Below are positions 1 through 64,000 of a stretch of DNA of 64,000 bases, piece by piece. The number at the start of each line of letters is the position of its first letter. The stretch's first letter is position 1. This DNA comes from Planctomycetota bacterium (GTDB taxonomy: Bacteria > Planctomycetota > UBA1135 > GCA-002686595): positions 42,071 through 106,070 of the forward strand of contig JAJDET010000366.1 in assembly GCA_029259655.1 (NCBI GenBank). The letters run 5' to 3'. A model generated the notes under the pieces. The model had not been told where the DNA came from. It made no database searches and was given only the letters and a program-made list of their open reading frames with translations. The translations under genes were made by a program, and so were the position numbers.

Positions 1-1
1 G

Positions 2-1633
2 CTAGGCACGTGGCTCGAGAAGCGCGAGACGAGCGCGGAGACGCACGAGAACCGGCAGGTGAACGCAACCACGGGCGAAGTGTTCCACGTCCTGTGGACG
101 ATCGTTCCCGAGCTCGACGAGGAAGGGCTCCCGTGCAAATTCACGTCGATCGCGCGTGACATCACCGAGCTCCGACGCGTCGAGCGCGAGCTGACGTCCA
201 AGGAGCTCTATCTCCGGTCGATCTTCGCCGGAATGCTCGACGCGGTCGTGACCATCGACCCCATCGGCACCATCGTGGACGCCAGCACGTCCTGCTTCGA
301 CGTCTTCGGCTACCCGTCCGACGAGCTGGTCGGAAAGAACGTCTCGATGCTGATGCCCGAGCCGCATCGTTCCAGCCACGACGACTACCTGGCTCGCTAT
401 CGCGAGACGGGCGAGACGTGGATCCTGAACACGACGCGACGGTTCGAGTGCGTCCACGCGAGCGGGAAGGCCATCATCTGCGAGCTCGCCGTCTCGCGCA
501 TCGACATCCCCGGTGGTGGAGTGTTCTTCTGCGGGAGCTTCCGGGACGTCACCGAACGCGTCCGGACCGAATCCATCCTGGCCGAGAACGAGCGCCGCTT
601 CAGGGCCGTCTTCGACCAGGAGTTCCAGTACGTCGGCATGCTCGCGCCGGACGGCACGCTGTTCGAGGTGAACCAGGCGGCTCTCGAGGTCATCGGTGCC
701 GATCGTGCAGAGGTCATCGGCACGCCGTTCTGGGAGACGCGCTGGTGGGAGCACTCGGAGGACGAGCGCGTACGCCTGCGCGAGGCGGTCGAGGCCGCCG
801 CACGCGGAGAGCTCACGCGTTTCGAGGCGCGGGTCGTCACGCCCGACGGCGATCGTCGGTCGGTCGACTTCTCGGTGAAGCCCGTCATCGACGAGGCGGG
901 CGAGGTCGTGCTGCTCGTCGCCGAGGGTCGGGACATCACAGCGATGAAGCGGGCTCAAGAGCGCGAGACGTCCATGCTCCGCGCCTTCGCGAGCATCGGC
1001 GAGTCCGCCTCCGTGCTGGCGCACGAGATCAAGAACCCGATCACCGCCGTGAACGCCGCGCTGCGCGCCGTCGCCAAGGAGCTCGGAGAGGACGAGAAGG
1101 AGATCCTCGAGGAGCTCGTCGGGCGCATGCAGAAGCTCGAGCGGCTGATCCGGAGAACGCTGACCTTCGCGAAGCCGCTCGAGGTGCGCGTGCGGCGCGT
1201 CGACGTCGCGGAGCTGTTCGCCGAGATCTCCGGCATGCTCGCGGACGAGCTCGAGGAGAAGGGCGTCACGCTCGAGACCTCGTGCGAGGAAGCCTGCCCG
1301 CTGGTCGTCGCGGACGGCGACCTCCTGGAGGAGGTCCTGCTCAACCTCGCGCGCAACGCGATGGAGGCCGGTGCTCGCACGGTGAAGCTCTCCGAGCAGC
1401 GGGTGGACAACGACTTCGTCTGCATGGCCGTCGACGACGACGGCTCCGGAATCGCACCCAGCATCCTGACGAGCATGTTCGCTCCGTTCGTCACCACCAA
1501 GGAGACGGGGACGGGGATCGGGCTCGCGATCTCCAAGAAGATCGTCGAGCAGCACGGCGGGAGGATCCGGGCCGGCGCGAGCGAGCTCGGCGGAGCGCGA
1601 TTCGAGGTCACACTCCCGGCGTCACCCGGCTGA
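2..1633 (+). CDS. PAS-domain sensor histidine kinase, 5' end cut by window
   Basis: Cytoplasmic histidine kinase. The open frame runs to the window edge, so the true start lies outside. Numbering from the in-frame GTG at 59, there is a PAS/PAC tail (1-35), a FixL-like PAS (about 45-165), a third PAS (about 178-300), a HisKA domain with H-box AHEIKNPIT (His 322) and an ATPase domain with N-box NLARNAMEA, G1 DDDGSGI and G2 GTGIGLAIS. No membrane segment is visible. The second PAS carries MPEPHRSSHDDYLARY with His 107, the context of the heme-binding histidine in FixL, but heme binding is unproven. A response regulator follows 221 bases downstream and is the likely partner. Confidence 0.9.
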   Translation, partial: LGTWLEKRETSAETHENRQVNATTGEVFHVLWTIVPELDEEGLPCKFTSIARDITELRRVERELTSKELYLRSIFAGMLDAVVTIDPIGTIVDASTSCFDVFGYPSDELVGKNVSMLMPEPHRSSHDDYLARYRETGETWILNTTRRFECVHASGKAIICELAVSRIDIPGGGVFFCGSFRDVTERVRTESILAENERRFRAVFDQEFQYVGMLAPDGTLFEVNQAALEVIGADRAEVIGTPFWETRWWEHSEDERVRLREAVEAAARGELTRFEARVVTPDGDRRSVDFSVKPVIDEAGEVVLLVAEGRDITAMKRAQERETSMLRAFASIGESASVLAHEIKNPITAVNAALRAVAKELGEDEKEILEELVGRMQKLERLIRRTLTFAKPLEVRVRRVDVAELFAEISGMLADELEEKGVTLETSCEEACPLVVADGDLLEEVLLNLARNAMEAGARTVKLSEQRVDNDFVCMAVDDDGSGIAPSILTSMFAPFVTTKETGTGIGLAISKKIVEQHGGRIRAGASELGGARFEVTLPASPG

Positions 1634-1650
1634 CGCGGGATCGCCCCGCG
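1634..1650 (+). terminator. hairpin directly after the kinase stop codon
   Basis: CGCGGG, a five-base loop and CCCGCG begin on the base after the TGA. The stem is strong but no T-run follows, so the terminator role is inferred from position. Confidence 0.35.
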
Positions 1651-1854
1651 CGTGTCCGGAGGCTCGGCCGCGTGCTCCTCGGGCCGGCGCTGGTGGACAC
1701 TGACGCCGTCCCCGCCTGTTGCCGCAGTGCGAGTGGTCAGACCGGGGGCGTATCGAGATGAGAACAAGTGCGTAGTAGGCATCGAGTGCGCAGACCGCAG
1801 ACGCACGGGGCGTAGAATCTCTCTACTGAACCGCAACCCTTTCTTCCTCGAGCC

Positions 1855-2517
1855 ATGGAAGACCAGCCAACTCTCGTTTACCTCATCGACGATCAGGCGA
1901 TGATCCGCGCCGCGTTTCGGAGCATGCTCGAAGCCGACGCGAGATTCTCGGTCGTCGGCGACAGCGGAGACGCTCGTGCCGCAATCGCGGAGATCGAGCG
2001 ATCGATGCCGGACATCGTCCTCCTGGACATCACGATGCCGGGACTCTCGGGGATCGACGCGATCCCCCTGATCCGCAAGGCGTCGCGCCGGACGAAGGTG
2101 GTGATGATGACGCACCACAAGGGCGAGACGTTCGTCGACCAGGCGCTTCGCGCGGGAGCCGAGGGCTACCTCGCGAAGGACTCGGATCCCAGCGAGCTCT
2201 TCCTCGCCATCGAAGCCGTTCATCGCGGCGACCCGTTCGTGTCCCCGCGCGTCGCGGCAGGACTCGTCTCGCGCTACCGCGTGGGAGAGGACGTCAACTC
2301 GAAATCCGCGAGCCGGCTCGAGACTCTCACGCCGCGCGAGCGCGAGGTCTTCCAGCTCCTCGCGCTGGGGAAGGCGAACAAGGAAGTCGCTCGCGAGCTG
2401 GGAATGAGCCTCGGAACGGCCAAGAAGCACCGCGAGAACTTGCAGCGCAAGCTCGACTGCCACTCTGCGGCCGAGCTGGCCCGCCTCGCCATTCGCGAGG
2501 GGCTGCTCTCCAGCTGA
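1855..2517 (+). CDS. NarL/FixJ-family response regulator
   Basis: 220-residue transcription regulator. The receiver domain (1-125) has the acidic pair DD at 12-13, phospho-acceptor Asp58 in DIVLLDITMPG and the conserved Lys108. A LuxR-type helix-turn-helix fills the C-terminus (LTPREREVFQLLALG, about 155-215). It probably takes phosphate from the upstream PAS kinase, as FixJ does from FixL. The ATG start has no clear ribosome-binding site. The gap before it (1651-1854) holds a TAGAAT sequence at 1813-1818 inside a small inverted repeat (GTAGA...TCTAC) that could be a promoter or operator, but no good -35 is visible. Confidence 0.92.
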   Translation: MEDQPTLVYLIDDQAMIRAAFRSMLEADARFSVVGDSGDARAAIAEIERSMPDIVLLDITMPGLSGIDAIPLIRKASRRTKVVMMTHHKGETFVDQALRAGAEGYLAKDSDPSELFLAIEAVHRGDPFVSPRVAAGLVSRYRVGEDVNSKSASRLETLTPREREVFQLLALGKANKEVARELGMSLGTAKKHRENLQRKLDCHSAAELARLAIREGLLSS

Positions 2518-2523
2518 GAGCGC

Positions 2524-2973
2524 TCAGGGCTTCGCCTGGGGGAACGACAGCACCGGCACCGTCGAGTGACGGATGATCGCCTCCGCGACGCTGCCCAGGG
2601 CGAGGTGGCGGAAACCTGTCCGCCCGTGCGTGGAGATGCACAGGAGGTCCACGTCGTGGTTCTCCGCCCAGTCGGCCACGCCCGGCGCAACCTTCTCGGC
2701 GGTGATGACCTCGATGGCCACCTCGATGTCCGCCCCGAACGCACTGCGTGCCTCCTCGAGGGCGGTCTTCGCCTCGGCGATGCGCTTGTGCGTGTCCGGT
2801 GGCGAGATCGGCGGAGCCAGCGGTGCTCCGTGGGGCGCGATCCGGAGCTCCTCCGCGACGTGCATGAGTGTGACCCTGGCACCCATCGCGCGGGCAAGGT
2901 CCGCGACCGTCGGCGCGTGTTGAAGGGACTCCTGCGAGAGGTCCGAAGTGATGAGGATGTGGTCGATCTTCAT
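2524..2973 (-). CDS. universal stress protein, UspA family
   Basis: 149-residue single-domain Usp. It begins MKIDHILITSDLS and ends with the nucleotide-binding loop THGRTGFRHLALGS, matching the G-2x-G-9x-G(S/T) pattern of ATP-binding Usp proteins except that the first glycine is Ser. The family is usually linked to stress survival; the target here is unknown. The gene converges on the response regulator with only six bases between the stop codons. Its promoter region (2974-3086) contains CATACT on the minus strand, a possible -10. Confidence 0.9.
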   Translation of the reverse strand: MKIDHILITSDLSQESLQHAPTVADLARAMGARVTLMHVAEELRIAPHGAPLAPPISPPDTHKRIAEAKTALEEARSAFGADIEVAIEVITAEKVAPGVADWAENHDVDLLCISTHGRTGFRHLALGSVAEAIIRHSTVPVLSFPQAKP

Positions 2974-3086
2974 GGCGGGTAGTGGGCTGGATCTCGTAGG
3001 TCAGTATGCAGCAATGCGCACGCGTAGTGGTCGCGTCCAGGTGCGTACGCCCGCATGGGGCCATCGTCGTAGGCCAGGCGAGCCCA

Positions 3087-3689
3087 TCAGGCGAGCGCCT
3101 GCATCGCCAGAACCTGCGTGATCCCGATCAGGATCCCCAGCAGTGCGCCCAGGAGCTCGATCGTGCGCAGCTCGCGCGAGGCCACCTCGAGCACGAGCGC
3201 CTCCAGCTTCTCGACCGAGAAGGCTGCGACCTTCTCGCGAACGAGAGCCTTCACGTCGAGCCCGTGCTCCAGGGTCTCCTCGAAGCGATCGAGCAGCGCA
3301 CCGCGGTCCTTGAGGAGGCTCTTCACGAGGCTGTCGCGCAGATCGGCGATCCGCTCGTCCGTCAGGAACCCGCCGACGAGCGGCAGCGAGCGCAGGCTCT
3401 CGACCTTGCGCGCGAGCCCGCGATCGAGCGCTTCCTTGACGATGCTCTCGAGGTCGATCCCCTCCAGCCCGCGCGCGATGTCCTCGTGGTCGAGCAGGTG
3501 ATCGCCGACGATGCGCCCGATGCTCTCCGCGAGCTCCGGCTGGCGCCGCGGGACCAGGCCCTGGAAGCAGAGACCGAGGAACTTCACGGGGCGGACCGGC
3601 CGGAAGATCATCCGCACCGCGAGGTAGTTGGTCAGGTAACCGATCGCGCCGCCGAGCAGCGGGACGAGGATCCAGGTCCAGGGGCTCAT
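3087..3689 (-). CDS. DUF445-family membrane protein
   Basis: 200-residue protein. An N-terminal membrane segment (WTWILVPLLGGAIGYLTNYL) is followed by the VRMIFRPVRP motif typical of DUF445/YheB proteins, then a long charged helical middle and a hydrophobic C-terminal hairpin (LLGALLGILIGITQVLAM). The function of the family is unknown. I chose the ATG at 3689 because the membrane segment starts right after it; an upstream TTG at 3752 would add 21 residues without family character. No Shine-Dalgarno sequence precedes the ATG. The gene is divergent from the MarR-GNAT gene and could share its regulatory region. Confidence 0.8.
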   Translation of the reverse strand: MSPWTWILVPLLGGAIGYLTNYLAVRMIFRPVRPVKFLGLCFQGLVPRRQPELAESIGRIVGDHLLDHEDIARGLEGIDLESIVKEALDRGLARKVESLRSLPLVGGFLTDERIADLRDSLVKSLLKDRGALLDRFEETLEHGLDVKALVREKVAAFSVEKLEALVLEVASRELRTIELLGALLGILIGITQVLAMQALA

Positions 3690-3742
3690 GCCGGCGGAGG
3701 ATAGCGAGGCCTGCCACGACCCCCATCGCCGCAGACGCGAGC

Positions 3743-3771
3743 TTGCAGCCAATTTAATTGGTTGCTACAAG
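3743..3771 (+). promoter_or_regulatory. candidate promoter for a leaderless MarR-GNAT transcript
   Basis: TTGCAG (3743-3748), a 17-base spacer and TACAAG (3766-3771) form a plausible sigma-70-type promoter. The ATG lies only seven bases after the -10, which would give a leaderless or nearly leaderless mRNA. The spacer is almost exactly filled by an inverted repeat (listed separately). Based on pattern and spacing only. Confidence 0.5.
3745..3765. promoter_or_regulatory. palindromic operator, probable MarR box
   Basis: An AT-rich inverted repeat in otherwise GC-rich DNA. CCAATT and AATTGG flank one central T, and the pairing extends outward (GCA and TGC) with one mismatch. MarR proteins bind AT-rich palindromes of this size near their own genes. 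It sits between the candidate -35 and -10 of the MarR-GNAT gene, so bound protein would block polymerase. Autoregulation is inferred. Confidence 0.6.
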
Positions 3772-3778
3772 CACTTGA

Positions 3779-4714
3779 ATGTCCCGGGATCAGATCGCCG
3801 ACCTGCGCTCGTCCTCGCGCAGCGTGGTGCGCCGGCTCGGGATGCTCGGCACCCGCTGGGAGCGGACCGGCCATTCCCACTCCCAGTGCCACGCCCTCAT
3901 CGAGCTCGGGGCCCGGGGCCCCCTCACTCCGGGCGAGCTGGCCCAGCGTCTGGAGCTCGATCGCTCGACGGTCAGCCGCCTCGTCGCCTCGCTCGTTCGC
4001 GCGGGCTGGGTGGCGGACGCACCCCACGCGAGTGACGGTCGGAGCAAGGCTCTGCGGCTGACCGGGGCCGGCACGCGCGAGGTGCACCGGATCGACGAGA
4101 GCGCCGACGAGCTCGTGGCCGGCGCCCTCTCGGAGCTGTGCGATGAAGAGCGCACCGCGGTCGTCGACGGCATGGCCCTGTACGCGCGAGCGCTCGCTCG
4201 GTGGCGCGCAGAGGTGGAGTACGAGATCGCTCCCATCGAAGCAGGGGACGCCGCCGCGATGGCGCGCATCGTCCGCCAGGTGATGACGGACTTCGGCGCG
4301 GTCGGCTGCGGCTTCGCGAGTGAGGACGAGGAGCTCGACGACCTTCACGGAGCGTACGACGAGGCGGACCGCGCGTACTTCGTGGTTCGCGACGACGGCG
4401 AGGTGCTCGGTGGTGGCGGCATAGCGCCGCTCGAAGGCGGGCCGGACGGGGTTTGCGAGTTGCGCAAGATGTACCTCGCAGCCGGCGCACGCGGGAAGGG
4501 CCTCGGGCGCCGACTCCTCGAACACTGTCTCGCAACAGCACCGGGGCTGGGCTTCCATACCGTCTACCTCGAGACGTTGGATGCCATGTCGGAGGCGCGC
4601 CGCCTCTACGAGAAGGCCGGGTTCCGCCCGCTGGAGGGCCCCATGGGGCAAACGGGCCACCACGGTTGCAACGCGTGGTTCGTCCTGGAGCTGACTACAG
4701 GTCCGTCGCGATGA
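3779..4714 (+). CDS. MarR-type regulator fused to a GNAT acetyltransferase
   Basis: 311-residue two-domain protein. Residues 1-145 are a MarR winged helix (LTPGELAQRLELDRSTVSRL is the recognition region, followed by a DGRSKALRLT wing). Residues 150-305 are a GNAT fold with the acetyl-CoA loop ARGKGLGRRLLEHC and the C-terminal YLETLDAMSEARRLYEKAGF. Such fusions are known; the acetyl acceptor is not predictable. The operator and promoter just upstream point to autorepression. The last 20 bases overlap a small gene on the opposite strand. Confidence 0.9.
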   Translation: MSRDQIADLRSSSRSVVRRLGMLGTRWERTGHSHSQCHALIELGARGPLTPGELAQRLELDRSTVSRLVASLVRAGWVADAPHASDGRSKALRLTGAGTREVHRIDESADELVAGALSELCDEERTAVVDGMALYARALARWRAEVEYEIAPIEAGDAAAMARIVRQVMTDFGAVGCGFASEDEELDDLHGAYDEADRAYFVVRDDGEVLGGGGIAPLEGGPDGVCELRKMYLAAGARGKGLGRRLLEHCLATAPGLGFHTVYLETLDAMSEARRLYEKAGFRPLEGPMGQTGHHGCNAWFVLELTTGPSR

Positions 4715-4805
4715 CGTACATGAGGTAGACGACTCCGAGGACGAAGCCGCCGGCGACGATCAGGAGGACGCGCAGGCTCTTCCGGTCTTCGCTGTTGAGC
4801 GGCAC
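4695..4805 (-). CDS. small single-pass membrane protein next to cox3
   Basis: 36-residue frame starting at a GTG one base after the cox3 stop (TGA c GTG), so probably translationally coupled to it. After a charged start (VPLNSEDRKSLR) there is one membrane helix (VLLIVAGGFVLGVVYLMYVI) and a short tail. Size, position and topology fit a small accessory subunit of a heme-copper oxidase, but no family motif supports that. The 3' end overlaps the MarR-GNAT gene by 20 bases. Confidence 0.5.
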   Translation of the reverse strand: MPLNSEDRKSLRVLLIVAGGFVLGVVYLMYVIATDL

Positions 4806-4806
4806 G

Positions 4807-5556
4807 TCAGGTGCTCAAGTACAGCACCGCGAAGAGCGCGATCCACACGCCCCCCATGAAGTGCCAGTAGAGCGAGCCGAGCTTGAGGGGGAGGGTCCAC
4901 GCTCCGCGCTCGGCACGCGCGAGCCAGCGCACGCGCGCGAGATATCCGAGACCCGCCACGACGTGCAACGCGTGGAGGAAGGAGAACGTGTAGAAGGCCG
5001 TTCCCCAGGCATTGCTCGAGATCTCGGTCCCCGCCGACCAGAGCTCCCTCCAGACGTACGCCTGTGCTGCGACGAAGCCGCAGCCGAGGAGCAGAGCGAT
5101 CCCGACCCAACGGCGTGCCGCGGCGCGCCGCGCCCCGATGTCCGTGCGCGAGGTGCGGGTCAGCGCCACACTGCTCGCCACGAGCAGGGCGGTGCTCGCC
5201 CAGAGCCCGTTGGGCGTGCCCCGAAAGCCCTCGGGCGGCCAGGCCTCGCTGCCGCGGCGGAGCATGAAGTAGGCCGCGACGAACACCACGAAGAGGAGCG
5301 TGATGGCCAGGAGGACGATCGAGAGTCCGAGCTCGCTCGGTCCGAGCGCCAGAGCGTCTCCCGGACGCTCGGCCGGCTCGTCCTCGTCGTCTCCGTCCCC
5401 TCCTCCACCACGACCCCCGTCCTCCGGTCCGGAGGGAGGTTGAGGAGGTCCCCCGGCCCGTTTCCGACGGCGGCGGCGGGGGGAGATCTCCGCGGCGGGG
5501 GGCACGAGAAGCCCGGTTCCGGCCCCTCCCGCATCGATGGAGGAGGAAAGCGCCAT
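4807..5556 (-). CDS. cytochrome c oxidase subunit III-like protein
   Basis: 249 residues. The last 175 or so form five membrane helices of the short bacterial subunit III type, including FYTFSFLHALHVVAGLGYLARV and a final helix with SLYWHFMGGVWIALF. The first 65 residues are unusual: a basic patch (PRRRRRKRAGG) then a Gly/Asp/Glu-rich stretch, probably disordered and cytoplasmic. No catalytic subunits I or II are in the window, so this is an orphan or belongs to an oxidase encoded elsewhere. The start is the only in-frame ATG, with GGAG a few bases upstream. Confidence 0.85.
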   Translation of the reverse strand: MALSSSIDAGGAGTGLLVPPAAEISPRRRRRKRAGGPPQPPSGPEDGGRGGGGDGDDEDEPAERPGDALALGPSELGLSIVLLAITLLFVVFVAAYFMLRRGSEAWPPEGFRGTPNGLWASTALLVASSVALTRTSRTDIGARRAAARRWVGIALLLGCGFVAAQAYVWRELWSAGTEISSNAWGTAFYTFSFLHALHVVAGLGYLARVRWLARAERGAWTLPLKLGSLYWHFMGGVWIALFAVLYLST

Positions 5557-5642
5557 GTCTCCGAGTGAATTCTCCCCCGCTCTGGATCATTTGGTGGCGC
5601 GGAAACCCGATTCCGGCAACGCTCGCCGCCTCCCCCACGACC

Positions 5643-6587
5643 ATGGACGCCGAACCCCGCCAGCACGAGGCGATTCACCGGACCCGCTCCGCGAGGGCGG
5701 CCCGGGAGTACGGGCTCGTGCTCCGCGCCCGTGGAATTCCCTTCGTGGACGTTCACACGGGAGGCGAGCACGTGCTCGCCGTTCCGGCGGAGCGGGCCGG
5801 CGAGGCGCGCGCCGAGCTCGGGCGCTACGCGGAGGAGAACCTGGCCTGGCCCCCGGAGCGCACGGCGCCGGCCTTCGTCTCCAGCGGCAAGACCGCCGCG
5901 ATCCTGTGGTGCGTGGTCATCGCGGTCGTGTTCCTCCTCGAGCGCGATCGCGCATTCTCACTCCCGTGGCACGCGGCCGGACGCGTCGACGGAGCCCGGA
6001 TCGCCGCGGGCGAGTGGTGGCGTTCGATCACCGCGCTGACACTGCACAGCGACCTCGCGCACCTGTTCGGGAACGCGCTCTTCGGCGCGGTGTTCGTCGC
6101 GCTCGCTTGCCAGCTGCTCGGTACGGGCGTGAGCCTCCTCGGCATCCTCGCGACGGGCATGCTGGGGAACCTCGTGAACGTGTGGGTCCAGGGACCGGAT
6201 CACCTCTCGGTAGGGGCCTCGACCGCGGTGTTCGGCGCGATCGGGCTCCAGACCAGCTTCCTGTGGGCGCACCGCCGAAGACAGCGCTACTCGACCGTCT
6301 ACGTGTGGGCCCCGATCATTCTCGGGCTCGCCTTCCTCGCGTTCCTCGGGATGCCGAGCTGGCGGCCGGAGGAGGTCCTCGAAAACCTCGCGAACGCGGA
6401 AGCCGGGTTGGTGCGCAAGACCGACTACATGGCGCACGCCACGGGCCTCGCCGTCGGGCTGCTCCTCGGTGCGATCGCCGGGCGACTGGCGCCCGGTTCG
6501 CTGCAACGCCGAGACGTGCAGCTCACTACCGGGATCTCGTGCGCACTTGCCCTGATCCTCGCCTGGGTCCTCGCATTCGCGGCATGA
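5643..6587 (+). CDS. rhomboid-family intramembrane serine protease
   Basis: 314-residue polytopic membrane protein with a soluble N-terminal domain of about 90 residues. Rhomboid landmarks are present: HSDLAHLFGNALF in the second core helix, catalytic Ser193 in VGASTAVFG and catalytic His265 in YMAHATGLAVG. The Ser-His dyad is therefore intact; the usual GxSG is GAST here. It would cut membrane proteins within the bilayer; the substrate is unknown. The ATG at 5643 has no clear Shine-Dalgarno sequence, and an upstream ATG at 5565 would add residues lacking family character. Confidence 0.88.
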   Translation: MDAEPRQHEAIHRTRSARAAREYGLVLRARGIPFVDVHTGGEHVLAVPAERAGEARAELGRYAEENLAWPPERTAPAFVSSGKTAAILWCVVIAVVFLLERDRAFSLPWHAAGRVDGARIAAGEWWRSITALTLHSDLAHLFGNALFGAVFVALACQLLGTGVSLLGILATGMLGNLVNVWVQGPDHLSVGASTAVFGAIGLQTSFLWAHRRRQRYSTVYVWAPIILGLAFLAFLGMPSWRPEEVLENLANAEAGLVRKTDYMAHATGLAVGLLLGAIAGRLAPGSLQRRDVQLTTGISCALALILAWVLAFAA

Positions 6588-6714
6588 AAAGCGGCCGAGC
6601 CCCCCGGGACGGAGGCTCCACCAGTAATCCGCATTTGAACGCACGCGTGTCGGCTCGAACACGTAGCGCGCGTGCGTTCCCAGATCCGGGCGTTGAGCCG
6701 GGTCGTCGCGTTCG

Positions 6715-6733
6715 GTGCCTGTTTTCGAGGCAC
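6715..6733. other. small inverted repeat upstream of a short membrane-protein gene
   Basis: GTGCCT, a seven-base loop (gttttcg) and AGGCAC. It lies in the 242-base gap after the rhomboid gene, which otherwise shows nothing I can identify. It could be a rhomboid terminator or part of the next gene's leader. Confidence 0.3.
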
Positions 6734-6829
6734 GGTTTCGGGCGCTCGGCTGCTAATGAAGAGAGCACCCGAGACGATCCACCGACGACGAACATTCCCG
6801 AAGTCAACCAACCCCGAACGGTTCGCGCC

Positions 6830-7033
6830 ATGACACGCTCGCTACCCAAGGCGCACACGATCTCGCAGGAAGACTCGGCGTACCTGGCTTTCCCGGCCTT
6901 CCTCGCCCTGGTCGTCCTGACCTCGATCCTGGTGCTCGGCCTGCTCGGAGAATCCGAGCGAGAGGCCCAGGCCGGGAACGGCCCGTCCCGTACGGCGGAC
7001 GAACGGGGGGAGCTGATCGTCAGGGAGTCGTGA
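6830..7033 (+). CDS. hypothetical single-pass membrane protein
   Basis: 67 residues beginning MTRSLPKAHTISQEDSAY, one membrane helix (FPAFLALVVLTSILVLGLLG, about 21-40) and a hydrophilic tail rich in Glu and Arg. No family recognised. The long frame that includes it upstream is out-of-frame read-through of the rhomboid region; only this ATG-started part looks like protein. The context gives no function. Confidence 0.5.
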   Translation: MTRSLPKAHTISQEDSAYLAFPAFLALVVLTSILVLGLLGESEREAQAGNGPSRTADERGELIVRES

Positions 7034-7049
7034 GCCGGACTTGAGGTTC

Positions 7050-7069
7050 TGGCGCGCGCTGATGCGCCA
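7050..7069. terminator. hairpin between convergent genes
   Basis: TGGCGC, an eight-base loop and GCGCCA lie between the convergent stop codons at 7033 and 7102. No T-run. Position suggests bidirectional termination. Confidence 0.35.
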
Positions 7070-7101
7070 AGTCACGAGAGGTCGACCTGTCGGCCGCGTC
7101 T

Positions 7102-7716
7102 CTAGAGGCGCGCCAGGAGGTCCGCGTAGGCCTCCTCGGCCTTCCACCACGCGCTGTCGCCATCTCCCAGGCAAACGGCTCGCTTGGGGAGGTCCGCCAG
7201 GGACTGCAGTCCGCGCACGACCTCCCGGCGGTCGGCGATCTTCTCGTCGGGGAGGATCCTCAGGCGACCCGACTCGTGACTGCGCACCATGTCTCCGAAC
7301 AGGAGCACCTCGAGCGGACGCAAGTAGAGCGCCATCTCGACCGGCGTCTTGCCCCCCGGGAGCTCGTGGACGTCGATCTCGAGCTCGTCGGGGATACCGT
7401 CCTGAGCCGTGTACCAGCCGTCGACGTGCGTGGCCAGCTCGCCGAAGCGCGGGAGCTCCTCGAACGGCGCGTACACCTCGAGTCCCATCTCTTCGGCCAG
7501 CTCGGGAGTCGCCCGCACGTGGTCGAAGTTGGTCACGATCACGTAGCGGGCCCCGCCGTTCGCGTCGAGGACGGCGCGCTCGGCCACGTTGAGCTCCAGC
7601 GGGTCGAACAGAACGCCGCCGTCCGGGCGCGCCCAGAAGAAGGCGTTGAAGTCGATCGCGCGGTCGGGCTGGTAGCGGCCCCAGTAGTGGAGCCCTTCGA
7701 TGCATGTGCGTTTCAC
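7102..7716 (-). CDS. degenerate metallo-beta-lactamase-fold protein
   Basis: 204 residues. The order of elements follows an MBL fold: a strand with GVLFDPLEL, then VIVTNFDHVRATPELAEE where the HxHxDH metal motif normally lies, then GGKTPVEMALYL and VLLFGDMVRSH, matching the GHTpG...GD segment. Most of the first-site histidines are missing, so hydrolase activity is doubtful. I chose the GTG at 7716; a GTG at 7752 is possible. It is divergent from the next gene by 59 bases. Confidence 0.65.
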   Translation of the reverse strand: MKRTCIEGLHYWGRYQPDRAIDFNAFFWARPDGGVLFDPLELNVAERAVLDANGGARYVIVTNFDHVRATPELAEEMGLEVYAPFEELPRFGELATHVDGWYTAQDGIPDELEIDVHELPGGKTPVEMALYLRPLEVLLFGDMVRSHESGRLRILPDEKIADRREVVRGLQSLADLPKRAVCLGDGDSAWWKAEEAYADLLARL

Positions 7717-7775
7717 GGCGGGGGAGGTTATCACGCCGACGCGCCGACGCACGCGTTCCCGTCGGTCGCGCTAGC

Positions 7776-9338
7776 ATGCGCGGCGTGCGCCCCGAGACCC
7801 GCTCCTCGCCGCCCGGTCGAGAGTCCTACCTCCTGATGTGGCTGGTCTGGGCCCTGGGCGTGGCGTGCGCAGTCCTCTCGATCGTCCTGGTGGTCGAGAC
7901 GGTTCAGACCATGGCGGTGCGGACCGGAAGTCCCCTGGTCTACGACCGCCTCGGAGGGTCGATCGTCGACCACTGCATTCGCATCCGCCAGGGGCTCCCG
8001 ATCTATGCCGAGCCCGACGACCGCTTCGTCGCGATCGTCTACACGCCGCTCTACTACGTCCTCGCGGCAGGGGTCATGTCCGTCGTGGGCGAGGGCGTCT
8101 TCGCCTGCCGGCTCACGTCCGTGCTCCTGATCGGAGGGTCGCTCGCGGTCGCCGTCGCCCTCGTCCGGCTCACGACCCGCCGTGTCGGGTGGGCGCTCTT
8201 CGCGCTGCCGATCGCGGCCGCCGGTTACCCGATCTGCGCCTTCTTCTACGACTCGCCCAGGACCGACCAGGCGAGCACGCTCATGGTGCTCCTCGCGATC
8301 TGGACGGCGGCTCGTTTCGCGGGACTCAGGAGCGGGGTCGCCCTGGGAGTCCTCCTCGGCCTCGCGTACTTCAGCAAGCAGAGCACGCTCGCGTTCTCGG
8401 CGATCTTCCTCCTCGGCCTCCTGTTCCTCGATCACCGGCGAGCACTCCTGGCCGGCGTCGTGTTCGGCGTCGGCACCGGTGCCGCGGTGGGTCTGATGAC
8501 CTGGATCTCGGACGGCTGGTTCTGGACGTACTGCGTGTACCTCACCACGCAGCACGAGATGCCGATGCAGCGCGCACTCGCGGCTCTTCGGGACGATTGG
8601 GGCACGGCCTTCCTCATCCCGGTCCTCGTGTGCGCGGGCGTCGCCCTCGCTCTGGCCCTCTGCAAGCGAAGGGGCGAACCCGAGCGCAGGACGTTCATCC
8701 TGTTGCTGGGCGGCCTGGGCATCGCGGCCTTCAGCTTCACGTCGCACACGCGGGTCGGGGCGACCTTGAAGGTGCTGATGCCGTTCTGCCTGTTCGCGGC
8801 CGCGGCGGTGCCGGCGGGCATGGGCTGGCTGGAGGGACTGCGGGAGGGACGGGCCTGGCGCTCGTGCGTTCGCCTGCTGGCACTGCTCCTCGTCTCCGGC
8901 TACCTGCTCCAGCACCGGTTCGATCCGGAAGACGCGCTCACGTCTCCGAGGGCGCTGGTGCTCTGGGACGAGCTGAAGGTGGAGGTCGAGCGGTACGCGA
9001 GGAAGGGCCAGGTCTGGGTCGGACCGTGGGGCTACTTCACGACTCCCATGGAAGGGCAGGGCATGCGGCCGGAGCAGGTCGCCCTCGAGGACTACCTGGG
9101 GATTCACGGTCACTCGACCGGCCTGCCGTTGCCGCCCGCGCTGGTCGAAGCGATCCGCGAGCAGCGCTTCGTCGCGATCATCTGGCACGTGTATGGCGGC
9201 AACGACCGGCTGCACCAGCTCCTGAAGGAGCACTACGCCCCCACCGGCAAGCCCCTGAACACGCACGTGGGGATCGTCAGGAGGAAGATGGTCGTTCGGG
9301 CGTGGGAGCCTCGCCCGCGACCGGGAACGGACGGCTGA
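7776..9338 (+). CDS. polytopic membrane protein, probable GT-C (GT39/ArnT-like) glycosyltransferase
   Basis: 520 residues with about ten membrane helices and a soluble C-terminal domain. Near the N-terminus VYDRLGGSIVDHCIRIRQG leads to the first external loop; a later loop has FFYDSPRTDQAS. Overall this resembles PMT/ArnT-type transferases that use a lipid-linked sugar donor at the outer face of the membrane, but family signatures are weak and I infer the function from architecture and from the glycosyltransferase cluster that follows. Start ATG 7776 is preferred over 7704, which lies inside the divergent gene. Confidence 0.6.
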   Translation: MRGVRPETRSSPPGRESYLLMWLVWALGVACAVLSIVLVVETVQTMAVRTGSPLVYDRLGGSIVDHCIRIRQGLPIYAEPDDRFVAIVYTPLYYVLAAGVMSVVGEGVFACRLTSVLLIGGSLAVAVALVRLTTRRVGWALFALPIAAAGYPICAFFYDSPRTDQASTLMVLLAIWTAARFAGLRSGVALGVLLGLAYFSKQSTLAFSAIFLLGLLFLDHRRALLAGVVFGVGTGAAVGLMTWISDGWFWTYCVYLTTQHEMPMQRALAALRDDWGTAFLIPVLVCAGVALALALCKRRGEPERRTFILLLGGLGIAAFSFTSHTRVGATLKVLMPFCLFAAAAVPAGMGWLEGLREGRAWRSCVRLLALLLVSGYLLQHRFDPEDALTSPRALVLWDELKVEVERYARKGQVWVGPWGYFTTPMEGQGMRPEQVALEDYLGIHGHSTGLPLPPALVEAIREQRFVAIIWHVYGGNDRLHQLLKEHYAPTGKPLNTHVGIVRRKMVVRAWEPRPRPGTDG

Positions 9339-9449
9339 CGGGCGGAAGCCCTCCATCAGGAGGCGAATCCGGTCGACGAGAGGGGCGTGAGGTCTCTTCC
9401 TCCTGAGAGCCCGGACCGGGCTGCCGGGGCGACCTTCGGCGGGACGAAC

Positions 9450-10586
9450 ATGCTCCTCGGAGCGCTGGCGCGCGCGGCGTGGCCCGGCCGCCCGCCGGAG
9501 CAACCCGAACGGGTCTGTCTGTGGCGTACCGGCAACGTCGGGGACCTCGTGTGCGCGCTCCCGGTGCTTGCCGCCGCGCGCGTGCGGTGGCCCGAGGCGC
9601 AGCTAACCCTGCTCACGTCGCCCGGTGCGCGCGGCGCGCCCGGCGCGCGCGAGCTCCTCGCGGACGCGACCTGGATCGACGACCTCAGCGTCTATCACCC
9701 CGACGAGGTCTCCTGGAGGGCGTTCGCGCGCGAGCTGCGCGATCGCCGCTTCGACGTCGTGCTGCGATTCCCGCAGAACCGGACCTCTGCGCGCCGCGAG
9801 CTCCGCGACCTCGCCTTCCTGCGCTCGGCGGTCCGTCCGGGATGGGCGCGCGGGTTCGCCGTGGGAGGCCTGACTTGGATCTCACGCGGTCTCGGCGCCC
9901 GGTACGCCCACGGCCGGACGCTCGAGCACGAGTCGCGACGCCTCCTCGATCTCCACGAGGAGGCCGGCGGACCGGTCCGCCGGCCCGAGTTTCCGCTCCC
10001 GATCGGCGGTGCGGTTGCCGAGCGCGCGGAACACCTCTTCGCCGAACACGGCCTCGGCCGCGGTCCGCTGCTCTGCATCGCGCCGGGGGCCAAGCGCGCG
10101 ACGAACCGCTGGCCCGCCGAGCGCTTCGGCGCCGTCGCCCGGAGCTGGCTGGCCAACGGAGATCCGGTGGTCCTGCTCGGGGGGGCCGGAGATCGACCGC
10201 TCGCCGAACGCGTCCTGGAGGTCGCCGGCGAAGGTCTGGTCGACCTCTGCGGCGAGAGCCCGCTCACCCTGTCGGCGGCGATCCTCGCACGCGCGAGCGT
10301 GTGCGTCGCGAACGACAGCGGGTGCATGCACCTGGCAGCGGCCGTCGGGACGCCGTGCGTGATCCCGTTCTCCGCACGCGACGCGACGGGACGCTGGCAT
10401 CCCTTCGAACCGGATGGGGAGACCACGAGGCACGCGGTGATCCGGCGCTCCCCGCCCTGCTCGCCGTGCTGGCTCGAGACCTGTCCCCACGACAACGCCT
10501 GCCTGATCGACATCGAGACCGAGGAGGTCCTGCGCTCGGCCCGGGAGCACGCCCGGCGCCTCTCCTCGCCCGCGGTCGCAATATGA
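9450..10586 (+). CDS. GT9-family (heptosyltransferase-like) glycosyltransferase
   Basis: 378 residues, two Rossmann-like halves. The N-terminal WRTGNVGDLVCALPVL is the GT9 GxGD loop. The C-terminal half has IAPGAKRATNRWP and VANDSGCMHLAAAVGTPCV, the donor-binding signature of ADP-heptose:LPS heptosyltransferases, followed by CSPCWLETCPHDNACL, the Cys-rich segment common in this family. It probably adds heptose or a related sugar to LPS core or exopolysaccharide. The ATG at 9450 is preferred; a GTG at 9387 would extend the N-terminus by 21 residues. Confidence 0.88.
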   Translation: MLLGALARAAWPGRPPEQPERVCLWRTGNVGDLVCALPVLAAARVRWPEAQLTLLTSPGARGAPGARELLADATWIDDLSVYHPDEVSWRAFARELRDRRFDVVLRFPQNRTSARRELRDLAFLRSAVRPGWARGFAVGGLTWISRGLGARYAHGRTLEHESRRLLDLHEEAGGPVRRPEFPLPIGGAVAERAEHLFAEHGLGRGPLLCIAPGAKRATNRWPAERFGAVARSWLANGDPVVLLGGAGDRPLAERVLEVAGEGLVDLCGESPLTLSAAILARASVCVANDSGCMHLAAAVGTPCVIPFSARDATGRWHPFEPDGETTRHAVIRRSPPCSPCWLETCPHDNACLIDIETEEVLRSAREHARRLSSPAVAI

Positions 10587-10664
10587 GCTTTCCTACGCGT
10601 CGCTGCGATCAGGGGGATGCGAGGCACGAGTCAGGCCTCCCGAGGCTCCGCGCGCGATTGTCCC

Positions 10665-10683
10665 GGAAGGTCCTTCGCCTTCC
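10665..10683. other. inverted repeat in the leader of the export operon
   Basis: GGAAGG, a seven-base loop and CCTTCC lie in the 172-base gap before the Wza-like gene. A second short hairpin (GCCT/AGGC) is about 30 bases earlier. Either could end the GT9 transcript or act in the leader of the export operon; nothing else is recognisable there. Confidence 0.3.
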
Positions 10684-10758
10684 TGTCGATAAGTCCGGCT
10701 GGGCCCGACTCCGCGGGCTCCCTCGTCCCCCCAACCGCATCCGGAGAGATCGCTCGAG

Positions 10759-11520
10759 ATGGAAGGAGCAGTGAGAACCCGTGCCGTCGGAGGGTTCCTC
10801 CGGTGGCACCGCCAAGCGTGGCTCCTGTACGGAGGTCTCGCGGTATGCACCGCGATCTCGGCGTGCAAGGCACCGCCGCTCGTGGAGGGGACCGTTCCGC
10901 CCTCGACCATCGTGAGCGACCTGGACTGGGGCGCGTACACGCTCGGTGCCGGGGACGTGGTCTCCGTGGTGGTCTTCCGCCACCCCGAGTTCTCCACGCC
11001 CGAACGCGGTGAGCGGATCGACGGAGTCGGAAGCGTGAGCCTGCCGCTCGTCGGCCCGGTGTCGGTCGGCGGCGCGACGACCGACGAGGCTCGCACGGTG
11101 ATCGCCGAGCGGCTCGCCGAGTACCTCGTCGATCCCGCCGTGAGCGTCTCGGTCGTGAGCTACGGGGCGCGGCGCATCTACGTGTTCGGCGAAGTCGGGA
11201 GCCCCGGAGCGTTCCCCCTCGACCGACCGATCAACGCACTGCAGGCACTCTCGCTGGGCGGCGGGTTCCGCGAAGGAGCCGACCGTGAAAAGGTCGCCCT
11301 CCTGCGCGCCTCGAACGACGACCTCGAGGTGCACTACTTCAACGCGGCCACGCCGGGCCGCGACGGCCTGGTCGCAGTTCAGCCGGGCGACTTCCTCTTC
11401 GTGCGTCAGACGGGCGCCGGGACCTTCCGCGAGCAGGTCGTGCCCTACGCAGCGACGCTCGCGCCGATCATCGGATCTCTCACCAACTTGCTCGTGATCT
11501 CCGACGCGCTGGACGACTGA
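10759..11520 (+). CDS. polysaccharide export lipoprotein, Wza-like
   Basis: 253 residues. A lipoprotein signal peptide ends in the lipobox AISAC. The polysaccharide export domain follows with YTLGAGDVVSVVVFRHPEFS, the hallmark of outer-membrane exporters, then an SLBB-type domain (RRIYVFGEVGSPGAFPLD, ALSLGGGFREGADREKV). It would form the outer-membrane channel for the polymer made by this locus. Three bases separate it from the Wzc-like kinase gene. It is shorter than E. coli Wza, consistent with the minimal forms found outside enterics. Confidence 0.9.
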   Translation: MEGAVRTRAVGGFLRWHRQAWLLYGGLAVCTAISACKAPPLVEGTVPPSTIVSDLDWGAYTLGAGDVVSVVVFRHPEFSTPERGERIDGVGSVSLPLVGPVSVGGATTDEARTVIAERLAEYLVDPAVSVSVVSYGARRIYVFGEVGSPGAFPLDRPINALQALSLGGGFREGADREKVALLRASNDDLEVHYFNAATPGRDGLVAVQPGDFLFVRQTGAGTFREQVVPYAATLAPIIGSLTNLLVISDALDD

Positions 11521-11523
11521 GAC

Positions 11524-14343
11524 ATGTCCGAAGGAAGCGCAGAACACGACGGCATTCGCATCGAGGAGATCGTGGGCCTCCTCCGCCGGCGGTCTCGGAC
11601 CGTCGCGCTCACGGCCGCCATCGTCTTCATGGCGATGTTCGCCTGGGTGGAGACCCGGATCCCGGTCTACCGCGCCTCGGCCACGGTCTTGATCGATCGC
11701 GATCAGGGCCAGAGCGGACTGCTCTCGGAGCTGGCGTCGATCGGCTCCGCTCCCGCCGCCGCCAGCGAGATCGCCATCCTCACCTCGCGCTCGATCGCGG
11801 AACAGGTCGTGCGCGGAGCCGGCGAAGACGAGGTCGGGCACCCCGGCGTGCCCGGGTTCGATCGACATCTCGGCCTCGCGACGACCGTCGAGGACCAGCA
11901 ACTCCGCCCCCTCTCGACCTTGTGGGCGAGGTTGTTCGGCGATTCGTCGTCGAGCGGGAGACTCCACGCGCACGTGGACGAAGCGGGGCCGGGGGCGCCG
12001 AGCTCCGTTCTCGTGGGTTTCCCTGCGCCCAATCGCGTGCGCCTCTCCGAGCCGGGATTCCTCGAACCGCTGGGCATCGGCGCCGCGTCCGAGCTGTTCG
12101 AGCTCGAGCCCGACCAGCCGCTCGAGTACCGCGGGCTCGTCCTGCGACTTCACGTCGAGGGAGACGTGAGCGGTCGCGAGTTCCTGATCCAGCACGTCTC
12201 GCCGGACACCGCCGTACGCCGGCTCGTCTCGAATACGCGCGTGATCGAGACCGAGCGGGACTCGGGGGTCGTCCTGGTGACGGTCAGCGATTCGGACCCC
12301 GTCCGCGCCGCGCGCACGGCGGACGCGCTGTGCCTCAACTACTTCGACCTGAGCATCGAGCGCGGGAGCAAGCGTGCGTCGCAGACCGTGACGTTCATCG
12401 AGACCCAGCTCGAGGCCCAGATCGCCGAGCTCGCCGCCGCGGAGAGCGCGGTGGTCGACCTGCGCGCCGATCACCCCGAGACGATCGACATCTCCGCGTC
12501 GGCGCAGGTCTTGATCCAGCGGCTCTCGGACTTCGAGGTCGAGCGAGTCCACCTGCAACTCGCCTACGCCTCCCTCGAAGAGGCGATCGGCCTGCTCGAG
12601 GAAAACGAGCTCGATGCTCTCTCGCGCCTCGGCAACGAGGTTGCCGACCCCATCTCGCGCGCCTACATCGAGCAGATCAGCACGCTGACGTCCGAGTTCG
12701 AGCTGCAGGCGATGAGCGACGGCGGGCCGTACAAGCTCTTGCTCCAGACGAAGCTCGAGAAGCTCTCGTCCGATGCCGACGACCTCGCCTCGGAGGCGAT
12801 GGCGCTGCGCGCGGTCATCGAATCCTACGAGGCGGGCGATGACGCTGCGCTCGCAGGCCTCACGGGTCGTGAGGACGACGGCTTCGGCGTCGGACCGCTG
12901 GTCGCGGGCTATCTCTCGCGGGTCTCCGACCTGCGCGCGGAGCAGGCCGAGCTCTCCCAGGTCTACACCGAGGAGTTCCCGCGTATCGCGGAGCTCCGCT
13001 CGGTGATCTCCGACCTCGAGGCGAGGGTACTCGAGCAACTGAAAGGCCGTCTGGAGGCGCTGCAGAAGCTTCGCGCGGACCGCGCTCGCCTGATCGCGAA
13101 GACGCGGACCATCCTCGACGAGTACCCGGGCGAGGAGCGCGAGAAGATCCGGATCGCGCTCGAGAACATCCGCGCACGGACGATCGAGCACCTGCGGGCG
13201 CGCTTCGGCGGCGTCGGCACGAAGAAGAGGACCCTCCAGGAGCAGATCGCCCAGATCGAGGAGCGCCTCGGAGAACTGCCGGAGAAGGAGCGCCGTCTGG
13301 CGGGTCCGTTGCGCCGGCTCGAGACGCACTCGGAGATCGTCAAGTTCCTGCTCAAGAGCAAGCAGGACGCGGAGATCGCCCGCGCCGCGACGGTCGCCAC
13401 GGCCGACTTCATCGACCCCTCGACGCCGCCGATCCTGCGCTATGCACCGCGCGTGGGATTCACCCTCGCGATGTCGGTCCTGATGGGTTTCGCCCTCGGC
13501 ATGGGAGTCGCCTACCTGCGCGAACGATTCAAGGGCAGCGTCCACACCGAGGCCGAGCTCGAGGCGGTCTCCGGACTCCCGGTCCTGGGCGCGATCCCCG
13601 ACTTCAAGAGCGGACGCTTCAAGAGCCAAGGTGCAGGCCCGGGTTTCCTCGCCGTGCGCGACGATCCGGAGAGTCCGGTGGCCGAGGCCTATCGTTCGCT
13701 GCGCGCGAACCTCCGCTTCGCCCTCGGCGGCGACCGCGAGATCCGGACGCTCGCCGTGACCTCCTGCGCGCCGGGCGAAGGCAAGTCCACGACGAACGCC
13801 GACCTCGCCATCGCCTTCGCGAACGGGAACAAGCGTGTGCTCCTGGTCGACGTCGACATGCGCAAGCCGACGGTTCACCGGAACTTCGGAGTGGATCGGG
13901 AGCCGGGACTCGCCGACATCCTGGTCGACGACGTCGATTGGCGCCAGTGCGTCTGCCCCACGACGGTGCCCGACCTCGACGTCTTGCCGGCCGGCTTCCA
14001 CCGCGGCAAGCCCGGCGACCTGCTCGCGCGCCCGGAGATCGGAACGCTGGTGGACACACTCGCGGACAACTACGACGTGGTCGTCTTCGACCTGCCCCCG
14101 GCGCTCGTCGTCGCGGACGTCGAGATCTTCGCTCACAAGCTCGACGCGATGCTGCTCCTCTACCGCGCCGACGGCGCCGCGCGGGAGGCGATTCAATCGG
14201 CGGCATCCCGGCTGCGCCAGACGGGATCGAACCTCGTCGGCTGTGTGCTCAACGCCGTTCGCCCGTCTCACGGACGGAGCAGCGCGTACTACAGCTACTA
14301 CGACTACGGCTCCTCGGACTCCCGCTACCGGAAGGGTGCATGA
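11524..14343 (+). CDS. Wzc-like polysaccharide co-polymerase and tyrosine autokinase
   Basis: 939 residues. A cytoplasmic N-terminus, a first membrane helix (about 28-45), a long periplasmic Wzz-type region with coiled-coil stretches, and a second helix (about 643-663) lead into a BY-kinase domain. Walker A is CAPGEGKST (748-756, Lys754), Walker A' is VLLVDVDMRKP (about 772-782) and Walker B is VVVFDLPPAL (about 852-861). The C-terminus holds a tyrosine cluster (SSAYYSYYDYGSSDSRY), the autophosphorylation tail. It controls chain length and export of the polymer. No Wzb-type phosphatase gene is in the window. Confidence 0.93.
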   Translation: MSEGSAEHDGIRIEEIVGLLRRRSRTVALTAAIVFMAMFAWVETRIPVYRASATVLIDRDQGQSGLLSELASIGSAPAAASEIAILTSRSIAEQVVRGAGEDEVGHPGVPGFDRHLGLATTVEDQQLRPLSTLWARLFGDSSSSGRLHAHVDEAGPGAPSSVLVGFPAPNRVRLSEPGFLEPLGIGAASELFELEPDQPLEYRGLVLRLHVEGDVSGREFLIQHVSPDTAVRRLVSNTRVIETERDSGVVLVTVSDSDPVRAARTADALCLNYFDLSIERGSKRASQTVTFIETQLEAQIAELAAAESAVVDLRADHPETIDISASAQVLIQRLSDFEVERVHLQLAYASLEEAIGLLEENELDALSRLGNEVADPISRAYIEQISTLTSEFELQAMSDGGPYKLLLQTKLEKLSSDADDLASEAMALRAVIESYEAGDDAALAGLTGREDDGFGVGPLVAGYLSRVSDLRAEQAELSQVYTEEFPRIAELRSVISDLEARVLEQLKGRLEALQKLRADRARLIAKTRTILDEYPGEEREKIRIALENIRARTIEHLRARFGGVGTKKRTLQEQIAQIEERLGELPEKERRLAGPLRRLETHSEIVKFLLKSKQDAEIARAATVATADFIDPSTPPILRYAPRVGFTLAMSVLMGFALGMGVAYLRERFKGSVHTEAELEAVSGLPVLGAIPDFKSGRFKSQGAGPGFLAVRDDPESPVAEAYRSLRANLRFALGGDREIRTLAVTSCAPGEGKSTTNADLAIAFANGNKRVLLVDVDMRKPTVHRNFGVDREPGLADILVDDVDWRQCVCPTTVPDLDVLPAGFHRGKPGDLLARPEIGTLVDTLADNYDVVVFDLPPALVVADVEIFAHKLDAMLLLYRADGAAREAIQSAASRLRQTGSNLVGCVLNAVRPSHGRSSAYYSYYDYGSSDSRYRKGA

Positions 14344-15533
14344 GCGGCGCGGTCCACAGGCTGGCGTACCTGGTCTCGCACCCGATCCAGTACCAGGCCC
14401 CGCTCTTGCGGCATCTCGCCGCGCAGCCGGACCTCGACCTCGAGGTCCTTTTCCTGAGCGACGTGTCGGCCGGTCGTCACACCGATCGCGGCTTCGGGAC
14501 CGAGGTCGAGTGGGACGTCCCCCTGCTCGACGGCTACGCCCACGTGTTCCTCGACTCGTGGTACCGGACGAGCCGCATCAACTTCGCGGAACCGCTCGTG
14601 CGCGGACTTCGCCGGCACCTCGCCGAGGGGGAGTTCGACGCCCTGTGGGTCCACGGCTGGTACCACCAGGTCAACCTGCGTGCCATGAGCACGGCGCGAG
14701 AGCTCGGCATGCGCGTGCTCTTGCGCGGTGAGTCCTTCGTTCGCGGCAGGCGCTCGCGCGTGAGGGATGCGCTTCAGCGGCGGGTCCTCGGACTCGCCGA
14801 TGCCTACCTCGCGATCGGCTCGCTAAACCACCGGTTCTACCGGTACCACGGCATCGGGACGGAACACATCTTCGACGTGCCCTACGCCGTCGACAACGCC
14901 TTCTTCCGCGAGCGCGCGCTCGCCGCGTCGAGGACGCGCGAAGAGCTGCGCTCGGAGCTCGACCTCGAGCCCGGTCGACCCGTCGTGCTCTACGCCGCGA
15001 AGCTGCTGCGGCACAAGCGGCCGGACGACCTCCTGCGCGCGTACGAGGAGATCTCCCCCGGCGGACGCGAGCCCGATCCCTATCTGCTCTTCGTCGGCGA
15101 CGGACCCGAGCGCCAGCGCCTGGAGACCCGCGCGGCGTCGAACGGTTGGAGCTCCATCCGCTTCCTCGGGTTCAAGAACCAGACGGAGCTGCCTCGCCTC
15201 TACGACCTGTGCGACGTCTTCGTGCTGCCCTCCGACCACGAGCCCTGGGGTCTCGTGGTGAACGAGGTGATGAACGCGGGACGGCCCGTGATCACCACGG
15301 ACTGCGTCGGCGCCTCGATGGACCTGATCACAGAGGGCGTCAACGGTTTCACGGTCCCGGTCGGCGACACCGCCTCGCTCGCGGAACGGCTGCGTGAGGT
15401 CCTGTCCGACGACGTGCTCAGGAAAGCCATGGGTCGAGCGTCGCTCGAAATGATCAGTGACTGGGACTTCGCCCGCGACTACCGAGGCCTCGCGAGCGCG
15501 CTCGGAAACGAACAGAGGAAGCTCGCGGCATGA
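14340..15533 (+). CDS. GT4-family glycosyltransferase
   Basis: 397 residues, GT-B fold. The N-terminal half begins LAYLVSHPIQYQAPLLRHLA. The donor half has VLYAAKLLRHKRPDDLLRAY, LLFVGDGPERQRLE and the nucleotide-sugar site PSDHEPWGLVVNEVMNAGRPV with the EPWG...NE pattern of GT4 retaining enzymes. The start ATG overlaps the stop of the kinase gene (ATGA). Donor and acceptor are unknown; context assigns it to repeat-unit assembly. Confidence 0.9.
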   Translation: MSGAVHRLAYLVSHPIQYQAPLLRHLAAQPDLDLEVLFLSDVSAGRHTDRGFGTEVEWDVPLLDGYAHVFLDSWYRTSRINFAEPLVRGLRRHLAEGEFDALWVHGWYHQVNLRAMSTARELGMRVLLRGESFVRGRRSRVRDALQRRVLGLADAYLAIGSLNHRFYRYHGIGTEHIFDVPYAVDNAFFRERALAASRTREELRSELDLEPGRPVVLYAAKLLRHKRPDDLLRAYEEISPGGREPDPYLLFVGDGPERQRLETRAASNGWSSIRFLGFKNQTELPRLYDLCDVFVLPSDHEPWGLVVNEVMNAGRPVITTDCVGASMDLITEGVNGFTVPVGDTASLAERLREVLSDDVLRKAMGRASLEMISDWDFARDYRGLASALGNEQRKLAA

Positions 15534-16627
15534 CACCCACGGCCGTCACCGGGCGGAGCAGGGCGCGGTCCCGCGTGCTCTCCATCCTGTACGTGGGGTG
15601 CCTCGGTCGCTCTTCGCGCAGTTCGATGGTCATGCGCGCTCTGCGCGAGCTGGGGCACCAGGTCCGCGCGGTCAACTCCGACGCACTCGACGAGCGCGGC
15701 GAGCGGCTCTACTTCCGCGACCCGGTGTGGAAGGTCATGAGCAAGCTCGGCCGGCCGCCCGACCGCGCCGGTCTGAACCGGTCGATACGCCATGCGCTCA
15801 CACAGGGTCCGGTGGACGTCTTGTGGGTTGCGAAGTCGCCGTCGCTCCGGCCGGAGACACTGGTCCGGGCGCGCAAGCTCCATCCGCGGTTGCGGATCGT
15901 CTTCCATTCGGAGGACGACATGTTCCTCCGCCACAACCAATCGTCGTGGTTCCGCACGTCCCTTCCGCTCTACGACGTGGTGTTCACGCACAAGAGCCGC
16001 AACACCGCCCCGGGAGAGCTGCCCGCTCTGGGGGCGCAGCGCGTCGTCTTCGTCGACAAGTGCCACGACCGCTACCTGCACCGTCCGGTCGAGGTCACGG
16101 GAGCGGATCGCGAGGCGCTCGGTGGTGAAGTCGGTTTCGTCGGGACCTTCGAGGCCGAGCGGGCCGACGTGATGCTGCGCCTCGCTCAGGCCGGAGTCGG
16201 CGTCCGTATCTGGGGCGATCACTGGAAGAAATGGCGCGGCCGCCACCCGCTTCTGAATGTCGAGGGGCGGGCGCTGTCGGCGGACGAATACGCGCGCTCG
16301 ATCTGCGCGACCGACGTGAACCTCGGTTTCCTCCGGAAGCAGAACCGGGACCTGCAGACGGGGCGGAGCGTGGAGATTCCGGCCTGCGGGGGCTTCATGC
16401 TCGCCGAGCGCACGGACGAGCACCTGAACCTCTTCCTGGAGGGGGTCGAGGCCGAGTTCTTCGACGACTTCGAGGAGTGCCTGGGCAAGACGAGGTTCTA
16501 CGTCGAGAACGCCGCGGAACGCCGCCGCATCGCTGCCGCGGGGCTCGAGCGCTGCATGTCCGGAAGGTACAGCTTCCACGACAGGTTGACCGAAATGCTG
16601 CGCGTCGCGCGCGGGGACGAGAAGTGA
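15530..16627 (+). CDS. CgeB-like glycosyltransferase
   Basis: 365 residues. The N-terminal half contains ILYVGCLGRSSRSSMVMRAL and the DVLWVAKSPSLRPETL segment seen in CgeB/DUF3880-type transferases. The C-terminal half (VGFVGTFEAERADVML, VNLGFLRKQNRDLQTGRSVE, IPACGGFMLAERTDEHLNLF) matches the Glyco_trans_1_2 domain, ending in the usual helix with RCMSGRYSFHDRLTEML. ATGA overlap with the preceding GT4 gene. Likely adds one sugar to the repeat unit. Confidence 0.85.
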   Translation: MTPTAVTGRSRARSRVLSILYVGCLGRSSRSSMVMRALRELGHQVRAVNSDALDERGERLYFRDPVWKVMSKLGRPPDRAGLNRSIRHALTQGPVDVLWVAKSPSLRPETLVRARKLHPRLRIVFHSEDDMFLRHNQSSWFRTSLPLYDVVFTHKSRNTAPGELPALGAQRVVFVDKCHDRYLHRPVEVTGADREALGGEVGFVGTFEAERADVMLRLAQAGVGVRIWGDHWKKWRGRHPLLNVEGRALSADEYARSICATDVNLGFLRKQNRDLQTGRSVEIPACGGFMLAERTDEHLNLFLEGVEAEFFDDFEECLGKTRFYVENAAERRRIAAAGLERCMSGRYSFHDRLTEMLRVARGDEK

Positions 16628-17820
16628 AGGTCTGCGTCTCCGTGATGGGTCGATTCCACGCCTTCGACCTGGCGCGCGAGCTCCACCGACACGGCTCCCT
16701 GGCGCGGCTGATCACGTCCTATCCCAAGTTCGCGGCGTCGAGGTTCGGCGTCCCGCGCGAGCTCGTGGCCAGCGTGCTCTCGAGCGAGCTCATGCGACGC
16801 GGCTGGACGCGGCTCCCGCACCGCATCACGAACGGCGTGAACCCTCAGAACTTCTTCCACGAGCACTTCGAGGCCCGGGCCGCGCGCAGGATCCCCGAGG
16901 GCGCCGACGTCTTCGTGGGGTGGTCGGGCGGCTCGCTGGCGGGCATCCAGCGCGCGCAGGCGCTGGGCATGACGACGGTCGTCGAGCGGGGCAGCAGCCA
17001 CATCCGGGCGCAGTGCAAGTTGCTCGCCGAGGAGTACGAGACGTTCGGGCTCCGTCCGCGGGTTGCGCACCCCGGCATGGTCGAGAAAGAGCTCCGCGAG
17101 TACGAGGAGGCCGACTTCATCGCTACTCCGAGCCGTTTCGTGGTGCGGAGCTTCGTCGAGGAGGGGATTCCGGAGCACAAGCTCCTGCACGTCCCCTACG
17201 GCGTCTCGCTCAAGAGCTTTCGCCCGCCCGAACCGGGGACACGCGAACGCCAGAACGTGTTCCGCGTGATTCACGTCGGCGGCGTGAACCTGCGCAAGGG
17301 CTGCCACTACCTGCTCCGGGCGTTTCGCGAGCTCGACCTTCCGAACTCGGAGCTGTGGTTCGTCGGAAGGGTCGCGCCCGAGATGAAGCCGTTCCGGGAG
17401 CGCTACTCGAGCGATCGGATCGTCTTTCGCGATCCCGTGCCCCAGTCGAAGCTCGTCGACCTCTACGCCCGCGCGTCGGTCTTCTGCCTGGCCTCCATCG
17501 AGGAGGGGCTGGCGATGGTCACGGCGCAGGCCATGGCCTCTGGGCTACCGATCGTGGCGACGACGAACACCGGCGCGGAGGATCTCGTCAACGACGGGAC
17601 CGACGGCTTCATCGTTCCCATCCGCGATGCGGGCGCACTGGCCGAGAAGCTCGAATGGCTGTACGCGCATCGCGAGGCGCGGCTCGCGATGGGTCGCGCC
17701 GCACACGAGCGCGTGAGCTCCGGGTTCACCTGGCGCGACTACGGCGACCGCATCGTGCGCGCCTACCGTGCCGCGCACGATGGCCGCGCGCGCGTCGAGC
17801 GCGTGGAGGCGGCTGCGTGA
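16624..17820 (+). CDS. GT4-family glycosyltransferase
   Basis: 398 residues, starting at a GTG that overlaps the upstream stop (GTGA). GT-B features: VKVCVSVMGRFHAFDLAREL at the start, VIHVGGVNLRKGCHYLLRAF opening the donor domain, then SIEEGLAMVTAQAMASGLPI and ATTNTGAEDLVNDGTDGFIV, the GT4 nucleotide-sugar region. The acceptor half includes ERGSSHIRAQ, as in several plant-like GT4 enzymes. Substrate unknown; part of the coupled run of repeat-unit genes. Confidence 0.9.
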   Translation: MKVCVSVMGRFHAFDLARELHRHGSLARLITSYPKFAASRFGVPRELVASVLSSELMRRGWTRLPHRITNGVNPQNFFHEHFEARAARRIPEGADVFVGWSGGSLAGIQRAQALGMTTVVERGSSHIRAQCKLLAEEYETFGLRPRVAHPGMVEKELREYEEADFIATPSRFVVRSFVEEGIPEHKLLHVPYGVSLKSFRPPEPGTRERQNVFRVIHVGGVNLRKGCHYLLRAFRELDLPNSELWFVGRVAPEMKPFRERYSSDRIVFRDPVPQSKLVDLYARASVFCLASIEEGLAMVTAQAMASGLPIVATTNTGAEDLVNDGTDGFIVPIRDAGALAEKLEWLYAHREARLAMGRAAHERVSSGFTWRDYGDRIVRAYRAAHDGRARVERVEAAA

Positions 17821-18653
17821 CGAACCTCCTCCCGCGTCTCGAGTTCGCCGTCCAGTCGCTGTACCGGAGCCAGAAGAGTTGCCCGTACTGTCGCTCGCGG
17901 GACTCCGACACCGTGGGACGCAAGCACCTCGCGGTGAAGATCCGCTGCTGTCGGGGCTGCGGGCTGTGCTTCACCGACCCCCTGTACCGGTCGTCGCTCT
18001 TCGGTTCGCTCTACGACTCGACCTACGACGCCGAGGGCTCAACGACGGCGCTGCCCTCCCCCACCGAGCTCGACGCGCGGAAGGGGAACCTGTTCGCCGG
18101 CACCGACAAGGACTTCCGCGACAGGATCTCGCGACTGCTCGAGCTCGCGCCGGGGTCGCGGCTGCTCGAGCTGGGGTCGTCCTGGGGCTACTTCGTGTTC
18201 CAGGCGCGGGCGCTGGGTTTCGACGCCGAGGGTGTCGAGATCGGCCGCACGCGACGCGAGTTCGGCGTACGAGCGCTCGGCGTCCCCCTCGTGGAGAGCC
18301 TCACGGACGTCGATCAGCGGGAATTCCACGTGGTCTACACGGCGCACGTGCTCGAGCACTTCACGGACCTCACGACGATCTTCGACGAGCTTCACGCCGT
18401 GCTCGTCCCGGGCGGACTGCTCGCGATCGAAGTGCCGCACTTCGACCTCGATGGTCGCGGGCCGGCCGCACTCGCGAGCATGGGCGCCGTCCACCCGCTC
18501 GGGTTCACGCGTGAGTTCTTCGCGCGGAACCTCCCGCACCACGGCTTCGAGGTCGAGGGCTTCTTCGACGCGTGGGACGAGGTCCTCGACGCCCCCGCGC
18601 GAGATAGCAGGAGCAGCGTCGTGATCGTGCTCGCGCGCGCGCACGAGGCCTGA
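17817..18653 (+). CDS. class I SAM-dependent methyltransferase with zinc-binding N-terminus
   Basis: 278 residues. Near the N-terminus, two Cys pairs (CPYC and CRGCGLC) form a zinc-ribbon-like module. The SAM-binding fold follows: LLELGSSWGYFVFQARALG (motif I), the acidic VEIG, VVYTAHVLEHFTDL and a VPGGLLAIEVP segment. Methyltransferases of this layout are frequent in surface-polysaccharide loci and may methylate a sugar hydroxyl. It starts at a GTG overlapping the previous stop (GTGA). Confidence 0.85.
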   Translation: MTNLLPRLEFAVQSLYRSQKSCPYCRSRDSDTVGRKHLAVKIRCCRGCGLCFTDPLYRSSLFGSLYDSTYDAEGSTTALPSPTELDARKGNLFAGTDKDFRDRISRLLELAPGSRLLELGSSWGYFVFQARALGFDAEGVEIGRTRREFGVRALGVPLVESLTDVDQREFHVVYTAHVLEHFTDLTTIFDELHAVLVPGGLLAIEVPHFDLDGRGPAALASMGAVHPLGFTREFFARNLPHHGFEVEGFFDAWDEVLDAPARDSRSSVVIVLARAHEA

Positions 18654-18656
18654 GCC

Positions 18657-20216
18657 TTGCGTACCGCGAAGCCCGAAGCCGCCTTCGCCGGCGGGCGCAC
18701 GGGACGCTTTCGCCGGGGTGCGATCGCGACGCTCACCTCGCAGGTGATTCGCGCCGTGGGTCAGGTCGTGCTCGTGCCCGTGTTCCTCGCGGCGTGGGGC
18801 CAGCAACTCTATGGCGAGTGGCTGATGCTCTCGGCCATCGCCGCGCAGATGGTCCTCGTCGACATGGGTGTGACCACCTACGTCCTCAACCGGCTCAACC
18901 AGGACTACGCGACGGGTGAGCTCGAGCGCTTCACACGAACACTGCACAGTGCGCTCCACTGGTGTCTCAGGCTGTGCGTCGCGGCGATCGCCCTCGTCGG
19001 GTTCGCGGCATACGCGCTCCCCGTCGAGCACTGGTTCCAGCTCGAGATCGTCGGCCACGGGACGGCCGCGACGGTGGCGATACTGCTCGCGGTCCAGGTC
19101 GCAGCCCAGGTTCCGTACGGACTCGTCACCGGCCTCTACCGGACGGTCGGGGAGTACGCGACGGGCATGACGGTCTACAATGCGCAACGCGTGCTCCTGA
19201 TCGCGCTCACGGCGCTCGTCGTCGTCGCCGGGGGCAGCCTGGTCCAGGTGGCGCTGGCGCAGATCGTCCCGCTCGCGGCCTGCCTTGCCTGGGCTCTCGC
19301 GGACTTGCGACGGAGACACCCCGAGATCTCGCTCGGGACGGCGCGGCGCGAGCCCGGGCTCGCGCGCTCGTTCCTGGGCCCCAGCTCCCTCTTCTTCCTG
19401 ATCCGGGGGAGCCAGGCGGCGTCGATCCAGGGCACGACACTCATCGCAGGCGCACTCTTCGGTCCCGCCGCCGTGACCGTGTTCGTGACACTCCGGACGC
19501 TGTGCAACCTGGTGCGGCAGGTCGCGAGCTCGTTCGCGAACGCGCTGTGGCCGGAACTGACGGCGCTGGAGGCGCGCGGCGATCTCGAGACGCTGAGACG
19601 CGTTCACGCGCTCGCCGTGAAGGTCATCACTGCGACGTGCATCGCAGCAGCGGTGACGCTGCGCTACACCGGAGAGGTCGTCGTCGAGCTCTGGACGGGC
19701 GGCGAGCTCGCCTACGCGAGCGGCCTGATGGACGCGCTGCTCCTGATGCTCGTCCTGCAGGCTCCGTGGACGACGAGCTCCGTCTTCCTCGTCGCGACCA
19801 ACAGGCACCGACCGGTGGCGATCTGCTACGCGATCACGAGCGTGCTGGGGCTCGGCCTGGGCTTCCTGCTCGCGCGCTCGATGGGACTGTCGGGCCTGAT
19901 CCTCGGCCTGCTCGCTGCGGATCTCGCCGTCTCCGCCTGGATCGTGCCGCGCGCGACCTGCGAGCTCGTAGGCGAGAGCCTGCGCCGGTTCGCCGGTCGG
20001 GTCCTTCTACCCGCACTCCCGATAGCCGGAGCGATCTGGTTCACGGCGGGGGCCGCCGCGCGCATCGCGGCCGGCGCGGGCTCGATCGGGAGCACGATCG
20101 CAGTGGCCGCCACGGTGGCGGTCGTCGCACCGGCGCTCACCTACCTCGCCTGGCTCGACGACTACGAGCGCGGCCGCGTGCGCTCGATTCTCTCGCGCTT
20201 CACGGCACGCGCGTGA
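18657..20216 (+). CDS. Wzx-like polysaccharide flippase
   Basis: 519 residues with about 12-14 membrane helices, from AIATLTSQVIRAVGQVVLVPVFLAAWG to the Ala/Val-rich C-terminal helices. The layout matches the MATE-like flippases that move undecaprenyl-linked repeat units across the inner membrane. The start is TTG at 18657, three bases after the methyltransferase stop; no ATG precedes the first helix. It closes the plus-strand operon, and a strong hairpin follows. Confidence 0.85.
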   Translation: MRTAKPEAAFAGGRTGRFRRGAIATLTSQVIRAVGQVVLVPVFLAAWGQQLYGEWLMLSAIAAQMVLVDMGVTTYVLNRLNQDYATGELERFTRTLHSALHWCLRLCVAAIALVGFAAYALPVEHWFQLEIVGHGTAATVAILLAVQVAAQVPYGLVTGLYRTVGEYATGMTVYNAQRVLLIALTALVVVAGGSLVQVALAQIVPLAACLAWALADLRRRHPEISLGTARREPGLARSFLGPSSLFFLIRGSQAASIQGTTLIAGALFGPAAVTVFVTLRTLCNLVRQVASSFANALWPELTALEARGDLETLRRVHALAVKVITATCIAAAVTLRYTGEVVVELWTGGELAYASGLMDALLLMLVLQAPWTTSSVFLVATNRHRPVAICYAITSVLGLGLGFLLARSMGLSGLILGLLAADLAVSAWIVPRATCELVGESLRRFAGRVLLPALPIAGAIWFTAGAAARIAAGAGSIGSTIAVAATVAVVAPALTYLAWLDDYERGRVRSILSRFTARA

Positions 20217-20220
20217 GGGA

Positions 20221-20254
20221 CCGGTACGGTGCCGACGTCGCGGCACCGTACCGG
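20221..20254. terminator. bidirectional terminator-like hairpin
   Basis: A perfect 13-bp inverted repeat (CCGGTACGGTGCC and its complement) around an eight-base loop. It sits in the 47-base gap between the convergent flippase and metalloprotease genes. It lacks a T-run but is among the strongest hairpins in the window. Confidence 0.65.
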
Positions 20255-20263
20255 CGAATTCCC

Positions 20264-21697
20264 TTACTGCAGCAGGACCGACGCCGCGTTGCTCACGTTG
20301 TCGATCACGCCCGAGGTCGTGAACGAGAAGAAGGCGTGGTCGACCGTGACTCCGGAGAAGGCCGGGTGCGTGCCCGACGGCAGGAGGAGGGCTGCGGTGG
20401 CGCGTCCATCCGTGTCCCAGTTGCCCGCCCAGTTCTGAAAGAGCTGGTTCGCCGGCTTGAACGTCAACTGCATGTACGCGTCGAAGTTGAGCGGGAGGAT
20501 GCCCGCGGCCCCGAGATCGATGCCCGGTGACGTGCCGGAGATGCTGCCGAGCACCCAGTAGAACGTCGAGCCGTTCTGTGCGCCGGCATCGAGGGACAGG
20601 TTGAGGGTCCCGCCGGTGACGATGTCCAGCTGGCTGGCGTCGTCGCGCAGGTGCGGGATCGAGAAGACGTCCGCCAGCAAGGGCCGATAGTGCTCGATCG
20701 AGCAGCGCATGCGGAGGATCTGTTGCGGCGTGAACTCCCACATGCAGAGGTCGTTCGAGTAGTCCATGTAGTTGTGGATCGGATCCGCCGAGCTGCACGA
20801 GTTCTTGGTGCCCGGGCACCCGTTCGTCGGCGACGACTCGCGGTTCGTGTCGCAGACGCGGTCACCGGTCGAGTTGCAACCGGCGATCGTCCCGCACCCG
20901 AACGAGAAGGTGTGCTCGAGGCCGAGGTAGTGCCCGACCTCGTGGGTCGCCGAGCGCCCCATGTGGAAGGGCGGGCCGAAGGGCGCGTTGCGGCCGATCG
21001 TCGAGTGCAGCACGACCACTCGGTCGGTGTTGCTCCCCGCGATGCCGCCCTGGGGCAGGTCGGGGACGTAGCCCAGCGCGCCGCCCGCACTGTTCGAGTA
21101 GATGTTGAGGTAGCGGTTCGTGTCCCACGCGAGCGTGTTCCAGTACGAGCCGAAATCGTTGTACCAGTTGTTGTTCGTCGAGAGAGTGGTCCCGCTCGTG
21201 GGGTTGCCCGAGGGATCCACCGTTGCGAGACGGAACTGGATCAGCGCGTCGTTGCCGGGGGCACCGTTCGTCGCGAACGTGGCACGGAAGTCCTCGTTGA
21301 GGATCTCGACCTGGTCTCGGATCCGTTGCGGACTGACGAAGCCCACGCCGCTGGTCCTCTGGATGATGTGGAACACCACCGGGATCTCGTAGATGAAGTC
21401 CGGGGAGTAGACCGCGCTCGGATTCGTGTTGTTGTAGGTGCAGTCGGAAGGCGACCCGGCGTCGGCTCCCGAGGAAGGCAGGATCGGGAAGGACGGGTGC
21501 GGAGCGCGCTCGGGCAGGCTGCAGCGCAGTCCCTTCTCGAGGAACAGGTCCGACTCGGCGTATTCCTTCCAGGTCGAGAAGTCGCGGCCTTCGACGGTGA
21601 TCACGGGATCGCCGGCGGGGATCTTGCCAGCACGCTGGGCGTCCGGAGCGACCGAGATCGCGACCGAGACCGCCCCCAGGAGGAGGATCGTCTTCAT
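20264..21697 (-). CDS. secreted pappalysin-like (M43) zinc metalloprotease
   Basis: 477 residues with a signal peptide (MKTILLLGAVSVAISVAPDA). The catalytic zinc motif HEVGHYLGLEH spans 252-262 and the Met-turn is YMDYS (Met311), both as in metzincins of the pappalysin family. Cysteines around CDTNRES, CPGTKNSC and LCMWEF are typical of M43. The last 115 or so residues form a separate domain (STFYWVLGSISGTSPG, LPLNFDAYMQLT, GRATAALLLPSG) shared with two other secreted proteins here. The start is ATG 21697. The 236-base upstream gap holds no feature I can name. Confidence 0.9.
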   Translation of the reverse strand: MKTILLLGAVSVAISVAPDAQRAGKIPAGDPVITVEGRDFSTWKEYAESDLFLEKGLRCSLPERAPHPSFPILPSSGADAGSPSDCTYNNTNPSAVYSPDFIYEIPVVFHIIQRTSGVGFVSPQRIRDQVEILNEDFRATFATNGAPGNDALIQFRLATVDPSGNPTSGTTLSTNNNWYNDFGSYWNTLAWDTNRYLNIYSNSAGGALGYVPDLPQGGIAGSNTDRVVVLHSTIGRNAPFGPPFHMGRSATHEVGHYLGLEHTFSFGCGTIAGCNSTGDRVCDTNRESSPTNGCPGTKNSCSSADPIHNYMDYSNDLCMWEFTPQQILRMRCSIEHYRPLLADVFSIPHLRDDASQLDIVTGGTLNLSLDAGAQNGSTFYWVLGSISGTSPGIDLGAAGILPLNFDAYMQLTFKPANQLFQNWAGNWDTDGRATAALLLPSGTHPAFSGVTVDHAFFSFTTSGVIDNVSNAASVLLQ

Positions 21698-21933
21698 GAG
21701 GGGGAGGTGGAGAGAGGTGTGGGACGGTGACGGGAACCTGCGGAAGCGGCCCGGACACCGGAGAGGGGGGGCTCTGAATAGAACGTACGGCTGTAATCCG
21801 CCGGCGGTAATGGCTCCCCTTCGGAATAAGGGGGCATTTCGTGAGGCCCCTTGGAGTGGGCGAAAAACTCCCGAGTTGGTGGAACCCCGTGCCCCTTCGT
21901 CCAGTCTCAAAGACGCTCGGGCGTGTGCGTCGG

Positions 21934-23100
21934 TCAGCCCGCTCGCGCGAGCCGCGGGACGAGGCCGCGATAGTGCTCCTCGAAGCACTCGGCGATCGAG
22001 CTCCACTCGAACGACTCGCGTGCAACTCGGCGGCCCGCGTTCCCCAGCGCGCGACAGAGCGGAGGATCCGCAAGGAGCTCGGCCAGCGCCGTTGCGATTG
22101 CGTTCGGGTCACCTCCGACCACGCGACCGGCGCCGGCGGACGCCACGATCGACGCCGCGCCGACGGCCTCGGTGACGATGACCGGAAGACCGGCGGCCAT
22201 CGCCTCGACGACGACGTTTCCGAAGTTCTCATGATCGGACACGAGCGCCAGCACGCGCGCACTCGTCAGCAACGCAGCCTTGTCTGCACCGTCGACTTCC
22301 CCCAGCACGGTGACGCGTTTCTCGAGCCCCAGCTCGGAGATCGTCCGGTCGAGCTTCGCACCCCAGCCGTGATCGCTGCCCGCGACGACGAGGTGACCGT
22401 GCTCGAGCCGGGCGACGGCGGCGAGCAACCGGTCGAGTCCCTTCTTCCACGAGAGCCGGCCGAGATAGAGGATGGCGTCGTCCCTGGCGAGCGCGGCATG
22501 GACGCGCGCCGAGACCCGCGAGGGGTCGGGTTCGACGATCTCGGCGCCGTTGGGGATCGTTGCGATCTTCGGCCAGGGTAGGGGAAGCTCGGCGAGGTCT
22601 TTCGCCTCGGCTTCACTGGTCGCGTGGACGAGCGCCGCGCGCTCGACCGTCCGGCGCTCGAACGCGCGAATCCAGAGCTCCTTCCGCAACCGACCACGGC
22701 GGTGAATCAGGTCCCGCACGAGCATCCCGCGCGGGCTCAGCACGTACGGGATGCCCGCTCGCTCGGCCTCGCGTGCCGCGCACAGGGTCGGCCAGGAGTA
22801 CACGCCGTGCAGATGACAGATGTCGAACGCGGAGATCCCCTCGCGTAGCGCGCTCCGCATCCCCGGGGCGCGATGGAGACGGCGCGGGAACCGCGCGCGG
22901 AAGTAACGCACGTCGACACCGTCGATCGACGTGCGCTCCGGTGCCGGCACGAGCGGCGCCCAGCCGTCACGATCCGTGGTGAACACGCCGACCTCGTGAC
23001 CGCGCACGACGAGCGAACGGGCGAGCCCGTGGACCGACGCTATCGGCCCCCCGTAGCTCGTGCCGGGCAGGTAGCAGGGGACGACGTGAAGGATCCTCAC
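21934..23100 (-). CDS. GT4-family glycosyltransferase
   Basis: 388 residues. VRILHVVPCYLPGTSYGGPIA opens the acceptor domain, with HLHGVYSWPT and YVLSPRGMLVRDL. The donor domain has ILYLGRLSWKKGLDRLL, VVAGSDHGWG and SDHENFGNVVVEAMAAGLPV, a canonical GT4 site. It starts at a GTG overlapping the stop of the polymerase gene (GTGA) and is the last gene of the minus-strand polysaccharide operon. The residues ENFGNVVVEAMA fit retaining transferases. Confidence 0.9.
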   Translation of the reverse strand: MRILHVVPCYLPGTSYGGPIASVHGLARSLVVRGHEVGVFTTDRDGWAPLVPAPERTSIDGVDVRYFRARFPRRLHRAPGMRSALREGISAFDICHLHGVYSWPTLCAAREAERAGIPYVLSPRGMLVRDLIHRRGRLRKELWIRAFERRTVERAALVHATSEAEAKDLAELPLPWPKIATIPNGAEIVEPDPSRVSARVHAALARDDAILYLGRLSWKKGLDRLLAAVARLEHGHLVVAGSDHGWGAKLDRTISELGLEKRVTVLGEVDGADKAALLTSARVLALVSDHENFGNVVVEAMAAGLPVIVTEAVGAASIVASAGAGRVVGGDPNAIATALAELLADPPLCRALGNAGRRVARESFEWSSIAECFEEHYRGLVPRLARAG

Positions 23101-24599
23101 GACGGAGCCTCTGCGCCGCGCGCCAGCGCGAGACCGTGCACGACACGCCGGCGCCGGGGCGCGCAGTTGCGGAGCACGACGAACAGGATCACGGCGATCT
23201 GGACCAGGCCCCCGAAGACGAGGCTGAAGTCCGACTCGATGTTGATCAGCTCCGAGAAGATGATCGCGCCGATCAGCGTCGTCCCGTCCCCGGCTCCGGG
23301 ATCGTTGAGCTTGAAGTAGGCGAGCCGGTAGAGGACGCCGAGACCGAGCATCCCGAACAGGACTCCGAGCGCCCCGAAGTTGACGAAGAGCTCCACCATC
23401 TGCGGCAGGTTCACGGAGGTGATGCGGTCCTCCGGCTCGAGCACCGCGTAGCGGTGGCCGAAGCGCTGGCCCAGCTCCTTGGTCGGCTTGTCGCGCCAGA
23501 TGAAGCGCGGAACGAAGCTCGACGGCAACGTCTTGTAGGTCTCCCCGTTCCAGTAGGGCACGGCTTCGGGCGTGCGGTGCACGGTGTGCGCGAACAGACC
23601 GAGCTGGGCCGTCCGCGACGCAATCAGATCCAGTGACCGGCTCAGCGTGTCCCCCGGATGCGCCACCAGGTTCTTGCGAACGATGTCGACGTAGAGTGCC
23701 GATCGCTGGAACGAGCTGAGCTCGGCCACGGCGTGGGATCGATGGACCATCGAGCGGAACTCGGAAGCTGTTCCGCGCAAGAGAATCGCGCACGCCGCGA
23801 AGAACGCGATGGCAAGCCAGGGGAGCCTGAGCCGATAGGCCCACACGAGCAACAGCGTGAAGACGACGGGCCGCATCAGTGCCCCGATCTGTCCGGTCCT
23901 GATGTGGATGAACAGGTAGATCGGGATCGCGATCGTCCACAGGAGGAGGTGCTGCAGTCGCGGGAGACGACCCTTCAGCGCGAGGATGACGAAGATCCCC
24001 AGCCCGACGCGGAGCATCAGCGTCAGGACGCGCACGACCTGGACGAGGTAGTGCGGAATCTCGACGACCTCGCTCGCGATCGTCGCGAGGACGCCGACGG
24101 CGACGAGCACGACGGCCGTGTTCCGCGCGCGCTCCTCGTCCCACGGGACGGAGAGCGGCCGGCGCGCATTGCCGGAGAGGACCCTGGGCCCCACGAGCCC
24201 GAAGCCCAGGTACAGCGCCGCCAGACCCAGGATCGCGAGGTCGAGCGCGTCCGCGACGTCCACGGGGTTCGGCTCGAGGCTCATGAACCGGACGCGGTCG
24301 CGCAGGAGAACCGGCAGCCCGTAGTAGATCCCGAAGATCACGCCCAGGAGCGGGAAGTAGGGCAGTGGCTCGGCGCTGGCCGGGTCGCGACGAAGGCGCG
24401 CGAGATAGAAGAGCCCGGGGGCGAACCCCGCCGCGAGGATCGCGAGTCCTTTCAGCGGGATGAAGTAGCCGTCCGGACCGAAGTCGCGCTGGGCGAGGAG
24501 CCAGGCGAAGAGCGCGCAAAGAACGAGCGCGATCGTGACCGGCTGCGGTGTGCCCTTCGCGCCCGGCCGGCGGACGTCGGATTCGAGCGCGGCGTCCAC
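23097..24599 (-). CDS. O-antigen polymerase-like membrane protein (Wzy role)
   Basis: 500 residues with about 10-12 membrane helices and a large central loop between VHRSHAVAELSSFQRS and VPRFIWRDKPTKELGQRFGHRY. The loop segment PRFIWRDKP is typical of oligosaccharide repeat-unit polymerases. It would join lipid-linked repeat units, completing a Wzx/Wzy pathway with the flippase and Wza/Wzc proteins on the other strand. The GTG start shares a base with the upstream TAG stop. Confidence 0.8.
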   Translation of the reverse strand: MDAALESDVRRPGAKGTPQPVTIALVLCALFAWLLAQRDFGPDGYFIPLKGLAILAAGFAPGLFYLARLRRDPASAEPLPYFPLLGVIFGIYYGLPVLLRDRVRFMSLEPNPVDVADALDLAILGLAALYLGFGLVGPRVLSGNARRPLSVPWDEERARNTAVVLVAVGVLATIASEVVEIPHYLVQVVRVLTLMLRVGLGIFVILALKGRLPRLQHLLLWTIAIPIYLFIHIRTGQIGALMRPVVFTLLLVWAYRLRLPWLAIAFFAACAILLRGTASEFRSMVHRSHAVAELSSFQRSALYVDIVRKNLVAHPGDTLSRSLDLIASRTAQLGLFAHTVHRTPEAVPYWNGETYKTLPSSFVPRFIWRDKPTKELGQRFGHRYAVLEPEDRITSVNLPQMVELFVNFGALGVLFGMLGLGVLYRLAYFKLNDPGAGDGTTLIGAIIFSELINIESDFSLVFGGLVQIAVILFVVLRNCAPRRRRVVHGLALARGAEAPS

Positions 24600-25924
24600 T
24601 AGTCGACCTCCGCCTCGACGGTAGTCCGCTCGGCGGGCAACGCGCCCCTCACGGTGTCGAGGCGCGCGCGGAAGCCGGCCGGCATCTTCTCGAAGGGGAG
24701 GGGTGCGCCCGCCGCAACCGCCTCGAGCACCTCGCGCCAGGCCTCCACGCAGAGCCCGCGCTCGTGGTGATCTTCGAAGTACAAGCGTCCTCGCGCGCCG
24801 AGCTGCGCGCATTCGGCGCGGTCGAGCGCGAGTCGCCGGATCGCCTCCGCGAGCTCTTCGCCCTGGCCGGGCTCGAACACCTCACCGGCATTCGCAGCGA
24901 GGATCGTCTCCGCCGACTCGCACGATCGGGGTCCGGCGAAGAGCGCCGGCCGTCCGGCGGCCAGGATCCCGTAGAGCTTCCCGGGGACGGCGATCCCCAC
25001 GTGCTCGGGCCGCAGCGACATGAAGTGCACGTCCGCGGCGGAGAGCGACTGCCTCAGCTCTTCCCGGGCGAAGTAGTCGTGAAACTCCATGTTCTCGAGG
25101 CCGTGCTCCTCACCGAAGGCGCGGATCTCGGCCGTTCTCGGTCCGCCGCCGACGAATGCGAAGAGCACGCGCGGATCGGTCGAGCCGAGCTCCCGCGCGG
25201 CCGCCAGGAGCTCGTCGAAACGGTGGACCACACCGGCGTTGCCGCTGTACATCACGACGAACCGGTCGGACCAGCCCAGGCGTTCGCGCAGCGGGTTCTC
25301 TGCGTGCGGGACGGGCTCGATCTCGCGACCATCGCTCCAGACCGGGATCTCCGCGATGCGCTCGGGACCCACGCCGCGGCTCGTGATGCGCTCTCGTTGA
25401 TACGACCCGAGTACGACGTTCGCGTCGGCGCGACGCAGGCAGGCGGCATGTATTCGCTCGAGCACCCGTCCCGTCACGGAGTCGATCCGGATCATCCCCT
25501 GTGCGAACTCCGCGTCGGGATGCAGGTCCATCACGAAGTTCACGTGCCGCGAGCGCGAGAAGAGCTTCGCGACCGCCCCCATCCAGCCGACGAGCGGCGG
25601 CGTGGTGAGCGTGACGACGACATCCGCCCAACAGGAGGAGACCGTCCGTACCCCGGCCAGCAGGTGGAACGTGAGGTAGTCGACGAGACGCCCGACCGAG
25701 GTCCGTTTCCCGAACGACGTCGCGCTCACGCGCCGCACCTGTACGCCGCGCACATTCTCCGACCGGGGCGCGTCGCCCCGGCCCTCGAGGTAGCGCCCGC
25801 GGGAACAGAGCACGCGCACCTCGTGGCCGGAGCCGACGAGGTGCTCGGCCAGGTCCGTCAGGTGCTGGCCCGTGCTCGCGAAGTCGGGCCAGTAGTACTG
25901 ATTGACGAAGAGGAAGCGCGCCAA
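24599..25924 (-). CDS. GT4-family glycosyltransferase, WbuB-like
   Basis: 441 residues, beginning ARFLFVNQYYWPDFASTGQHL, the classic start of WbuB/FnlC-type transferases. Donor-domain landmarks are VVMYSGNAGVVHRFDELLAA, FVGGGPRTAEI and LRPEHVGIAVPGKLYGILAAGRP. The start codon is TTG at 25924, inside the end of the epimerase gene (67-base overlap in another frame). I trust this start because the family match begins at residue 2. Confidence 0.88.
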   Translation of the reverse strand: MARFLFVNQYYWPDFASTGQHLTDLAEHLVGSGHEVRVLCSRGRYLEGRGDAPRSENVRGVQVRRVSATSFGKRTSVGRLVDYLTFHLLAGVRTVSSCWADVVVTLTTPPLVGWMGAVAKLFSRSRHVNFVMDLHPDAEFAQGMIRIDSVTGRVLERIHAACLRRADANVVLGSYQRERITSRGVGPERIAEIPVWSDGREIEPVPHAENPLRERLGWSDRFVVMYSGNAGVVHRFDELLAAARELGSTDPRVLFAFVGGGPRTAEIRAFGEEHGLENMEFHDYFAREELRQSLSAADVHFMSLRPEHVGIAVPGKLYGILAAGRPALFAGPRSCESAETILAANAGEVFEPGQGEELAEAIRRLALDRAECAQLGARGRLYFEDHHERGLCVEAWREVLEAVAAGAPLPFEKMPAGFRARLDTVRGALPAERTTVEAEVD

Positions 25925-26937
25925 GAGGTTTCCTCACCCGGGAGCGGCGCACGTGTCCGTCCCGATACCTGGTCGAAGATCCAGGCGTAGGTCTTTTCGA
26001 GCCCTTCGCGGAGCGGGACCGAGGGCTCCCAACCGAGGATCTCGCGGATCCTCGTGTTGTCGCTGTTCCGGCCGCGGACGCCTTTGGGCGCATCGAGGTC
26101 GTAGCTTCGCTCGAGCTCCACTCCCCCGATCTCCGCGACCAGATCGACGAGCCGGTTGATGGTCACGAGCTCGCTGCTGCCGAGGTTGATCGGATCGGTG
26201 TGACCGCTCTCGTGCAGGCGCAGCATGCCCTCGATGCAATCGTCGACATACATGAAGCTGCGCGTCTGCTCGCCGTCGCCCCAGATCTCGATCCCGGACT
26301 TCCCCGTCAGCTTCGCCTGGGCGACCTTCCGACAGATCGCCGCCGGGGCCTTCTCGCGACCACCGTCGTACGTCCCGTCCGGTCCGTAGACGTTGTGGAA
26401 TCGGGCGACGCGAACGTCGAGACCGTAGTCCTCGTGGAAGTGGCGGCACATGCGTTCGGAGAAGAGCTTCTCCCACCCGTAGCCGTCCTCGGCCTCCGCC
26501 GGGTAGGCGTCGTCCTCCCGGAGGGCCGTGACGTTCGGGTCGCTCTGCTTGGATCCGTTGTAGACGCACGCCGAGGACGAGTAGAAGTAGCGCTCCACGG
26601 AGCGCTCGGCCGCGGCCATCAGGAGGTGCGTGTTGATGAGCACGCTCACCATGCACTCGGCCTTGTGGTTCTCGATGAACCCGATCCCGCCCATGTCGCA
26701 GGCGAGGTTGAACACGTCCGTGACGCCGCTGGTCGCCGCACTAGAAGCGTGCTTGTCGCGCAGGTCGAGCACCATGTTCTCGGCGCCGTCGTGGAGCTGG
26801 TGCCACTCGTGCGTCGGCGCAATGTCGACGCAGCGCACCCACGAGTATCCGCGGGACAGTAGCTCGCGAGTCAGATGCCCGCCGATGAAGCCTCCGGCTC
26901 CGGCGATCAGGGCGGCGCGGTCGCTGTACGAAGTCAT
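25858..26937 (-). CDS. GDP-mannose 3,5-epimerase-like NAD-dependent sugar epimerase
   Basis: 359 residues, extended short-chain dehydrogenase fold with AGAGGFIGGHL for NAD. It closely follows plant GDP-mannose 3,5-epimerase: SSACVY with Cys124, YGWEK with Tyr153 and Lys157, and FHNVYGP...GGREKAPAAICRK with Lys196. These correspond to the known catalytic Cys, Tyr-xxx-Lys and Lys. Expected product: GDP-L-galactose or GDP-L-gulose from GDP-mannose. The C-terminal 22 residues are encoded in the overlap with the next gene and look non-conserved. Start by ATGA overlap with the carbamoyltransferase gene. Confidence 0.85.
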   Translation of the reverse strand: MTSYSDRAALIAGAGGFIGGHLTRELLSRGYSWVRCVDIAPTHEWHQLHDGAENMVLDLRDKHASSAATSGVTDVFNLACDMGGIGFIENHKAECMVSVLINTHLLMAAAERSVERYFYSSSACVYNGSKQSDPNVTALREDDAYPAEAEDGYGWEKLFSERMCRHFHEDYGLDVRVARFHNVYGPDGTYDGGREKAPAAICRKVAQAKLTGKSGIEIWGDGEQTRSFMYVDDCIEGMLRLHESGHTDPINLGSSELVTINRLVDLVAEIGGVELERSYDLDAPKGVRGRNSDNTRIREILGWEPSVPLREGLEKTYAWIFDQVSGRTRAPLPGEETSWRASSSSISTTGPTSRARAST

Positions 26938-28778
26938 GCGGTCTCTCCTCGAACGGTGGCCCGCTGTGTGCTCCGGTCGCGATCCGGCTCCACGGGGAGT
27001 GCGGCCGCGGGCTCCGGAACGCGCTCGACGACGTGGCTCCCGATCACCAGGAGGTCCATCCGGGTACGCAGGAAGCAGTCGATCGCCTGGCCGGGCGTAC
27101 ACACGATCGGCTCGCTCTCGTTGAAGGACGTGTTCACGACCATCGGGACGCCGGTCTCGTCCCGGAACGCGGAGATCAGTCGGTGGAAGAGCGGGTTGTC
27201 CTCGCGACTGACCGTCTGGAGCCTCCCGGTCCCGTCCACGTGAGTGACGGCCGGGATCTCGGAGCGCCGCTCGGCGCGCACGGGCCAGACCTCGGCCATG
27301 AACGGCGCGTCACCGTCCTTCTCGAACCACTCGCCTACCGCTTCGCGCAGGATCGAGGGCGCGAACGGTCGGAAGGACTCGCGCCGCTTGATCTTCAGGT
27401 TGAGTACGTCCCGCACGTCCGCGCGCCGCGGATCACACAGGATCGATCGGTTGCCGAGAGCGCGCGGTCCCCACTCCATGCGGCCCTGGAACCACCCGAC
27501 GACGGCGCCGTCGGCCAGTTTCGAGGCGACGGTGCGGCAGAGCTCTTCGTCGTCGACGGCGCGGCGGAGACGGCATCCGGCATCGGCGAGCACCGGCGAG
27601 AGCTCCTCGAGCTCGCGGCCGACGTCGTCGTCGTCGAAGCGCGGACCGAGGTAGGCCCCCTGGAGCGGCTGCGTCCGCGGTCGCCCGAGTCCCTGATTCC
27701 AGATGCACAGCGCCGCGCCGATGGCGCCTCCCGCGTCGCCGGCCGCCGGTTGCACCCAGACCTCGCGGAAACGCGTGCGCTCCGTGATCTTGCCGTTGGC
27801 CACGCTGTTCATCGCGCAGCCTCCGGAGAGGCAGACCCTGTCGAAGTGGACCTCGCGCGAGACCTGCTCCAGGAGGTGGAAAAGGATCTCCTCGTAGACG
27901 GCCTGTGCCGAAGCGGCGAGGTCCCTGTGCTCGTCCGTGATGGGTTCGTCGGGCGCCCGCGCGGGGCCGAGACGACGCTCCAGCTCCTTGGAGTACGAGA
28001 GCCCCAGGACCGGTGCGCCACCGTCCCAGGCCATCGAGATCCCTTCGCTCGCGTGCAGGAAACAGTCGAGGTCGAGCTCGAAGCGACCGCCCGGCAACTT
28101 GCGAACGACGGACTGGAGGTCGCGCACTCGCGTCGGCTCGCCGTAGGACGCGAGCCCCATGACCTTGTACTCGTCACCGTAGCGGTGAAACCCGAGGTAC
28201 TGCGTTATGGCCAGATAGAACAGACCGAGCGAATGCGGGAACGAGACCTTGTCGAGGATCGAGATCCGCGAGCCCTGCCCGTAGCCCCACATCGTGCTGA
28301 CGAAATCGCCGAACCCGTCGACCGACACGATCGCGGCCTCCTCGAACGGGGAGACCAGGAAGCTGCTGGCGAGGTGCGCCCGGTGGTGTTCGATGCGGTG
28401 GAAGTGAGCGCGTACGGCGCGCGGCTCGACGTCCAGCGCCTCGGCCAGCGCTTGTTCGGCGCCACCGATGCACAGGGCGTTCTTGAGCCTGTCCGCGACC
28501 GCACGAACGTCGGGACGTCGGCGCAGCGCGAACAACACCTTCTGCATCAGGTGCGCTGACGGGTCGCGGTTGATCGCGACGTGGTCGAGGTCGTCGGCCT
28601 CGAGCCCCGCCTCGGCCAGGCACCAGCGGACCGCCTCGGCGGGGAATCCCGCCCAGTGCTTGACGCGCAGGAACCGCTCCTCCTCGGCGGCAGCAACGAG
28701 CTCCCCATCGACGAGCAAGCAGGCCGACGAGTCCCCGTGGTAGGCGTTCAGCCCAAGAATCGCGGTGCGGCTTCCCAC
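26934..28778 (-). CDS. carbamoyltransferase, NodU/CmcH family
   Basis: 614 residues. The N-terminal Kae1-like part has ILGLNAYHGDSSACLLVDG, EHHRAHLASSFLVSPF, SVDGFGDF and CLSGGCAMNSVANGK. The C-terminal YrdC-like part has RMEWGPRALGNRSILCDPR and NTSFNESEPIVCTPGQAI. These are standard for O-carbamoyltransferases that use carbamoyl phosphate and ATP. It is the first gene of the minus-strand operon, so it probably carbamoylates a sugar of the repeat unit. GTG start at 28778; the upstream in-frame extension lacks protein character. Confidence 0.92.
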   Translation of the reverse strand: MGSRTAILGLNAYHGDSSACLLVDGELVAAAEEERFLRVKHWAGFPAEAVRWCLAEAGLEADDLDHVAINRDPSAHLMQKVLFALRRRPDVRAVADRLKNALCIGGAEQALAEALDVEPRAVRAHFHRIEHHRAHLASSFLVSPFEEAAIVSVDGFGDFVSTMWGYGQGSRISILDKVSFPHSLGLFYLAITQYLGFHRYGDEYKVMGLASYGEPTRVRDLQSVVRKLPGGRFELDLDCFLHASEGISMAWDGGAPVLGLSYSKELERRLGPARAPDEPITDEHRDLAASAQAVYEEILFHLLEQVSREVHFDRVCLSGGCAMNSVANGKITERTRFREVWVQPAAGDAGGAIGAALCIWNQGLGRPRTQPLQGAYLGPRFDDDDVGRELEELSPVLADAGCRLRRAVDDEELCRTVASKLADGAVVGWFQGRMEWGPRALGNRSILCDPRRADVRDVLNLKIKRRESFRPFAPSILREAVGEWFEKDGDAPFMAEVWPVRAERRSEIPAVTHVDGTGRLQTVSREDNPLFHRLISAFRDETGVPMVVNTSFNESEPIVCTPGQAIDCFLRTRMDLLVIGSHVVERVPEPAAALPVEPDRDRSTQRATVRGETA

Positions 28779-28964
28779 GTGCGGCTTATCGACCGATCGC
28801 CCGAATCCTTGAAGAGTCTTCCAGGACGCCCACGAGCAGTCCTCCAGGCCGGGACCGGATCGGGCGAGGGAGCCCGCTCGCCGCGGCGTCGGGGCGCCGC
28901 TAGACTGCTCTGGACGCCCCGCGGAGGAGGGCGCCCGGCTCCGGGAGAGGGGCCGTGCAATCCC

Positions 28965-29870
28965 ATGAAGGTGCTCGTGTCCGGCTCGCACGGTCTGCTC
29001 GGCTCGTCGCTGGTCCCGTTCCTGACCACGCGGGGCCACGAGGTGCTGCGTCTCGTGCGGGGCGATGCCGCGGAAGGCGAAGTGGCCTGGGATCCGGAAC
29101 ACGGGAAGCTCTCGGCGAGCGACCTCGAGGGAGTCCAGGCGGTCGTCCACCTGGCGGGCGAGAACATCGCCGCCCGGCGCTGGAGCACGGTTCAGAAGGC
29201 CCGCATCGCGTCGAGCCGCACGTCGGGCACGCGGCTTCTGTGCGAGGCCCTGAGGGAGCTCCAGTCGAAGCCCGAGTGCGTGGTCTGCGCCTCCGCCGTG
29301 GGAATCTACGGGGACCGCGGTGAGGAGGAGGTCGACGAGGAGAGCCTTCCCGGTAGCGGTTTCCTGGCCGAGGTCTGCCGCGACTGGGAAGGAAGCACGA
29401 GAGTCGCCGGCGAGGCGGGCATCCGTGTCGTCAACCTGCGGTTCGGGGTCATCCTCTCACCGGACGGCGGAGCGCTCCAGCGCATGTTGCTCCCCTTCAA
29501 GCTGGGGGTTGGCGGCCCGGTCGGCAACGGCAAGCAGTACATGAGCTGGATCGCCCTCGACGACGCGGTTCGTGCCGTTCATCACGCGCTCGTGACCGAC
29601 ACGCTCGAGGGACCGGTGAATGCAGTCGCGCCGCATCCGGTCACGAACCGGGACTTCGCGAGGTCACTGGGAAGAGTCCTGGGTCGCCCGGCCTTCCTTC
29701 CGATGCCGGGGCTCGCCGCCCGTGTGGCTTTCGGCGAGCTGGCCGAGGAGCTTCTGCTCGCGGGACAGCGGGTCCTCCCCACCGCGCTCCTGCGGAGCGG
29801 CTACGCCTTCGCCGAACCCGAGCTCGAAGGGGCCCTGGCGCACGTGCTGAAGCGCGAGCGACCGGGCTGA
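28965..29870 (+). CDS. YfcH-family (TIGR01777) NAD-dependent epimerase-like protein
   Basis: 301 residues. KVLVSGSHGLLGSSLVPFL is the Rossmann loop; VVHLAGENIAARRWSTVQKARI and SSRTSGTRLLCEAL are signatures of this subfamily; SAVGIYGDRGEEEVDE and LRFGVILSPDGGALQRML complete it. The physiological substrate is unknown. It stands alone on the plus strand, divergent from the carbamoyltransferase gene; the 186-base gap contains CTAGACT near 28900 but no convincing promoter. It ends seven bases from the convergent phosphoesterase stop. Confidence 0.88.
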   Translation: MKVLVSGSHGLLGSSLVPFLTTRGHEVLRLVRGDAAEGEVAWDPEHGKLSASDLEGVQAVVHLAGENIAARRWSTVQKARIASSRTSGTRLLCEALRELQSKPECVVCASAVGIYGDRGEEEVDEESLPGSGFLAEVCRDWEGSTRVAGEAGIRVVNLRFGVILSPDGGALQRMLLPFKLGVGGPVGNGKQYMSWIALDDAVRAVHHALVTDTLEGPVNAVAPHPVTNRDFARSLGRVLGRPAFLPMPGLAARVAFGELAEELLLAGQRVLPTALLRSGYAFAEPELEGALAHVLKRERPG

Positions 29871-29877
29871 GCCGGCC

Positions 29878-31752
29878 TCAGAGGTCGGTCGGGACCTGCT
29901 CCGGCGCCGAGGGATCGCGCACCCCCCTGCCCCCTTCCACGTCCGAAAGCAGTGGGAGGTGGTAGATCTCGAACCGGTCGTCGATCGCGCCGGTGGCATC
30001 CACGAAGAACGCGCTCAGCACGTCGTCGTCGATTTCGAGTACGAGCGAACCCAGATCGGCCAGCGAGACGTGCATTGCAGGGTGGTCCAGAGGAGCCGAC
30101 TTGACCTTCCCCGCGCTCCCCGTGACGCAGTACACCGTGCCCTCCGTGAAGCCCGCCTCCTTCACGTAGACGTCCCCCAGCTCGGGGTCGGCGACGCCCG
30201 CGTCGAGCACCATCGCCGGCGACCACGTCGAGCTGTCGAGGTAGTGCCCGGCGATCATGTGCGAGCGCTCGTAGGAGTGGCTGTGACCGGTCAGAACGAG
30301 ATCGACTCCGCCCGCTTCGAGCAGCGGGAGGAAGTTCTCGCGCATCTCGACCAGCTCGGTCTCGGAGTCGGAATCGTGATTCCCCTTCGTGTACGGCGGA
30401 TGGTGCCAGAAGGCGATGACCCAGTCCTGTTCCGTCGAGCTCAGGTCGGCCTGTAGCCAGGTCCACATGTCCCCGCCGACTGAGCGGTCGCTTCCGAAGG
30501 AGTCGAGCGAGATGAAGTGCGCGTTCGCGTAGTCGAAGGAGTAGTAGGCCTCGCTCCCAGACGGGTTCCCGCCCGCCTCCGCGGCGGTGGGTGCTGTGAA
30601 GACGGAGTAGTAGTCATCCGCATAGAACTCGTGGTTCCCTCGCGCAGGCCAGAAGACGCGCGTGGGAAGAAAGGGGGCGTACATCGCGAACAAGGCGAAC
30701 TCGTACTCGCCGTCCGTGCCCAGGTTGTAGGCGTTGTCGCCGAGCAGCATCACGAAGTCGGTCTGCTCCGATCCCGGCAGATTCAAGTACGCGTCCCGGA
30801 CGAGCAGGGCGTTCAGGCTCGCCGTCCCGGAGTCTCCGAGCACCCAGATTCGCATCGGTCGGGCAACCCCGATGGGCGGCGAGGTCTCGAACCAGTGCTG
30901 CGAATCGCCACCGGCGAGCGGCCGTCCGCCGATCGTACCGATGGAATAGAAGTACTTCTTCTCCGGCACGAGCCCGGTGATCTCCACTTCGTGTTCCTGG
31001 GTCTTCCCGGGCTCGTCGATCGTCCGGTCCGGACTCCCCGGAGCGTCCCCGATCGAGACCCTGGAATCCGTCGCGACGTCGGTGCGCCAGCGCAGGACCA
31101 TGGAGTCCTCCGCGCCGCACTGGAGATAGGGTCCCCGAATCACGGTCGGCGTCACGTTCGCCGCGAGCTCCAGGTCGAAGGAGACGTCCGGACTCGAGAC
31201 GTCCCACTGATGGACTTCCACCGCCAGGACGTTCCTGCCCTCGACGAGGAGTGCCGAGTCGACGTCGAACGAGAAGAAGTGCTGCTCCTCGAACGTGTCC
31301 ACCTTGCTCTTCGAGATCGTCGTTTCGTGAACTGGACCACTGGCCATGTTGGTCCGCCGAACCTCGGTCCCGTTCAGGTAGACGACCGCACCGTCGTCCC
31401 GAAGGATGCGCAGCCGGAGGTTCCCGATGGACGACCGATTCGGCACGGGAAAGCTGCGCCGGAAGTAGTAGGAGATGTACTTGTCGTTCGGGTCCGGGTT
31501 GGGGCCGGGACCAAAGGGGATGACGGTCGCCTCGTCCGCGTCACCGTACCCGAGCTGGGCCTGCCCCGTGTCCCACGCGGTGTCGCTGTAGGCGATAGCC
31601 GTCCAGGAGCCGGCGGGCCGCGCGCCCGCGGAATAGCGCCACGAGGCACCCGTCGGAATCAGGATGTCCTGGGCCGACGGCACGGCCCCGAAAAGGAAGA
31701 CGGCGAGCCCCAGGATGAATGGTCTCGTTGCGCGACGAACGGGCGACAGCAT
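29878..31752 (-). CDS. secreted metallophosphoesterase, purple-acid-phosphatase-like
   Basis: 624 residues with a signal peptide (FILGLAVFLFGAVPSAQ). Residues from about 30 to 190 look like a sugar-binding jelly roll (YFRRSFPV, VVYLNGTEV, NVLAVEVHQ), then comes a fibronectin-like domain (VLRWRTDVATDSRV). The metallophosphatase core has GDSG, LLGDNAYN, ARGNHEF, WHHPPYTKG and TGHSHSYERS, all five metal-binding blocks. The substrate is unknown; extracellular phosphate release is plausible. Confidence 0.9.
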   Translation of the reverse strand: MLSPVRRATRPFILGLAVFLFGAVPSAQDILIPTGASWRYSAGARPAGSWTAIAYSDTAWDTGQAQLGYGDADEATVIPFGPGPNPDPNDKYISYYFRRSFPVPNRSSIGNLRLRILRDDGAVVYLNGTEVRRTNMASGPVHETTISKSKVDTFEEQHFFSFDVDSALLVEGRNVLAVEVHQWDVSSPDVSFDLELAANVTPTVIRGPYLQCGAEDSMVLRWRTDVATDSRVSIGDAPGSPDRTIDEPGKTQEHEVEITGLVPEKKYFYSIGTIGGRPLAGGDSQHWFETSPPIGVARPMRIWVLGDSGTASLNALLVRDAYLNLPGSEQTDFVMLLGDNAYNLGTDGEYEFALFAMYAPFLPTRVFWPARGNHEFYADDYYSVFTAPTAAEAGGNPSGSEAYYSFDYANAHFISLDSFGSDRSVGGDMWTWLQADLSSTEQDWVIAFWHHPPYTKGNHDSDSETELVEMRENFLPLLEAGGVDLVLTGHSHSYERSHMIAGHYLDSSTWSPAMVLDAGVADPELGDVYVKEAGFTEGTVYCVTGSAGKVKSAPLDHPAMHVSLADLGSLVLEIDDDVLSAFFVDATGAIDDRFEIYHLPLLSDVEGGRGVRDPSAPEQVPTDL

Positions 31753-31820
31753 CGCGCGAGGCTATTCGCCCTCTCGAGAATCGTCAATCCGTCCGGGGCC
31801 ATCGTGTGAGCATCTCGGCC

Positions 31821-32192
31821 TCATGGCCTCTCCTCCGCGTCGCTCTCGACGAGGTGGCGCGCCAACGTCTTCCGCTGCGATCCGGTCAGGTGAGCGAAAG
31901 ACGGCATGCGGTTCCGGAAGCGATACGAGAGCTCGGCGAGACGCGGCTCGCGCTCGAGAACGGCATCGGGATCGGCCAGGAACCCGGACAACGACTCTGC
32001 GGTCCAGTGTCGCGCCAAGCCGCGCAACGGGGGACCGACCGGACTCCCCATGCCCAGGGGACCGTGACAGTCCGTGCAACCCACCTGCTTGAACAGCGCC
32101 GGACCGTCGGCGGCCGGTGTCACGTAGAACAGGCAGGCCGGCGCAACGAGAGCGAGCACGACGGCGATCGGGAGCGTGTGCGAGGGCCGCAT
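31821..32192 (-). CDS. small exported c-type cytochrome
   Basis: 123 residues. A hydrophobic export signal is followed by a class I cytochrome c domain with heme site CTDCH (LFKQVGCTDCHGPLG), VGPPLRGLARHW and the distal Met in FRNRMPSFAHLT. The signal ends in a Cys (LVAPAC), so lipid attachment is possible but the lipobox is imperfect. It may serve as electron carrier to an oxidase; the oxidase subunit III gene is far away at 4.8 kb. Confidence 0.85.
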   Translation of the reverse strand: MRPSHTLPIAVVLALVAPACLFYVTPAADGPALFKQVGCTDCHGPLGMGSPVGPPLRGLARHWTAESLSGFLADPDAVLEREPRLAELSYRFRNRMPSFAHLTGSQRKTLARHLVESDAEERP

Positions 32193-32302
32193 CGGCGCGG
32201 GAGCATACCCGAACCCGAAAGTTCTTCCGGCTACACAGGGCCTACACGGGGAAGCTCGAGTTCGGTCCGTCCGGCGACCGATTCGTGACGCCTGGGAAAG
32301 AG

Positions 32303-32347
32303 GCCCCGTTAGGGGCTTCGGGGAACCGGAGGTTGGGAAGCCTCCGG
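32303..32347 (+). other. two short hairpins in the 5' leader of a secreted-protein gene
   Basis: First GCCCC, loop gtta, GGGGC (32303-32316). Then CCGGAGG, eight-base loop, CCTCCGG (32326-32347). They end 33 bases before the ATG at 32381. They resemble a structured leader, but I cannot match them to a known riboswitch class. Confidence 0.35.
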
Positions 32348-32380
32348 AAGAGGGAATCGGTCAGAAACGGGGAAAGCACC

Positions 32381-32947
32381 ATGACCTTCACGCTCGCGAT
32401 TCCGATCGCGTTCGTTCTGGGAGGGATCATCCTCCCGCAGGGAACCGCTGGGGATTGCAACTCGAACGGCATTCCGGACTCCACAGAGATCGCGTCGACG
32501 CCGCACCTCGACACCAACGGGAACGGCATGCCGGACTCCTGCGAGGGACTCTCGGTCGACGTCGATCGGATCCCGCTCGCGACGGGGGGAACGCAGCGCC
32601 TGCAACTCGACCTGGGGCCTGCGATGGCGGGCACCACCTACTGGATTTTCGGCTCGCTCGCGGGGAGCGATCCGGGGATGCAGGTCGGGTTCGCGAGGCT
32701 CCCCCTGAACTACGACGGTCCGGGAGCCTACATGGCCCACACCCTGTGGAGCCCGAACCAGGGCTACCTGGCCGGTGGCCTCAGCGCCCTCGACTCGCAG
32801 GGCCGCGCAACGGCGGTCTTCACGGTCCCGCCCGGGATGGACCCCTCCTTCGCGGGAATGAAGGTCCACCACGCCTACATGATCCTCGGAGCGAACAACC
32901 AGACCTTCGTTTGGGCCAGCAACGCGGTCTCGGCCGTGCTGGAGTAG
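32381..32947 (+). CDS. small secreted protein with calcium-loop-like motif
   Basis: 188 residues. A signal peptide (MTFTLAIPIAFVLGGIILP) is followed by two D-x-N-x-N-G loops: CNSNGIPDSTEI and DTNGNGMPDSCEG, resembling calcium-binding dockerin or thrombospondin-3 loops. The rest (GTTYWIFGSLAGSDPG, RLPLNYDG, GRATAVFTVPPG, VHHAYMIL) is the same domain found at the C-terminus of the metalloprotease at 20264-21697 and in the next gene. Function unknown; probably a surface or extracellular protein. Confidence 0.75.
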   Translation: MTFTLAIPIAFVLGGIILPQGTAGDCNSNGIPDSTEIASTPHLDTNGNGMPDSCEGLSVDVDRIPLATGGTQRLQLDLGPAMAGTTYWIFGSLAGSDPGMQVGFARLPLNYDGPGAYMAHTLWSPNQGYLAGGLSALDSQGRATAVFTVPPGMDPSFAGMKVHHAYMILGANNQTFVWASNAVSAVLE

Positions 32948-32978
32948 GTCCGTCCCGAAAACGAGAGGCGCCACGGAA

Positions 32979-32994
32979 CCGGTTAAGCAACCGG
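32979..32994 (+). terminator. hairpin between paralogous secreted-protein genes
   Basis: CCGGTT, loop aagc, AACCGG, 32 bases after the first gene's stop. A TATTCT -10-like sequence for the second gene follows at 33020-33025. Confidence 0.35.
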
Positions 32995-33094
32995 GTCGCC
33001 AGATCTCGCTAGGAGGGTGTATTCTGTCCGCCCACCCGTCGGCCCGAGGGTCGGCTCCCCTCCGTGGTTCACTTTCTCCACAAAGGAGCGAGCG

Positions 33095-33703
33095 ATGCGT
33101 CCTAGCACCTGGTTCTGCACCCTGACGTTGGTCCCCGTCCTCCTGGCTGTCTCCTCCGCGGCGGCGGATCGCCCCGATCCGGGCCCGATCGGTCTGCTCG
33201 GTTCGGACTGCAACGGCAACAACGTCGCAGACGTGATCGAGATCGCGCAGGACCCCGTCCTGGACGCGAACTTCAACGGCCTTCCGGACATCTGCGAGGG
33301 CCTGAGCGTGGATCGGCTGCAGATCTCGGTCTCACAGGGTGGCACACAGACCTTTCTGATCGACCTCACGCCCGCGATGGCCGGGCGGGTCTACTGGATC
33401 ATCGGCAGCACGGCCGGCACGTCCCCTGGTGTGACGATCGGCTTCACTCACGTCCCGCTGAACTTCGACGGCAACAAGGGCTACATGGCGCAGACCCTGG
33501 CGCGTCCGAACCAGGGTGAGCTCCAGAACACACTGAGCGCCCTCGACGCTCACGGCCGTGCGCGCGCGTCCGTCACCCTCCAGCCCGACTCCGATCCGGC
33601 CCTCGCGGGAACGGTCGCGCACCACGCGTTCATGATCATCGAGCCCACGGGACGTGTTGCCGTCTGGGCGAGCAACCCGGTGTCGCTCGAGCTGGTTCCC
33701 TAG
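33095..33703 (+). CDS. small secreted protein, paralogue of the preceding one
   Basis: 202 residues. Signal peptide (FCTLTLVPVLLAVSSAAA), calcium-loop-like segments CNGNNVADVIEI and DANFNGLPDICEG, then the shared domain (GRVYWIIGSTAGTSPG, VPLNFDGNKGYMAQTL, GRARASVTLQP, AHHAFMII). A clear AGGAG sits eight bases upstream of the ATG, one of few good Shine-Dalgarno sites here. Its stop codon shares the CTAG palindrome with the stop of the convergent FG-GAP gene. Confidence 0.78.
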   Translation: MRPSTWFCTLTLVPVLLAVSSAAADRPDPGPIGLLGSDCNGNNVADVIEIAQDPVLDANFNGLPDICEGLSVDRLQISVSQGGTQTFLIDLTPAMAGRVYWIIGSTAGTSPGVTIGFTHVPLNFDGNKGYMAQTLARPNQGELQNTLSALDAHGRARASVTLQPDSDPALAGTVAHHAFMIIEPTGRVAVWASNPVSLELVP

Positions 33704-35346
33704 CGCCTGACGAGAATCTGAACTCGTCGACCTCCGGCGTCCGGTAGCTCTTCGATCGTGATCACGTCGGAGAGCCCGTCTCCGTCGATGTCCACGACTT
33801 CGAGTGCCGCGCCCTCGGGAACGACGGCGAGCGCGTGTGCGACGGCGGGGGTCTTGCCGGCACACGCACTACGAAGCTCTCCGGCCGGGCTGAAGTCCAG
33901 GTCCTTGATCTTGGCCAGGTCGAGGTCCTTCACCTCTCCGTCGTCGAGACCCTCGATCTGGTCGAGGAGGAACTCCTCGATCAGGCCGTCGAAGTCGAAG
34001 GCCTCCAGATCGCGCCAGTCTCGTCCGCCCTCCTCCGGAGCGCAGTCGCGGAAGACCACGATCTCCTCGCCGCGAATATCGACGACGTCGTTCCTGAGAC
34101 CGTCGGCGTCGAAGACACACCGCGCGGTCGGAATCTCGAGCCTCGCTTCGAGCTCCCCCTCCATGCCCTCGAGCTCCTCGAAGAAGGACAGGAGGCGCGG
34201 GATCTTCAGCGAGATCGTCACGCGGCTCGCAGGCCGCTTGGCGAAACCGGCCCCCTCGTTCACGTAGGCGAAGACGTCGAAATCGAGGCTGCCCGGAATC
34301 ACGAGCCAACGCACGACCCGCCCGAGCGAGACCTTCTCCGCACGGACCATCAGGAGCTCGGGCCGCTCGTCCCCGGTCAGGTCGTGGAGGAGAAAGGTGA
34401 GCACATGCCCGCTGGACTTCAACAGATCGTCCGGCGAGCGCTCGTTGCCGGTTCGCGAGCCGCCGAGGTAGACCTTGAAGGTCGACCCTTGCTGCACGAT
34501 CAGATCGTTCGGCAACTCTCCGTCGAGGTCCTCGATGCGCCAGTCGATGCGCCCCTCGACGAGCGCGAAGAGATCCTGGAAGTCGAGCTCGCGGCGGCGC
34601 TTCGAGCTCTGGCGCAGCGCCGTCTTGTCGAGCTTCCACGTCGGTTCGGCGGGAAGGTCAGGCGAGGCCAGGTGGAACTGGACGAACTCGTCCGTCTCCG
34701 AGATGAGATCGGTGAGACCGTCACCGTCGACGTCCTCGAGCTCGAACCAGGGAATGATGACGTCCATTCCAAAGCTCTCGTCGAGCCGCGTCGGGTCGCC
34801 CAGGTCGAAGGCGATCTCCGCCTCGAAGGAGACCTCGATCGGATCGGACCATTCGTTCTCACCATCGCCCGAGAGGTACACGCTGTAGCGATCGGAGCCG
34901 GGCACGACGATATCGACGCGGCCGTCGTCATCGACGTCCCGTGCGAACCGCATGTGCCGACGCCCTCGCGGGAGCTCCCCGTCGACCCCGTCCAGCACCA
35001 CGCGACCCGCACCGAAACCGTGCTCGCGGTCGACGCGCCACGCTCGCACGCGCCTGCTCATTTCCAGGAGCACGATCTCATCGGCGCCGTCACCATCCAG
35101 ATCCGCGAAGTCCCAGGCCAGGTCGGCTTGGGGCCAGGCGAAGTGCGCGTCGTGCTTCTCGGGGAACCGGCCGTCGCTCTGGAGAAACCGCACGCCGATG
35201 CCCTTCTGGTGGATCCAGAAGAGCTCTGCGACTCCGTCCCCGTCCGCGTCGCGCAACGCGAGCCGGGTTCCATCGGGCGGAATCGTGAGCAGGGACTCGG
35301 CAAAGCCGTCGACAGACGGGAGCGCCGCCAAGAGGAGCGCGATCAC
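33700..35346 (-). CDS. exported FG-GAP/VCBS-repeat protein
   Basis: 548 residues. A short signal-like start (IALLLAALPSVDGFAES) is followed by repeated D-x-D-G-D-G calcium loops: LRDADGDGVAELFWI, DLDGDGADEIVLL, DVDDDGRVDIVVPG, DVDGDGLTDLI and DIDGDGLSDVITI, the FG-GAP pattern of integrin-like beta-propellers. It is the last gene of a five-gene operon led by an ABC ATPase; its GTG start overlaps the previous stop (GTGA). The role is unknown; an extracellular or periplasmic ligand-binding protein is likely. Confidence 0.8.
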   Translation of the reverse strand: MIALLLAALPSVDGFAESLLTIPPDGTRLALRDADGDGVAELFWIHQKGIGVRFLQSDGRFPEKHDAHFAWPQADLAWDFADLDGDGADEIVLLEMSRRVRAWRVDREHGFGAGRVVLDGVDGELPRGRRHMRFARDVDDDGRVDIVVPGSDRYSVYLSGDGENEWSDPIEVSFEAEIAFDLGDPTRLDESFGMDVIIPWFELEDVDGDGLTDLISETDEFVQFHLASPDLPAEPTWKLDKTALRQSSKRRRELDFQDLFALVEGRIDWRIEDLDGELPNDLIVQQGSTFKVYLGGSRTGNERSPDDLLKSSGHVLTFLLHDLTGDERPELLMVRAEKVSLGRVVRWLVIPGSLDFDVFAYVNEGAGFAKRPASRVTISLKIPRLLSFFEELEGMEGELEARLEIPTARCVFDADGLRNDVVDIRGEEIVVFRDCAPEEGGRDWRDLEAFDFDGLIEEFLLDQIEGLDDGEVKDLDLAKIKDLDFSPAGELRSACAGKTPAVAHALAVVPEGAALEVVDIDGDGLSDVITIEELPDAGGRRVQILVRR

Positions 35347-36941
35347 CGGCCGCCTCCCGTGGACAAGAGGAGCAAGATGCCGTCCGTGCGTCGCGACATG
35401 ACGTCTGCAATCCCGTCGCCGTTGTAATCCTCGACTCCGAGTGACGCGATCGATCCGCGGGACTCGAAGCGCTTCCAGGGTGAGCTCTCAAGACTCCAGC
35501 TCTTGCCTCCGAAGAAGCTCGACTCGACCTCGAGGCGGCGGATACTGACACGCCCGTTCGCGTCGACCTCGACCATGTCGGCGATTCCGTCGCCGGAGAG
35601 ATCACGCGTCAGGTCCCGAGCGGCGATCACGTCCTGGATCGAGTCCTCGTCGTAGGTTCGCGTGTTCTTGAGAATCGGCTTGCGCTCGAAGACGCGCCCT
35701 CGCCGCCCGCCCGTGCCGGGGAAGATCATCGTCGAGTACTCGAAGTCGAGACTGGTCACGACGTCGAGCATCGAGGGCATCTCGAACTGCCGCACAACGA
35801 GGTCGGGGGCTCCGTCACCGGTCACGTCGGCGATCTCGTAGCGCAGCTCGAGCGCCTCGAACCGCAGGAGCTGCGCGGGCGACTCCGCGAGCATCCGCTT
35901 CCCGTCGTTCACCAGCACGCCGAGTGTGAAGACCTCCGACGCGAAGCCCTCCGCACCCTCCTCGTCGGTGGCCAGGTAGAAGATGTCCTCGTCCCCGTCG
36001 CCGTCCACGTCGACCAGGTCGATGCGGGCCGCGTCCTCGAGGTACCTGGGGCGGGACTCGATACGGTTCGGTTCCGCCGGAATGCCCCCGGGGCCCGCGA
36101 TGTACACCCAGAGCTCGCTCTTCCCCAGCACGAGGAGGTCCTGGAGCCCGTCCCCGTTCGCGTCCCCGATCCCGGGGGCGCGATAGGAGCGCCCGAAGGA
36201 GAGCAGCGTGTGGCGCGACCCGCGATCGGGGTGGAGGAACACGCGCCTCGGATCGGTGTCATCGTAGTCCATGTCCACGTCCGACGATCCGAAGGTGATG
36301 GTCGCCTGCCGATTCACGTTCACCGGCCCGTGGTCGTCGCGCGAACCGGCGTTCACTGCCTTCGAGAAGTCCACGCGGCGGACGTAGTCGCCCTCCGTCG
36401 GTGAGCTGCGCGACGGCCCCCACAAGGAGAAGGTGAACTCGCCCGGGACGACGACGAGGTCCCGTTCGGCATCGAGGACGTAGTCCCAGTAGGGAAGCGC
36501 GTCGGGGTCCGCCACGTCGTACACCAGATTCGCCTTCAACAGCGGCCGGAGGTTGTCGCGCAGACCCTCGCGGGCCGGGGAGAAGGACCAGACGCCCGAC
36601 CGCGCGAACAGGAGCACTTCGCGACCGGGGTCCTCCCGGACATCGGCCAGTCCGTAGGCGATCACGTCGGGGAGCACGGGGATGATCCGCTCCGATTGCA
36701 GCGACAGACTGCCGCTCGCCGAGCGTCCACCGGGGACGAGGGAGTGAATCCTGAGCTCGCGCCGGTCGGTTCCGGTCGGCCGCACGGCGAGCAGGAGCTC
36801 GCGTGTCCCGTCTCCGTCGATGTCCTCGAACCGCGCGTCGAGCACGGCTCCTTCGACATCGATCGACGCGTCGCGATGACTCGCGTCCGCACCCGTCTCC
36901 GACATCGCCGCGACGAGTGCAATGGAGAGGTCGACGATCAT
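35343..36941 (-). CDS. exported FG-GAP/VCBS-repeat protein
   Basis: 532 residues, similar in design to its downstream neighbour. Signal-like start (MIVDLSIALVAAMSETGA), then loops FEDIDGDGTRELLLA, GDANGDGLQDLLVL, DVDGDGDEDIFYLA, DVTGDGAPDLVV, LSGDGIADMVEV and YNGDGIADVMS, consistent with a seven-bladed propeller with calcium sites. ATGA overlap with the PDZ lipoprotein gene. The two FG-GAP proteins look like an old duplication that has diverged strongly. Confidence 0.8.
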   Translation of the reverse strand: MIVDLSIALVAAMSETGADASHRDASIDVEGAVLDARFEDIDGDGTRELLLAVRPTGTDRRELRIHSLVPGGRSASGSLSLQSERIIPVLPDVIAYGLADVREDPGREVLLFARSGVWSFSPAREGLRDNLRPLLKANLVYDVADPDALPYWDYVLDAERDLVVVPGEFTFSLWGPSRSSPTEGDYVRRVDFSKAVNAGSRDDHGPVNVNRQATITFGSSDVDMDYDDTDPRRVFLHPDRGSRHTLLSFGRSYRAPGIGDANGDGLQDLLVLGKSELWVYIAGPGGIPAEPNRIESRPRYLEDAARIDLVDVDGDGDEDIFYLATDEEGAEGFASEVFTLGVLVNDGKRMLAESPAQLLRFEALELRYEIADVTGDGAPDLVVRQFEMPSMLDVVTSLDFEYSTMIFPGTGGRRGRVFERKPILKNTRTYDEDSIQDVIAARDLTRDLSGDGIADMVEVDANGRVSIRRLEVESSFFGGKSWSLESSPWKRFESRGSIASLGVEDYNGDGIADVMSRRTDGILLLLSTGGGR

Positions 36942-37840
36942 CCGGAGAGTTCCCCGATCCCCCTCGAGAACCGGAAGAAGCGCAGGAAGGACCAGTTCCG
37001 CTCCACACCCTCGCGGTGGTACCTGAAGAGCGAGATGATCCAGAGGTCGAGGAGGACGAGCTCCTTCGTCGGCCCCTCCGGATCGCACGAATAGCTGACC
37101 ACGAACGGAACGCTGAAGCCCGCCAGGTACGTAACGGGGCCGACGAGCTCGACCCGCGCGTGATCTGCGCGACCGCCGGGAGGCGTGAAGTCGAGCTCGA
37201 CCCTCGTTCCCGGCTCGAGCGCGGCCACCCGGCGCAGGAGCTCGCGTGCGGAGCGAACGTCGCGTCCGTCGAGCGCCGTGACGACGCTCCCCAGCGGGAT
37301 GCCGGCCGAGAGCACGGGGCTCCTCTCGCTCGCGCTGACGAGGCGCACCCCGCCCGGCGCCGTCACCCACCCGGCACCGGTTCGCGCAGGATCGAGCCGG
37401 TAGAGGACCTTGCCCTCCGACGCTTCCGACTTGCTCACGAGCTCCACGTCGACGTCGAACACGGTGTCGTCGCGACGCACGTGCAGGGACGCGCGTTCAC
37501 CCGCCGCGCGCTCGAGCACGAGCGCATCGAGCGCGGCCGGATCATCGACCTCGCGTCCGTCCAGCGAGAGCACGACGTCCCCCGCCCGGATCCCCGCAAC
37601 GCTCGCCGGCGAGTTCTCGACGACTCGCGTGACCCGGACACCCGGCGCGAAGAACAGGTCTTCGAGCGAGCCGCTGTCGTTCTCCGTTCCCTTGATCCCG
37701 AGGAACCCGCCCCCGCCCTTCTCGACGGACCACGCGTCGAGCGCCTCGGGGAGCGGATCGGGCACGGGTTCGAGCACACCCGTGCGGCAGCCGGCAACCA
37801 GGACCAAGGCCGCCAGTACGCCGCGGGCGGTTGCGATCAA
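36938..37840 (-). CDS. lipoprotein with two PDZ domains
   Basis: 300 residues. The signal peptide ends at a lipobox (ALVLVAGC). The first PDZ has VRVTRVVENSPASVAGIRAG and DVVLSLDGREV; the second has RLVSASERSPVLSAGIPLGS and VVTALDGRDV. There is no protease domain, so it is a binding scaffold rather than a DegP-type enzyme. It begins with a TTG overlapping the permease stop (TTGA). Position between the permease and the propeller proteins suggests it links the transporter to its exported partners. Confidence 0.8.
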   Translation of the reverse strand: MIATARGVLAALVLVAGCRTGVLEPVPDPLPEALDAWSVEKGGGGFLGIKGTENDSGSLEDLFFAPGVRVTRVVENSPASVAGIRAGDVVLSLDGREVDDPAALDALVLERAAGERASLHVRRDDTVFDVDVELVSKSEASEGKVLYRLDPARTGAGWVTAPGGVRLVSASERSPVLSAGIPLGSVVTALDGRDVRSARELLRRVAALEPGTRVELDFTPPGGRADHARVELVGPVTYLAGFSVPFVVSYSCDPEGPTKELVLLDLWIISLFRYHREGVERNWSFLRFFRFSRGIGELSG

Positions 37841-38706
37841 AGGGACCTCCGCGAGACGACCCAGCAGGTCGCGAGGAGCAGGATCGCGGCCTCGGGCCAG
37901 GGGACGATGTGGTTCATGCGCAGCATCTCGTCCATGTAGCCGGAGTCGGAGTAGCCGCGTGCGATTCCAGCCATCTCCCCCATGCAGGACTTGTCGACGA
38001 GCGAGGGAGTGTACGTGGCGAAGACCCACTTCTGGACGCCCCCGATGACGTCCTTGAACAGGTCGAAGCCGAGGAACACGGCCAGGCAGATACCCACGGC
38101 ACCCGTCGCCGACCGGCCGAGCGACGAGACGAACAGACCGAACACATAGGTGGCGACGAGCGGAGCGAGCGTCGCCAGGACCGCGGTCCGAAGCTCGCCG
38201 AGCAGCTCTTCCTCCGTGAGCAACTCGACCCCGTCGTCGATCAGCGGGCCGAACTCGAAGAACGCGTGCGCGGTCACCCAGGCACCGATCCCCGCCAGGG
38301 ACACGACCCCCAGCACGAGCAGCGGTGCGAGGAGGAAGCGACCCAGCACGAGCGCGGAACGCGACGCGCTGCGTGTCCGGGCGAGCCGCAAGACGCCTCT
38401 CTCGCGGTCGCCCGCGAGCGTTCGCGCGGAGTGGATCAGGAGCAAGAGCGTCCCCACGGTGAGCCCCGCGAGCCACCCCTCCACGAGCGGAGCGTAGGCG
38501 TTCGAGGGTCCCGCGAGCTCCGGCAGCGAGCGCCCCTCGATGAGGGCGTTCTGGATCGCCTCCGAGTGGGCGGCCCGTTCGGAGACGTGGGCGGCGAGGA
38601 CCCGCACGGCCGCGACCGCGGTCACGGCAACGGCTCCGGCCCGGACGGACCGGCTCCGGACCAGACGGTAGGCCTCGGCCCGGAACACGCGCAGCGTCCC
38701 GATCAC
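37837..38706 (-). CDS. ABC-2-type transporter permease
   Basis: 289 residues with about six membrane helices (GWLAGLTVGTLLLLIHSART, RFLLAPLLVLGVVSLAGIG, AVLATLAPLVATYVFGLFVSS, ATGAVGICLAVFLGFDL). The helix-loop LAGDRERGVLRLARTR matches ABC-2 permeases, the family of NatB and gliding or drug exporters. The GTG start overlaps the ATPase stop. Substrate unknown. Confidence 0.82.
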   Translation of the reverse strand: MIGTLRVFRAEAYRLVRSRSVRAGAVAVTAVAAVRVLAAHVSERAAHSEAIQNALIEGRSLPELAGPSNAYAPLVEGWLAGLTVGTLLLLIHSARTLAGDRERGVLRLARTRSASRSALVLGRFLLAPLLVLGVVSLAGIGAWVTAHAFFEFGPLIDDGVELLTEEELLGELRTAVLATLAPLVATYVFGLFVSSLGRSATGAVGICLAVFLGFDLFKDVIGGVQKWVFATYTPSLVDKSCMGEMAGIARGYSDSGYMDEMLRMNHIVPWPEAAILLLATCWVVSRRSL

Positions 38707-39650
38707 GCAGCTCCTCCAGCTTCGCTCCCGCGACCGGCGTGTTCCGTCAGGAGCGACTCGAAGACGCCGTGCAGGGTCGCCCGTTCGGGAACGAGGCCCG
38801 AGACCTCGACCCCGGCCGCGACGAGGTCGCTGTTCAGGGCGCCGACACCGTCCACCGCGAGCGCCACTCGCAGCTCGCCGGCGCCGTCGAGGCGACTCAG
38901 GACGTCGACGGCCCCGACACCGTCGCGACCGTCGAGGACCTCGAGGGCGCGATCGATCGGCGACGCCGCGATCCGGATGTGCTGGCCGTTGCCGCCGAGG
39001 AGCTCCTCGAGCGGGCTCTCGCAGACGAGCTCACCGTCGAGGATGACTCCCACGTGCGTGATCACGCGCTCCATGTCGTGCATGCGGTGGCTCGATACGA
39101 CGACGGTGACGCCCGATTCCGAGAGGCTCTCGAACAGGTCGAGCACCTCGAGAACGCCGCGCGTATCCAGACCGGAGAGCGGCTCGTCGAGAACGACGAG
39201 CTCGGGGGAGCCGCACAGGATGCGCGCGATCGAGAGCCGGCGCGACTGACCCAGGGACATGCCGCCGGCGCGCTGGTTCGCGAGCTCCGAGAGCCCCACC
39301 AGCTCGAGCGCCTCGTCCACGCCGCGTCCGGTGGTGTGACCGAGCAGGCGCCACGCGTACTCGAGGTTCTGCCGTGCAGTCAGCCCTCGGACGAGGGTCG
39401 CTTCGTCGAACAGAGCGCCGACGCGCCCACGTGTCTCGTGGATGCGCGAAGAAGGCAGGCCCAGGACATGGGCCTCCCCCGAGTCCGGACGCAGGAGTCC
39501 GAGGGCGCAGGCCATCGTCGTCGTCTTGCCGGAGCCGTTGGGACCCAGGAGACCGTAGACCTGCCCCCGCTCGACCGTCAGGCTCACGCCGCGGACGGCT
39601 CGGATCCTGCCGAAGCGCTTCTCGAGCGCGCGAGTCTCGAGGACCGCCAT
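38703..39650 (-). CDS. ABC transporter ATP-binding protein
   Basis: 315 residues. Walker A GPNGSGKTT, signature MSLGQSRRLSIARIL in place of LSGGQ, Walker B LVVLDEPLSGLD and switch His in SSHRMHDMERV. The C-terminal extension after residue 220 is typical of NatA/BcrA-type exporters paired with ABC-2 permeases. It is the first gene of the five-gene operon; ATG at 39650. The signature has Ser-Leu-Gly-Gln, common in this subfamily. Confidence 0.92.
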   Translation of the reverse strand: MAVLETRALEKRFGRIRAVRGVSLTVERGQVYGLLGPNGSGKTTTMACALGLLRPDSGEAHVLGLPSSRIHETRGRVGALFDEATLVRGLTARQNLEYAWRLLGHTTGRGVDEALELVGLSELANQRAGGMSLGQSRRLSIARILCGSPELVVLDEPLSGLDTRGVLEVLDLFESLSESGVTVVVSSHRMHDMERVITHVGVILDGELVCESPLEELLGGNGQHIRIAASPIDRALEVLDGRDGVGAVDVLSRLDGAGELRVALAVDGVGALNSDLVAAGVEVSGLVPERATLHGVFESLLTEHAGRGSEAGGAA

Positions 39651-39794
39651 GGGCGCAGGATAGTTGCTCCTCCGACCCCCCAACAGGAAGGGGACCGATG
39701 CGCGGAGTCCCGACGTGCCTCGAGACGGCGGTCGCAATCGGGAGCGAGGAGATGCCGAGACGGGGTTGGTGCCTCCGTCAGGGTCTCTTCCGGC

Positions 39795-39818
39795 GCAATA
39801 TTGCAAATTCCTTATACT
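39795..39818 (+). promoter_or_regulatory. palindrome and -10-like box upstream of the beta-helix gene
   Basis: A perfect AT-rich palindrome GCAATATTGC (39795-39804) lies nine bases before TATACT (39813-39818). In this GC-rich DNA the pair stands out and may be an operator with a -10 box; no standard -35 is at the right distance. The rest of the 232-base gap (39651-39882) shows nothing else apart from a good Shine-Dalgarno site near the next gene. Confidence 0.4.
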
Positions 39819-39882
39819 CGACCCGGAGGATGGAGGAGGATCCCGCTGCGCACTGAGGACCGATACCCAGGAGGGCCCGAGA

Positions 39883-41121
39883 ATGATCGCCAAGGCAGGG
39901 AAGAGTGGACTCTTGCTCGCGTGTTGCTTGTTGACGACCACCCTGGCTCGAGCCCAGACGGTCCACACCGTCGACGGTTCCGGAGGAGGCGACTTCACGA
40001 CGCTGCCCAGCGCGATCCAGGCCGCGGCGGACGGCGACGTCCTGATCCTGAAGGCCGGGACCTACGATCCCCTGGTCATCGTCGGCAAGGGACTCACGAT
40101 CCAGGCCGACCGCGGCAACCAGGTCACGATCCGGGACACGCTCCACGTGGAGGCGATCGGTCCGGGGCAATGCGTGAGCATCAAGGGCCTCGACATCGAC
40201 GCGAACGACGTGACCTACGCCGGAACCGTGGAGGACTGCACGGGGCCGGTACTGATCGAGGACTGCACGTTCGACGGCTCCGGCGGAGCGCTGGTCAGCG
40301 GCGGAATCTTCATCGCGAACTGCGCGAGCGTCACATTCGTGCGGACGAGCTCGGTACCCACGCTCACGGCCGGAGCCTCTCTGGGGCGGGCGGCCCTGTA
40401 CGTGTTCGCCTCGAGCGTCTTCGCCTATGACTGCACGTTCACCGGGAGCGACGGGATCCCGGGCCAAGCATCGTCGATCCCGGGTGCGAACGGCGCCACG
40501 GTCTTCGACGGGTTCCTCTTCGCTGCGGGCTGCACGCTCACCGGTGGAAGAGGAGGCGATGGGGGAGCGGGGCTCTTCGGCTGCACCAACGGGGGCAACG
40601 GCGGCGACGGGCTGCGCCTGATCGGCACGGGCACGGCCGCGGCAACGCTCATCGAGGAGGTCGCAACCGGCGGTCTCCCGGGGAACGGCGGCGGAATGGG
40701 GTGCTTCGGGGGACTGTCCGGGATACCGGTCCGGGATCAGGCCGGGACGACGACGACGCTCGCCGGCACGGCGCGCAAGGCCCGGCACAACACGCCGGCT
40801 CGCGAGACCCAGAACCTGAACTCCATCTACGATGGTGTCCTGGACGAGTTCGTCGTCAGTGTGTTCGGCCCGGACCAGGTCAACGGCGTGCCGTTCAACA
40901 ACTACCTCGGCGCAAACCACACGGCGGGCGGCGGGTTCTTCCTGTTGCGCGGGACGGTCCCCGCGGGCGGGCAGCTCGCGGTCAGCGCCGTGGTCCCCGA
41001 GCTCGGAATGATGGTCGACACGCTCACCATCGTCGAGCAGCCGATCTTCTTCGACCTGGTCGGCGGGTTCGCCTACGTCGGGAACCCGACGTCCATCGCT
41101 CTCCTCGACAGCGCGTTTTGA
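39883..41121 (+). CDS. secreted right-handed beta-helix (pectate-lyase-like) protein
   Basis: 412 residues with a signal peptide (LLLACCLLTTTLARAQ). It opens with VHTVDGSGGGDFTTLPSAIQ and AAADGDVLILKAGTY, the standard entry to parallel beta-helix folds, then a series of short beta rungs (VLIEDCTFDGSGGAL, SVFAYDCTFTGSD, FLFAAGCTLTGG) and Gly-rich turns. The C-terminal part (NSIYDGVLDEFVVSVFG) forms a separate beta domain. No catalytic residues identified, so carbohydrate binding or a structural role is possible. AGGAGG lies eight bases before the ATG. Confidence 0.72.
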   Translation: MIAKAGKSGLLLACCLLTTTLARAQTVHTVDGSGGGDFTTLPSAIQAAADGDVLILKAGTYDPLVIVGKGLTIQADRGNQVTIRDTLHVEAIGPGQCVSIKGLDIDANDVTYAGTVEDCTGPVLIEDCTFDGSGGALVSGGIFIANCASVTFVRTSSVPTLTAGASLGRAALYVFASSVFAYDCTFTGSDGIPGQASSIPGANGATVFDGFLFAAGCTLTGGRGGDGGAGLFGCTNGGNGGDGLRLIGTGTAAATLIEEVATGGLPGNGGGMGCFGGLSGIPVRDQAGTTTTLAGTARKARHNTPARETQNLNSIYDGVLDEFVVSVFGPDQVNGVPFNNYLGANHTAGGGFFLLRGTVPAGGQLAVSAVVPELGMMVDTLTIVEQPIFFDLVGGFAYVGNPTSIALLDSAF

Positions 41122-41139
41122 CGCCTTTCGGCCGGACCC

Positions 41140-42576
41140 CTAGGCGAGCTCCATCGACCGGATCACGGCCATCTTCTCCACCTGCATGTCGTGCATGGTG
41201 TGGTGGATGCCGCCCACGCCGTGCCCCGAGACCTTCAGGCCGGCGAACGGCATCCAGTCGACGCGGAACGCGGTGTGGTCGTTGACCATGACGGCGCTGG
41301 CGTCGAGCCGGCGGTAGCAGCGCAGCGCCGTGTCCAGGCTGCGCGTGAAGACCGCCGACTGGAAGGAGAAGGGCAGCGCGTTGGCACGCCGTATCCCGTC
41401 GTCGACTCCGTCCGTGGAATAGACGCACACCACTGGACCGAAGATCTCCTCGCGCGAGACACGGACGTCGTCCGGAGCGTCGAGGAGCACGGTCGGGCTG
41501 TAGCACGAGTCGGAGATCCGATCGCCTCCACAGAGGAGCTCGGCCCCGCCCTCGACGGCCTCGGTCACCCACTCGTGGACCCGTTCGACCTCGCCGGTCT
41601 TGATCAGGGGCCCGACCTCGGTGTCGGGGCTCGTCGGGTCGCCGACCCGGAGCGCCTGAGCCCGTTCTGCCAGCCGGTTCGCGACGTCGCGCGAGATCGA
41701 GGAATCCGTGTACACGCGCTGCACGGACACGCACACCTGGCCGGCGTGATAGAAGCCGCCCTTGGCGAGCAGGGGCAGCATGGCCTCGACGTCGGCGTCG
41801 CCGGCGACGACGACCGGCGCCGCCCCGCCGTGCTCGAGGGCGCAACGCGTACCCGGTGCGAGCTTCGAGCGCATCGCCCAGCCCACACGGCCGCTTCCAA
41901 TGAACGAGAAGAACCCCACGCGCGGATCGCACACGAGCTTCTCGGCGACGTCGTGGCCCGAGGTGAGCGCCATCTGGCACCACGGCTCCGGCAGGCCCGC
42001 CTCGTAGAGGATCTCGAGGAAGCGCGCGCAAGACAGCGGCGTGACGGCCGCCGGCTTCACGATCGCGGGACAGCCCGCGGCGACGGCCGGGCCGATCTGG
42101 TGCACGATCAGGTTCAGGGGATGGTTGAACGCGGAGACGGCGACCACGGGACCGATGGGCTCGAAACGCGTGAACGCGAGCCGGTTCGCGGATGCGCGCG
42201 ACGTCATCGGGATCTCGCTGCCGCGCTGGTTGCGGACGGCCTCGGCGCAGAGCTTCACGCCCTCTATCGCGCGTGACGTCTCGACCTTCGAGTCGACGAG
42301 CGGCTTCCCGCCCTCGCGCGCGGCCTCGACGGCGAGCTCGTCGGCGCGCGCGATCATGATCGCCGCGGCGCGCTCGAGGATCTCCGCCCGCTCGGGCGTC
42401 GGGAGCCAGCCGTCGCGATCCAGGTAGAGCGCGTGAGCCGTCGCGAGCGCCGTCTCCACGGCCGCGTGATCGGCAGTGGCCACCGTTGCGATCGGCGCGT
42501 CGTCGAAGGGGGCGCGAACTTCCACGGGCGCGGAGCTCGAGCTCGCTCCAGGGACCATCAGTCGAATCTGTTGCAC
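41140..42576 (-). CDS. NAD(P)-dependent aldehyde dehydrogenase
   Basis: 478 residues. EPIGPVVAVSAFNHPLNLIV and AAGCPAIVKPAAVTPLSCAR form the cofactor region, CALEHGGAAPVVV holds the general base Glu, and GQVCVSVQRVY carries catalytic Cys282. EEIFGPVVCVY and AGLKVSGHGVGGIHHTMHDM are conserved in the family. The aldehyde substrate is unknown. I place the start at GTG 42576 because GGGAGGAGG lies four bases upstream; the longer frame to 42663 runs into the regulatory palindrome. Stops converge with the beta-helix gene 18 bases away. Confidence 0.92.
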   Translation of the reverse strand: MQQIRLMVPGASSSSAPVEVRAPFDDAPIATVATADHAAVETALATAHALYLDRDGWLPTPERAEILERAAAIMIARADELAVEAAREGGKPLVDSKVETSRAIEGVKLCAEAVRNQRGSEIPMTSRASANRLAFTRFEPIGPVVAVSAFNHPLNLIVHQIGPAVAAGCPAIVKPAAVTPLSCARFLEILYEAGLPEPWCQMALTSGHDVAEKLVCDPRVGFFSFIGSGRVGWAMRSKLAPGTRCALEHGGAAPVVVAGDADVEAMLPLLAKGGFYHAGQVCVSVQRVYTDSSISRDVANRLAERAQALRVGDPTSPDTEVGPLIKTGEVERVHEWVTEAVEGGAELLCGGDRISDSCYSPTVLLDAPDDVRVSREEIFGPVVCVYSTDGVDDGIRRANALPFSFQSAVFTRSLDTALRCYRRLDASAVMVNDHTAFRVDWMPFAGLKVSGHGVGGIHHTMHDMQVEKMAVIRSMELA

Positions 42577-42656
42577 GGGGCCTCCTCCCGGTCGGGGTGA
42601 CGGGACTGTACCGGACGGGACGGGGCGCTGCGTGCCCGAGGCGAGGCAACTTTCGC

Positions 42657-42672
42657 ATTGCATGTATGCAAT
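42657..42672. promoter_or_regulatory. palindromic operator between aldehyde dehydrogenase and molybdate regulator genes
   Basis: ATTGCAT, two bases, ATGCAAT: a perfect 7-bp inverted repeat in an AT-rich island of the divergent intergenic region. A looser copy (ATTGC gcg ATGC) follows at 42679-42690. It is a good candidate binding site for the XRE-type regulator encoded 45 bases downstream and could control both directions. Confidence 0.55.
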
Positions 42673-42679
42673 TTTCTCA

Positions 42680-42709
42680 TTGCGCGATGCTCGGGCGGCC
42701 CCCTAGCCT
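42680..42709 (+). promoter_or_regulatory. candidate promoter giving a leaderless regulator transcript
   Basis: TTGCGC (42680-42685) and TAGCCT (42704-42709) with an 18-base spacer. The ATG follows seven bases later, the same geometry seen at the MarR-GNAT gene. Weak match to consensus. Confidence 0.3.
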
Positions 42710-42716
42710 GGGCCGG

Positions 42717-43796
42717 ATGGAGGTCGTGGCCCACGTCCGAGAAGCTCGTCTGGCCCGGGGGCTGACACAGCGCGAGCTGGCGCGCCGGGCAGGCCTGACG
42801 CGCCAGGCCCTGGGAGCCATCGAGACCGGGCGCTACCTCCCCAACACGGCGCTCGCGCTGAAGCTGGCGCGCCTGCTCGGAGAGACCGTGGAAGCGCTCT
42901 TCCGCGAGGCGTCGAGCCCGGGCGAGCTCGAGGTCGCGGTGGAGGAGGCCGCCGAGGGCGAGCGCGTCCTCGTGGCACGCGTGCGCGACCGCTGGGTCGG
43001 CGTCCCGCTGGAGACGAGCGCGCTCGAGCCGGTGCTCGAAGGTGCCGATGCGATCGCGCTCGGCGAGGACCGTGTGCGACTCGTCACCGACGAGCGCGAG
43101 CTCGAGAGCTCGGCCCTGCTGCTCGGGTGCGATCCGGCGCTCGGGATCCTGGCGTCGCGCGCCACGCGCAGCGGTGCTCGCACGCTCTTCCGCCAGATGG
43201 GGAGCCGCGCCGCCCTGGATCGCCTGGCCGCAGGCGCCGCGCACGTCGCCGGCTCGCACCTGGCGGCGCGCGACAACGTGCGCGCCGCGAAGCGCGCCCT
43301 CTCCGATCACGGAGGCCGCGTCGTCGCCTTCGCTCGCTTCGAACACGGTCTCCTCGTCGCGCCGGGGAACCCGAAGGGCATCGAGGCCATCGACGCGCTC
43401 GCGCGCGAGGACGTGCGGATCGCGAATCGCGAGGCCGGCTCGGGGAGTCGCGTCGCCCTCGACGCGGAGCTCGCTCGCGCTGGCGTTCCGACGAACGAGA
43501 TCCGCGGCTACGCGGAAGAGCTCCGGAGCCACTGGCAAGTCGCTCGCGCCGTTCAGTGGGGCCGTGCGGACACCGGCATCGGACCGCGCGTCGTCGCGAG
43601 CTCCGCCGGACTCGACTTCGTCCCGCTGGGCAGCGTTCGCTTCGACCTCGCCGTGCCCGGCGACCTCCTCGACCAGCCGGCGGTCGCGCGCATGCTGGAG
43701 CTCCTCGCGGACCGCCGTGTCCGGGACGAGATCGCGAGCCTCCCCGGATACGACACGAGCTGCACGGGCGACACGATCGCGGAGGTTCCAGGGTGA
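42717..43796 (+). CDS. one-component regulator: XRE helix-turn-helix fused to a periplasmic-binding-protein-like domain
   Basis: 359 residues. The N-terminus is a helix-turn-helix (REARLARGLTQRELARRAGL, TRQALGAIETGRYLPNTALA). From about residue 110 a PBP-like domain of the COG1910 type follows (LLLGCDPALGILASRA, HVAGSHLAARDNV, GLLVAPGNPKGI, IANREAGSGSRVALD, HWQVARAVQWGRADTGIGPR). This layout is known in regulators that sense molybdate or related ligands. It overlaps modA by four bases, so it probably senses the transported ligand and controls the operon. No signal peptide, so it is cytoplasmic. Confidence 0.85.
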   Translation: MEVVAHVREARLARGLTQRELARRAGLTRQALGAIETGRYLPNTALALKLARLLGETVEALFREASSPGELEVAVEEAAEGERVLVARVRDRWVGVPLETSALEPVLEGADAIALGEDRVRLVTDERELESSALLLGCDPALGILASRATRSGARTLFRQMGSRAALDRLAAGAAHVAGSHLAARDNVRAAKRALSDHGGRVVAFARFEHGLLVAPGNPKGIEAIDALAREDVRIANREAGSGSRVALDAELARAGVPTNEIRGYAEELRSHWQVARAVQWGRADTGIGPRVVASSAGLDFVPLGSVRFDLAVPGDLLDQPAVARMLELLADRRVRDEIASLPGYDTSCTGDTIAEVPG

Positions 43797-44533
43797 GGGC
43801 CACGACGCTCCTCGTCATCGCCGCGGGCTGCGGAACGCAGGCGTCCGAGCCGACGGTGCTCGACGTCTTCGCGGCCGCGAGCGTCGCGGAGGCCGTCGCG
43901 GAGCTCGGGCGCGAGTTCGAGCGTGCGGGCGGCCGCAGGGTCCGCGTCAACGCGGCGGCCTCGTCGACGCTCGCCCATCAGATCGAAGCCGGAGCGCCGG
44001 CGGACGCGTTCGTGTCCGCCCACCCCGAGTGGCTCGACCGTCTCGAGAGACGTGGAGAGCTCGCGCCGAACACGAGGCGCGTCCTGGCCGAGAACCGCCT
44101 GGTGTGGGTGGTCCCGGCCGACGGGAAGCCGGACGGAGCGCTCGAGCCGCTCCGGTTCCCATCCGACCACCTCGCCGTCGGCGACCCGGATCACGTGCCG
44201 CTGGGGCGCTACACGAGGACCACGCTCGAAGCGCTCGGCTGGTGGGAGCAGCTCTCCGATCGCCTGCTCCCCGCGCTCGACGCACGCGCGGCGCTGACCC
44301 TCGTCGAGCTCGGCGAGGCCTCGGCCGGAATCGTGTACGAGAGCGACGCGCGCGCCAGCCGGCGCGTGCGCGTCGCGTCGGTGTTCTCCGTCGAGCTCTC
44401 CGGGCCGATCCGCTACGAGGTGGCCGCGACCACCCGCGCCGCAGAGGAGACCATCGCCTTCCTCGACTTCCTGTCGGGACCGCAGGGAAAGCGCGTCCTG
44501 GAGCGGGCCGGACTCCGGCCTGTCGCGCCATGA
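43793..44533 (+). CDS. modA: molybdate ABC transporter substrate-binding lipoprotein
   Basis: 246 residues. A short signal peptide ends in a lipobox (LLVIAAGC). The fold of ModA is visible in LDVFAAASVAEAVAELGREF, NAAASSTLAHQIEAGAPADA, FVSAHPEWLDRL and LVELGEASAGIVYESDA, all conserved in molybdate and tungstate binding proteins. The GTG start overlaps the regulator stop (GTGA). Molybdate rather than tungstate cannot be told from sequence. Confidence 0.9.
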   Translation: MRATTLLVIAAGCGTQASEPTVLDVFAAASVAEAVAELGREFERAGGRRVRVNAAASSTLAHQIEAGAPADAFVSAHPEWLDRLERRGELAPNTRRVLAENRLVWVVPADGKPDGALEPLRFPSDHLAVGDPDHVPLGRYTRTTLEALGWWEQLSDRLLPALDARAALTLVELGEASAGIVYESDARASRRVRVASVFSVELSGPIRYEVAATTRAAEETIAFLDFLSGPQGKRVLERAGLRPVAP

Positions 44534-45222
44534 GCACGGGACTCACGCCCGAGGAGTGGACCGCCCTCGCGCTGTCTGCGAGGGTCGCGGTGACGAGCCT
44601 CGCCATGGCCTTCGTCCCGGGCGTCCTTCTCGGCGCGTTCCTCGCGCGGCGGAGCTTCCCCGGGAAGGTCCTCGCGGAGGCGCTCGTGCACGCACCGCTC
44701 GTCCTGCCCCCGGTCGTCGTCGGCTACGCCCTGCTGCTCGTTCTGGGTCGCAACGGCTTCGTGGGCCGTCGGCTCTACGAGGCCGGACTGCAGGTCGCGT
44801 TCACGTTCGAGGCCGCAGTCCTCGCCGCGACGGTCATGGGCTTCCCGCTGCTCGTGCGCTCGGTCCGTCTGGCAGTGGAGCTCGTCGATCAGCGTCTCGA
44901 GGAGGCAGCGGCCACGCTGGGCGCGTCCCCTCTCCGGGTGCTCCTGACCGTCACGCTGCCGCTCGCCGCGCCGGGGATCCTCACCGGTTCCGTCCTGGCC
45001 TTCGCGCGCAGTCTGGGTGAGTTCGGCGCCACGATAACCTTCGCCGGCAACGTCGCGGGGGAGACCCGGACGCTCCCGCTCGCACTGTTCTCGGCGCTGC
45101 AGGTCCCCGGGCGCGAGGACGCTGCGCTGCGCCTGGCCGCGATCTCGGTCGCGCTGTCCCTCGCAGCCCTGATGCTCTCGGAGCTCTTCGCCCGCAAGCT
45201 CTCGCGGAGGCTCGGCCGGTGA
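44530..45222 (+). CDS. modB: molybdate ABC transporter permease
   Basis: 230 residues, about five to six membrane helices. The EAA loop is EEAAATLGASPLRVLLTVTL followed by PLAAPGILTGSVLAFARSLG and EFGATITFAGN, the ModB/CysT signature. ATGA overlap with modA and GTGA overlap with modC. Together they form a complete importer. Confidence 0.93.
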   Translation: MSTGLTPEEWTALALSARVAVTSLAMAFVPGVLLGAFLARRSFPGKVLAEALVHAPLVLPPVVVGYALLLVLGRNGFVGRRLYEAGLQVAFTFEAAVLAATVMGFPLLVRSVRLAVELVDQRLEEAAATLGASPLRVLLTVTLPLAAPGILTGSVLAFARSLGEFGATITFAGNVAGETRTLPLALFSALQVPGREDAALRLAAISVALSLAALMLSELFARKLSRRLGR

Positions 45223-46301
45223 TCACCTTCGAGCTCGACGTCCGGCGCGGAGACTTCCGGCTCGCCGCCTCGGCGGAGCTCTCGAGCACGTTCACGGGCG
45301 TCTGGGGGCCGTCGGGCTCGGGGAAATCGACGCTCCTCGCTGCGCTCGCCGGGCTCGTTCCGCCGGAGCGCGCGAGGATCGTCGTGGACGACGAGGTGCT
45401 CGCGAACACGGACGAGCGGATCGTCCTGCCGCCGCATCGGCGCGGGATCGGTGTCGTCTTCCAGGACGGTCGCCTGTTTCCGCACCTCTCGGTGCGCGGG
45501 AACCTCGTGTACGGAGCGCGGGCGGGAAGCGCCTCGATCGCGCTCGGGTTCGACGAGATGGTCGAGCTCCTGGCCCTCGGCCCGCTACTGGACCGGAAGC
45601 CGCTCGAGCTCTCGGGAGGAGAGCGGCAGCGCGTCGCACTCGGGCGCGCCCTGCTCGCGGCGACGCGGCTGCTCCTGCTCGACGAACCGCTCTCCGCTCT
45701 CGACCGCGAGATGCGCGGACAGATCCTTCCCTACCTCTCGCGCGTTCGCGAGCGCGTCGACGTTCCCGTGCTCTACGTCAGCCACGACCTCTCGGAGATC
45801 CTCCAGCTAACCGATCAGCTGCTCCTCATGCGGGGCGGTGAGACGGTGGAGAACGGTTCCCTCCTCGAGCTCGTTCGCGCGGGCCACGTGCTCCACGGTG
45901 AGCTCGACAACGTGCTCGAGCTCGAGGTCGAGGAGCAAGACGAAGAGGCGGGGCTCTCCATCCTGCGGATGACCCCGAGCACGGCGATCGCCGGTGCCTT
46001 CGTCCCGAGTCCGCTGGGCGCGCGCCTCCACGTCGGGCTTCGCCCCGAGGACGTGATGCTCGCCCGCGAGCACGTCTCCGCGATCTCCGCGCGAAACCAG
46101 GTCGCGGGAAGCGTCAGCGGCCTCATCGAGGAAGGGCGGCGCGTGCTCGCAGTCGTGGATTGCGGGATCGAGCTCTTCGTCGAGGTCAGCCCGAGCGCCG
46201 TTGCCGAGCTCGACCTCGTGCCGGGCCGCGAAGTCGTGTGCCTGTTCAAGGCCAACGCGCTGCGCTACCTCGACGCGCCGCTCAGAACTGGAAGTAGATG
46301 A
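45219..46301 (+). CDS. modC: molybdate ABC transporter ATP-binding protein
   Basis: 360 residues. Walker A is GPSGSGKST, the Q-loop VVFQDGRLFPHLSV, signature LSGGERQRVALGRALL, Walker B LLLLDEPLSALD and switch VSHDLSEI. The C-terminus carries a TOBE/mop-like domain (ISARNQVAGSVSGLIEEG), which binds molybdate in ModC. The last 20 bases overlap the 3' end of the convergent MBOAT gene. Confidence 0.93.
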   Translation: MITFELDVRRGDFRLAASAELSSTFTGVWGPSGSGKSTLLAALAGLVPPERARIVVDDEVLANTDERIVLPPHRRGIGVVFQDGRLFPHLSVRGNLVYGARAGSASIALGFDEMVELLALGPLLDRKPLELSGGERQRVALGRALLAATRLLLLDEPLSALDREMRGQILPYLSRVRERVDVPVLYVSHDLSEILQLTDQLLLMRGGETVENGSLLELVRAGHVLHGELDNVLELEVEEQDEEAGLSILRMTPSTAIAGAFVPSPLGARLHVGLRPEDVMLAREHVSAISARNQVAGSVSGLIEEGRRVLAVVDCGIELFVEVSPSAVAELDLVPGREVVCLFKANALRYLDAPLRTGSR

Positions 46302-47661
46302 AGGGCTGGTAGTCGACGGCGGCCCAGGGGAGGACGAGCGCCCAGGCTGCACCGTACACGGCGGGGAAGGTGTACCAGTTCAGGCTCTCGAGTCCCCGCT
46401 CGATCAGGCGCCGCGACATCACGACGTGAACGACGACGAAGCCGAGGAGGATCCCCCACCACACCGCGTCCACGACCTCGGCCCCGGACACTCCGGCTCC
46501 GAACAGCCCGCCCATGTAGGTCATCGCCACGCTGAAGTCGGCCGCGCGGAAGAAGACCCAGGCGAGCAACACGACGATGTGCGTGTAGAGGAGGCCGAAG
46601 ACCCCCTTCGGCTCCCACCGGAAAACGCGTTCGAGCGCGAGGAAGAACCCGTGGGCCAACCCCCACACGACGCAGCGCCAGCTCGCTCCGTGCCAGAGGC
46701 CGCACAGCAGGAACACGACGAGCAGGTTCCGATACGTGAGGAGCGGGCCGCCGCGCGCGCCTCCCAGCGGGATGTAGAGGTAGTCCCGGAACCAGGTCGA
46801 GAGACTGATGTGCCAGCGCTTCCAGAACTCGGAGATGTTCGTTGCGAGGTAGGGGAAGTCGAAGTTGAGAGGCAGCGCGTAGCCCAGCGTCCCCGCCACC
46901 GCGATCGCCATGTCGCTGTAGCCCGAGAAGTCGCAGTAGATCTGAATGCTGTAGAGCAGGAGCGCGAGCCACAGGCCGGCGGGGCCGTAGCTCTCCGGGT
47001 CGACGAACACAGGATCGACGATGCTGGCGAAGTTGTCCGCGATACAGGCCTTCTTCACGTAGCCGAACAGGAACAGCATCGCGTGCGCTCTGAAGGCGAT
47101 GTCCGCGAAGGAACGCGTCTTCAAGAGCTGCGGCAGGAAGTGCGCTGCGCGCACGATCGGTCCCGCGACGAGCTGTGGAAAGAACGCGACGAACAGTGCG
47201 AAGTCGCGGAAGTTCCGGACCGGCTTCAAGTGCCCGCGATAGACGTCGATCGTGTAGGACAGCGTCTGGAACGTGTAGAAGCTGATCCCGACGGGCAGGA
47301 CCAGCTCGAGGCGGTCGGCCGACGTCTCGATCCCCATCGCGGCCAGGAGCTCGACTCCCGACGCGATGAAGAAGTCGAAGTACTTGAAGAGCCCCAGGAT
47401 CCCGAGGTTCCCGACCAGGCTCAGCACCAGCCAGACGCGCTTCCCCCCCGGTGGCCGCTCGCGCGCGATTAGCCGTCCGACGGTGTAGTCGATGACCGTC
47501 GAGAGGAGGATCAGGCCCAGGAACTCCCACCGCCAGGCAGCGTAGAAGACGTAGCTGCAAAGGAGCAGCCACGACTTGCGCAGCCCGTTTCCGCGCAGCG
47601 CCCAGTGGACGCCGAACGCGAGCGCGAAGAAGAGGAAGAAGGAGAACTCCGTGAAGATCAT
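46282..47661 (-). CDS. MBOAT-family membrane O-acyltransferase (AlgI-like), copy 1
   Basis: 459 residues with about 11 membrane helices. FTEFSFFLFFALAFGVHW starts the family fold; LVLPVGISFYTFQTLSYTID, FDFPYLATNISEFWKRWHIS and LSTWFRDYLYIPLGG are AlgI signatures; LCGLWHGASWRCVVWGL contains the active-site His324. AlgI proteins pass acetyl groups across the membrane to an SGNH partner that acetylates a polymer. It is the last gene of a four-gene MBOAT-SGNH-SGNH-MBOAT run. Confidence 0.92.
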   Translation of the reverse strand: MIFTEFSFFLFFALAFGVHWALRGNGLRKSWLLLCSYVFYAAWRWEFLGLILLSTVIDYTVGRLIARERPPGGKRVWLVLSLVGNLGILGLFKYFDFFIASGVELLAAMGIETSADRLELVLPVGISFYTFQTLSYTIDVYRGHLKPVRNFRDFALFVAFFPQLVAGPIVRAAHFLPQLLKTRSFADIAFRAHAMLFLFGYVKKACIADNFASIVDPVFVDPESYGPAGLWLALLLYSIQIYCDFSGYSDMAIAVAGTLGYALPLNFDFPYLATNISEFWKRWHISLSTWFRDYLYIPLGGARGGPLLTYRNLLVVFLLCGLWHGASWRCVVWGLAHGFFLALERVFRWEPKGVFGLLYTHIVVLLAWVFFRAADFSVAMTYMGGLFGAGVSGAEVVDAVWWGILLGFVVVHVVMSRRLIERGLESLNWYTFPAVYGAAWALVLPWAAVDYQPFIYFQF

Positions 47662-47707
47662 GGGCGCCGCTCGCGCGAGAGCCGGAATAGTCTACTGACC
47701 ACGGCCC

Positions 47708-48772
47708 TCACCAGCCCTTCTCCTCGAGGAGACGTGCGAAGTCCTTCGCCATGACACGGCTCAGAGCCCTCGCGCCGTCGGGGTTCATGTGGTTCACGTC
47801 CGCGCGCTGCTCGTAGCGGTAGAGCTCGGGATGCTCCAGCGGACTCGTGTAGGCGAAGAGCTCGGGCAAGGTTCCCCTCTCGAGGAGCGCTTGCGCGCGC
47901 AGGCTCTCGTCGAAGGACAATCCGAGGTAGAGGAGCCCCATTCCCCGCGACCGAACGCGCTCGACCTGACGCTCGAGCACTCCGGTCGGGAAGTCTCGAA
48001 GGTCGACCTTCTCGCCCTGCGACCGCACTCCGGCGTTCAACAGGTTCTTGACTCGCTTGCTCCACGCCCTGCGCCCGTAGCTCTCGTTGAACATCGGGTG
48101 CCAGCCCTGCAGTCCGGGGATGTCGTCACCGAAGAGCGGGTTCGTCCTCGGCGGGAGACGGGACACACCTCGCGCGTGGTCGAGGGCCGGGAACGCCTGC
48201 CCAACGTTGGAGACCCACAACCCGAGGAACCTCGCTTGACGGCCGAGCTCCGTGAGCTTGGTCGTGAACGGCACCCTGGCTACGAGGATGGCCTCGACGG
48301 CATCGCGCGTCCCCGATGACGTGTGCCATGCGATCCTCCGCAGGTTCGTCGATTCGATCGCCGTCCAGCCCCCGACGGGATCCCAGCTCGTGTACTCGAT
48401 CACGACCCAGCGCAGCGCGGCGGGTTCGAGATCGAGCACGCGCCGCAGCAGGTAGTCGGTCTCGAAAGCCTCCATCCCACCCAGTGCGAGGTTGAAGGAG
48501 CGAACTTCGAGGCCGTGTTCGGCGAGCTCCTCATCGAACTCGCGAGGCGCAACGCCGCAGAGGACACGACTCGAGCCGAAGAACAGGACGTCGAACTCGT
48601 CCTTGTGCTCGACGAAGTACTCGAGCTTCGCGCGAAAGCCCGAGCTCTCCGGCCAGGGCAGGCGTGACCGAAGAGCTCCGGCCACGATCAGGAAACACGT
48701 CAGCGCGATGAGCGCCTGGAGGGGGAGACGCAGCGACCCCCGGCCCGGCCTAGTGCCCGTCGGGACCCTCAC
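47708..48772 (-). CDS. SGNH-hydrolase-like, membrane-anchored AlgJ-type protein, copy 1
   Basis: 354 residues with an N-terminal anchor (LQALIALTCFLIVAGAL). FDVLFFGSSRVLCGVAP provides the block I Ser, FNLALGGMEAFETDYLL block II, and DVNHMNPDGARALS the C-terminal Asp/His pair, so the SGNH catalytic set appears complete. With the MBOAT protein it probably O-acetylates an exported polymer. GTG start; it overlaps the upstream SGNH gene by 23 bases. Confidence 0.78.
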   Translation of the reverse strand: MRVPTGTRPGRGSLRLPLQALIALTCFLIVAGALRSRLPWPESSGFRAKLEYFVEHKDEFDVLFFGSSRVLCGVAPREFDEELAEHGLEVRSFNLALGGMEAFETDYLLRRVLDLEPAALRWVVIEYTSWDPVGGWTAIESTNLRRIAWHTSSGTRDAVEAILVARVPFTTKLTELGRQARFLGLWVSNVGQAFPALDHARGVSRLPPRTNPLFGDDIPGLQGWHPMFNESYGRRAWSKRVKNLLNAGVRSQGEKVDLRDFPTGVLERQVERVRSRGMGLLYLGLSFDESLRAQALLERGTLPELFAYTSPLEHPELYRYEQRADVNHMNPDGARALSRVMAKDFARLLEEKGW

Positions 48773-49787
48773 CGGCTCTCCCCTCGACGAGGCGTGCGAA
48801 GTCCTGCGCCATGAGGCGGCTCAGGGCCTTCGCCCCCTCGGAGTTCATGTGGTTCACGTCGGCACGCAGCTCGTAGCGGTAGAGGTCGGGGTGTTCCCGC
48901 GGGCTGGTGTAGGACAACAGCGCGGGCAAGATCCCGCCCTCGTGAAGAGCGTGCGCGTCGGGGCTCTCCTCGATGCACAAGCTCATGTACACGAGACCGA
49001 GCTCGCGTGATCGCACGAGCTCGACCTGGCGCCTCAGCGCACGGACAGGAAAGTGTCGGAGGTCGGACTTGCGGGAGCGCGCGTCGGCACTCGCGAGGTT
49101 GGAGAGCCTCCGGTCCCACGACTCCCGCCTGTAGTTATCCCTCTCCATCGGATGCCAGCCGCCCAACCCCGGGATGTCGCCGCCGAACAGCGGGTTCTGC
49201 CTCGGCTGGAGGCGCGACAGGCCGCGCATGTGGTCCACGATCGGAAGACCGTGCCCCGCGTTCGTGAGCCACAATCCGAACAGGCCCACGTGACGGCCGA
49301 GCTCGACGAGCTTGTTCGACATCGGCGCTTCCGCGACGAGGATCGCCTCGACGGTGTTGCGCGTCTCCGACGGCGTGTGCCAGGCGATCTTCCTAAGGTT
49401 GGGCGCTGCGGAGAGCTGCTCGCTCTCGAGTGGATTCCAGCCCGCGGCCTCGATGACGACCCATCGCAGTCGCGCCGGTTCGAGGTCGAGCACGAGCTGC
49501 AACACGTGGTCGGCCTCGAACGCCTCCATCCCGCCGACGGCGAGGTTGAAGGACCGCACCTCGTGACCGAGCTCCTCCAGCGCCGCATCGAACTCCGCCG
49601 GCGCCAGGCCGCACAGCACGCGGCTCGAGCCCAGGAACAGGACGTCGAACTCGTCCTTGTGCTCCGCGAAGTACTCGAGCTTCGCGCGCATTCCCGAGCT
49701 CTCGGGCAAGGGAACGAACGACCGAACAGCCCCTGCCGTGACGACGAATGCAGTCAGCGAGGCGAACAAGTACAGGGAGACTCGCAA
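48750..49787 (-). CDS. SGNH-hydrolase-like, membrane-anchored AlgJ-type protein, copy 2
   Basis: 345 residues, clearly paralogous to copy 1: FDVLFLGSSRVLCGLAP, FNLAVGGMEAFEADHVL, NPLFGGDIPGLGGWHPM and DVNHMNSEGAKALSRL. The start is TTG one base after the stop of MBOAT copy 2 (TGA c TTG), suggesting translational coupling. One N-terminal membrane anchor. The catalytic Ser, Asp and His are retained. Confidence 0.78.
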   Translation of the reverse strand: MRVSLYLFASLTAFVVTAGAVRSFVPLPESSGMRAKLEYFAEHKDEFDVLFLGSSRVLCGLAPAEFDAALEELGHEVRSFNLAVGGMEAFEADHVLQLVLDLEPARLRWVVIEAAGWNPLESEQLSAAPNLRKIAWHTPSETRNTVEAILVAEAPMSNKLVELGRHVGLFGLWLTNAGHGLPIVDHMRGLSRLQPRQNPLFGGDIPGLGGWHPMERDNYRRESWDRRLSNLASADARSRKSDLRHFPVRALRRQVELVRSRELGLVYMSLCIEESPDAHALHEGGILPALLSYTSPREHPDLYRYELRADVNHMNSEGAKALSRLMAQDFARLVEGRAGEGPDGH

Positions 49788-49788
49788 G

Positions 49789-51165
49789 TCAGAACTGGAA
49801 GTAGATGAACGGCTGGTAGTCGATCGAGACCCATGGGGCGACGAGCGCCCAGGCCACTCCGTACATGACGGAGTACGCGAGCGGCCGTACGCGCTCGAGG
49901 TTCCGCTCGATGACACGACTGGACATCGCGATGTGGACCAGGATGAAGCCCACCAGGACTCCCCAGATGACGGGGTCGAGGACTTCTGTCCCCGATCCGA
50001 TGCCGAAGAGCCCCCGGACGTAGGTCATCGCGACCGCGAAGTCCGGCGCGCGGAAGAAGACCCACGCAACGGTCGCGACGAAGACGGTGTAGAGCGTCCC
50101 CAACACGCCGCGCGCACGCCAGCCGAGGGCGCGCTCGAGGACGAGGAAGAAGCCGTGGATCAACCCCCACACGACGAAACGCCAGCTCGCTCCGTGCCAC
50201 AGGCCGCACAGCAGGAACACGACGAGCAGGTTCCTGTAGGTCAGGATCGGACCGAGCTTGTTCCCACCCAGAGGGATGTACAGGTAGTCGCGGAACCAGG
50301 TCGAGAGGCTGATGTGCCAGCGCCGCCAGAACTCCGTGATATTGGACGCGAGATAGGGAAAATCGAAGTTGAGCGGCAGCGCGTAGCCCAGCATCCCCGC
50401 CACCGCGATCGCCATGTCGCTGTAGCCCGAGAAGTCGCAGTAGATCTGGACGCTGTACAGGAGGACTCCCAGCCACAGACCGGCGGGACCGAAGCTCTCC
50501 GGTTCGCTGAAGACGCGGTCGACGACGCTGGCGAAGTTGTCGGCGATGCAGGCCTTCTTCACGTAGCCGAACAGGAACAGCGTCGCGTGCGACTTGAAGT
50601 TGATGCTCGCGAAGATGCGCTTCGTCGAGAGCTGCGGCAGGAACTGCGTCGCGCGCACGATCGGGCCGGCGACGAGCTGCGGGAAGAACGCGACGAACAA
50701 CGCGAAGTCGCGGAAGCTCCGGATCGGCTGGAGGTTCCCGCGATAGATGTCGATCGTGTAGGACAGCGTCTGGAACGTGTAGAAGCTGATCCCCACCGGC
50801 AGGACCAGTTCCAGGCGGTCGGCCGTCGTCTCGATTCCCACCGCTCCCAGGAGCTCGACTCCTGATGCGATGAAGAAGTCGAAGTACTTGAAGAGCCCCA
50901 GGACCCCGAGGTTCCCGACGAGACTCAAGACGAGCCACGCCCGCTTCCCGCCCGGTGGCCGCTCGCGCACGATCATCCGTCCGACGAAGTAGTCGATGAC
51001 GGTCGAGAGGAGGATCAGGCCGAGGAACTCCCAGCGCCAGACCCCGTAAAAGACGTAGCTGCAGAGGAGCAGCCACGACTTGCGCAGCCCATTCCCGCGC
51101 AACGCCCAGTGAACGCCGAAGACGAGGGCGAAGAACAGGAAGAAGCGCAGCTCCGTGAAGATCAT
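49789..51165 (-). CDS. MBOAT-family membrane O-acyltransferase (AlgI-like), copy 2
   Basis: 458 residues, strongly similar along its whole length to copy 1, including KSWLLLCSYVFYGVWRWEF, GYVKKACIADNFASVV, DFSGYSDMAIAVAGMLGYAL and LCGLWHGASWRFVVWGL with His324 at the same residue number. First gene of the acyl-transfer operon. ATG 51165 is chosen over an upstream in-frame codon because copy 1 starts at the same point (MIFTE). Confidence 0.92.
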   Translation of the reverse strand: MIFTELRFFLFFALVFGVHWALRGNGLRKSWLLLCSYVFYGVWRWEFLGLILLSTVIDYFVGRMIVRERPPGGKRAWLVLSLVGNLGVLGLFKYFDFFIASGVELLGAVGIETTADRLELVLPVGISFYTFQTLSYTIDIYRGNLQPIRSFRDFALFVAFFPQLVAGPIVRATQFLPQLSTKRIFASINFKSHATLFLFGYVKKACIADNFASVVDRVFSEPESFGPAGLWLGVLLYSVQIYCDFSGYSDMAIAVAGMLGYALPLNFDFPYLASNITEFWRRWHISLSTWFRDYLYIPLGGNKLGPILTYRNLLVVFLLCGLWHGASWRFVVWGLIHGFFLVLERALGWRARGVLGTLYTVFVATVAWVFFRAPDFAVAMTYVRGLFGIGSGTEVLDPVIWGVLVGFILVHIAMSSRVIERNLERVRPLAYSVMYGVAWALVAPWVSIDYQPFIYFQF

Positions 51166-51218
51166 GTCCGCCCCCCGCGCGGGAGGCGGCACAGTCTAGG
51201 GGCAGTCGGCTCCTACCT

Positions 51219-51410
51219 CTACGGCCGCTCTCCGGGGTCGATCTCCTCGACCGGGTCCGGTTCACGGCGTCGCATGCGGCGACGCATGCGGCGACGCGCC
51301 CGGAACGCCGCCGGCGTCCATCCCGTTGCGCGCCGAAAGACCCGCGCCAGGTGAGCCTGATCGGCGAACCCGGATTCCAGCGCGAGCGACCGACACGCGG
51401 ACTCGCGCAT
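51219..51410 (-). pseudogene. C-terminal remnant of an AraC-family regulator
   Basis: About 63 codons encoding the second helix-turn-helix of an AraC protein: SLALESGFADQAHLARVFRR and ATGWTPAAFRARRR. The sensing domain and first helix-turn-helix are missing; the frame instead runs into the 3' end of the helicase gene. The Arg-rich tail comes from a short tandem repeat (gcatgcggcgac) near 51270-51300. Probably a decayed gene truncated by rearrangement. Confidence 0.6.
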
Positions 51411-51432
51411 GGCGTTGGGTAAACCGCAGGGC

Positions 51433-53481
51433 CTACTTGCGAGAGCGGCCCGCAGTGCGCCTGCGGCCGCGTTTCTTCCCGCCCCGCGGCGGCGCGGGTT
51501 CCAGTGCACCGGCAGGAACCCAGCCCTTCGGCGGTGTCTCACCGCGGATCTCGTAGAGGAAGCGAGAGGCGTGCGATGGAGTCCGGCGGCCGAACTTCGC
51601 GCGCTCGGACGAGAGCGTGAGGATCAGGCTCCGCTTGGCGCGCGTGACGCCGACGTAGGCGAGCCTGCGCTCCTCCTCCACGGAGTCGTCGGCCACGGCG
51701 CGCGCGTGCGGCAAGAGCCCTTCCTCCATGCCGACCAGGTAGACGCGCGTGAACTCGAGCCCCTTCGCGGCGTGGATCGTCATCAGGCTGACCGCGTTGC
51801 GACGTCCCGCGTCGTCCTTGCGCTCGTCGTTGGCGGTGAGAGCAACCTCCTCGAGGAAACCCGCCAGCGTCGGCTTCTTGCGCCTCGTGGTGTAGTTCTC
51901 GGCCGTGTTCAGAACCTCCATGACCGCCGCCCAGCGGTTCTCGCGCTCGCGTTCTTCCGGATAGCAGCGGTCGACTTCGCCGCGATAGCCCACGGCGTCG
52001 AGCAACCGCCGCGTGCCCTCGACCAGGCCTATCCTCGACATGGAGCTCGCCAGCGTCCCGAGCTGCGCGAGCATGGCCTGCACGGCCGCCGCTGTCGCCG
52101 GAGGGATGCCTTCGATCTCGTCCGCGCGCTCGAAGGCCTTCGTCGCGGAGATCCCGTGGGTCGTGGCGAACGCGACCGCCTTCTCGACCGACCCCTTCCC
52201 GACACCGCGTGGCGGGCAGTTCACGATGCGCAGGAGCGAGACCTCGTCGTCCCGGTTCGCGAGCAGCTTGAGGTATGCCAGGACGTCGCGCACCTCCTTG
52301 CGATCGAAGAAGGACATCCCTCCAATCAGCACGTAGGGCACACCGCGCGCGCGAAACTGCGTCTCGAACGCGCGCGGCTGGGTCTGCGTCCGGAAGAGGA
52401 CGGCGACGTCGCCGAGCACGAGACCTGTCTCGCGCGCCAGGTCCTGGACTTCACGCACGACGTGGTCGGCCTCGTCGACCTCGTCACGCAGCTCGATGGA
52501 CGTCACGACCGGACCGTCGCCGAGCGCGGAGCGCAACTCCTTGTCGTGGCGTTTCGGGTTGTTCGCGATCAGCCGGTTCGCCGCCGACAGGATCTGGTTC
52601 GTCGAGCGATAGTTCGTCTCGAGCCGGACGACGAGCGCACCGTGGTAGTCCTTCTCGAAGCCCAGGATGTTCCGCACATCGGCGCCGCGCCAGCCGTAGA
52701 TCGACTGATCGTCGTCCCCCACCGCACAGAGGTTCCGGTGCTCCGCGGCGATGAGCTTCAGGATCTCGTACTGGACGCCGTTGGTGTCCTGGTACTCGTC
52801 GACCAGGACGTAGCGGTACTTCCGGCGCAGCTCGCCCTGGACCTCGGTGGACTCCGTGAGCAGACGGCGCGCTTCGAGCAGGAGGTCGTCGAAGTCGAGC
52901 GACCGCGAGCGCGCCTTCTGCTCCTCGTACTTGCGCCAGGCGCGACCGATCAGCTCGTCCCGGTCGTCGGCCGCCCCCGCCAGGAAGGTCTCCGCGGTCT
53001 CACCCCGGTTCTTGGCGAGCGAGACGGCCGCCTGCAGGGCGCGCGGCTGGATCGAGGCCTCGGGAATACGCAGCTCGCGCAGGGATCGGCGGAAGGCGGC
53101 GAGCTGGTCCGCGGCGTCGCAGATCGCGAACCGTTTCGGGATTCCGAGCACGCTCCCGTGCTCCCGAAGAGTCCTCGCGCAGAAGGCGTGGAAGGTGCCG
53201 ATCGTGAGCTCTCCCGCGCGCTTCTTGCCCACGAGCCCGCCGACCCGCTCCGCCATCTCCGCCGCGGCCTTGTTCGTGAAGGTCACCGCGAGGACGTTCT
53301 TCGGCGAGACCCCCCCGTCGAGGAGGTGGGCGACGCGAACGGTGATGACACGCGTCTTGCCCGTTCCTGCGCCGGCGAGGACGAGGACCGGGCCCTCCGT
53401 CGCCTCGACGGCTCGGCGCTGCTCGGCGTTCAGTCCGGCGAGGATCTTCGATCTCTTCGACAAGGTGCAGCGCCGGCGCAA
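51433..53481 (-). CDS. UvrD/Rep/PcrA-type superfamily 1 DNA helicase
   Basis: 682 residues. Helicase motifs in order: LNAEQRRAVEATEGP (Q), AGAGTGKTRVI (Walker A), TFTNKAAAEMAERV, GTFHAFCARTL, VLVDEYQDTN (motif II), GDDDQSIYGWRGA (III), LETNYRST (IV), LMTIHAAKGLEFTRVYL (V) and YVGVTRAKRSLIL (VI). The C-terminal tail is highly basic (GGKKRGRRRTAGRSRK). It unwinds DNA 3' to 5' in repair or replication restart. Start is ambiguous: TTG at 53481 or TTG at 53463. Confidence 0.93.
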   Translation of the reverse strand: MRRRCTLSKRSKILAGLNAEQRRAVEATEGPVLVLAGAGTGKTRVITVRVAHLLDGGVSPKNVLAVTFTNKAAAEMAERVGGLVGKKRAGELTIGTFHAFCARTLREHGSVLGIPKRFAICDAADQLAAFRRSLRELRIPEASIQPRALQAAVSLAKNRGETAETFLAGAADDRDELIGRAWRKYEEQKARSRSLDFDDLLLEARRLLTESTEVQGELRRKYRYVLVDEYQDTNGVQYEILKLIAAEHRNLCAVGDDDQSIYGWRGADVRNILGFEKDYHGALVVRLETNYRSTNQILSAANRLIANNPKRHDKELRSALGDGPVVTSIELRDEVDEADHVVREVQDLARETGLVLGDVAVLFRTQTQPRAFETQFRARGVPYVLIGGMSFFDRKEVRDVLAYLKLLANRDDEVSLLRIVNCPPRGVGKGSVEKAVAFATTHGISATKAFERADEIEGIPPATAAAVQAMLAQLGTLASSMSRIGLVEGTRRLLDAVGYRGEVDRCYPEERERENRWAAVMEVLNTAENYTTRRKKPTLAGFLEEVALTANDERKDDAGRRNAVSLMTIHAAKGLEFTRVYLVGMEEGLLPHARAVADDSVEEERRLAYVGVTRAKRSLILTLSSERAKFGRRTPSHASRFLYEIRGETPPKGWVPAGALEPAPPRGGKKRGRRRTAGRSRK

Positions 53482-53544
53482 CGGCGAGAGCGCGGGATTC
53501 TACGCGCGCACTTCGACACCTCCAACGCCGCGGCGAGTTATCTG

Positions 53545-55950
53545 CTACTCGATCACGGTCCGAACCGCGAGGCTGGTCGTCGTGTCGCCGGTGGAGTCGA
53601 AGTCGATCGAGCTCGGGTGACCGTTCGCATCCAGCGCGAAGGTCTCCACACCGCCCGAGGTCACGCTGTGCGTCACGTACAAGACGTCGCCCTCGCCGCT
53701 CAGGCGGATCTTGGACGGAATCACGAGCAGAGATTCGACATCCGTCGACACCAGCGCGCCGTCCTCGACGGCATTCGCGGGATCGAGGTCGATCTCGAAG
53801 GTCTCGATGTTCGGGACGACCGCCCGACTCGCGGCGTAGACCCTCCGACCGTCGGGCGAGCTCACCAGATCGACCGGTGCGCCCGACACGGGGAAGGGGG
53901 ACGTGGCGAGCTCGGTGAGCTGCCCTGTACCGGGGTCGATCGCGTAGGCGCTGATCGCCCTCGGCGTGCCGAAGCACGCGACGTACACGTAGCGACCCGT
54001 CGGGTCGACACACACAGCCAGCGGCTGATCCCCCGTCGCGATCGTTGGGGTCGCGAGCTGAGAGATCACTCCGGTGGCGGGTTCGATCTCGAACTGATGG
54101 ACGAGGTCGTCCACGCTGCGAGGCACGTAGAGGAAGCGGCCGCTCGGGTCGATCGCAGCGGCGCCCGGGACCGAGAGCGGGTCCATGTTGAACGGGACGA
54201 GGCCGGGGTCGAGCATGCCGTCCGCGAGGACCTCGAAGGTGATGACGTCGCCGAGCGCGCTGTGGATCCCGTAGGCGAAGCGACCCGAGCGCTCGAAGTG
54301 GATCGACCAGGAAGTGGAACCGAGCTGCGGCGCGACCTGCAACGGGCTCGGGGCGCCGTCGGCATCGAGTGAGTAGACGTGGACGGGGTTCGAGAACCCG
54401 CCGGCGTTCACGGAGTAGAGGACAGGGAGCCGGGGGTGGACCTCGGCCCAGTTGGGCATGGTGCCCGTGGCGACCGGGGGGCCGGCGAGCGGCGTCAGGC
54501 TGCCGTCATCGGGGTCGACCTCGAAGGAGGCGAGGTCGTCGTCGACTCCGTTCCCTGCATAGAGGTTGCGCGTCCGATAGGCGACCGGGGAGAGACCCGG
54601 CACCATCGCGATGTCCGTGGGAGCCGCTCGCAGGCGCCCGGCGACCACGTGGGAGGCGGCGAGGACCCCATCGCTCGCGATCGAGATCGGCGTCGCCGCG
54701 TTCCCGGTCCCGTCGAGCGCAAAGGCGACGCCGCATGCATGGTCGATCGCGAGGCCGTCGGCACCGGGTACGGCGAGCGAGCTCACGGTCGTGAGCGTCC
54801 CGTCGGCGGCGATCGAGAGCGATTCGACGGCTCCGCTCGCGAGTCCGACCAGGAGCAGCGTCCCGTCGCGCGAGACGGCCAGCTCCTCGGGAGAAGTCCC
54901 TGCCGTCAGCGGGGTGGAGGCTCCCAGTGAGAAGAGCGCGCCGGTCAAGTCGCTGATCCGGTAGGCGGAGACGTCGCCGGAGACCGCGTTCGCGACGTAG
55001 AGGAACTCGTTCGTCGCCGCGAGCGCGCGCGGTGTGTGGCCGGCGCCGACGGCGATAGTCGGGATGAGCTCTCCGGTCGTCTTCTGGATCGCGTAGCCCT
55101 GCACCATCCCCTGCGCTCCCCCGAAGGTCACGTACACGAAGCGCGCGAGCGGCTCGACGAGGAGGCGTTCGGCAGTCGAGTTCGCGGAGATCGGCGGGCC
55201 CGCAATCGGGGTCAGGGCTCCCACGCCGTCGACGACGTATTCGCGGATCGCAGGCGCGCCGCCGTTCTCGCACAGGACGTAGGCGAAGCGCCCGGTGGGA
55301 TCGACTGCGACGTCCAGGGGAGCGGGGTTCGTCGCGAACGGAGAACCCGGGACCTCGACGAGTGCGCCCGAAGTGGTGTCGAGCGCGAACGCGGAGACGT
55401 TGCTGGAGCCCTCGTTCGTGACGTAGAGGTGGGCCCCGTCCGGAGACGCTGCGATCGCGCACGGCTCGCTTCCCGTCGAGAGCCAGTTCTCGTGCCGGAG
55501 CAGTCCGGTCTCCGGATCGAGCGACAGGATCGTGACCGTGTCGTCGCCCCGGTTCGCGACCGCTGCGAAGCGGCTGGCGGGCACGGAGAGGACATCGACG
55601 ACGAGGCTCGCCAGCACGGAGCTCACTCCGTCGGTGGCCGTGATCGTCGCTGCGAAGGACCCCGCGGCCAGTGGCCGGCCCGAGATCGCTCCCGTGACCG
55701 GATCGAGCACGAATCCGGGGGGGAGGGCTCCCGCCGTCACCTTGTAGCTCGTCGCGGCGATCCCCACGGAGGGTGCCGTGACGGGGAGGGCGAACCCGAC
55801 GTGGAGGTCGGTGAAGGCCGCGGTGGAGTAGGAGAGCGTGAGGCTCGGCCCACCCCCCCCGCCTCTGCCCCCGCACCCGGGTGCGAGCAGGGCGGTGACG
55901 CCGAGGAGGAGTGCAGCGGGGAGGAGAGGCATGCGCTTCGGGCGCTTCAT
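53545..55950 (-). CDS. lipoprotein with beta-propeller (lactonase-like) repeats
   Basis: 801 residues. The lipobox is LLAPGC, followed by a Gly-rich linker. An Ig-like putative-binding domain (ALPPGFVLDPVTGAISGRPL, the He_PIG pattern) spans about 45-115. Two sets of propeller blades follow with repeated DPTGRFAYV, SPDGAHLYVTN, DPSGRFLYVPR and DPTGRYVYVAC motifs, like 6-phosphogluconolactonase-type propellers. No catalytic site is evident, so ligand or partner binding is more likely than lactonase activity. Confidence 0.82.
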   Translation of the reverse strand: MKRPKRMPLLPAALLLGVTALLAPGCGGRGGGGGPSLTLSYSTAAFTDLHVGFALPVTAPSVGIAATSYKVTAGALPPGFVLDPVTGAISGRPLAAGSFAATITATDGVSSVLASLVVDVLSVPASRFAAVANRGDDTVTILSLDPETGLLRHENWLSTGSEPCAIAASPDGAHLYVTNEGSSNVSAFALDTTSGALVEVPGSPFATNPAPLDVAVDPTGRFAYVLCENGGAPAIREYVVDGVGALTPIAGPPISANSTAERLLVEPLARFVYVTFGGAQGMVQGYAIQKTTGELIPTIAVGAGHTPRALAATNEFLYVANAVSGDVSAYRISDLTGALFSLGASTPLTAGTSPEELAVSRDGTLLLVGLASGAVESLSIAADGTLTTVSSLAVPGADGLAIDHACGVAFALDGTGNAATPISIASDGVLAASHVVAGRLRAAPTDIAMVPGLSPVAYRTRNLYAGNGVDDDLASFEVDPDDGSLTPLAGPPVATGTMPNWAEVHPRLPVLYSVNAGGFSNPVHVYSLDADGAPSPLQVAPQLGSTSWSIHFERSGRFAYGIHSALGDVITFEVLADGMLDPGLVPFNMDPLSVPGAAAIDPSGRFLYVPRSVDDLVHQFEIEPATGVISQLATPTIATGDQPLAVCVDPTGRYVYVACFGTPRAISAYAIDPGTGQLTELATSPFPVSGAPVDLVSSPDGRRVYAASRAVVPNIETFEIDLDPANAVEDGALVSTDVESLLVIPSKIRLSGEGDVLYVTHSVTSGGVETFALDANGHPSSIDFDSTGDTTTSLAVRTVIE

Positions 55951-56145
55951 TGGGGGCGGACCGGGGCCGCAGGCTCCTGGGGAGTCGTCCGTGGGATGGA
56001 CGAATTGCGATATCGTATCTGGGAGCCTGCGCCAGAAGGGCTCCGCGGGCGGGATTCGCCGCTAGACTCCCGCTAGAATCTCGCTCCCTGCCGCCCAAGC
56101 GGGTCCACCGCGCGGATCAGGCTCCCTTCTGGAAGGTCGTCCCCG

Positions 56146-59073
<2,928 letters not shown>

Positions 59074-59087
59074 ACGGACTCCTAGCG

Positions 59088-61670
59088 CTAGGGCCGGATC
59101 ACGTTCTCCGACTCGGCGTCGAGCTCGATCGGGATCCGCGCCACCAACCCGCTCTCCGAGCCGAGTGCGATCTCGACCGCGAGGTCGTACACCAGGTACT
59201 CCGCGGAACGGTCGCCCGGCATCGGCGCCAGGCTGACGCCGCCGGCGGTGCCCTGCACTGCGGGCCTGAACGGAACAGGAGCCCCGTTCGCGTCGAGGAA
59301 TGCGAAGGCGCTGAAGTCGGGAGAGGTGTTCCCGCGTTCGACCACGACGCGGCACACGCGGCTGGCGACCACTCGCAGGTCTGTCACGTCGTCGACGAGA
59401 TCGAGCTCGATCTTGCGCGTCTGCAACGACGTCCCGTAGGCGAGCAGGACGCCCCCTTTCCGCGCGACGCCCTTCAGGACGAAACGGCCCTCGGCGTCGG
59501 TCAGGACGGGCTCTCCGGTCAGGCGCGTCCGGTAGCGCTTTCCGTTGGGCAGCGGGGCATCGAGCCGGGGATAGGCCCGCGCCACGCGCACCGACTCCAG
59601 GGCGTTCCCCTGCTTGTCCACGACGACGCCGCGGGCTTCCGGAAAAAGCCCGCCGGGCCGAAACTGCAGCGTGACGCCCACGACTCCGGCCTGGATGGGC
59701 TCGGTCTCGAACCACTCGCGAGTCTCGAGGTCGGCAACACGCAGGACGTAGGGCTTGTCCTGCATCCCGCGCAGGAGGAAGAACCCCTCGGACCTCGTGA
59801 TGGTCGCCTCCAGCGATCCGCCGTCCTGCGCACCTCCCATGACGTGCTCCGTGAACAGCGGCGGTCGTTCGTCCGGCGGCAGCCCGAGGACGTCCGGCCT
59901 GGGGGCCCAGACCGCCGCGTGTTCGTGCGGTGTGCCGTCGGCGCGCAGGACGATGCCGGTGATGTCCAGGGCCTCCTCCTCGAAGGCGAGGACGAGACGC
60001 TCCCACCGCGCGTCCTCTCGTGCGACGGCGAGCTGGAGCGGCTGGTATCCGCGCGCCGCTGCGCGCAGTACGCCTCGCACCGGACGCTCCGCCCCGTTCG
60101 CAGGGTCCGGAGGCTCCAGCCGGAACTCACCGCGTTCGTCGGTCGTCGCGATGGTCGTCCAGTCGAAGGAGAGGCACGCGCCCTCGATGGGACGCCCGAG
60201 CGGATCGAGGACGCGACCGGCCAGGACGTGCTCCGAGCGGGCCGAGTGGAGGTGCACGACGAACACGTTCTCGGACAGCTCGGCGAGCACGAGGTCCTCG
60301 TCCTCGAAGCCGTTCTTGCGGAAGCGCAGGGTTCCGTCCGGGACGAAGGGCGCGCTCTCGAGAACGAAGCTCCCGGCCTCGTCCGTGAACACGCTCGGTT
60401 CGTGGGCGATCCGCGTCGGCAAGCCGTCCTCGCGCTCGCAGAACCGGTCCGGCTGCCGCAACTCCACGCGCACCGATTGCAGGGGGTCCCCGTCGTCGTC
60501 CAGGACTCGGCCCTCGATCGTGCGCGACGGAGCGACACGCACGACGGGACTCGGTGGAGGCGGATACTCGACGATCACGGCAGTGGAGACGGTCGACCAC
60601 TCCCCGGCCTCCACTCGGATCCAGCCGTTCTGATCCGGCATCGGGAGCGAGAACCCGCCGTCGGATGCGCTGGTCGTCTGCCACACGTCGCGGGAGCTGT
60701 CCGCGCTCGGCTGGATGCGCAGGTCGATGCGCTGCAGGAACTCCTCGTAGCCCGCGCTGTCGCGGTCGGCGAACAGGAACGCGTTCCCCGGCGACAGAGG
60801 CTCGAACCGGAGTCCCAGGCCGGCCACCGGGGCACCGTTCGCGTCGAGTACTCGCCCGGCCCAGGTAGCGGAAGTCGCGGGCTCGGGCGCAGGCTCCGCG
60901 GCGCTCTGGACGTTCTGGACGGACGCGCGCGCGGCGACGGGGGTCGGCCCGGGCGCGCGAACTTCGACCGGCTCATCCTCGATGCGCGGCGCGGATGCTA
61001 CCGGGTCGGGAGTCGTGGTCTCGCTCCATCGATCGACGGCGACCCAGACGAGGCCCACGACGGCGAGCACACCTGCGACCGCGGCTCCCGCGCGAAGCGG
61101 CGGGGTCGGACTCTCCCGCTGATCGCCGAGGAGGCCCGCGACGAGGACGACCGACCAGGAGCGCCGCCCGTCGAGCCGGCGGTCGAGGTGCTCGCGCAGC
61201 TTCCCGTTGGCGCGGTAGAGCCAGGAGTCGACGGTCTTCGTCGAGACATCGAGCTCGCGCGCGATCTCGCGCGGCGCAAGATCCTTCTCGTAGCGCAGCA
61301 GCACGGCGCGGCGGTAGGGCTCGTCGAGCTCACAAACACCGCGGAGCAATTCCGCCTGGAGCTCGCGAAACACGAGCGTCTCGCGCGGCGTCGTCGGTCG
61401 ACGCTCTCCCGCCGCGATGCTCTCGACGTGGCGCCGTTTCACCTCTCGTTCGATCGCCCGCCGCGCGGCGTTGACGACGCTGCGCTTGAGCCACGGACGC
61501 AACGACTTGGAATGCGCGGGCCCTCCGCGCAGGGCGGTCAGGAGCACTTCCTGGACACAGTCTTCCGCCAGGTCACGATCGCGAAGGATCGCGGCGGCCA
61601 GCCTCATCAACCAGGGGCGGTGTGACTCGAGCTCCTCGGGGTCGAGGTCTTCCGGGCGTGTCCCTTCCAT
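59088..61670 (-). CDS. ECF-type sigma factor fused to a membrane-tethered CarboxypepD_reg-like domain array
   Basis: 860 residues. Sigma region 2 spans about 15-80 (LRDRDLAEDCVQEVLLTAL) and region 4 about 105-165 (LAPREIARELDVSTKTVDSW). One membrane helix follows (GAAVAGVLAVVGLVWVAVDR, about 195-214). The remaining 640 residues are extracytoplasmic, with at least five repeats of the form GRVLDxxGxPxxxxxV (near 271, 386, 485, 571 and 680), typical of carboxypeptidase-regulatory or Ig-like beta domains. The sigma factor would be held at the membrane and controlled by an external signal or proteolysis. Its start is 217 bases from the divergent peptide gene. Confidence 0.88.
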   Translation of the reverse strand: MEGTRPEDLDPEELESHRPWLMRLAAAILRDRDLAEDCVQEVLLTALRGGPAHSKSLRPWLKRSVVNAARRAIEREVKRRHVESIAAGERRPTTPRETLVFRELQAELLRGVCELDEPYRRAVLLRYEKDLAPREIARELDVSTKTVDSWLYRANGKLREHLDRRLDGRRSWSVVLVAGLLGDQRESPTPPLRAGAAVAGVLAVVGLVWVAVDRWSETTTPDPVASAPRIEDEPVEVRAPGPTPVAARASVQNVQSAAEPAPEPATSATWAGRVLDANGAPVAGLGLRFEPLSPGNAFLFADRDSAGYEEFLQRIDLRIQPSADSSRDVWQTTSASDGGFSLPMPDQNGWIRVEAGEWSTVSTAVIVEYPPPPSPVVRVAPSRTIEGRVLDDDGDPLQSVRVELRQPDRFCEREDGLPTRIAHEPSVFTDEAGSFVLESAPFVPDGTLRFRKNGFEDEDLVLAELSENVFVVHLHSARSEHVLAGRVLDPLGRPIEGACLSFDWTTIATTDERGEFRLEPPDPANGAERPVRGVLRAAARGYQPLQLAVAREDARWERLVLAFEEEALDITGIVLRADGTPHEHAAVWAPRPDVLGLPPDERPPLFTEHVMGGAQDGGSLEATITRSEGFFLLRGMQDKPYVLRVADLETREWFETEPIQAGVVGVTLQFRPGGLFPEARGVVVDKQGNALESVRVARAYPRLDAPLPNGKRYRTRLTGEPVLTDAEGRFVLKGVARKGGVLLAYGTSLQTRKIELDLVDDVTDLRVVASRVCRVVVERGNTSPDFSAFAFLDANGAPVPFRPAVQGTAGGVSLAPMPGDRSAEYLVYDLAVEIALGSESGLVARIPIELDAESENVIRP

Positions 61671-61887
61671 TGCGGTGCGACGGTCGCTCCGACCATTAGA
61701 TGCTCGCTGAGTTCCGTTTTGCGGACATTGCTGCGGTGAATCGGCGCGCCCGCGAATCTAGTCCCGAAAGACTGCTAAGCGACGTTCGCGAGCGTTCTCG
61801 CTGTTCTTGCGGGAGTCTGTTCGGGCGTGGCCGATGCGGTGAATGTTCGGCCCGTGTAACTGGACCCCCAACGAGGACCAAGCACCC

Positions 61888-62070
61888 ATGACCGAGAAGA
61901 ACGACGTTCCCCTGTTCGCTCACCTGCTCCAGGACCAAGCCCCCCCGAAGGTGAAGACCGGCCTGAAGGCCGGAACGGGCTGTGACTTCACCTACACGGC
62001 CAGCGGCAATGTCGGTGTCCTGACCGACATCAACTGCACGCCCCAGCCCTGGCCTCCGGGCGGCTTCTAG
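61888..62070 (+). CDS. graspetide (microviridin-like) RiPP precursor peptide
   Basis: 60 residues. Leader motif VPLFAHLLQDQ (7-17) matches the PFFARFLE-type helix that microviridin and other graspetide precursors present to their ATP-grasp ligase. After KVKTGLKAG (21-29) comes the probable core, ending TPQPWPPGGF. It has Thr/Ser and Lys nucleophiles, only two side-chain acids (Asp33, Asp47) and two cysteines (Cys32, Cys50). Start ATG 61888; an in-frame ATG at 61843 would add 15 residues before the leader motif. The ligase gene follows 68 bases downstream. Whether Asp side chains or the C-terminus form the cross-links is unknown. Confidence 0.8.
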   Translation: MTEKNDVPLFAHLLQDQAPPKVKTGLKAGTGCDFTYTASGNVGVLTDINCTPQPWPPGGF

Positions 62071-62084
62071 ATCGCTCGAACGAC

Positions 62085-62125
62085 AACGGGCCGCGCGGCC
62101 TCCGACCTCTGCCGCGCGGCCCGTT
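62085..62125 (+). terminator. strong hairpin between precursor and ligase genes
   Basis: A perfect 15-bp inverted repeat (AACGGGCCGCGCGGC and its complement) around an 11-base loop, filling most of the 68-base spacer. No T-run follows, so partial termination or mRNA stabilisation is more likely than full termination. Either would give more precursor than ligase, as peptide clusters need. Confidence 0.6.
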
Positions 62126-62138
62126 ACCTCAGTCCAGC

Positions 62139-63149
62139 GTGAGAGTTCTCGTCGTCACGCGCTCCGACGACGTCGACACGGCCGCCCGCGTCGCTCGCGA
62201 GCTCTCCGATTGCGGCGCCGACGTCTACCGGCTCGACACGGATCGATTCCCGACCGACGAGCGGGTCGGGATCGCGCTCGCCCCGGCCGCGTGCGAGACC
62301 GAGCTCCATCTGAACGGTCGGCGCCTGCTTCTCTCCGAGGTGGACGCGGTCTGGTACCGGCAGTTCGATGCGGGCAGCGGGTTGCCGGAATCGATGGACG
62401 AGGGGCTCCGGTACTCCGCCGTCCTCGAGTCGCGAGCGATGCTCTTCGGGCTCCTCGAGAGCCTCGAGGTGTACTGCCTCGACCCTCTGGCGAACGTGCG
62501 GCGCGCCGAGAACAAGGAGCTGCAGCTCCGGCTCGCCCGCCGCCACGGGCTCGACATTCCGCGCACCCTGATCACGAACGACGCGGCGGCACTCCGCGCG
62601 TTCGCGAAGGATTCTCCCGGCGGTGTCGTCGCGAAGATGCTCCAGCCGCCGAGGCTCCGCGGAAAGGACAAGAACCGCGTTCTGTACACACAGCCCGTCA
62701 CGGACGAGGTCCTCGAACGCGCGGACAGCCTTCGACTGTGCCCGATGGTCTTCCAGGAGCGGCTGGCCGCCATGTGGGAGCTCCGCGTGACGATCGTCGG
62801 CCGGCACACGTTCACGGCCGAGCTCGAGCACCTCTCCGGGTCCGAGGTCGATTGGCGCCGGGACGCGGAGCGCGTCGCGACGCGCTGGCGAGCCACCGAG
62901 CTCCCCGACGACGTGGGTGATCGCCTGCGAGCCCTGCTGGACGAGCTGGGGCTGGACTACGGCGCGATCGACATGATCCAGACGCGGGACGGGCGCTTGG
63001 TCTTCCTCGAGGTCAATCCCGGCGGGCAGTACCGCTGGCTCGAGGAGCACGCGGCGCTCCCCATCTCGGCGGCCATCGCGGAGGTGCTCACGAGCCCCTC
63101 CGCGCGCCGCGCTCCGGCCCGCCCCGGCGTGCTCGACCCGCTCCGGTAG
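62139..63149 (+). CDS. ATP-grasp ribosomal peptide ligase, MvdC/MvdD family
   Basis: 336 residues. The N-terminus VYRLDTDRFPTDERV matches the RFDTDRFPT segment of microviridin ligases; DAVWYRQFDAG, RAENKELQLRLARRHGLDIP and TLITNDAAALRAFA continue the family pattern. The ATP-grasp core has GGVVAKMLQPPR, VFQERLAAMWELRVTIVGRH and the metal-binding FLEVNPGGQYRWLE. It would use ATP to join Asp/Glu carboxylates to Thr/Ser (ester) or Lys (amide) side chains in the upstream peptide. GTG start at 62139. A single ligase suggests one chemistry or a dual-specificity enzyme. Confidence 0.9.
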   Translation: MRVLVVTRSDDVDTAARVARELSDCGADVYRLDTDRFPTDERVGIALAPAACETELHLNGRRLLLSEVDAVWYRQFDAGSGLPESMDEGLRYSAVLESRAMLFGLLESLEVYCLDPLANVRRAENKELQLRLARRHGLDIPRTLITNDAAALRAFAKDSPGGVVAKMLQPPRLRGKDKNRVLYTQPVTDEVLERADSLRLCPMVFQERLAAMWELRVTIVGRHTFTAELEHLSGSEVDWRRDAERVATRWRATELPDDVGDRLRALLDELGLDYGAIDMIQTRDGRLVFLEVNPGGQYRWLEEHAALPISAAIAEVLTSPSARRAPARPGVLDPLR

Positions 63150-63196
63150 CCGACGGCGTTCTGACCGCGGGGCCCCGGACTTATCCTCTGGGGACC

Positions 63197-63865
63197 ATGA
63201 ACGTCGATCGAATGCTCGGGGGTCTCCTCGACGGGCGCAGCGGGGTCGGGACGGGACTCCTCGGAGGTCTGGCGGGGAGAGCCCTGCTCGGCCGGAGAGG
63301 AATGCGACTGGGCGGGCTCGCGCTGCTCGGAGGACTCGCCTGGATGGCCTACAACAAGTTCATCGCGAAGAAGGACGGCGCGATCCTCGCTCCGGAGGCG
63401 AGCTCGACGACGACCGTCGTGACGGGCTCCCCGGACGCACCGCGGGTCGCAGGGGAGATCACTCCTCCGCCGGAGGGCAGTCCTTTCTTCCCCGCCGCGG
63501 ACGACGGCGCGCGCGACGAGCTCGGCCTCTTGCTCGTGCGCGCGATGATCGCTGCGGCGAAGGCCGACGGTGAGCTCGACTTCGAGGAGAGCACTCACAT
63601 CTTCGGGAAGATCAGCGATCTCGGCCTCGACGATGCGGAGCGCGCCTTCATCGAGAGCGAGCTGCGCTCACCGCTCGATGTCGCCTCGATCGTGGAGGCA
63701 GCGAAGACGCCGGAAGCGCGGACCGAGGTCTACACGGCCTCGATGCTGGTCACCTCCTCGATCAACGACGCGGAGCGCGAGTACCTCGAGGAGCTGGCGG
63801 ACCGTCTGGAGCTGGACGAGGCGCTCGTGCACGAGATCGAGGCGACGGTCGGCGCAGGCAGCTAG
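63197..63865 (+). CDS. DUF533/TerB-like membrane-associated protein
   Basis: 222 residues. The N-terminus (LLDGRSGVGTGLLGGLAGRA, LGGLALLGGLAWMAYNKF) is the Gly/Leu-rich segment of DUF533 (YebE-type) proteins; a linker rich in Thr and Pro follows. The C-terminal helical domain (LLLVRAMIAAAKADGELDFE, FIESELRSPLDVASIVEA) is TerB-like, with the AAKADGxLD acidic loop. Function unknown. It lies 47 bases after the ligase gene, so co-transcription with the peptide cluster is possible, but the family is widespread and not known for RiPP work. Confidence 0.8.
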   Translation: MNVDRMLGGLLDGRSGVGTGLLGGLAGRALLGRRGMRLGGLALLGGLAWMAYNKFIAKKDGAILAPEASSTTTVVTGSPDAPRVAGEITPPPEGSPFFPAADDGARDELGLLLVRAMIAAAKADGELDFEESTHIFGKISDLGLDDAERAFIESELRSPLDVASIVEAAKTPEARTEVYTASMLVTSSINDAEREYLEELADRLELDEALVHEIEATVGAGS

Positions 63866-63910
63866 CCCGGACTATTCATGAGCCGCGAGGCAGAACGCCT
63901 CGATTCGGTT

Positions 63911-63994
63911 CCTGCCGGTACTTTGCGCGTGCCGGCCCCGCAGGCGACCTTGACAGGTCGTCGAGGACGCCGGTGCGTGCAAAGTGCCGGCAGG
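63911..63994. repeat. long palindromic element with a nested hairpin
   Basis: An outer stem of 26 pairs (63911-63936 with 63969-63994) includes four that are G-U in RNA. An inner hairpin (CGACCT, loop tgac, AGGTCG; 63945-63960) sits in its loop. It lies 45 bases after the DUF533 stop and near the window edge. It could be a terminator, a structured RNA or a palindromic mobile repeat. The rest of 63866-64000 shows nothing else. Confidence 0.55.
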
Positions 63995-64000
63995 GGCCGA

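What the first reader, a model, noticed from the sequence alone, without database searches (positions are those of the whole stretch)
61888..63149. Minimal graspetide (RiPP) cluster in a probable planctomycete
The 60-residue gene carries VPLFAHLLQDQ, which aligns with the PFFARFLE-type leader helix of microviridin precursors. The next gene has the RLDTDRFPTD N-terminus and ENKELQLRLARRHGLDIP and EVNPGGQYRWLE segments of MvdC/MvdD ATP-grasp ligases. Precursor and ligase alone, without transporter, protease or acetyltransferase, form a compact system. The core does not show the TxKxPSDxE/D(E/D) motif of microviridins, so the cross-link pattern may be new.
Basis: partly seen in the sequence, partly recalled or inferred. 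Interest (0 to 1): 0.92.

Follow-up and report, generated by a model that had tools for sequence, protein, structure and literature searches.

The report
New cysteine-bracketed graspetide precursor and ligase
A planctomycete carries a 60-codon peptide gene next to the gene of a ring-forming type of enzyme that is predicted to tie the peptide to itself, and the same pair, with the same unusual peptide core holding two cysteines, sits in a second planctomycete lineage, so it looks like a small new branch of a known family of ring-tied peptides (graspetides).

Summary
Window 61888-62070 encodes a 60-residue precursor (leader PLFAHLLQ...VKTGLKAG, core TGCDFTYTASGNVGVLTDINCTPQPWPPGGF). Window 62139-63149 encodes an ATP-grasp ligase closest to MvdD/MdnC (330 bits, against 31 for RimK; best PDB match MdnC 5ig9). 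The small frame is real and paired: a Phycisphaerales MAG (L006) carries a homologous precursor next to a 49% identical ligase. The cores agree in 21 of 31 aligned residues, the leaders in 12 of 29, third codon positions in about a third. No other such core turned up in the searches made. Both genomes also hold a separate two-ligase microviridin-type cluster. This ligase and its ten best matches share NPGGQY, where 107 of 120 listed have NxxGE, and lack the usual MvdD hairpin signature. The core has two acidic residues, two cysteines and no KxPSD. In both species Cys-Cys and Thr-Asp fall in one antiparallel register, so I predict one Thr-to-Asp ester inside a disulfide-closed hairpin. That chemistry is untested. 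'Minimal, without transporter' is not shown: the contig ends 851 bases after the ligase, the sister cluster has a C39 exporter, and this genome's one detected C39 exporter lies by its other cluster. New variant of a known kind.

The parts
61888..62070 (+). precursor peptide gene, 60 aa plus stop
   Evidence: homologue L006:5609-5818; purifying selection pattern; the two-row profile found only this and the L006 copy in a 5.8-billion protein search
61888..61974 (+). leader region, residues 1-29, ending VKTGLKAG
   Evidence: Profile A2, in its leader part only (matches within positions 5-44), finds leaders of other planctomycete graspetide-type precursors and the one on this genome's contig C123; the KAG end as cleavage site is inferred
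61909..61932 (+). leader helix motif PLFAHLLQ (residues 8-15), counterpart of PFFARFLE
   Evidence: Sequence; aligned with PFFTRFLE of L006; L002 has PFFARFLE
61975..62067 (+). core region, residues 30-60: TGCDFTYTASGNVGVLTDINCTPQPWPPGGF
   Evidence: 21 of 31 aligned residues identical to the L006 core; Cys32/Cys50 and Thr35/Asp47 each sum to 82, and 38/57 and 41/54 each sum to 95 in L006; AlphaFold2 model at low confidence puts strands at 32-39 and 42-50
62139..63149 (+). MvdD/MdnC-like ATP-grasp ligase, 336 aa
   Evidence: TIGR04184 330 bits, PF21068 E 1.1e-27; 5ig9 MdnC E 3.7e-69 by sequence, TM 0.87 by model
62634..62690 (+). ligase residues 166-184, KMLQPPRLRGKDKNRVLYT, in place of the MvdD hairpin signature KMxxSFA...ExVVFT
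   Evidence: The signature halves are in 76 and 85 of 97 MvdD-like rows and in 0 of 11 rows of this clade; that it is the leader-holding hairpin is inferred from the MdnC Val182 contact
63015..63032 (+). ligase motif NPGGQY (residues 293-298), where most listed relatives have NxxGE
   Evidence: NPGGQY in 11 of 120 listed ligases (P0002-P0012), NxxGE in 107, other NxxGQ in 2; clade in tree

Best explanation
The 60-codon gene and the MvdD-like ATP-grasp ligase gene behind it are a precursor-ligase pair that recurs with the same core in a second planctomycete lineage, and the ligase is predicted to tie a core threonine (Thr35 or Thr37) to Asp47 by an ester, inside a hairpin that a Cys32-Cys50 disulfide would likely close. 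Shown by calls: the two genes, homology of leader and ligase to microviridin systems, conservation of the core, and a ligase clade with its own signature residues. Inferred: the leader helix docks on the ligase's central domain as in MdnC; ATP phosphorylates the Asp47 side chain and a preceding Thr hydroxyl attacks it, losing one water; the second conserved acid (Asp33, Glu39 in L006) may take a second link, for which Thr30 is the only preceding core donor. Also inferred: after export the two cysteines oxidise to a disulfide, and the leader is cut after KAG by a C39-peptidase exporter, which in this genome would act in trans from contig C123. A role as a secreted protease inhibitor is only a guess from characterised graspetides.
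For: Ligase family. ATP-grasp site kept: K126, K166, R216, D278, E291 and N293 are invariant and E207 nearly so in an alignment of 43 rows, and all seven are identical in MdnC (alignment); their catalytic role is recalled, not tested. Pair conserved. Core kept better than leader (21 of 31 against 12 of 29) with third positions at 0.35 and 0.34. Leader homologous to microviridin-type leaders. Register: Cys32+Cys50 = Thr35+Asp47 = 82, and 38+57 = 41+54 = 95 in L006, in spite of one inserted loop residue (positions; sums mine); the low-confidence model gives strands 32-39 and 42-50. MvdD-type enzymes make the esters, and nucleophile precedes acid in microviridins (PMC7823629, passages). Leader-ligase covariation: leader Arg goes with ligase Asp at the MdnC-192 position in 9 of 9 loci, no Arg with no Asp in 5 of 6; the window's His/Val fits. 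Exporter.
Against: No chemistry was tested. Only two core sequences are known, so 'conserved' rests on one pair. The precursor model has mean pLDDT 55.7 and its fold search was uninformative. Thr30, Ser39 (Asn in L006) and Thr46 (Ser) are other possible donors, and Asp33/Glu39 another acceptor, so the link is not fixed by sequence. The precursors of the eight closest ligases (P0003-P0010, 56-61% identical) could not be reached. The covariation p of 0.002 ignores relatedness, counts 35 Weeksellaceae loci (34 of them Chryseobacterium) as one row, has one exception (L093), and was counted after I had noticed it. No exporter is visible beside the window's pair.
Confidence: 0.55

Rival explanations
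1. The ligase makes two esters (Thr30 to Asp33/Glu39 and a Thr to Asp47) or a hairpin of two esters with reversed order for one of them; the cysteines play no special part.
For: Both acidic residues of the core are conserved as acids, D33/E39 and D47/D54; [quoted passage not shown]
Against: A Thr30-Asp33 ring would be very small; for Asp33 no other core donor precedes it, and nucleophile-first order is the rule in the passages read. D/E exchange at 33 fits a tolerated non-linked acid as well.
Confidence: 0.25
2. A cysteine is the nucleophile: the ligase makes a native thioester (Cys32 to Asp47, or Cys50 to an acid).
For: Both cysteines are kept in the two species; graspetide ligases are reported to make non-native thioesters when the nucleophile is swapped (PMC12291112 and PMC13097080, passages); the clade has its own motif NPGGQY just after the conserved E-x-N.
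Against: No native thioester graspetide was mentioned in the passages read; thioesters are labile; Thr35 and Thr37 are equally conserved.
Confidence: 0.12
3. The pair is decayed or idle: the small core is no longer processed, and only the canonical cluster on contig C123 works.
For: No exporter visible beside the pair; leader motif diverged (PLFAHLLQ); no second pair of this type among the 81 genomes of the window's family.
Against: Open frames, third-position pattern and a core kept better than the leader between two classes (the classes differ, since all 154 held genomes of the window's class were searched without meeting L006's ligase); ligase with a full ATP-grasp site and pLDDT 92.
Confidence: 0.06
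4. The ligase is a RimK-like or other amino-acid ligase and the small frame is chance.
For: ATP-grasp fold in common; weak RimK score of 31 bits.
Against: MvdD 330 bits, Foldseek order, conserved neighbour frame.
Confidence: 0.01

Closest known systems
Microviridin (MvdE/MdnA with MvdD/MdnC and MvdC/MdnB)
   Same: Leader with a PFFARFL-type helix; MdnC-like ligase (38-40% identity to 5ig9 chains)
   Different: One ligase, not two; core lacks TxKxPSD and has two cysteines and only two acids; ligase has NPGGQY and no SFA..ExVVFT signature
Canonical planctomycete microviridin-type clusters (this genome's C123, G505 C28, G016, G078, G063, G641, G686, G780)
   Same: Same leader family with VKTxxKAG-like end, same ligase superfamily, same phylum
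   Different: They carry an MvdC-like plus an MvdD-like ligase and K(Y/W/F/A)PSD cores
Single-ligase graspetides (plesiocin, thuringinin, fuscimiditide)
   Same: One ATP-grasp enzyme; hairpin connectivity is the model I propose (passages)
   Different: Core motifs differ (recalled); the plesiocin ligase PsnB is 22-24% identical in the structure alignments
Stryphnines, sponge knottins with a Ser-Glu side-chain ester (PMC13418204, abstract start and passages)
   Same: Ester in a disulfide-rich small peptide, the combination predicted here
   Different: From a sponge, with no grasp enzyme found according to the passage; no relation by sequence claimed
Cysteine-containing graspetide precursors of SPASM-type loci (PMC8939145, passages)
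   Same: Conserved cysteines in ATP-grasp-linked precursors
   Different: There the cysteines are thought to go into thioethers by radical SAM enzymes; Pfam scans of 12 window frames and 4 of L006 named no radical SAM protein

Membership tests
Graspetides (class) | ligase homologous to graspetide synthetases (MvdD/MvdC/PsnB type) | tested here: met
Graspetides (class) | short precursor gene next to the ligase, with a recognised leader | tested here: met
Graspetides (class) | side chain to side chain ester or amide links in the product | not testable with these tools
   Needs mass spectrometry
Microviridin (group 1) | core TxKxPSDx(E/D)(E/D) | tested here: not met
   Sequence of the core; motif TxKxPSD as given in PMC7823629
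Microviridin (group 1) | two ligases, ester-making MvdD and amide-making MvdC | tested here: not met
   One ligase gene in the pair and one in L006's cluster; the contig end leaves genes to the right of the window unseen
Microviridin (group 1) | PFFARFL leader motif | tested here: inconclusive
   PLFAHLL here, PFFTRFL in L006; homologous by profile
MvdD equivalog TIGR04184 | score over the curated cut-off of 475 bits | tested here: not met
   330 bits; this genome's canonical MvdD also falls short at 419
Plesiocin/thuringinin type | their repeated TTxxxxEE-type core (motif recalled) | tested here: not met
   No such repeat in the core
RimK family | TIGR00768 score over 143.4 bits | tested here: not met
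   31.3 bits
One of the numbered graspetide groups (24 older plus 19 new) of PMC13097080 | ligase falls in the group's similarity cluster | not testable with these tools
   Group tables are supplementary files; look-ups were capped at 0

The most novel reading that the evidence does not exclude
A natural graspetide in which a disulfide and an ATP-grasp-made ester (or even a native cysteine thioester) staple one hairpin from opposite faces, made by a ligase clade that rebuilt its leader clamp and active-site edge (NPGGQY) for this core, and kept by planctomycetes alongside an ordinary microviridin-type cluster.
Probability: 0.3. Interest if true: 0.65.

Novelty: new variant of a known kind. Interest (0 to 1): 0.45.

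Why it matters
Graspetide ligases are being developed as peptide-cyclising tools (PMC12291112, passages). Here the core is kept better than the leader between two classes of planctomycetes, it holds a pair of cysteines that the canonical cores seen here lack, and the ligase clade has changed its leader-clamp and NxxGE positions. If the prediction holds, it gives a doubly stapled hairpin from one enzyme plus oxidation, and a natural test of which ligase residues set core choice.

Tried and rejected
Window precursor as a query against 5.8 billion proteins: only itself; with the L006 row added: itself and L006's copy, P0122. These searches need several shared 5-residue words, so other members may be missed. 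itself missed P0122. The ligase search scored 7997 candidates and listed 120 of 138 hits.

Searching for more pairs: relatives 3 of 41 genomes with a ligase at E 1e-20, family 5 of 81 at 1e-40, whole held class 4 of 154 (query P0004), phylum 5 of 392 and 6 of 392 (with at least four of the same contigs under new handles), class of G505 4 of 397. With the precursor profile: order of G505 4 of 114 and phylum 4 of 392. In these only G000 and G505 carry the NPGGQY ligase or this core; the other hits were canonical or other types. In the larger searches only the top 5-15 candidates of a genome were scored. Phyla outside Planctomycetota were not searched this way, beyond the one genome-contig scan (44 loci), where L006 alone had NPGGQY among those inspected. 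Viral contigs: 15 pattern matches, no relative. MvdD profile over 14 control genomes: 0.

A strictly conserved Arg-Asp contact was considered and weakened: Asp at the MdnC-192 position is in only 64 of 104 MvdD-like rows (duplicates included). Rows dropped from the covariation count: L008-L011 and L022 (no leader found by the pattern), L044, L100 and L101 (no MvdD-type motif found). NPGGQY is not the only departure from NxxGE: P0119 and P0121 have other NxxGQ forms.

Full report
What is there. The window encodes a 60-residue frame at 61888-62070 and a 336-residue frame at 62139-63149, on the same strand, 68 bases apart. Left of them, on the other strand, is an 860-residue protein with sigma-70 regions and carboxypeptidase-regulatory-like domains (59088-61670), right of them a DUF533 protein (63197-63865). 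The window's last base is the last base of contig C297, so the gene content to the right is unknown beyond DUF533.

The ligase. It scores 330 bits with MvdD, 267 with MvdC and 31 with RimK profiles, all under the curated cut-offs of 475, 425 and 143.4, and has the MvdD pre-ATP-grasp domain. MdnC (5ig9) is the best solved relative by sequence (E 3.7e-69) and by model (pLDDT 92; TM 0.87). The window's ligase and its ten best matches (P0002-P0012) have NPGGQY; among the 120 listed proteins 107 have NxxGE and two others have another NxxGQ form. In a tree of 150 rows the NPGGQY rows form one group by one change of label; the split with exactly these rows has support 68, the one that adds P0041 has 89, and window plus P0003-P0010 has 100 (quick method; P0012 is represented by L006). 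Where most MvdD-like ligases have KMxxSFA...ExVVFT, this clade has a proline-bearing stretch: the two halves of the signature are in 76 and 85 of 97 MvdD-like rows and in 0 of 11 of this clade (Fisher p 4e-7 and 4e-9, not corrected for kinship). The review PMC7823629 (passages) says a hairpin of MdnC holds the leader, with contacts of leader Arg17 to Glu191, Asp192 and Asn195 and of Ser20 to Val182; by the alignment Val182 lies in the VVFT half, so I read this stretch as that hairpin.

The precursor. L006, a Phycisphaerales MAG, has MPSNNDLKKSQDAPFFTRFLEGREFPNVKTGIKAGTGCEFTYTPNGPNSAVLSDVICTPQPYPPGPGTF 182 bases upstream of a 49% identical ligase. Against the window's peptide: 70.5 bits. Residues 30-60 are 21 of 31 identical, residues 1-29 12 of 29; third-codon identity is 0.35 and 0.34. 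The profile of the two precursors matches, in its leader part only (within positions 5-44), the precursors of canonical clusters in this genome, G505, G016, G099, G641, G686 and G780 and of the single-ligase locus of G288. So the leader is microviridin-like and the core is not.

Two systems in one cell. On contig C123 the window's genome has a canonical cluster: precursor PFFARFLEGQ...LKYPSDDDDD, MvdC-like and MvdD-like ligases in tandem. The one C39 peptidase found in this 91%-complete genome is in a 919-residue C39-ABC protein 2.1 kb from that precursor. G505, the genome of L006, likewise has a two-ligase cluster with K(F/W)PSD precursors on another contig. In L006 an HlyD protein and a C39-ABC exporter follow the new-type ligase. 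The KAG at the leader end stands where Chryseobacterium precursors have KGG, which suggests a C39 cut there; this is inference.

Mechanism. By homology (MvdD enzymes make esters; nucleophile precedes acid; PMC7823629, passages) the likely link is from Thr35 or Thr37 to Asp47. In both species the sums of positions for Cys-Cys and Thr-Asp agree (82; 95), as cross-strand pairs of one hairpin would, although the loop differs by one residue (positions). AlphaFold2, at low confidence (mean pLDDT 55.7, 66-67 in residues 31-50), puts strands at 32-39 and 42-50. Hence the model: one ester on one face, a disulfide on the other. The disulfide needs only oxidation after export. None of this was tested.

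Leader and ligase in step. At the MdnA-Arg17 and MdnC-192 positions, loci with leader Arg have ligase Asp in 9 of 9; loci without Arg lack Asp in 5 of 6 (exception L093); the window is His with Val. Fisher p 0.002 with the window, 0.005 without. The 35 Weeksellaceae loci are one row here (count). The pattern was noticed before it was counted and kinship is not corrected, so it is support, not proof.

Literature. Passages were read of PMC8939145, PMC12291112, PMC13097080 (one section whole), PMC7823629, PMC5934393 and PMC13418204; the rest were search listings. PMC13097080 adds 19 graspetide groups to 24 older ones; PMC8939145 counts 174 families and notes cysteine-bearing precursors. Five searches joining graspetide, microviridin or omega-ester with disulfide, cysteine, thioester or planctomycete showed, in their listings and the passages I opened, no description of this core, but the group tables are supplementary and could not be opened, so it may be listed there. 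P0122 is deposited as 'hypothetical protein MI923_00850'.

Verdict. A real, conserved precursor-ligase pair of the graspetide kind with a new cysteine-bracketed core: a new variant of a known kind. The claim of a minimal, transporter-free system is not supported.

Noticed in passing
G000 contig C123, L088:7344-7496 (-): A 50-codon frame downstream of the canonical MvdD gene reads MKVKTAIQGGKKPGSGGGDPPIPYGDDTPPPIPFPVP from its inner Met: leader end without the PFFARFL helix, perhaps a second precursor.
   Followed up: partly
L094:8071-8274 and 8466-9485 (G288): Another single-ligase planctomycete pair whose core (TTAVVLPPPIPHLTAPVTVDYGDS) lacks KxPSD; a different non-canonical core under the same leader type.
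   Followed up: partly
window 59088-61670; L098:9178-9744; L094:7363-7899; L088:6361-6990: Sigma-factor genes lie next to four of these planctomycete graspetide loci, three of them divergent from the precursor. A motif of recalled origin found 3 in 15 fetched stretches, all three confirmed as PF07638 ECF sigma factors; the window's was found by Pfam. No background rate was measured.
   Followed up: partly
window 59088-61670 (-): One frame joins sigma-70 regions 2 and 4 to carboxypeptidase-regulatory-like domains, an unusual-looking fusion.
   Followed up: no
L100:9157-9339 (G905): Precursor with leader PFFARLL and three KYPSD/KYPND-like cores in a row.
   Followed up: no
P0003-P0010 (no loci): Eight ligases, 56-61% identical to the window's, share its NPGGQY motif and altered hairpin; their hosts and precursors are unknown.
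   Followed up: partly
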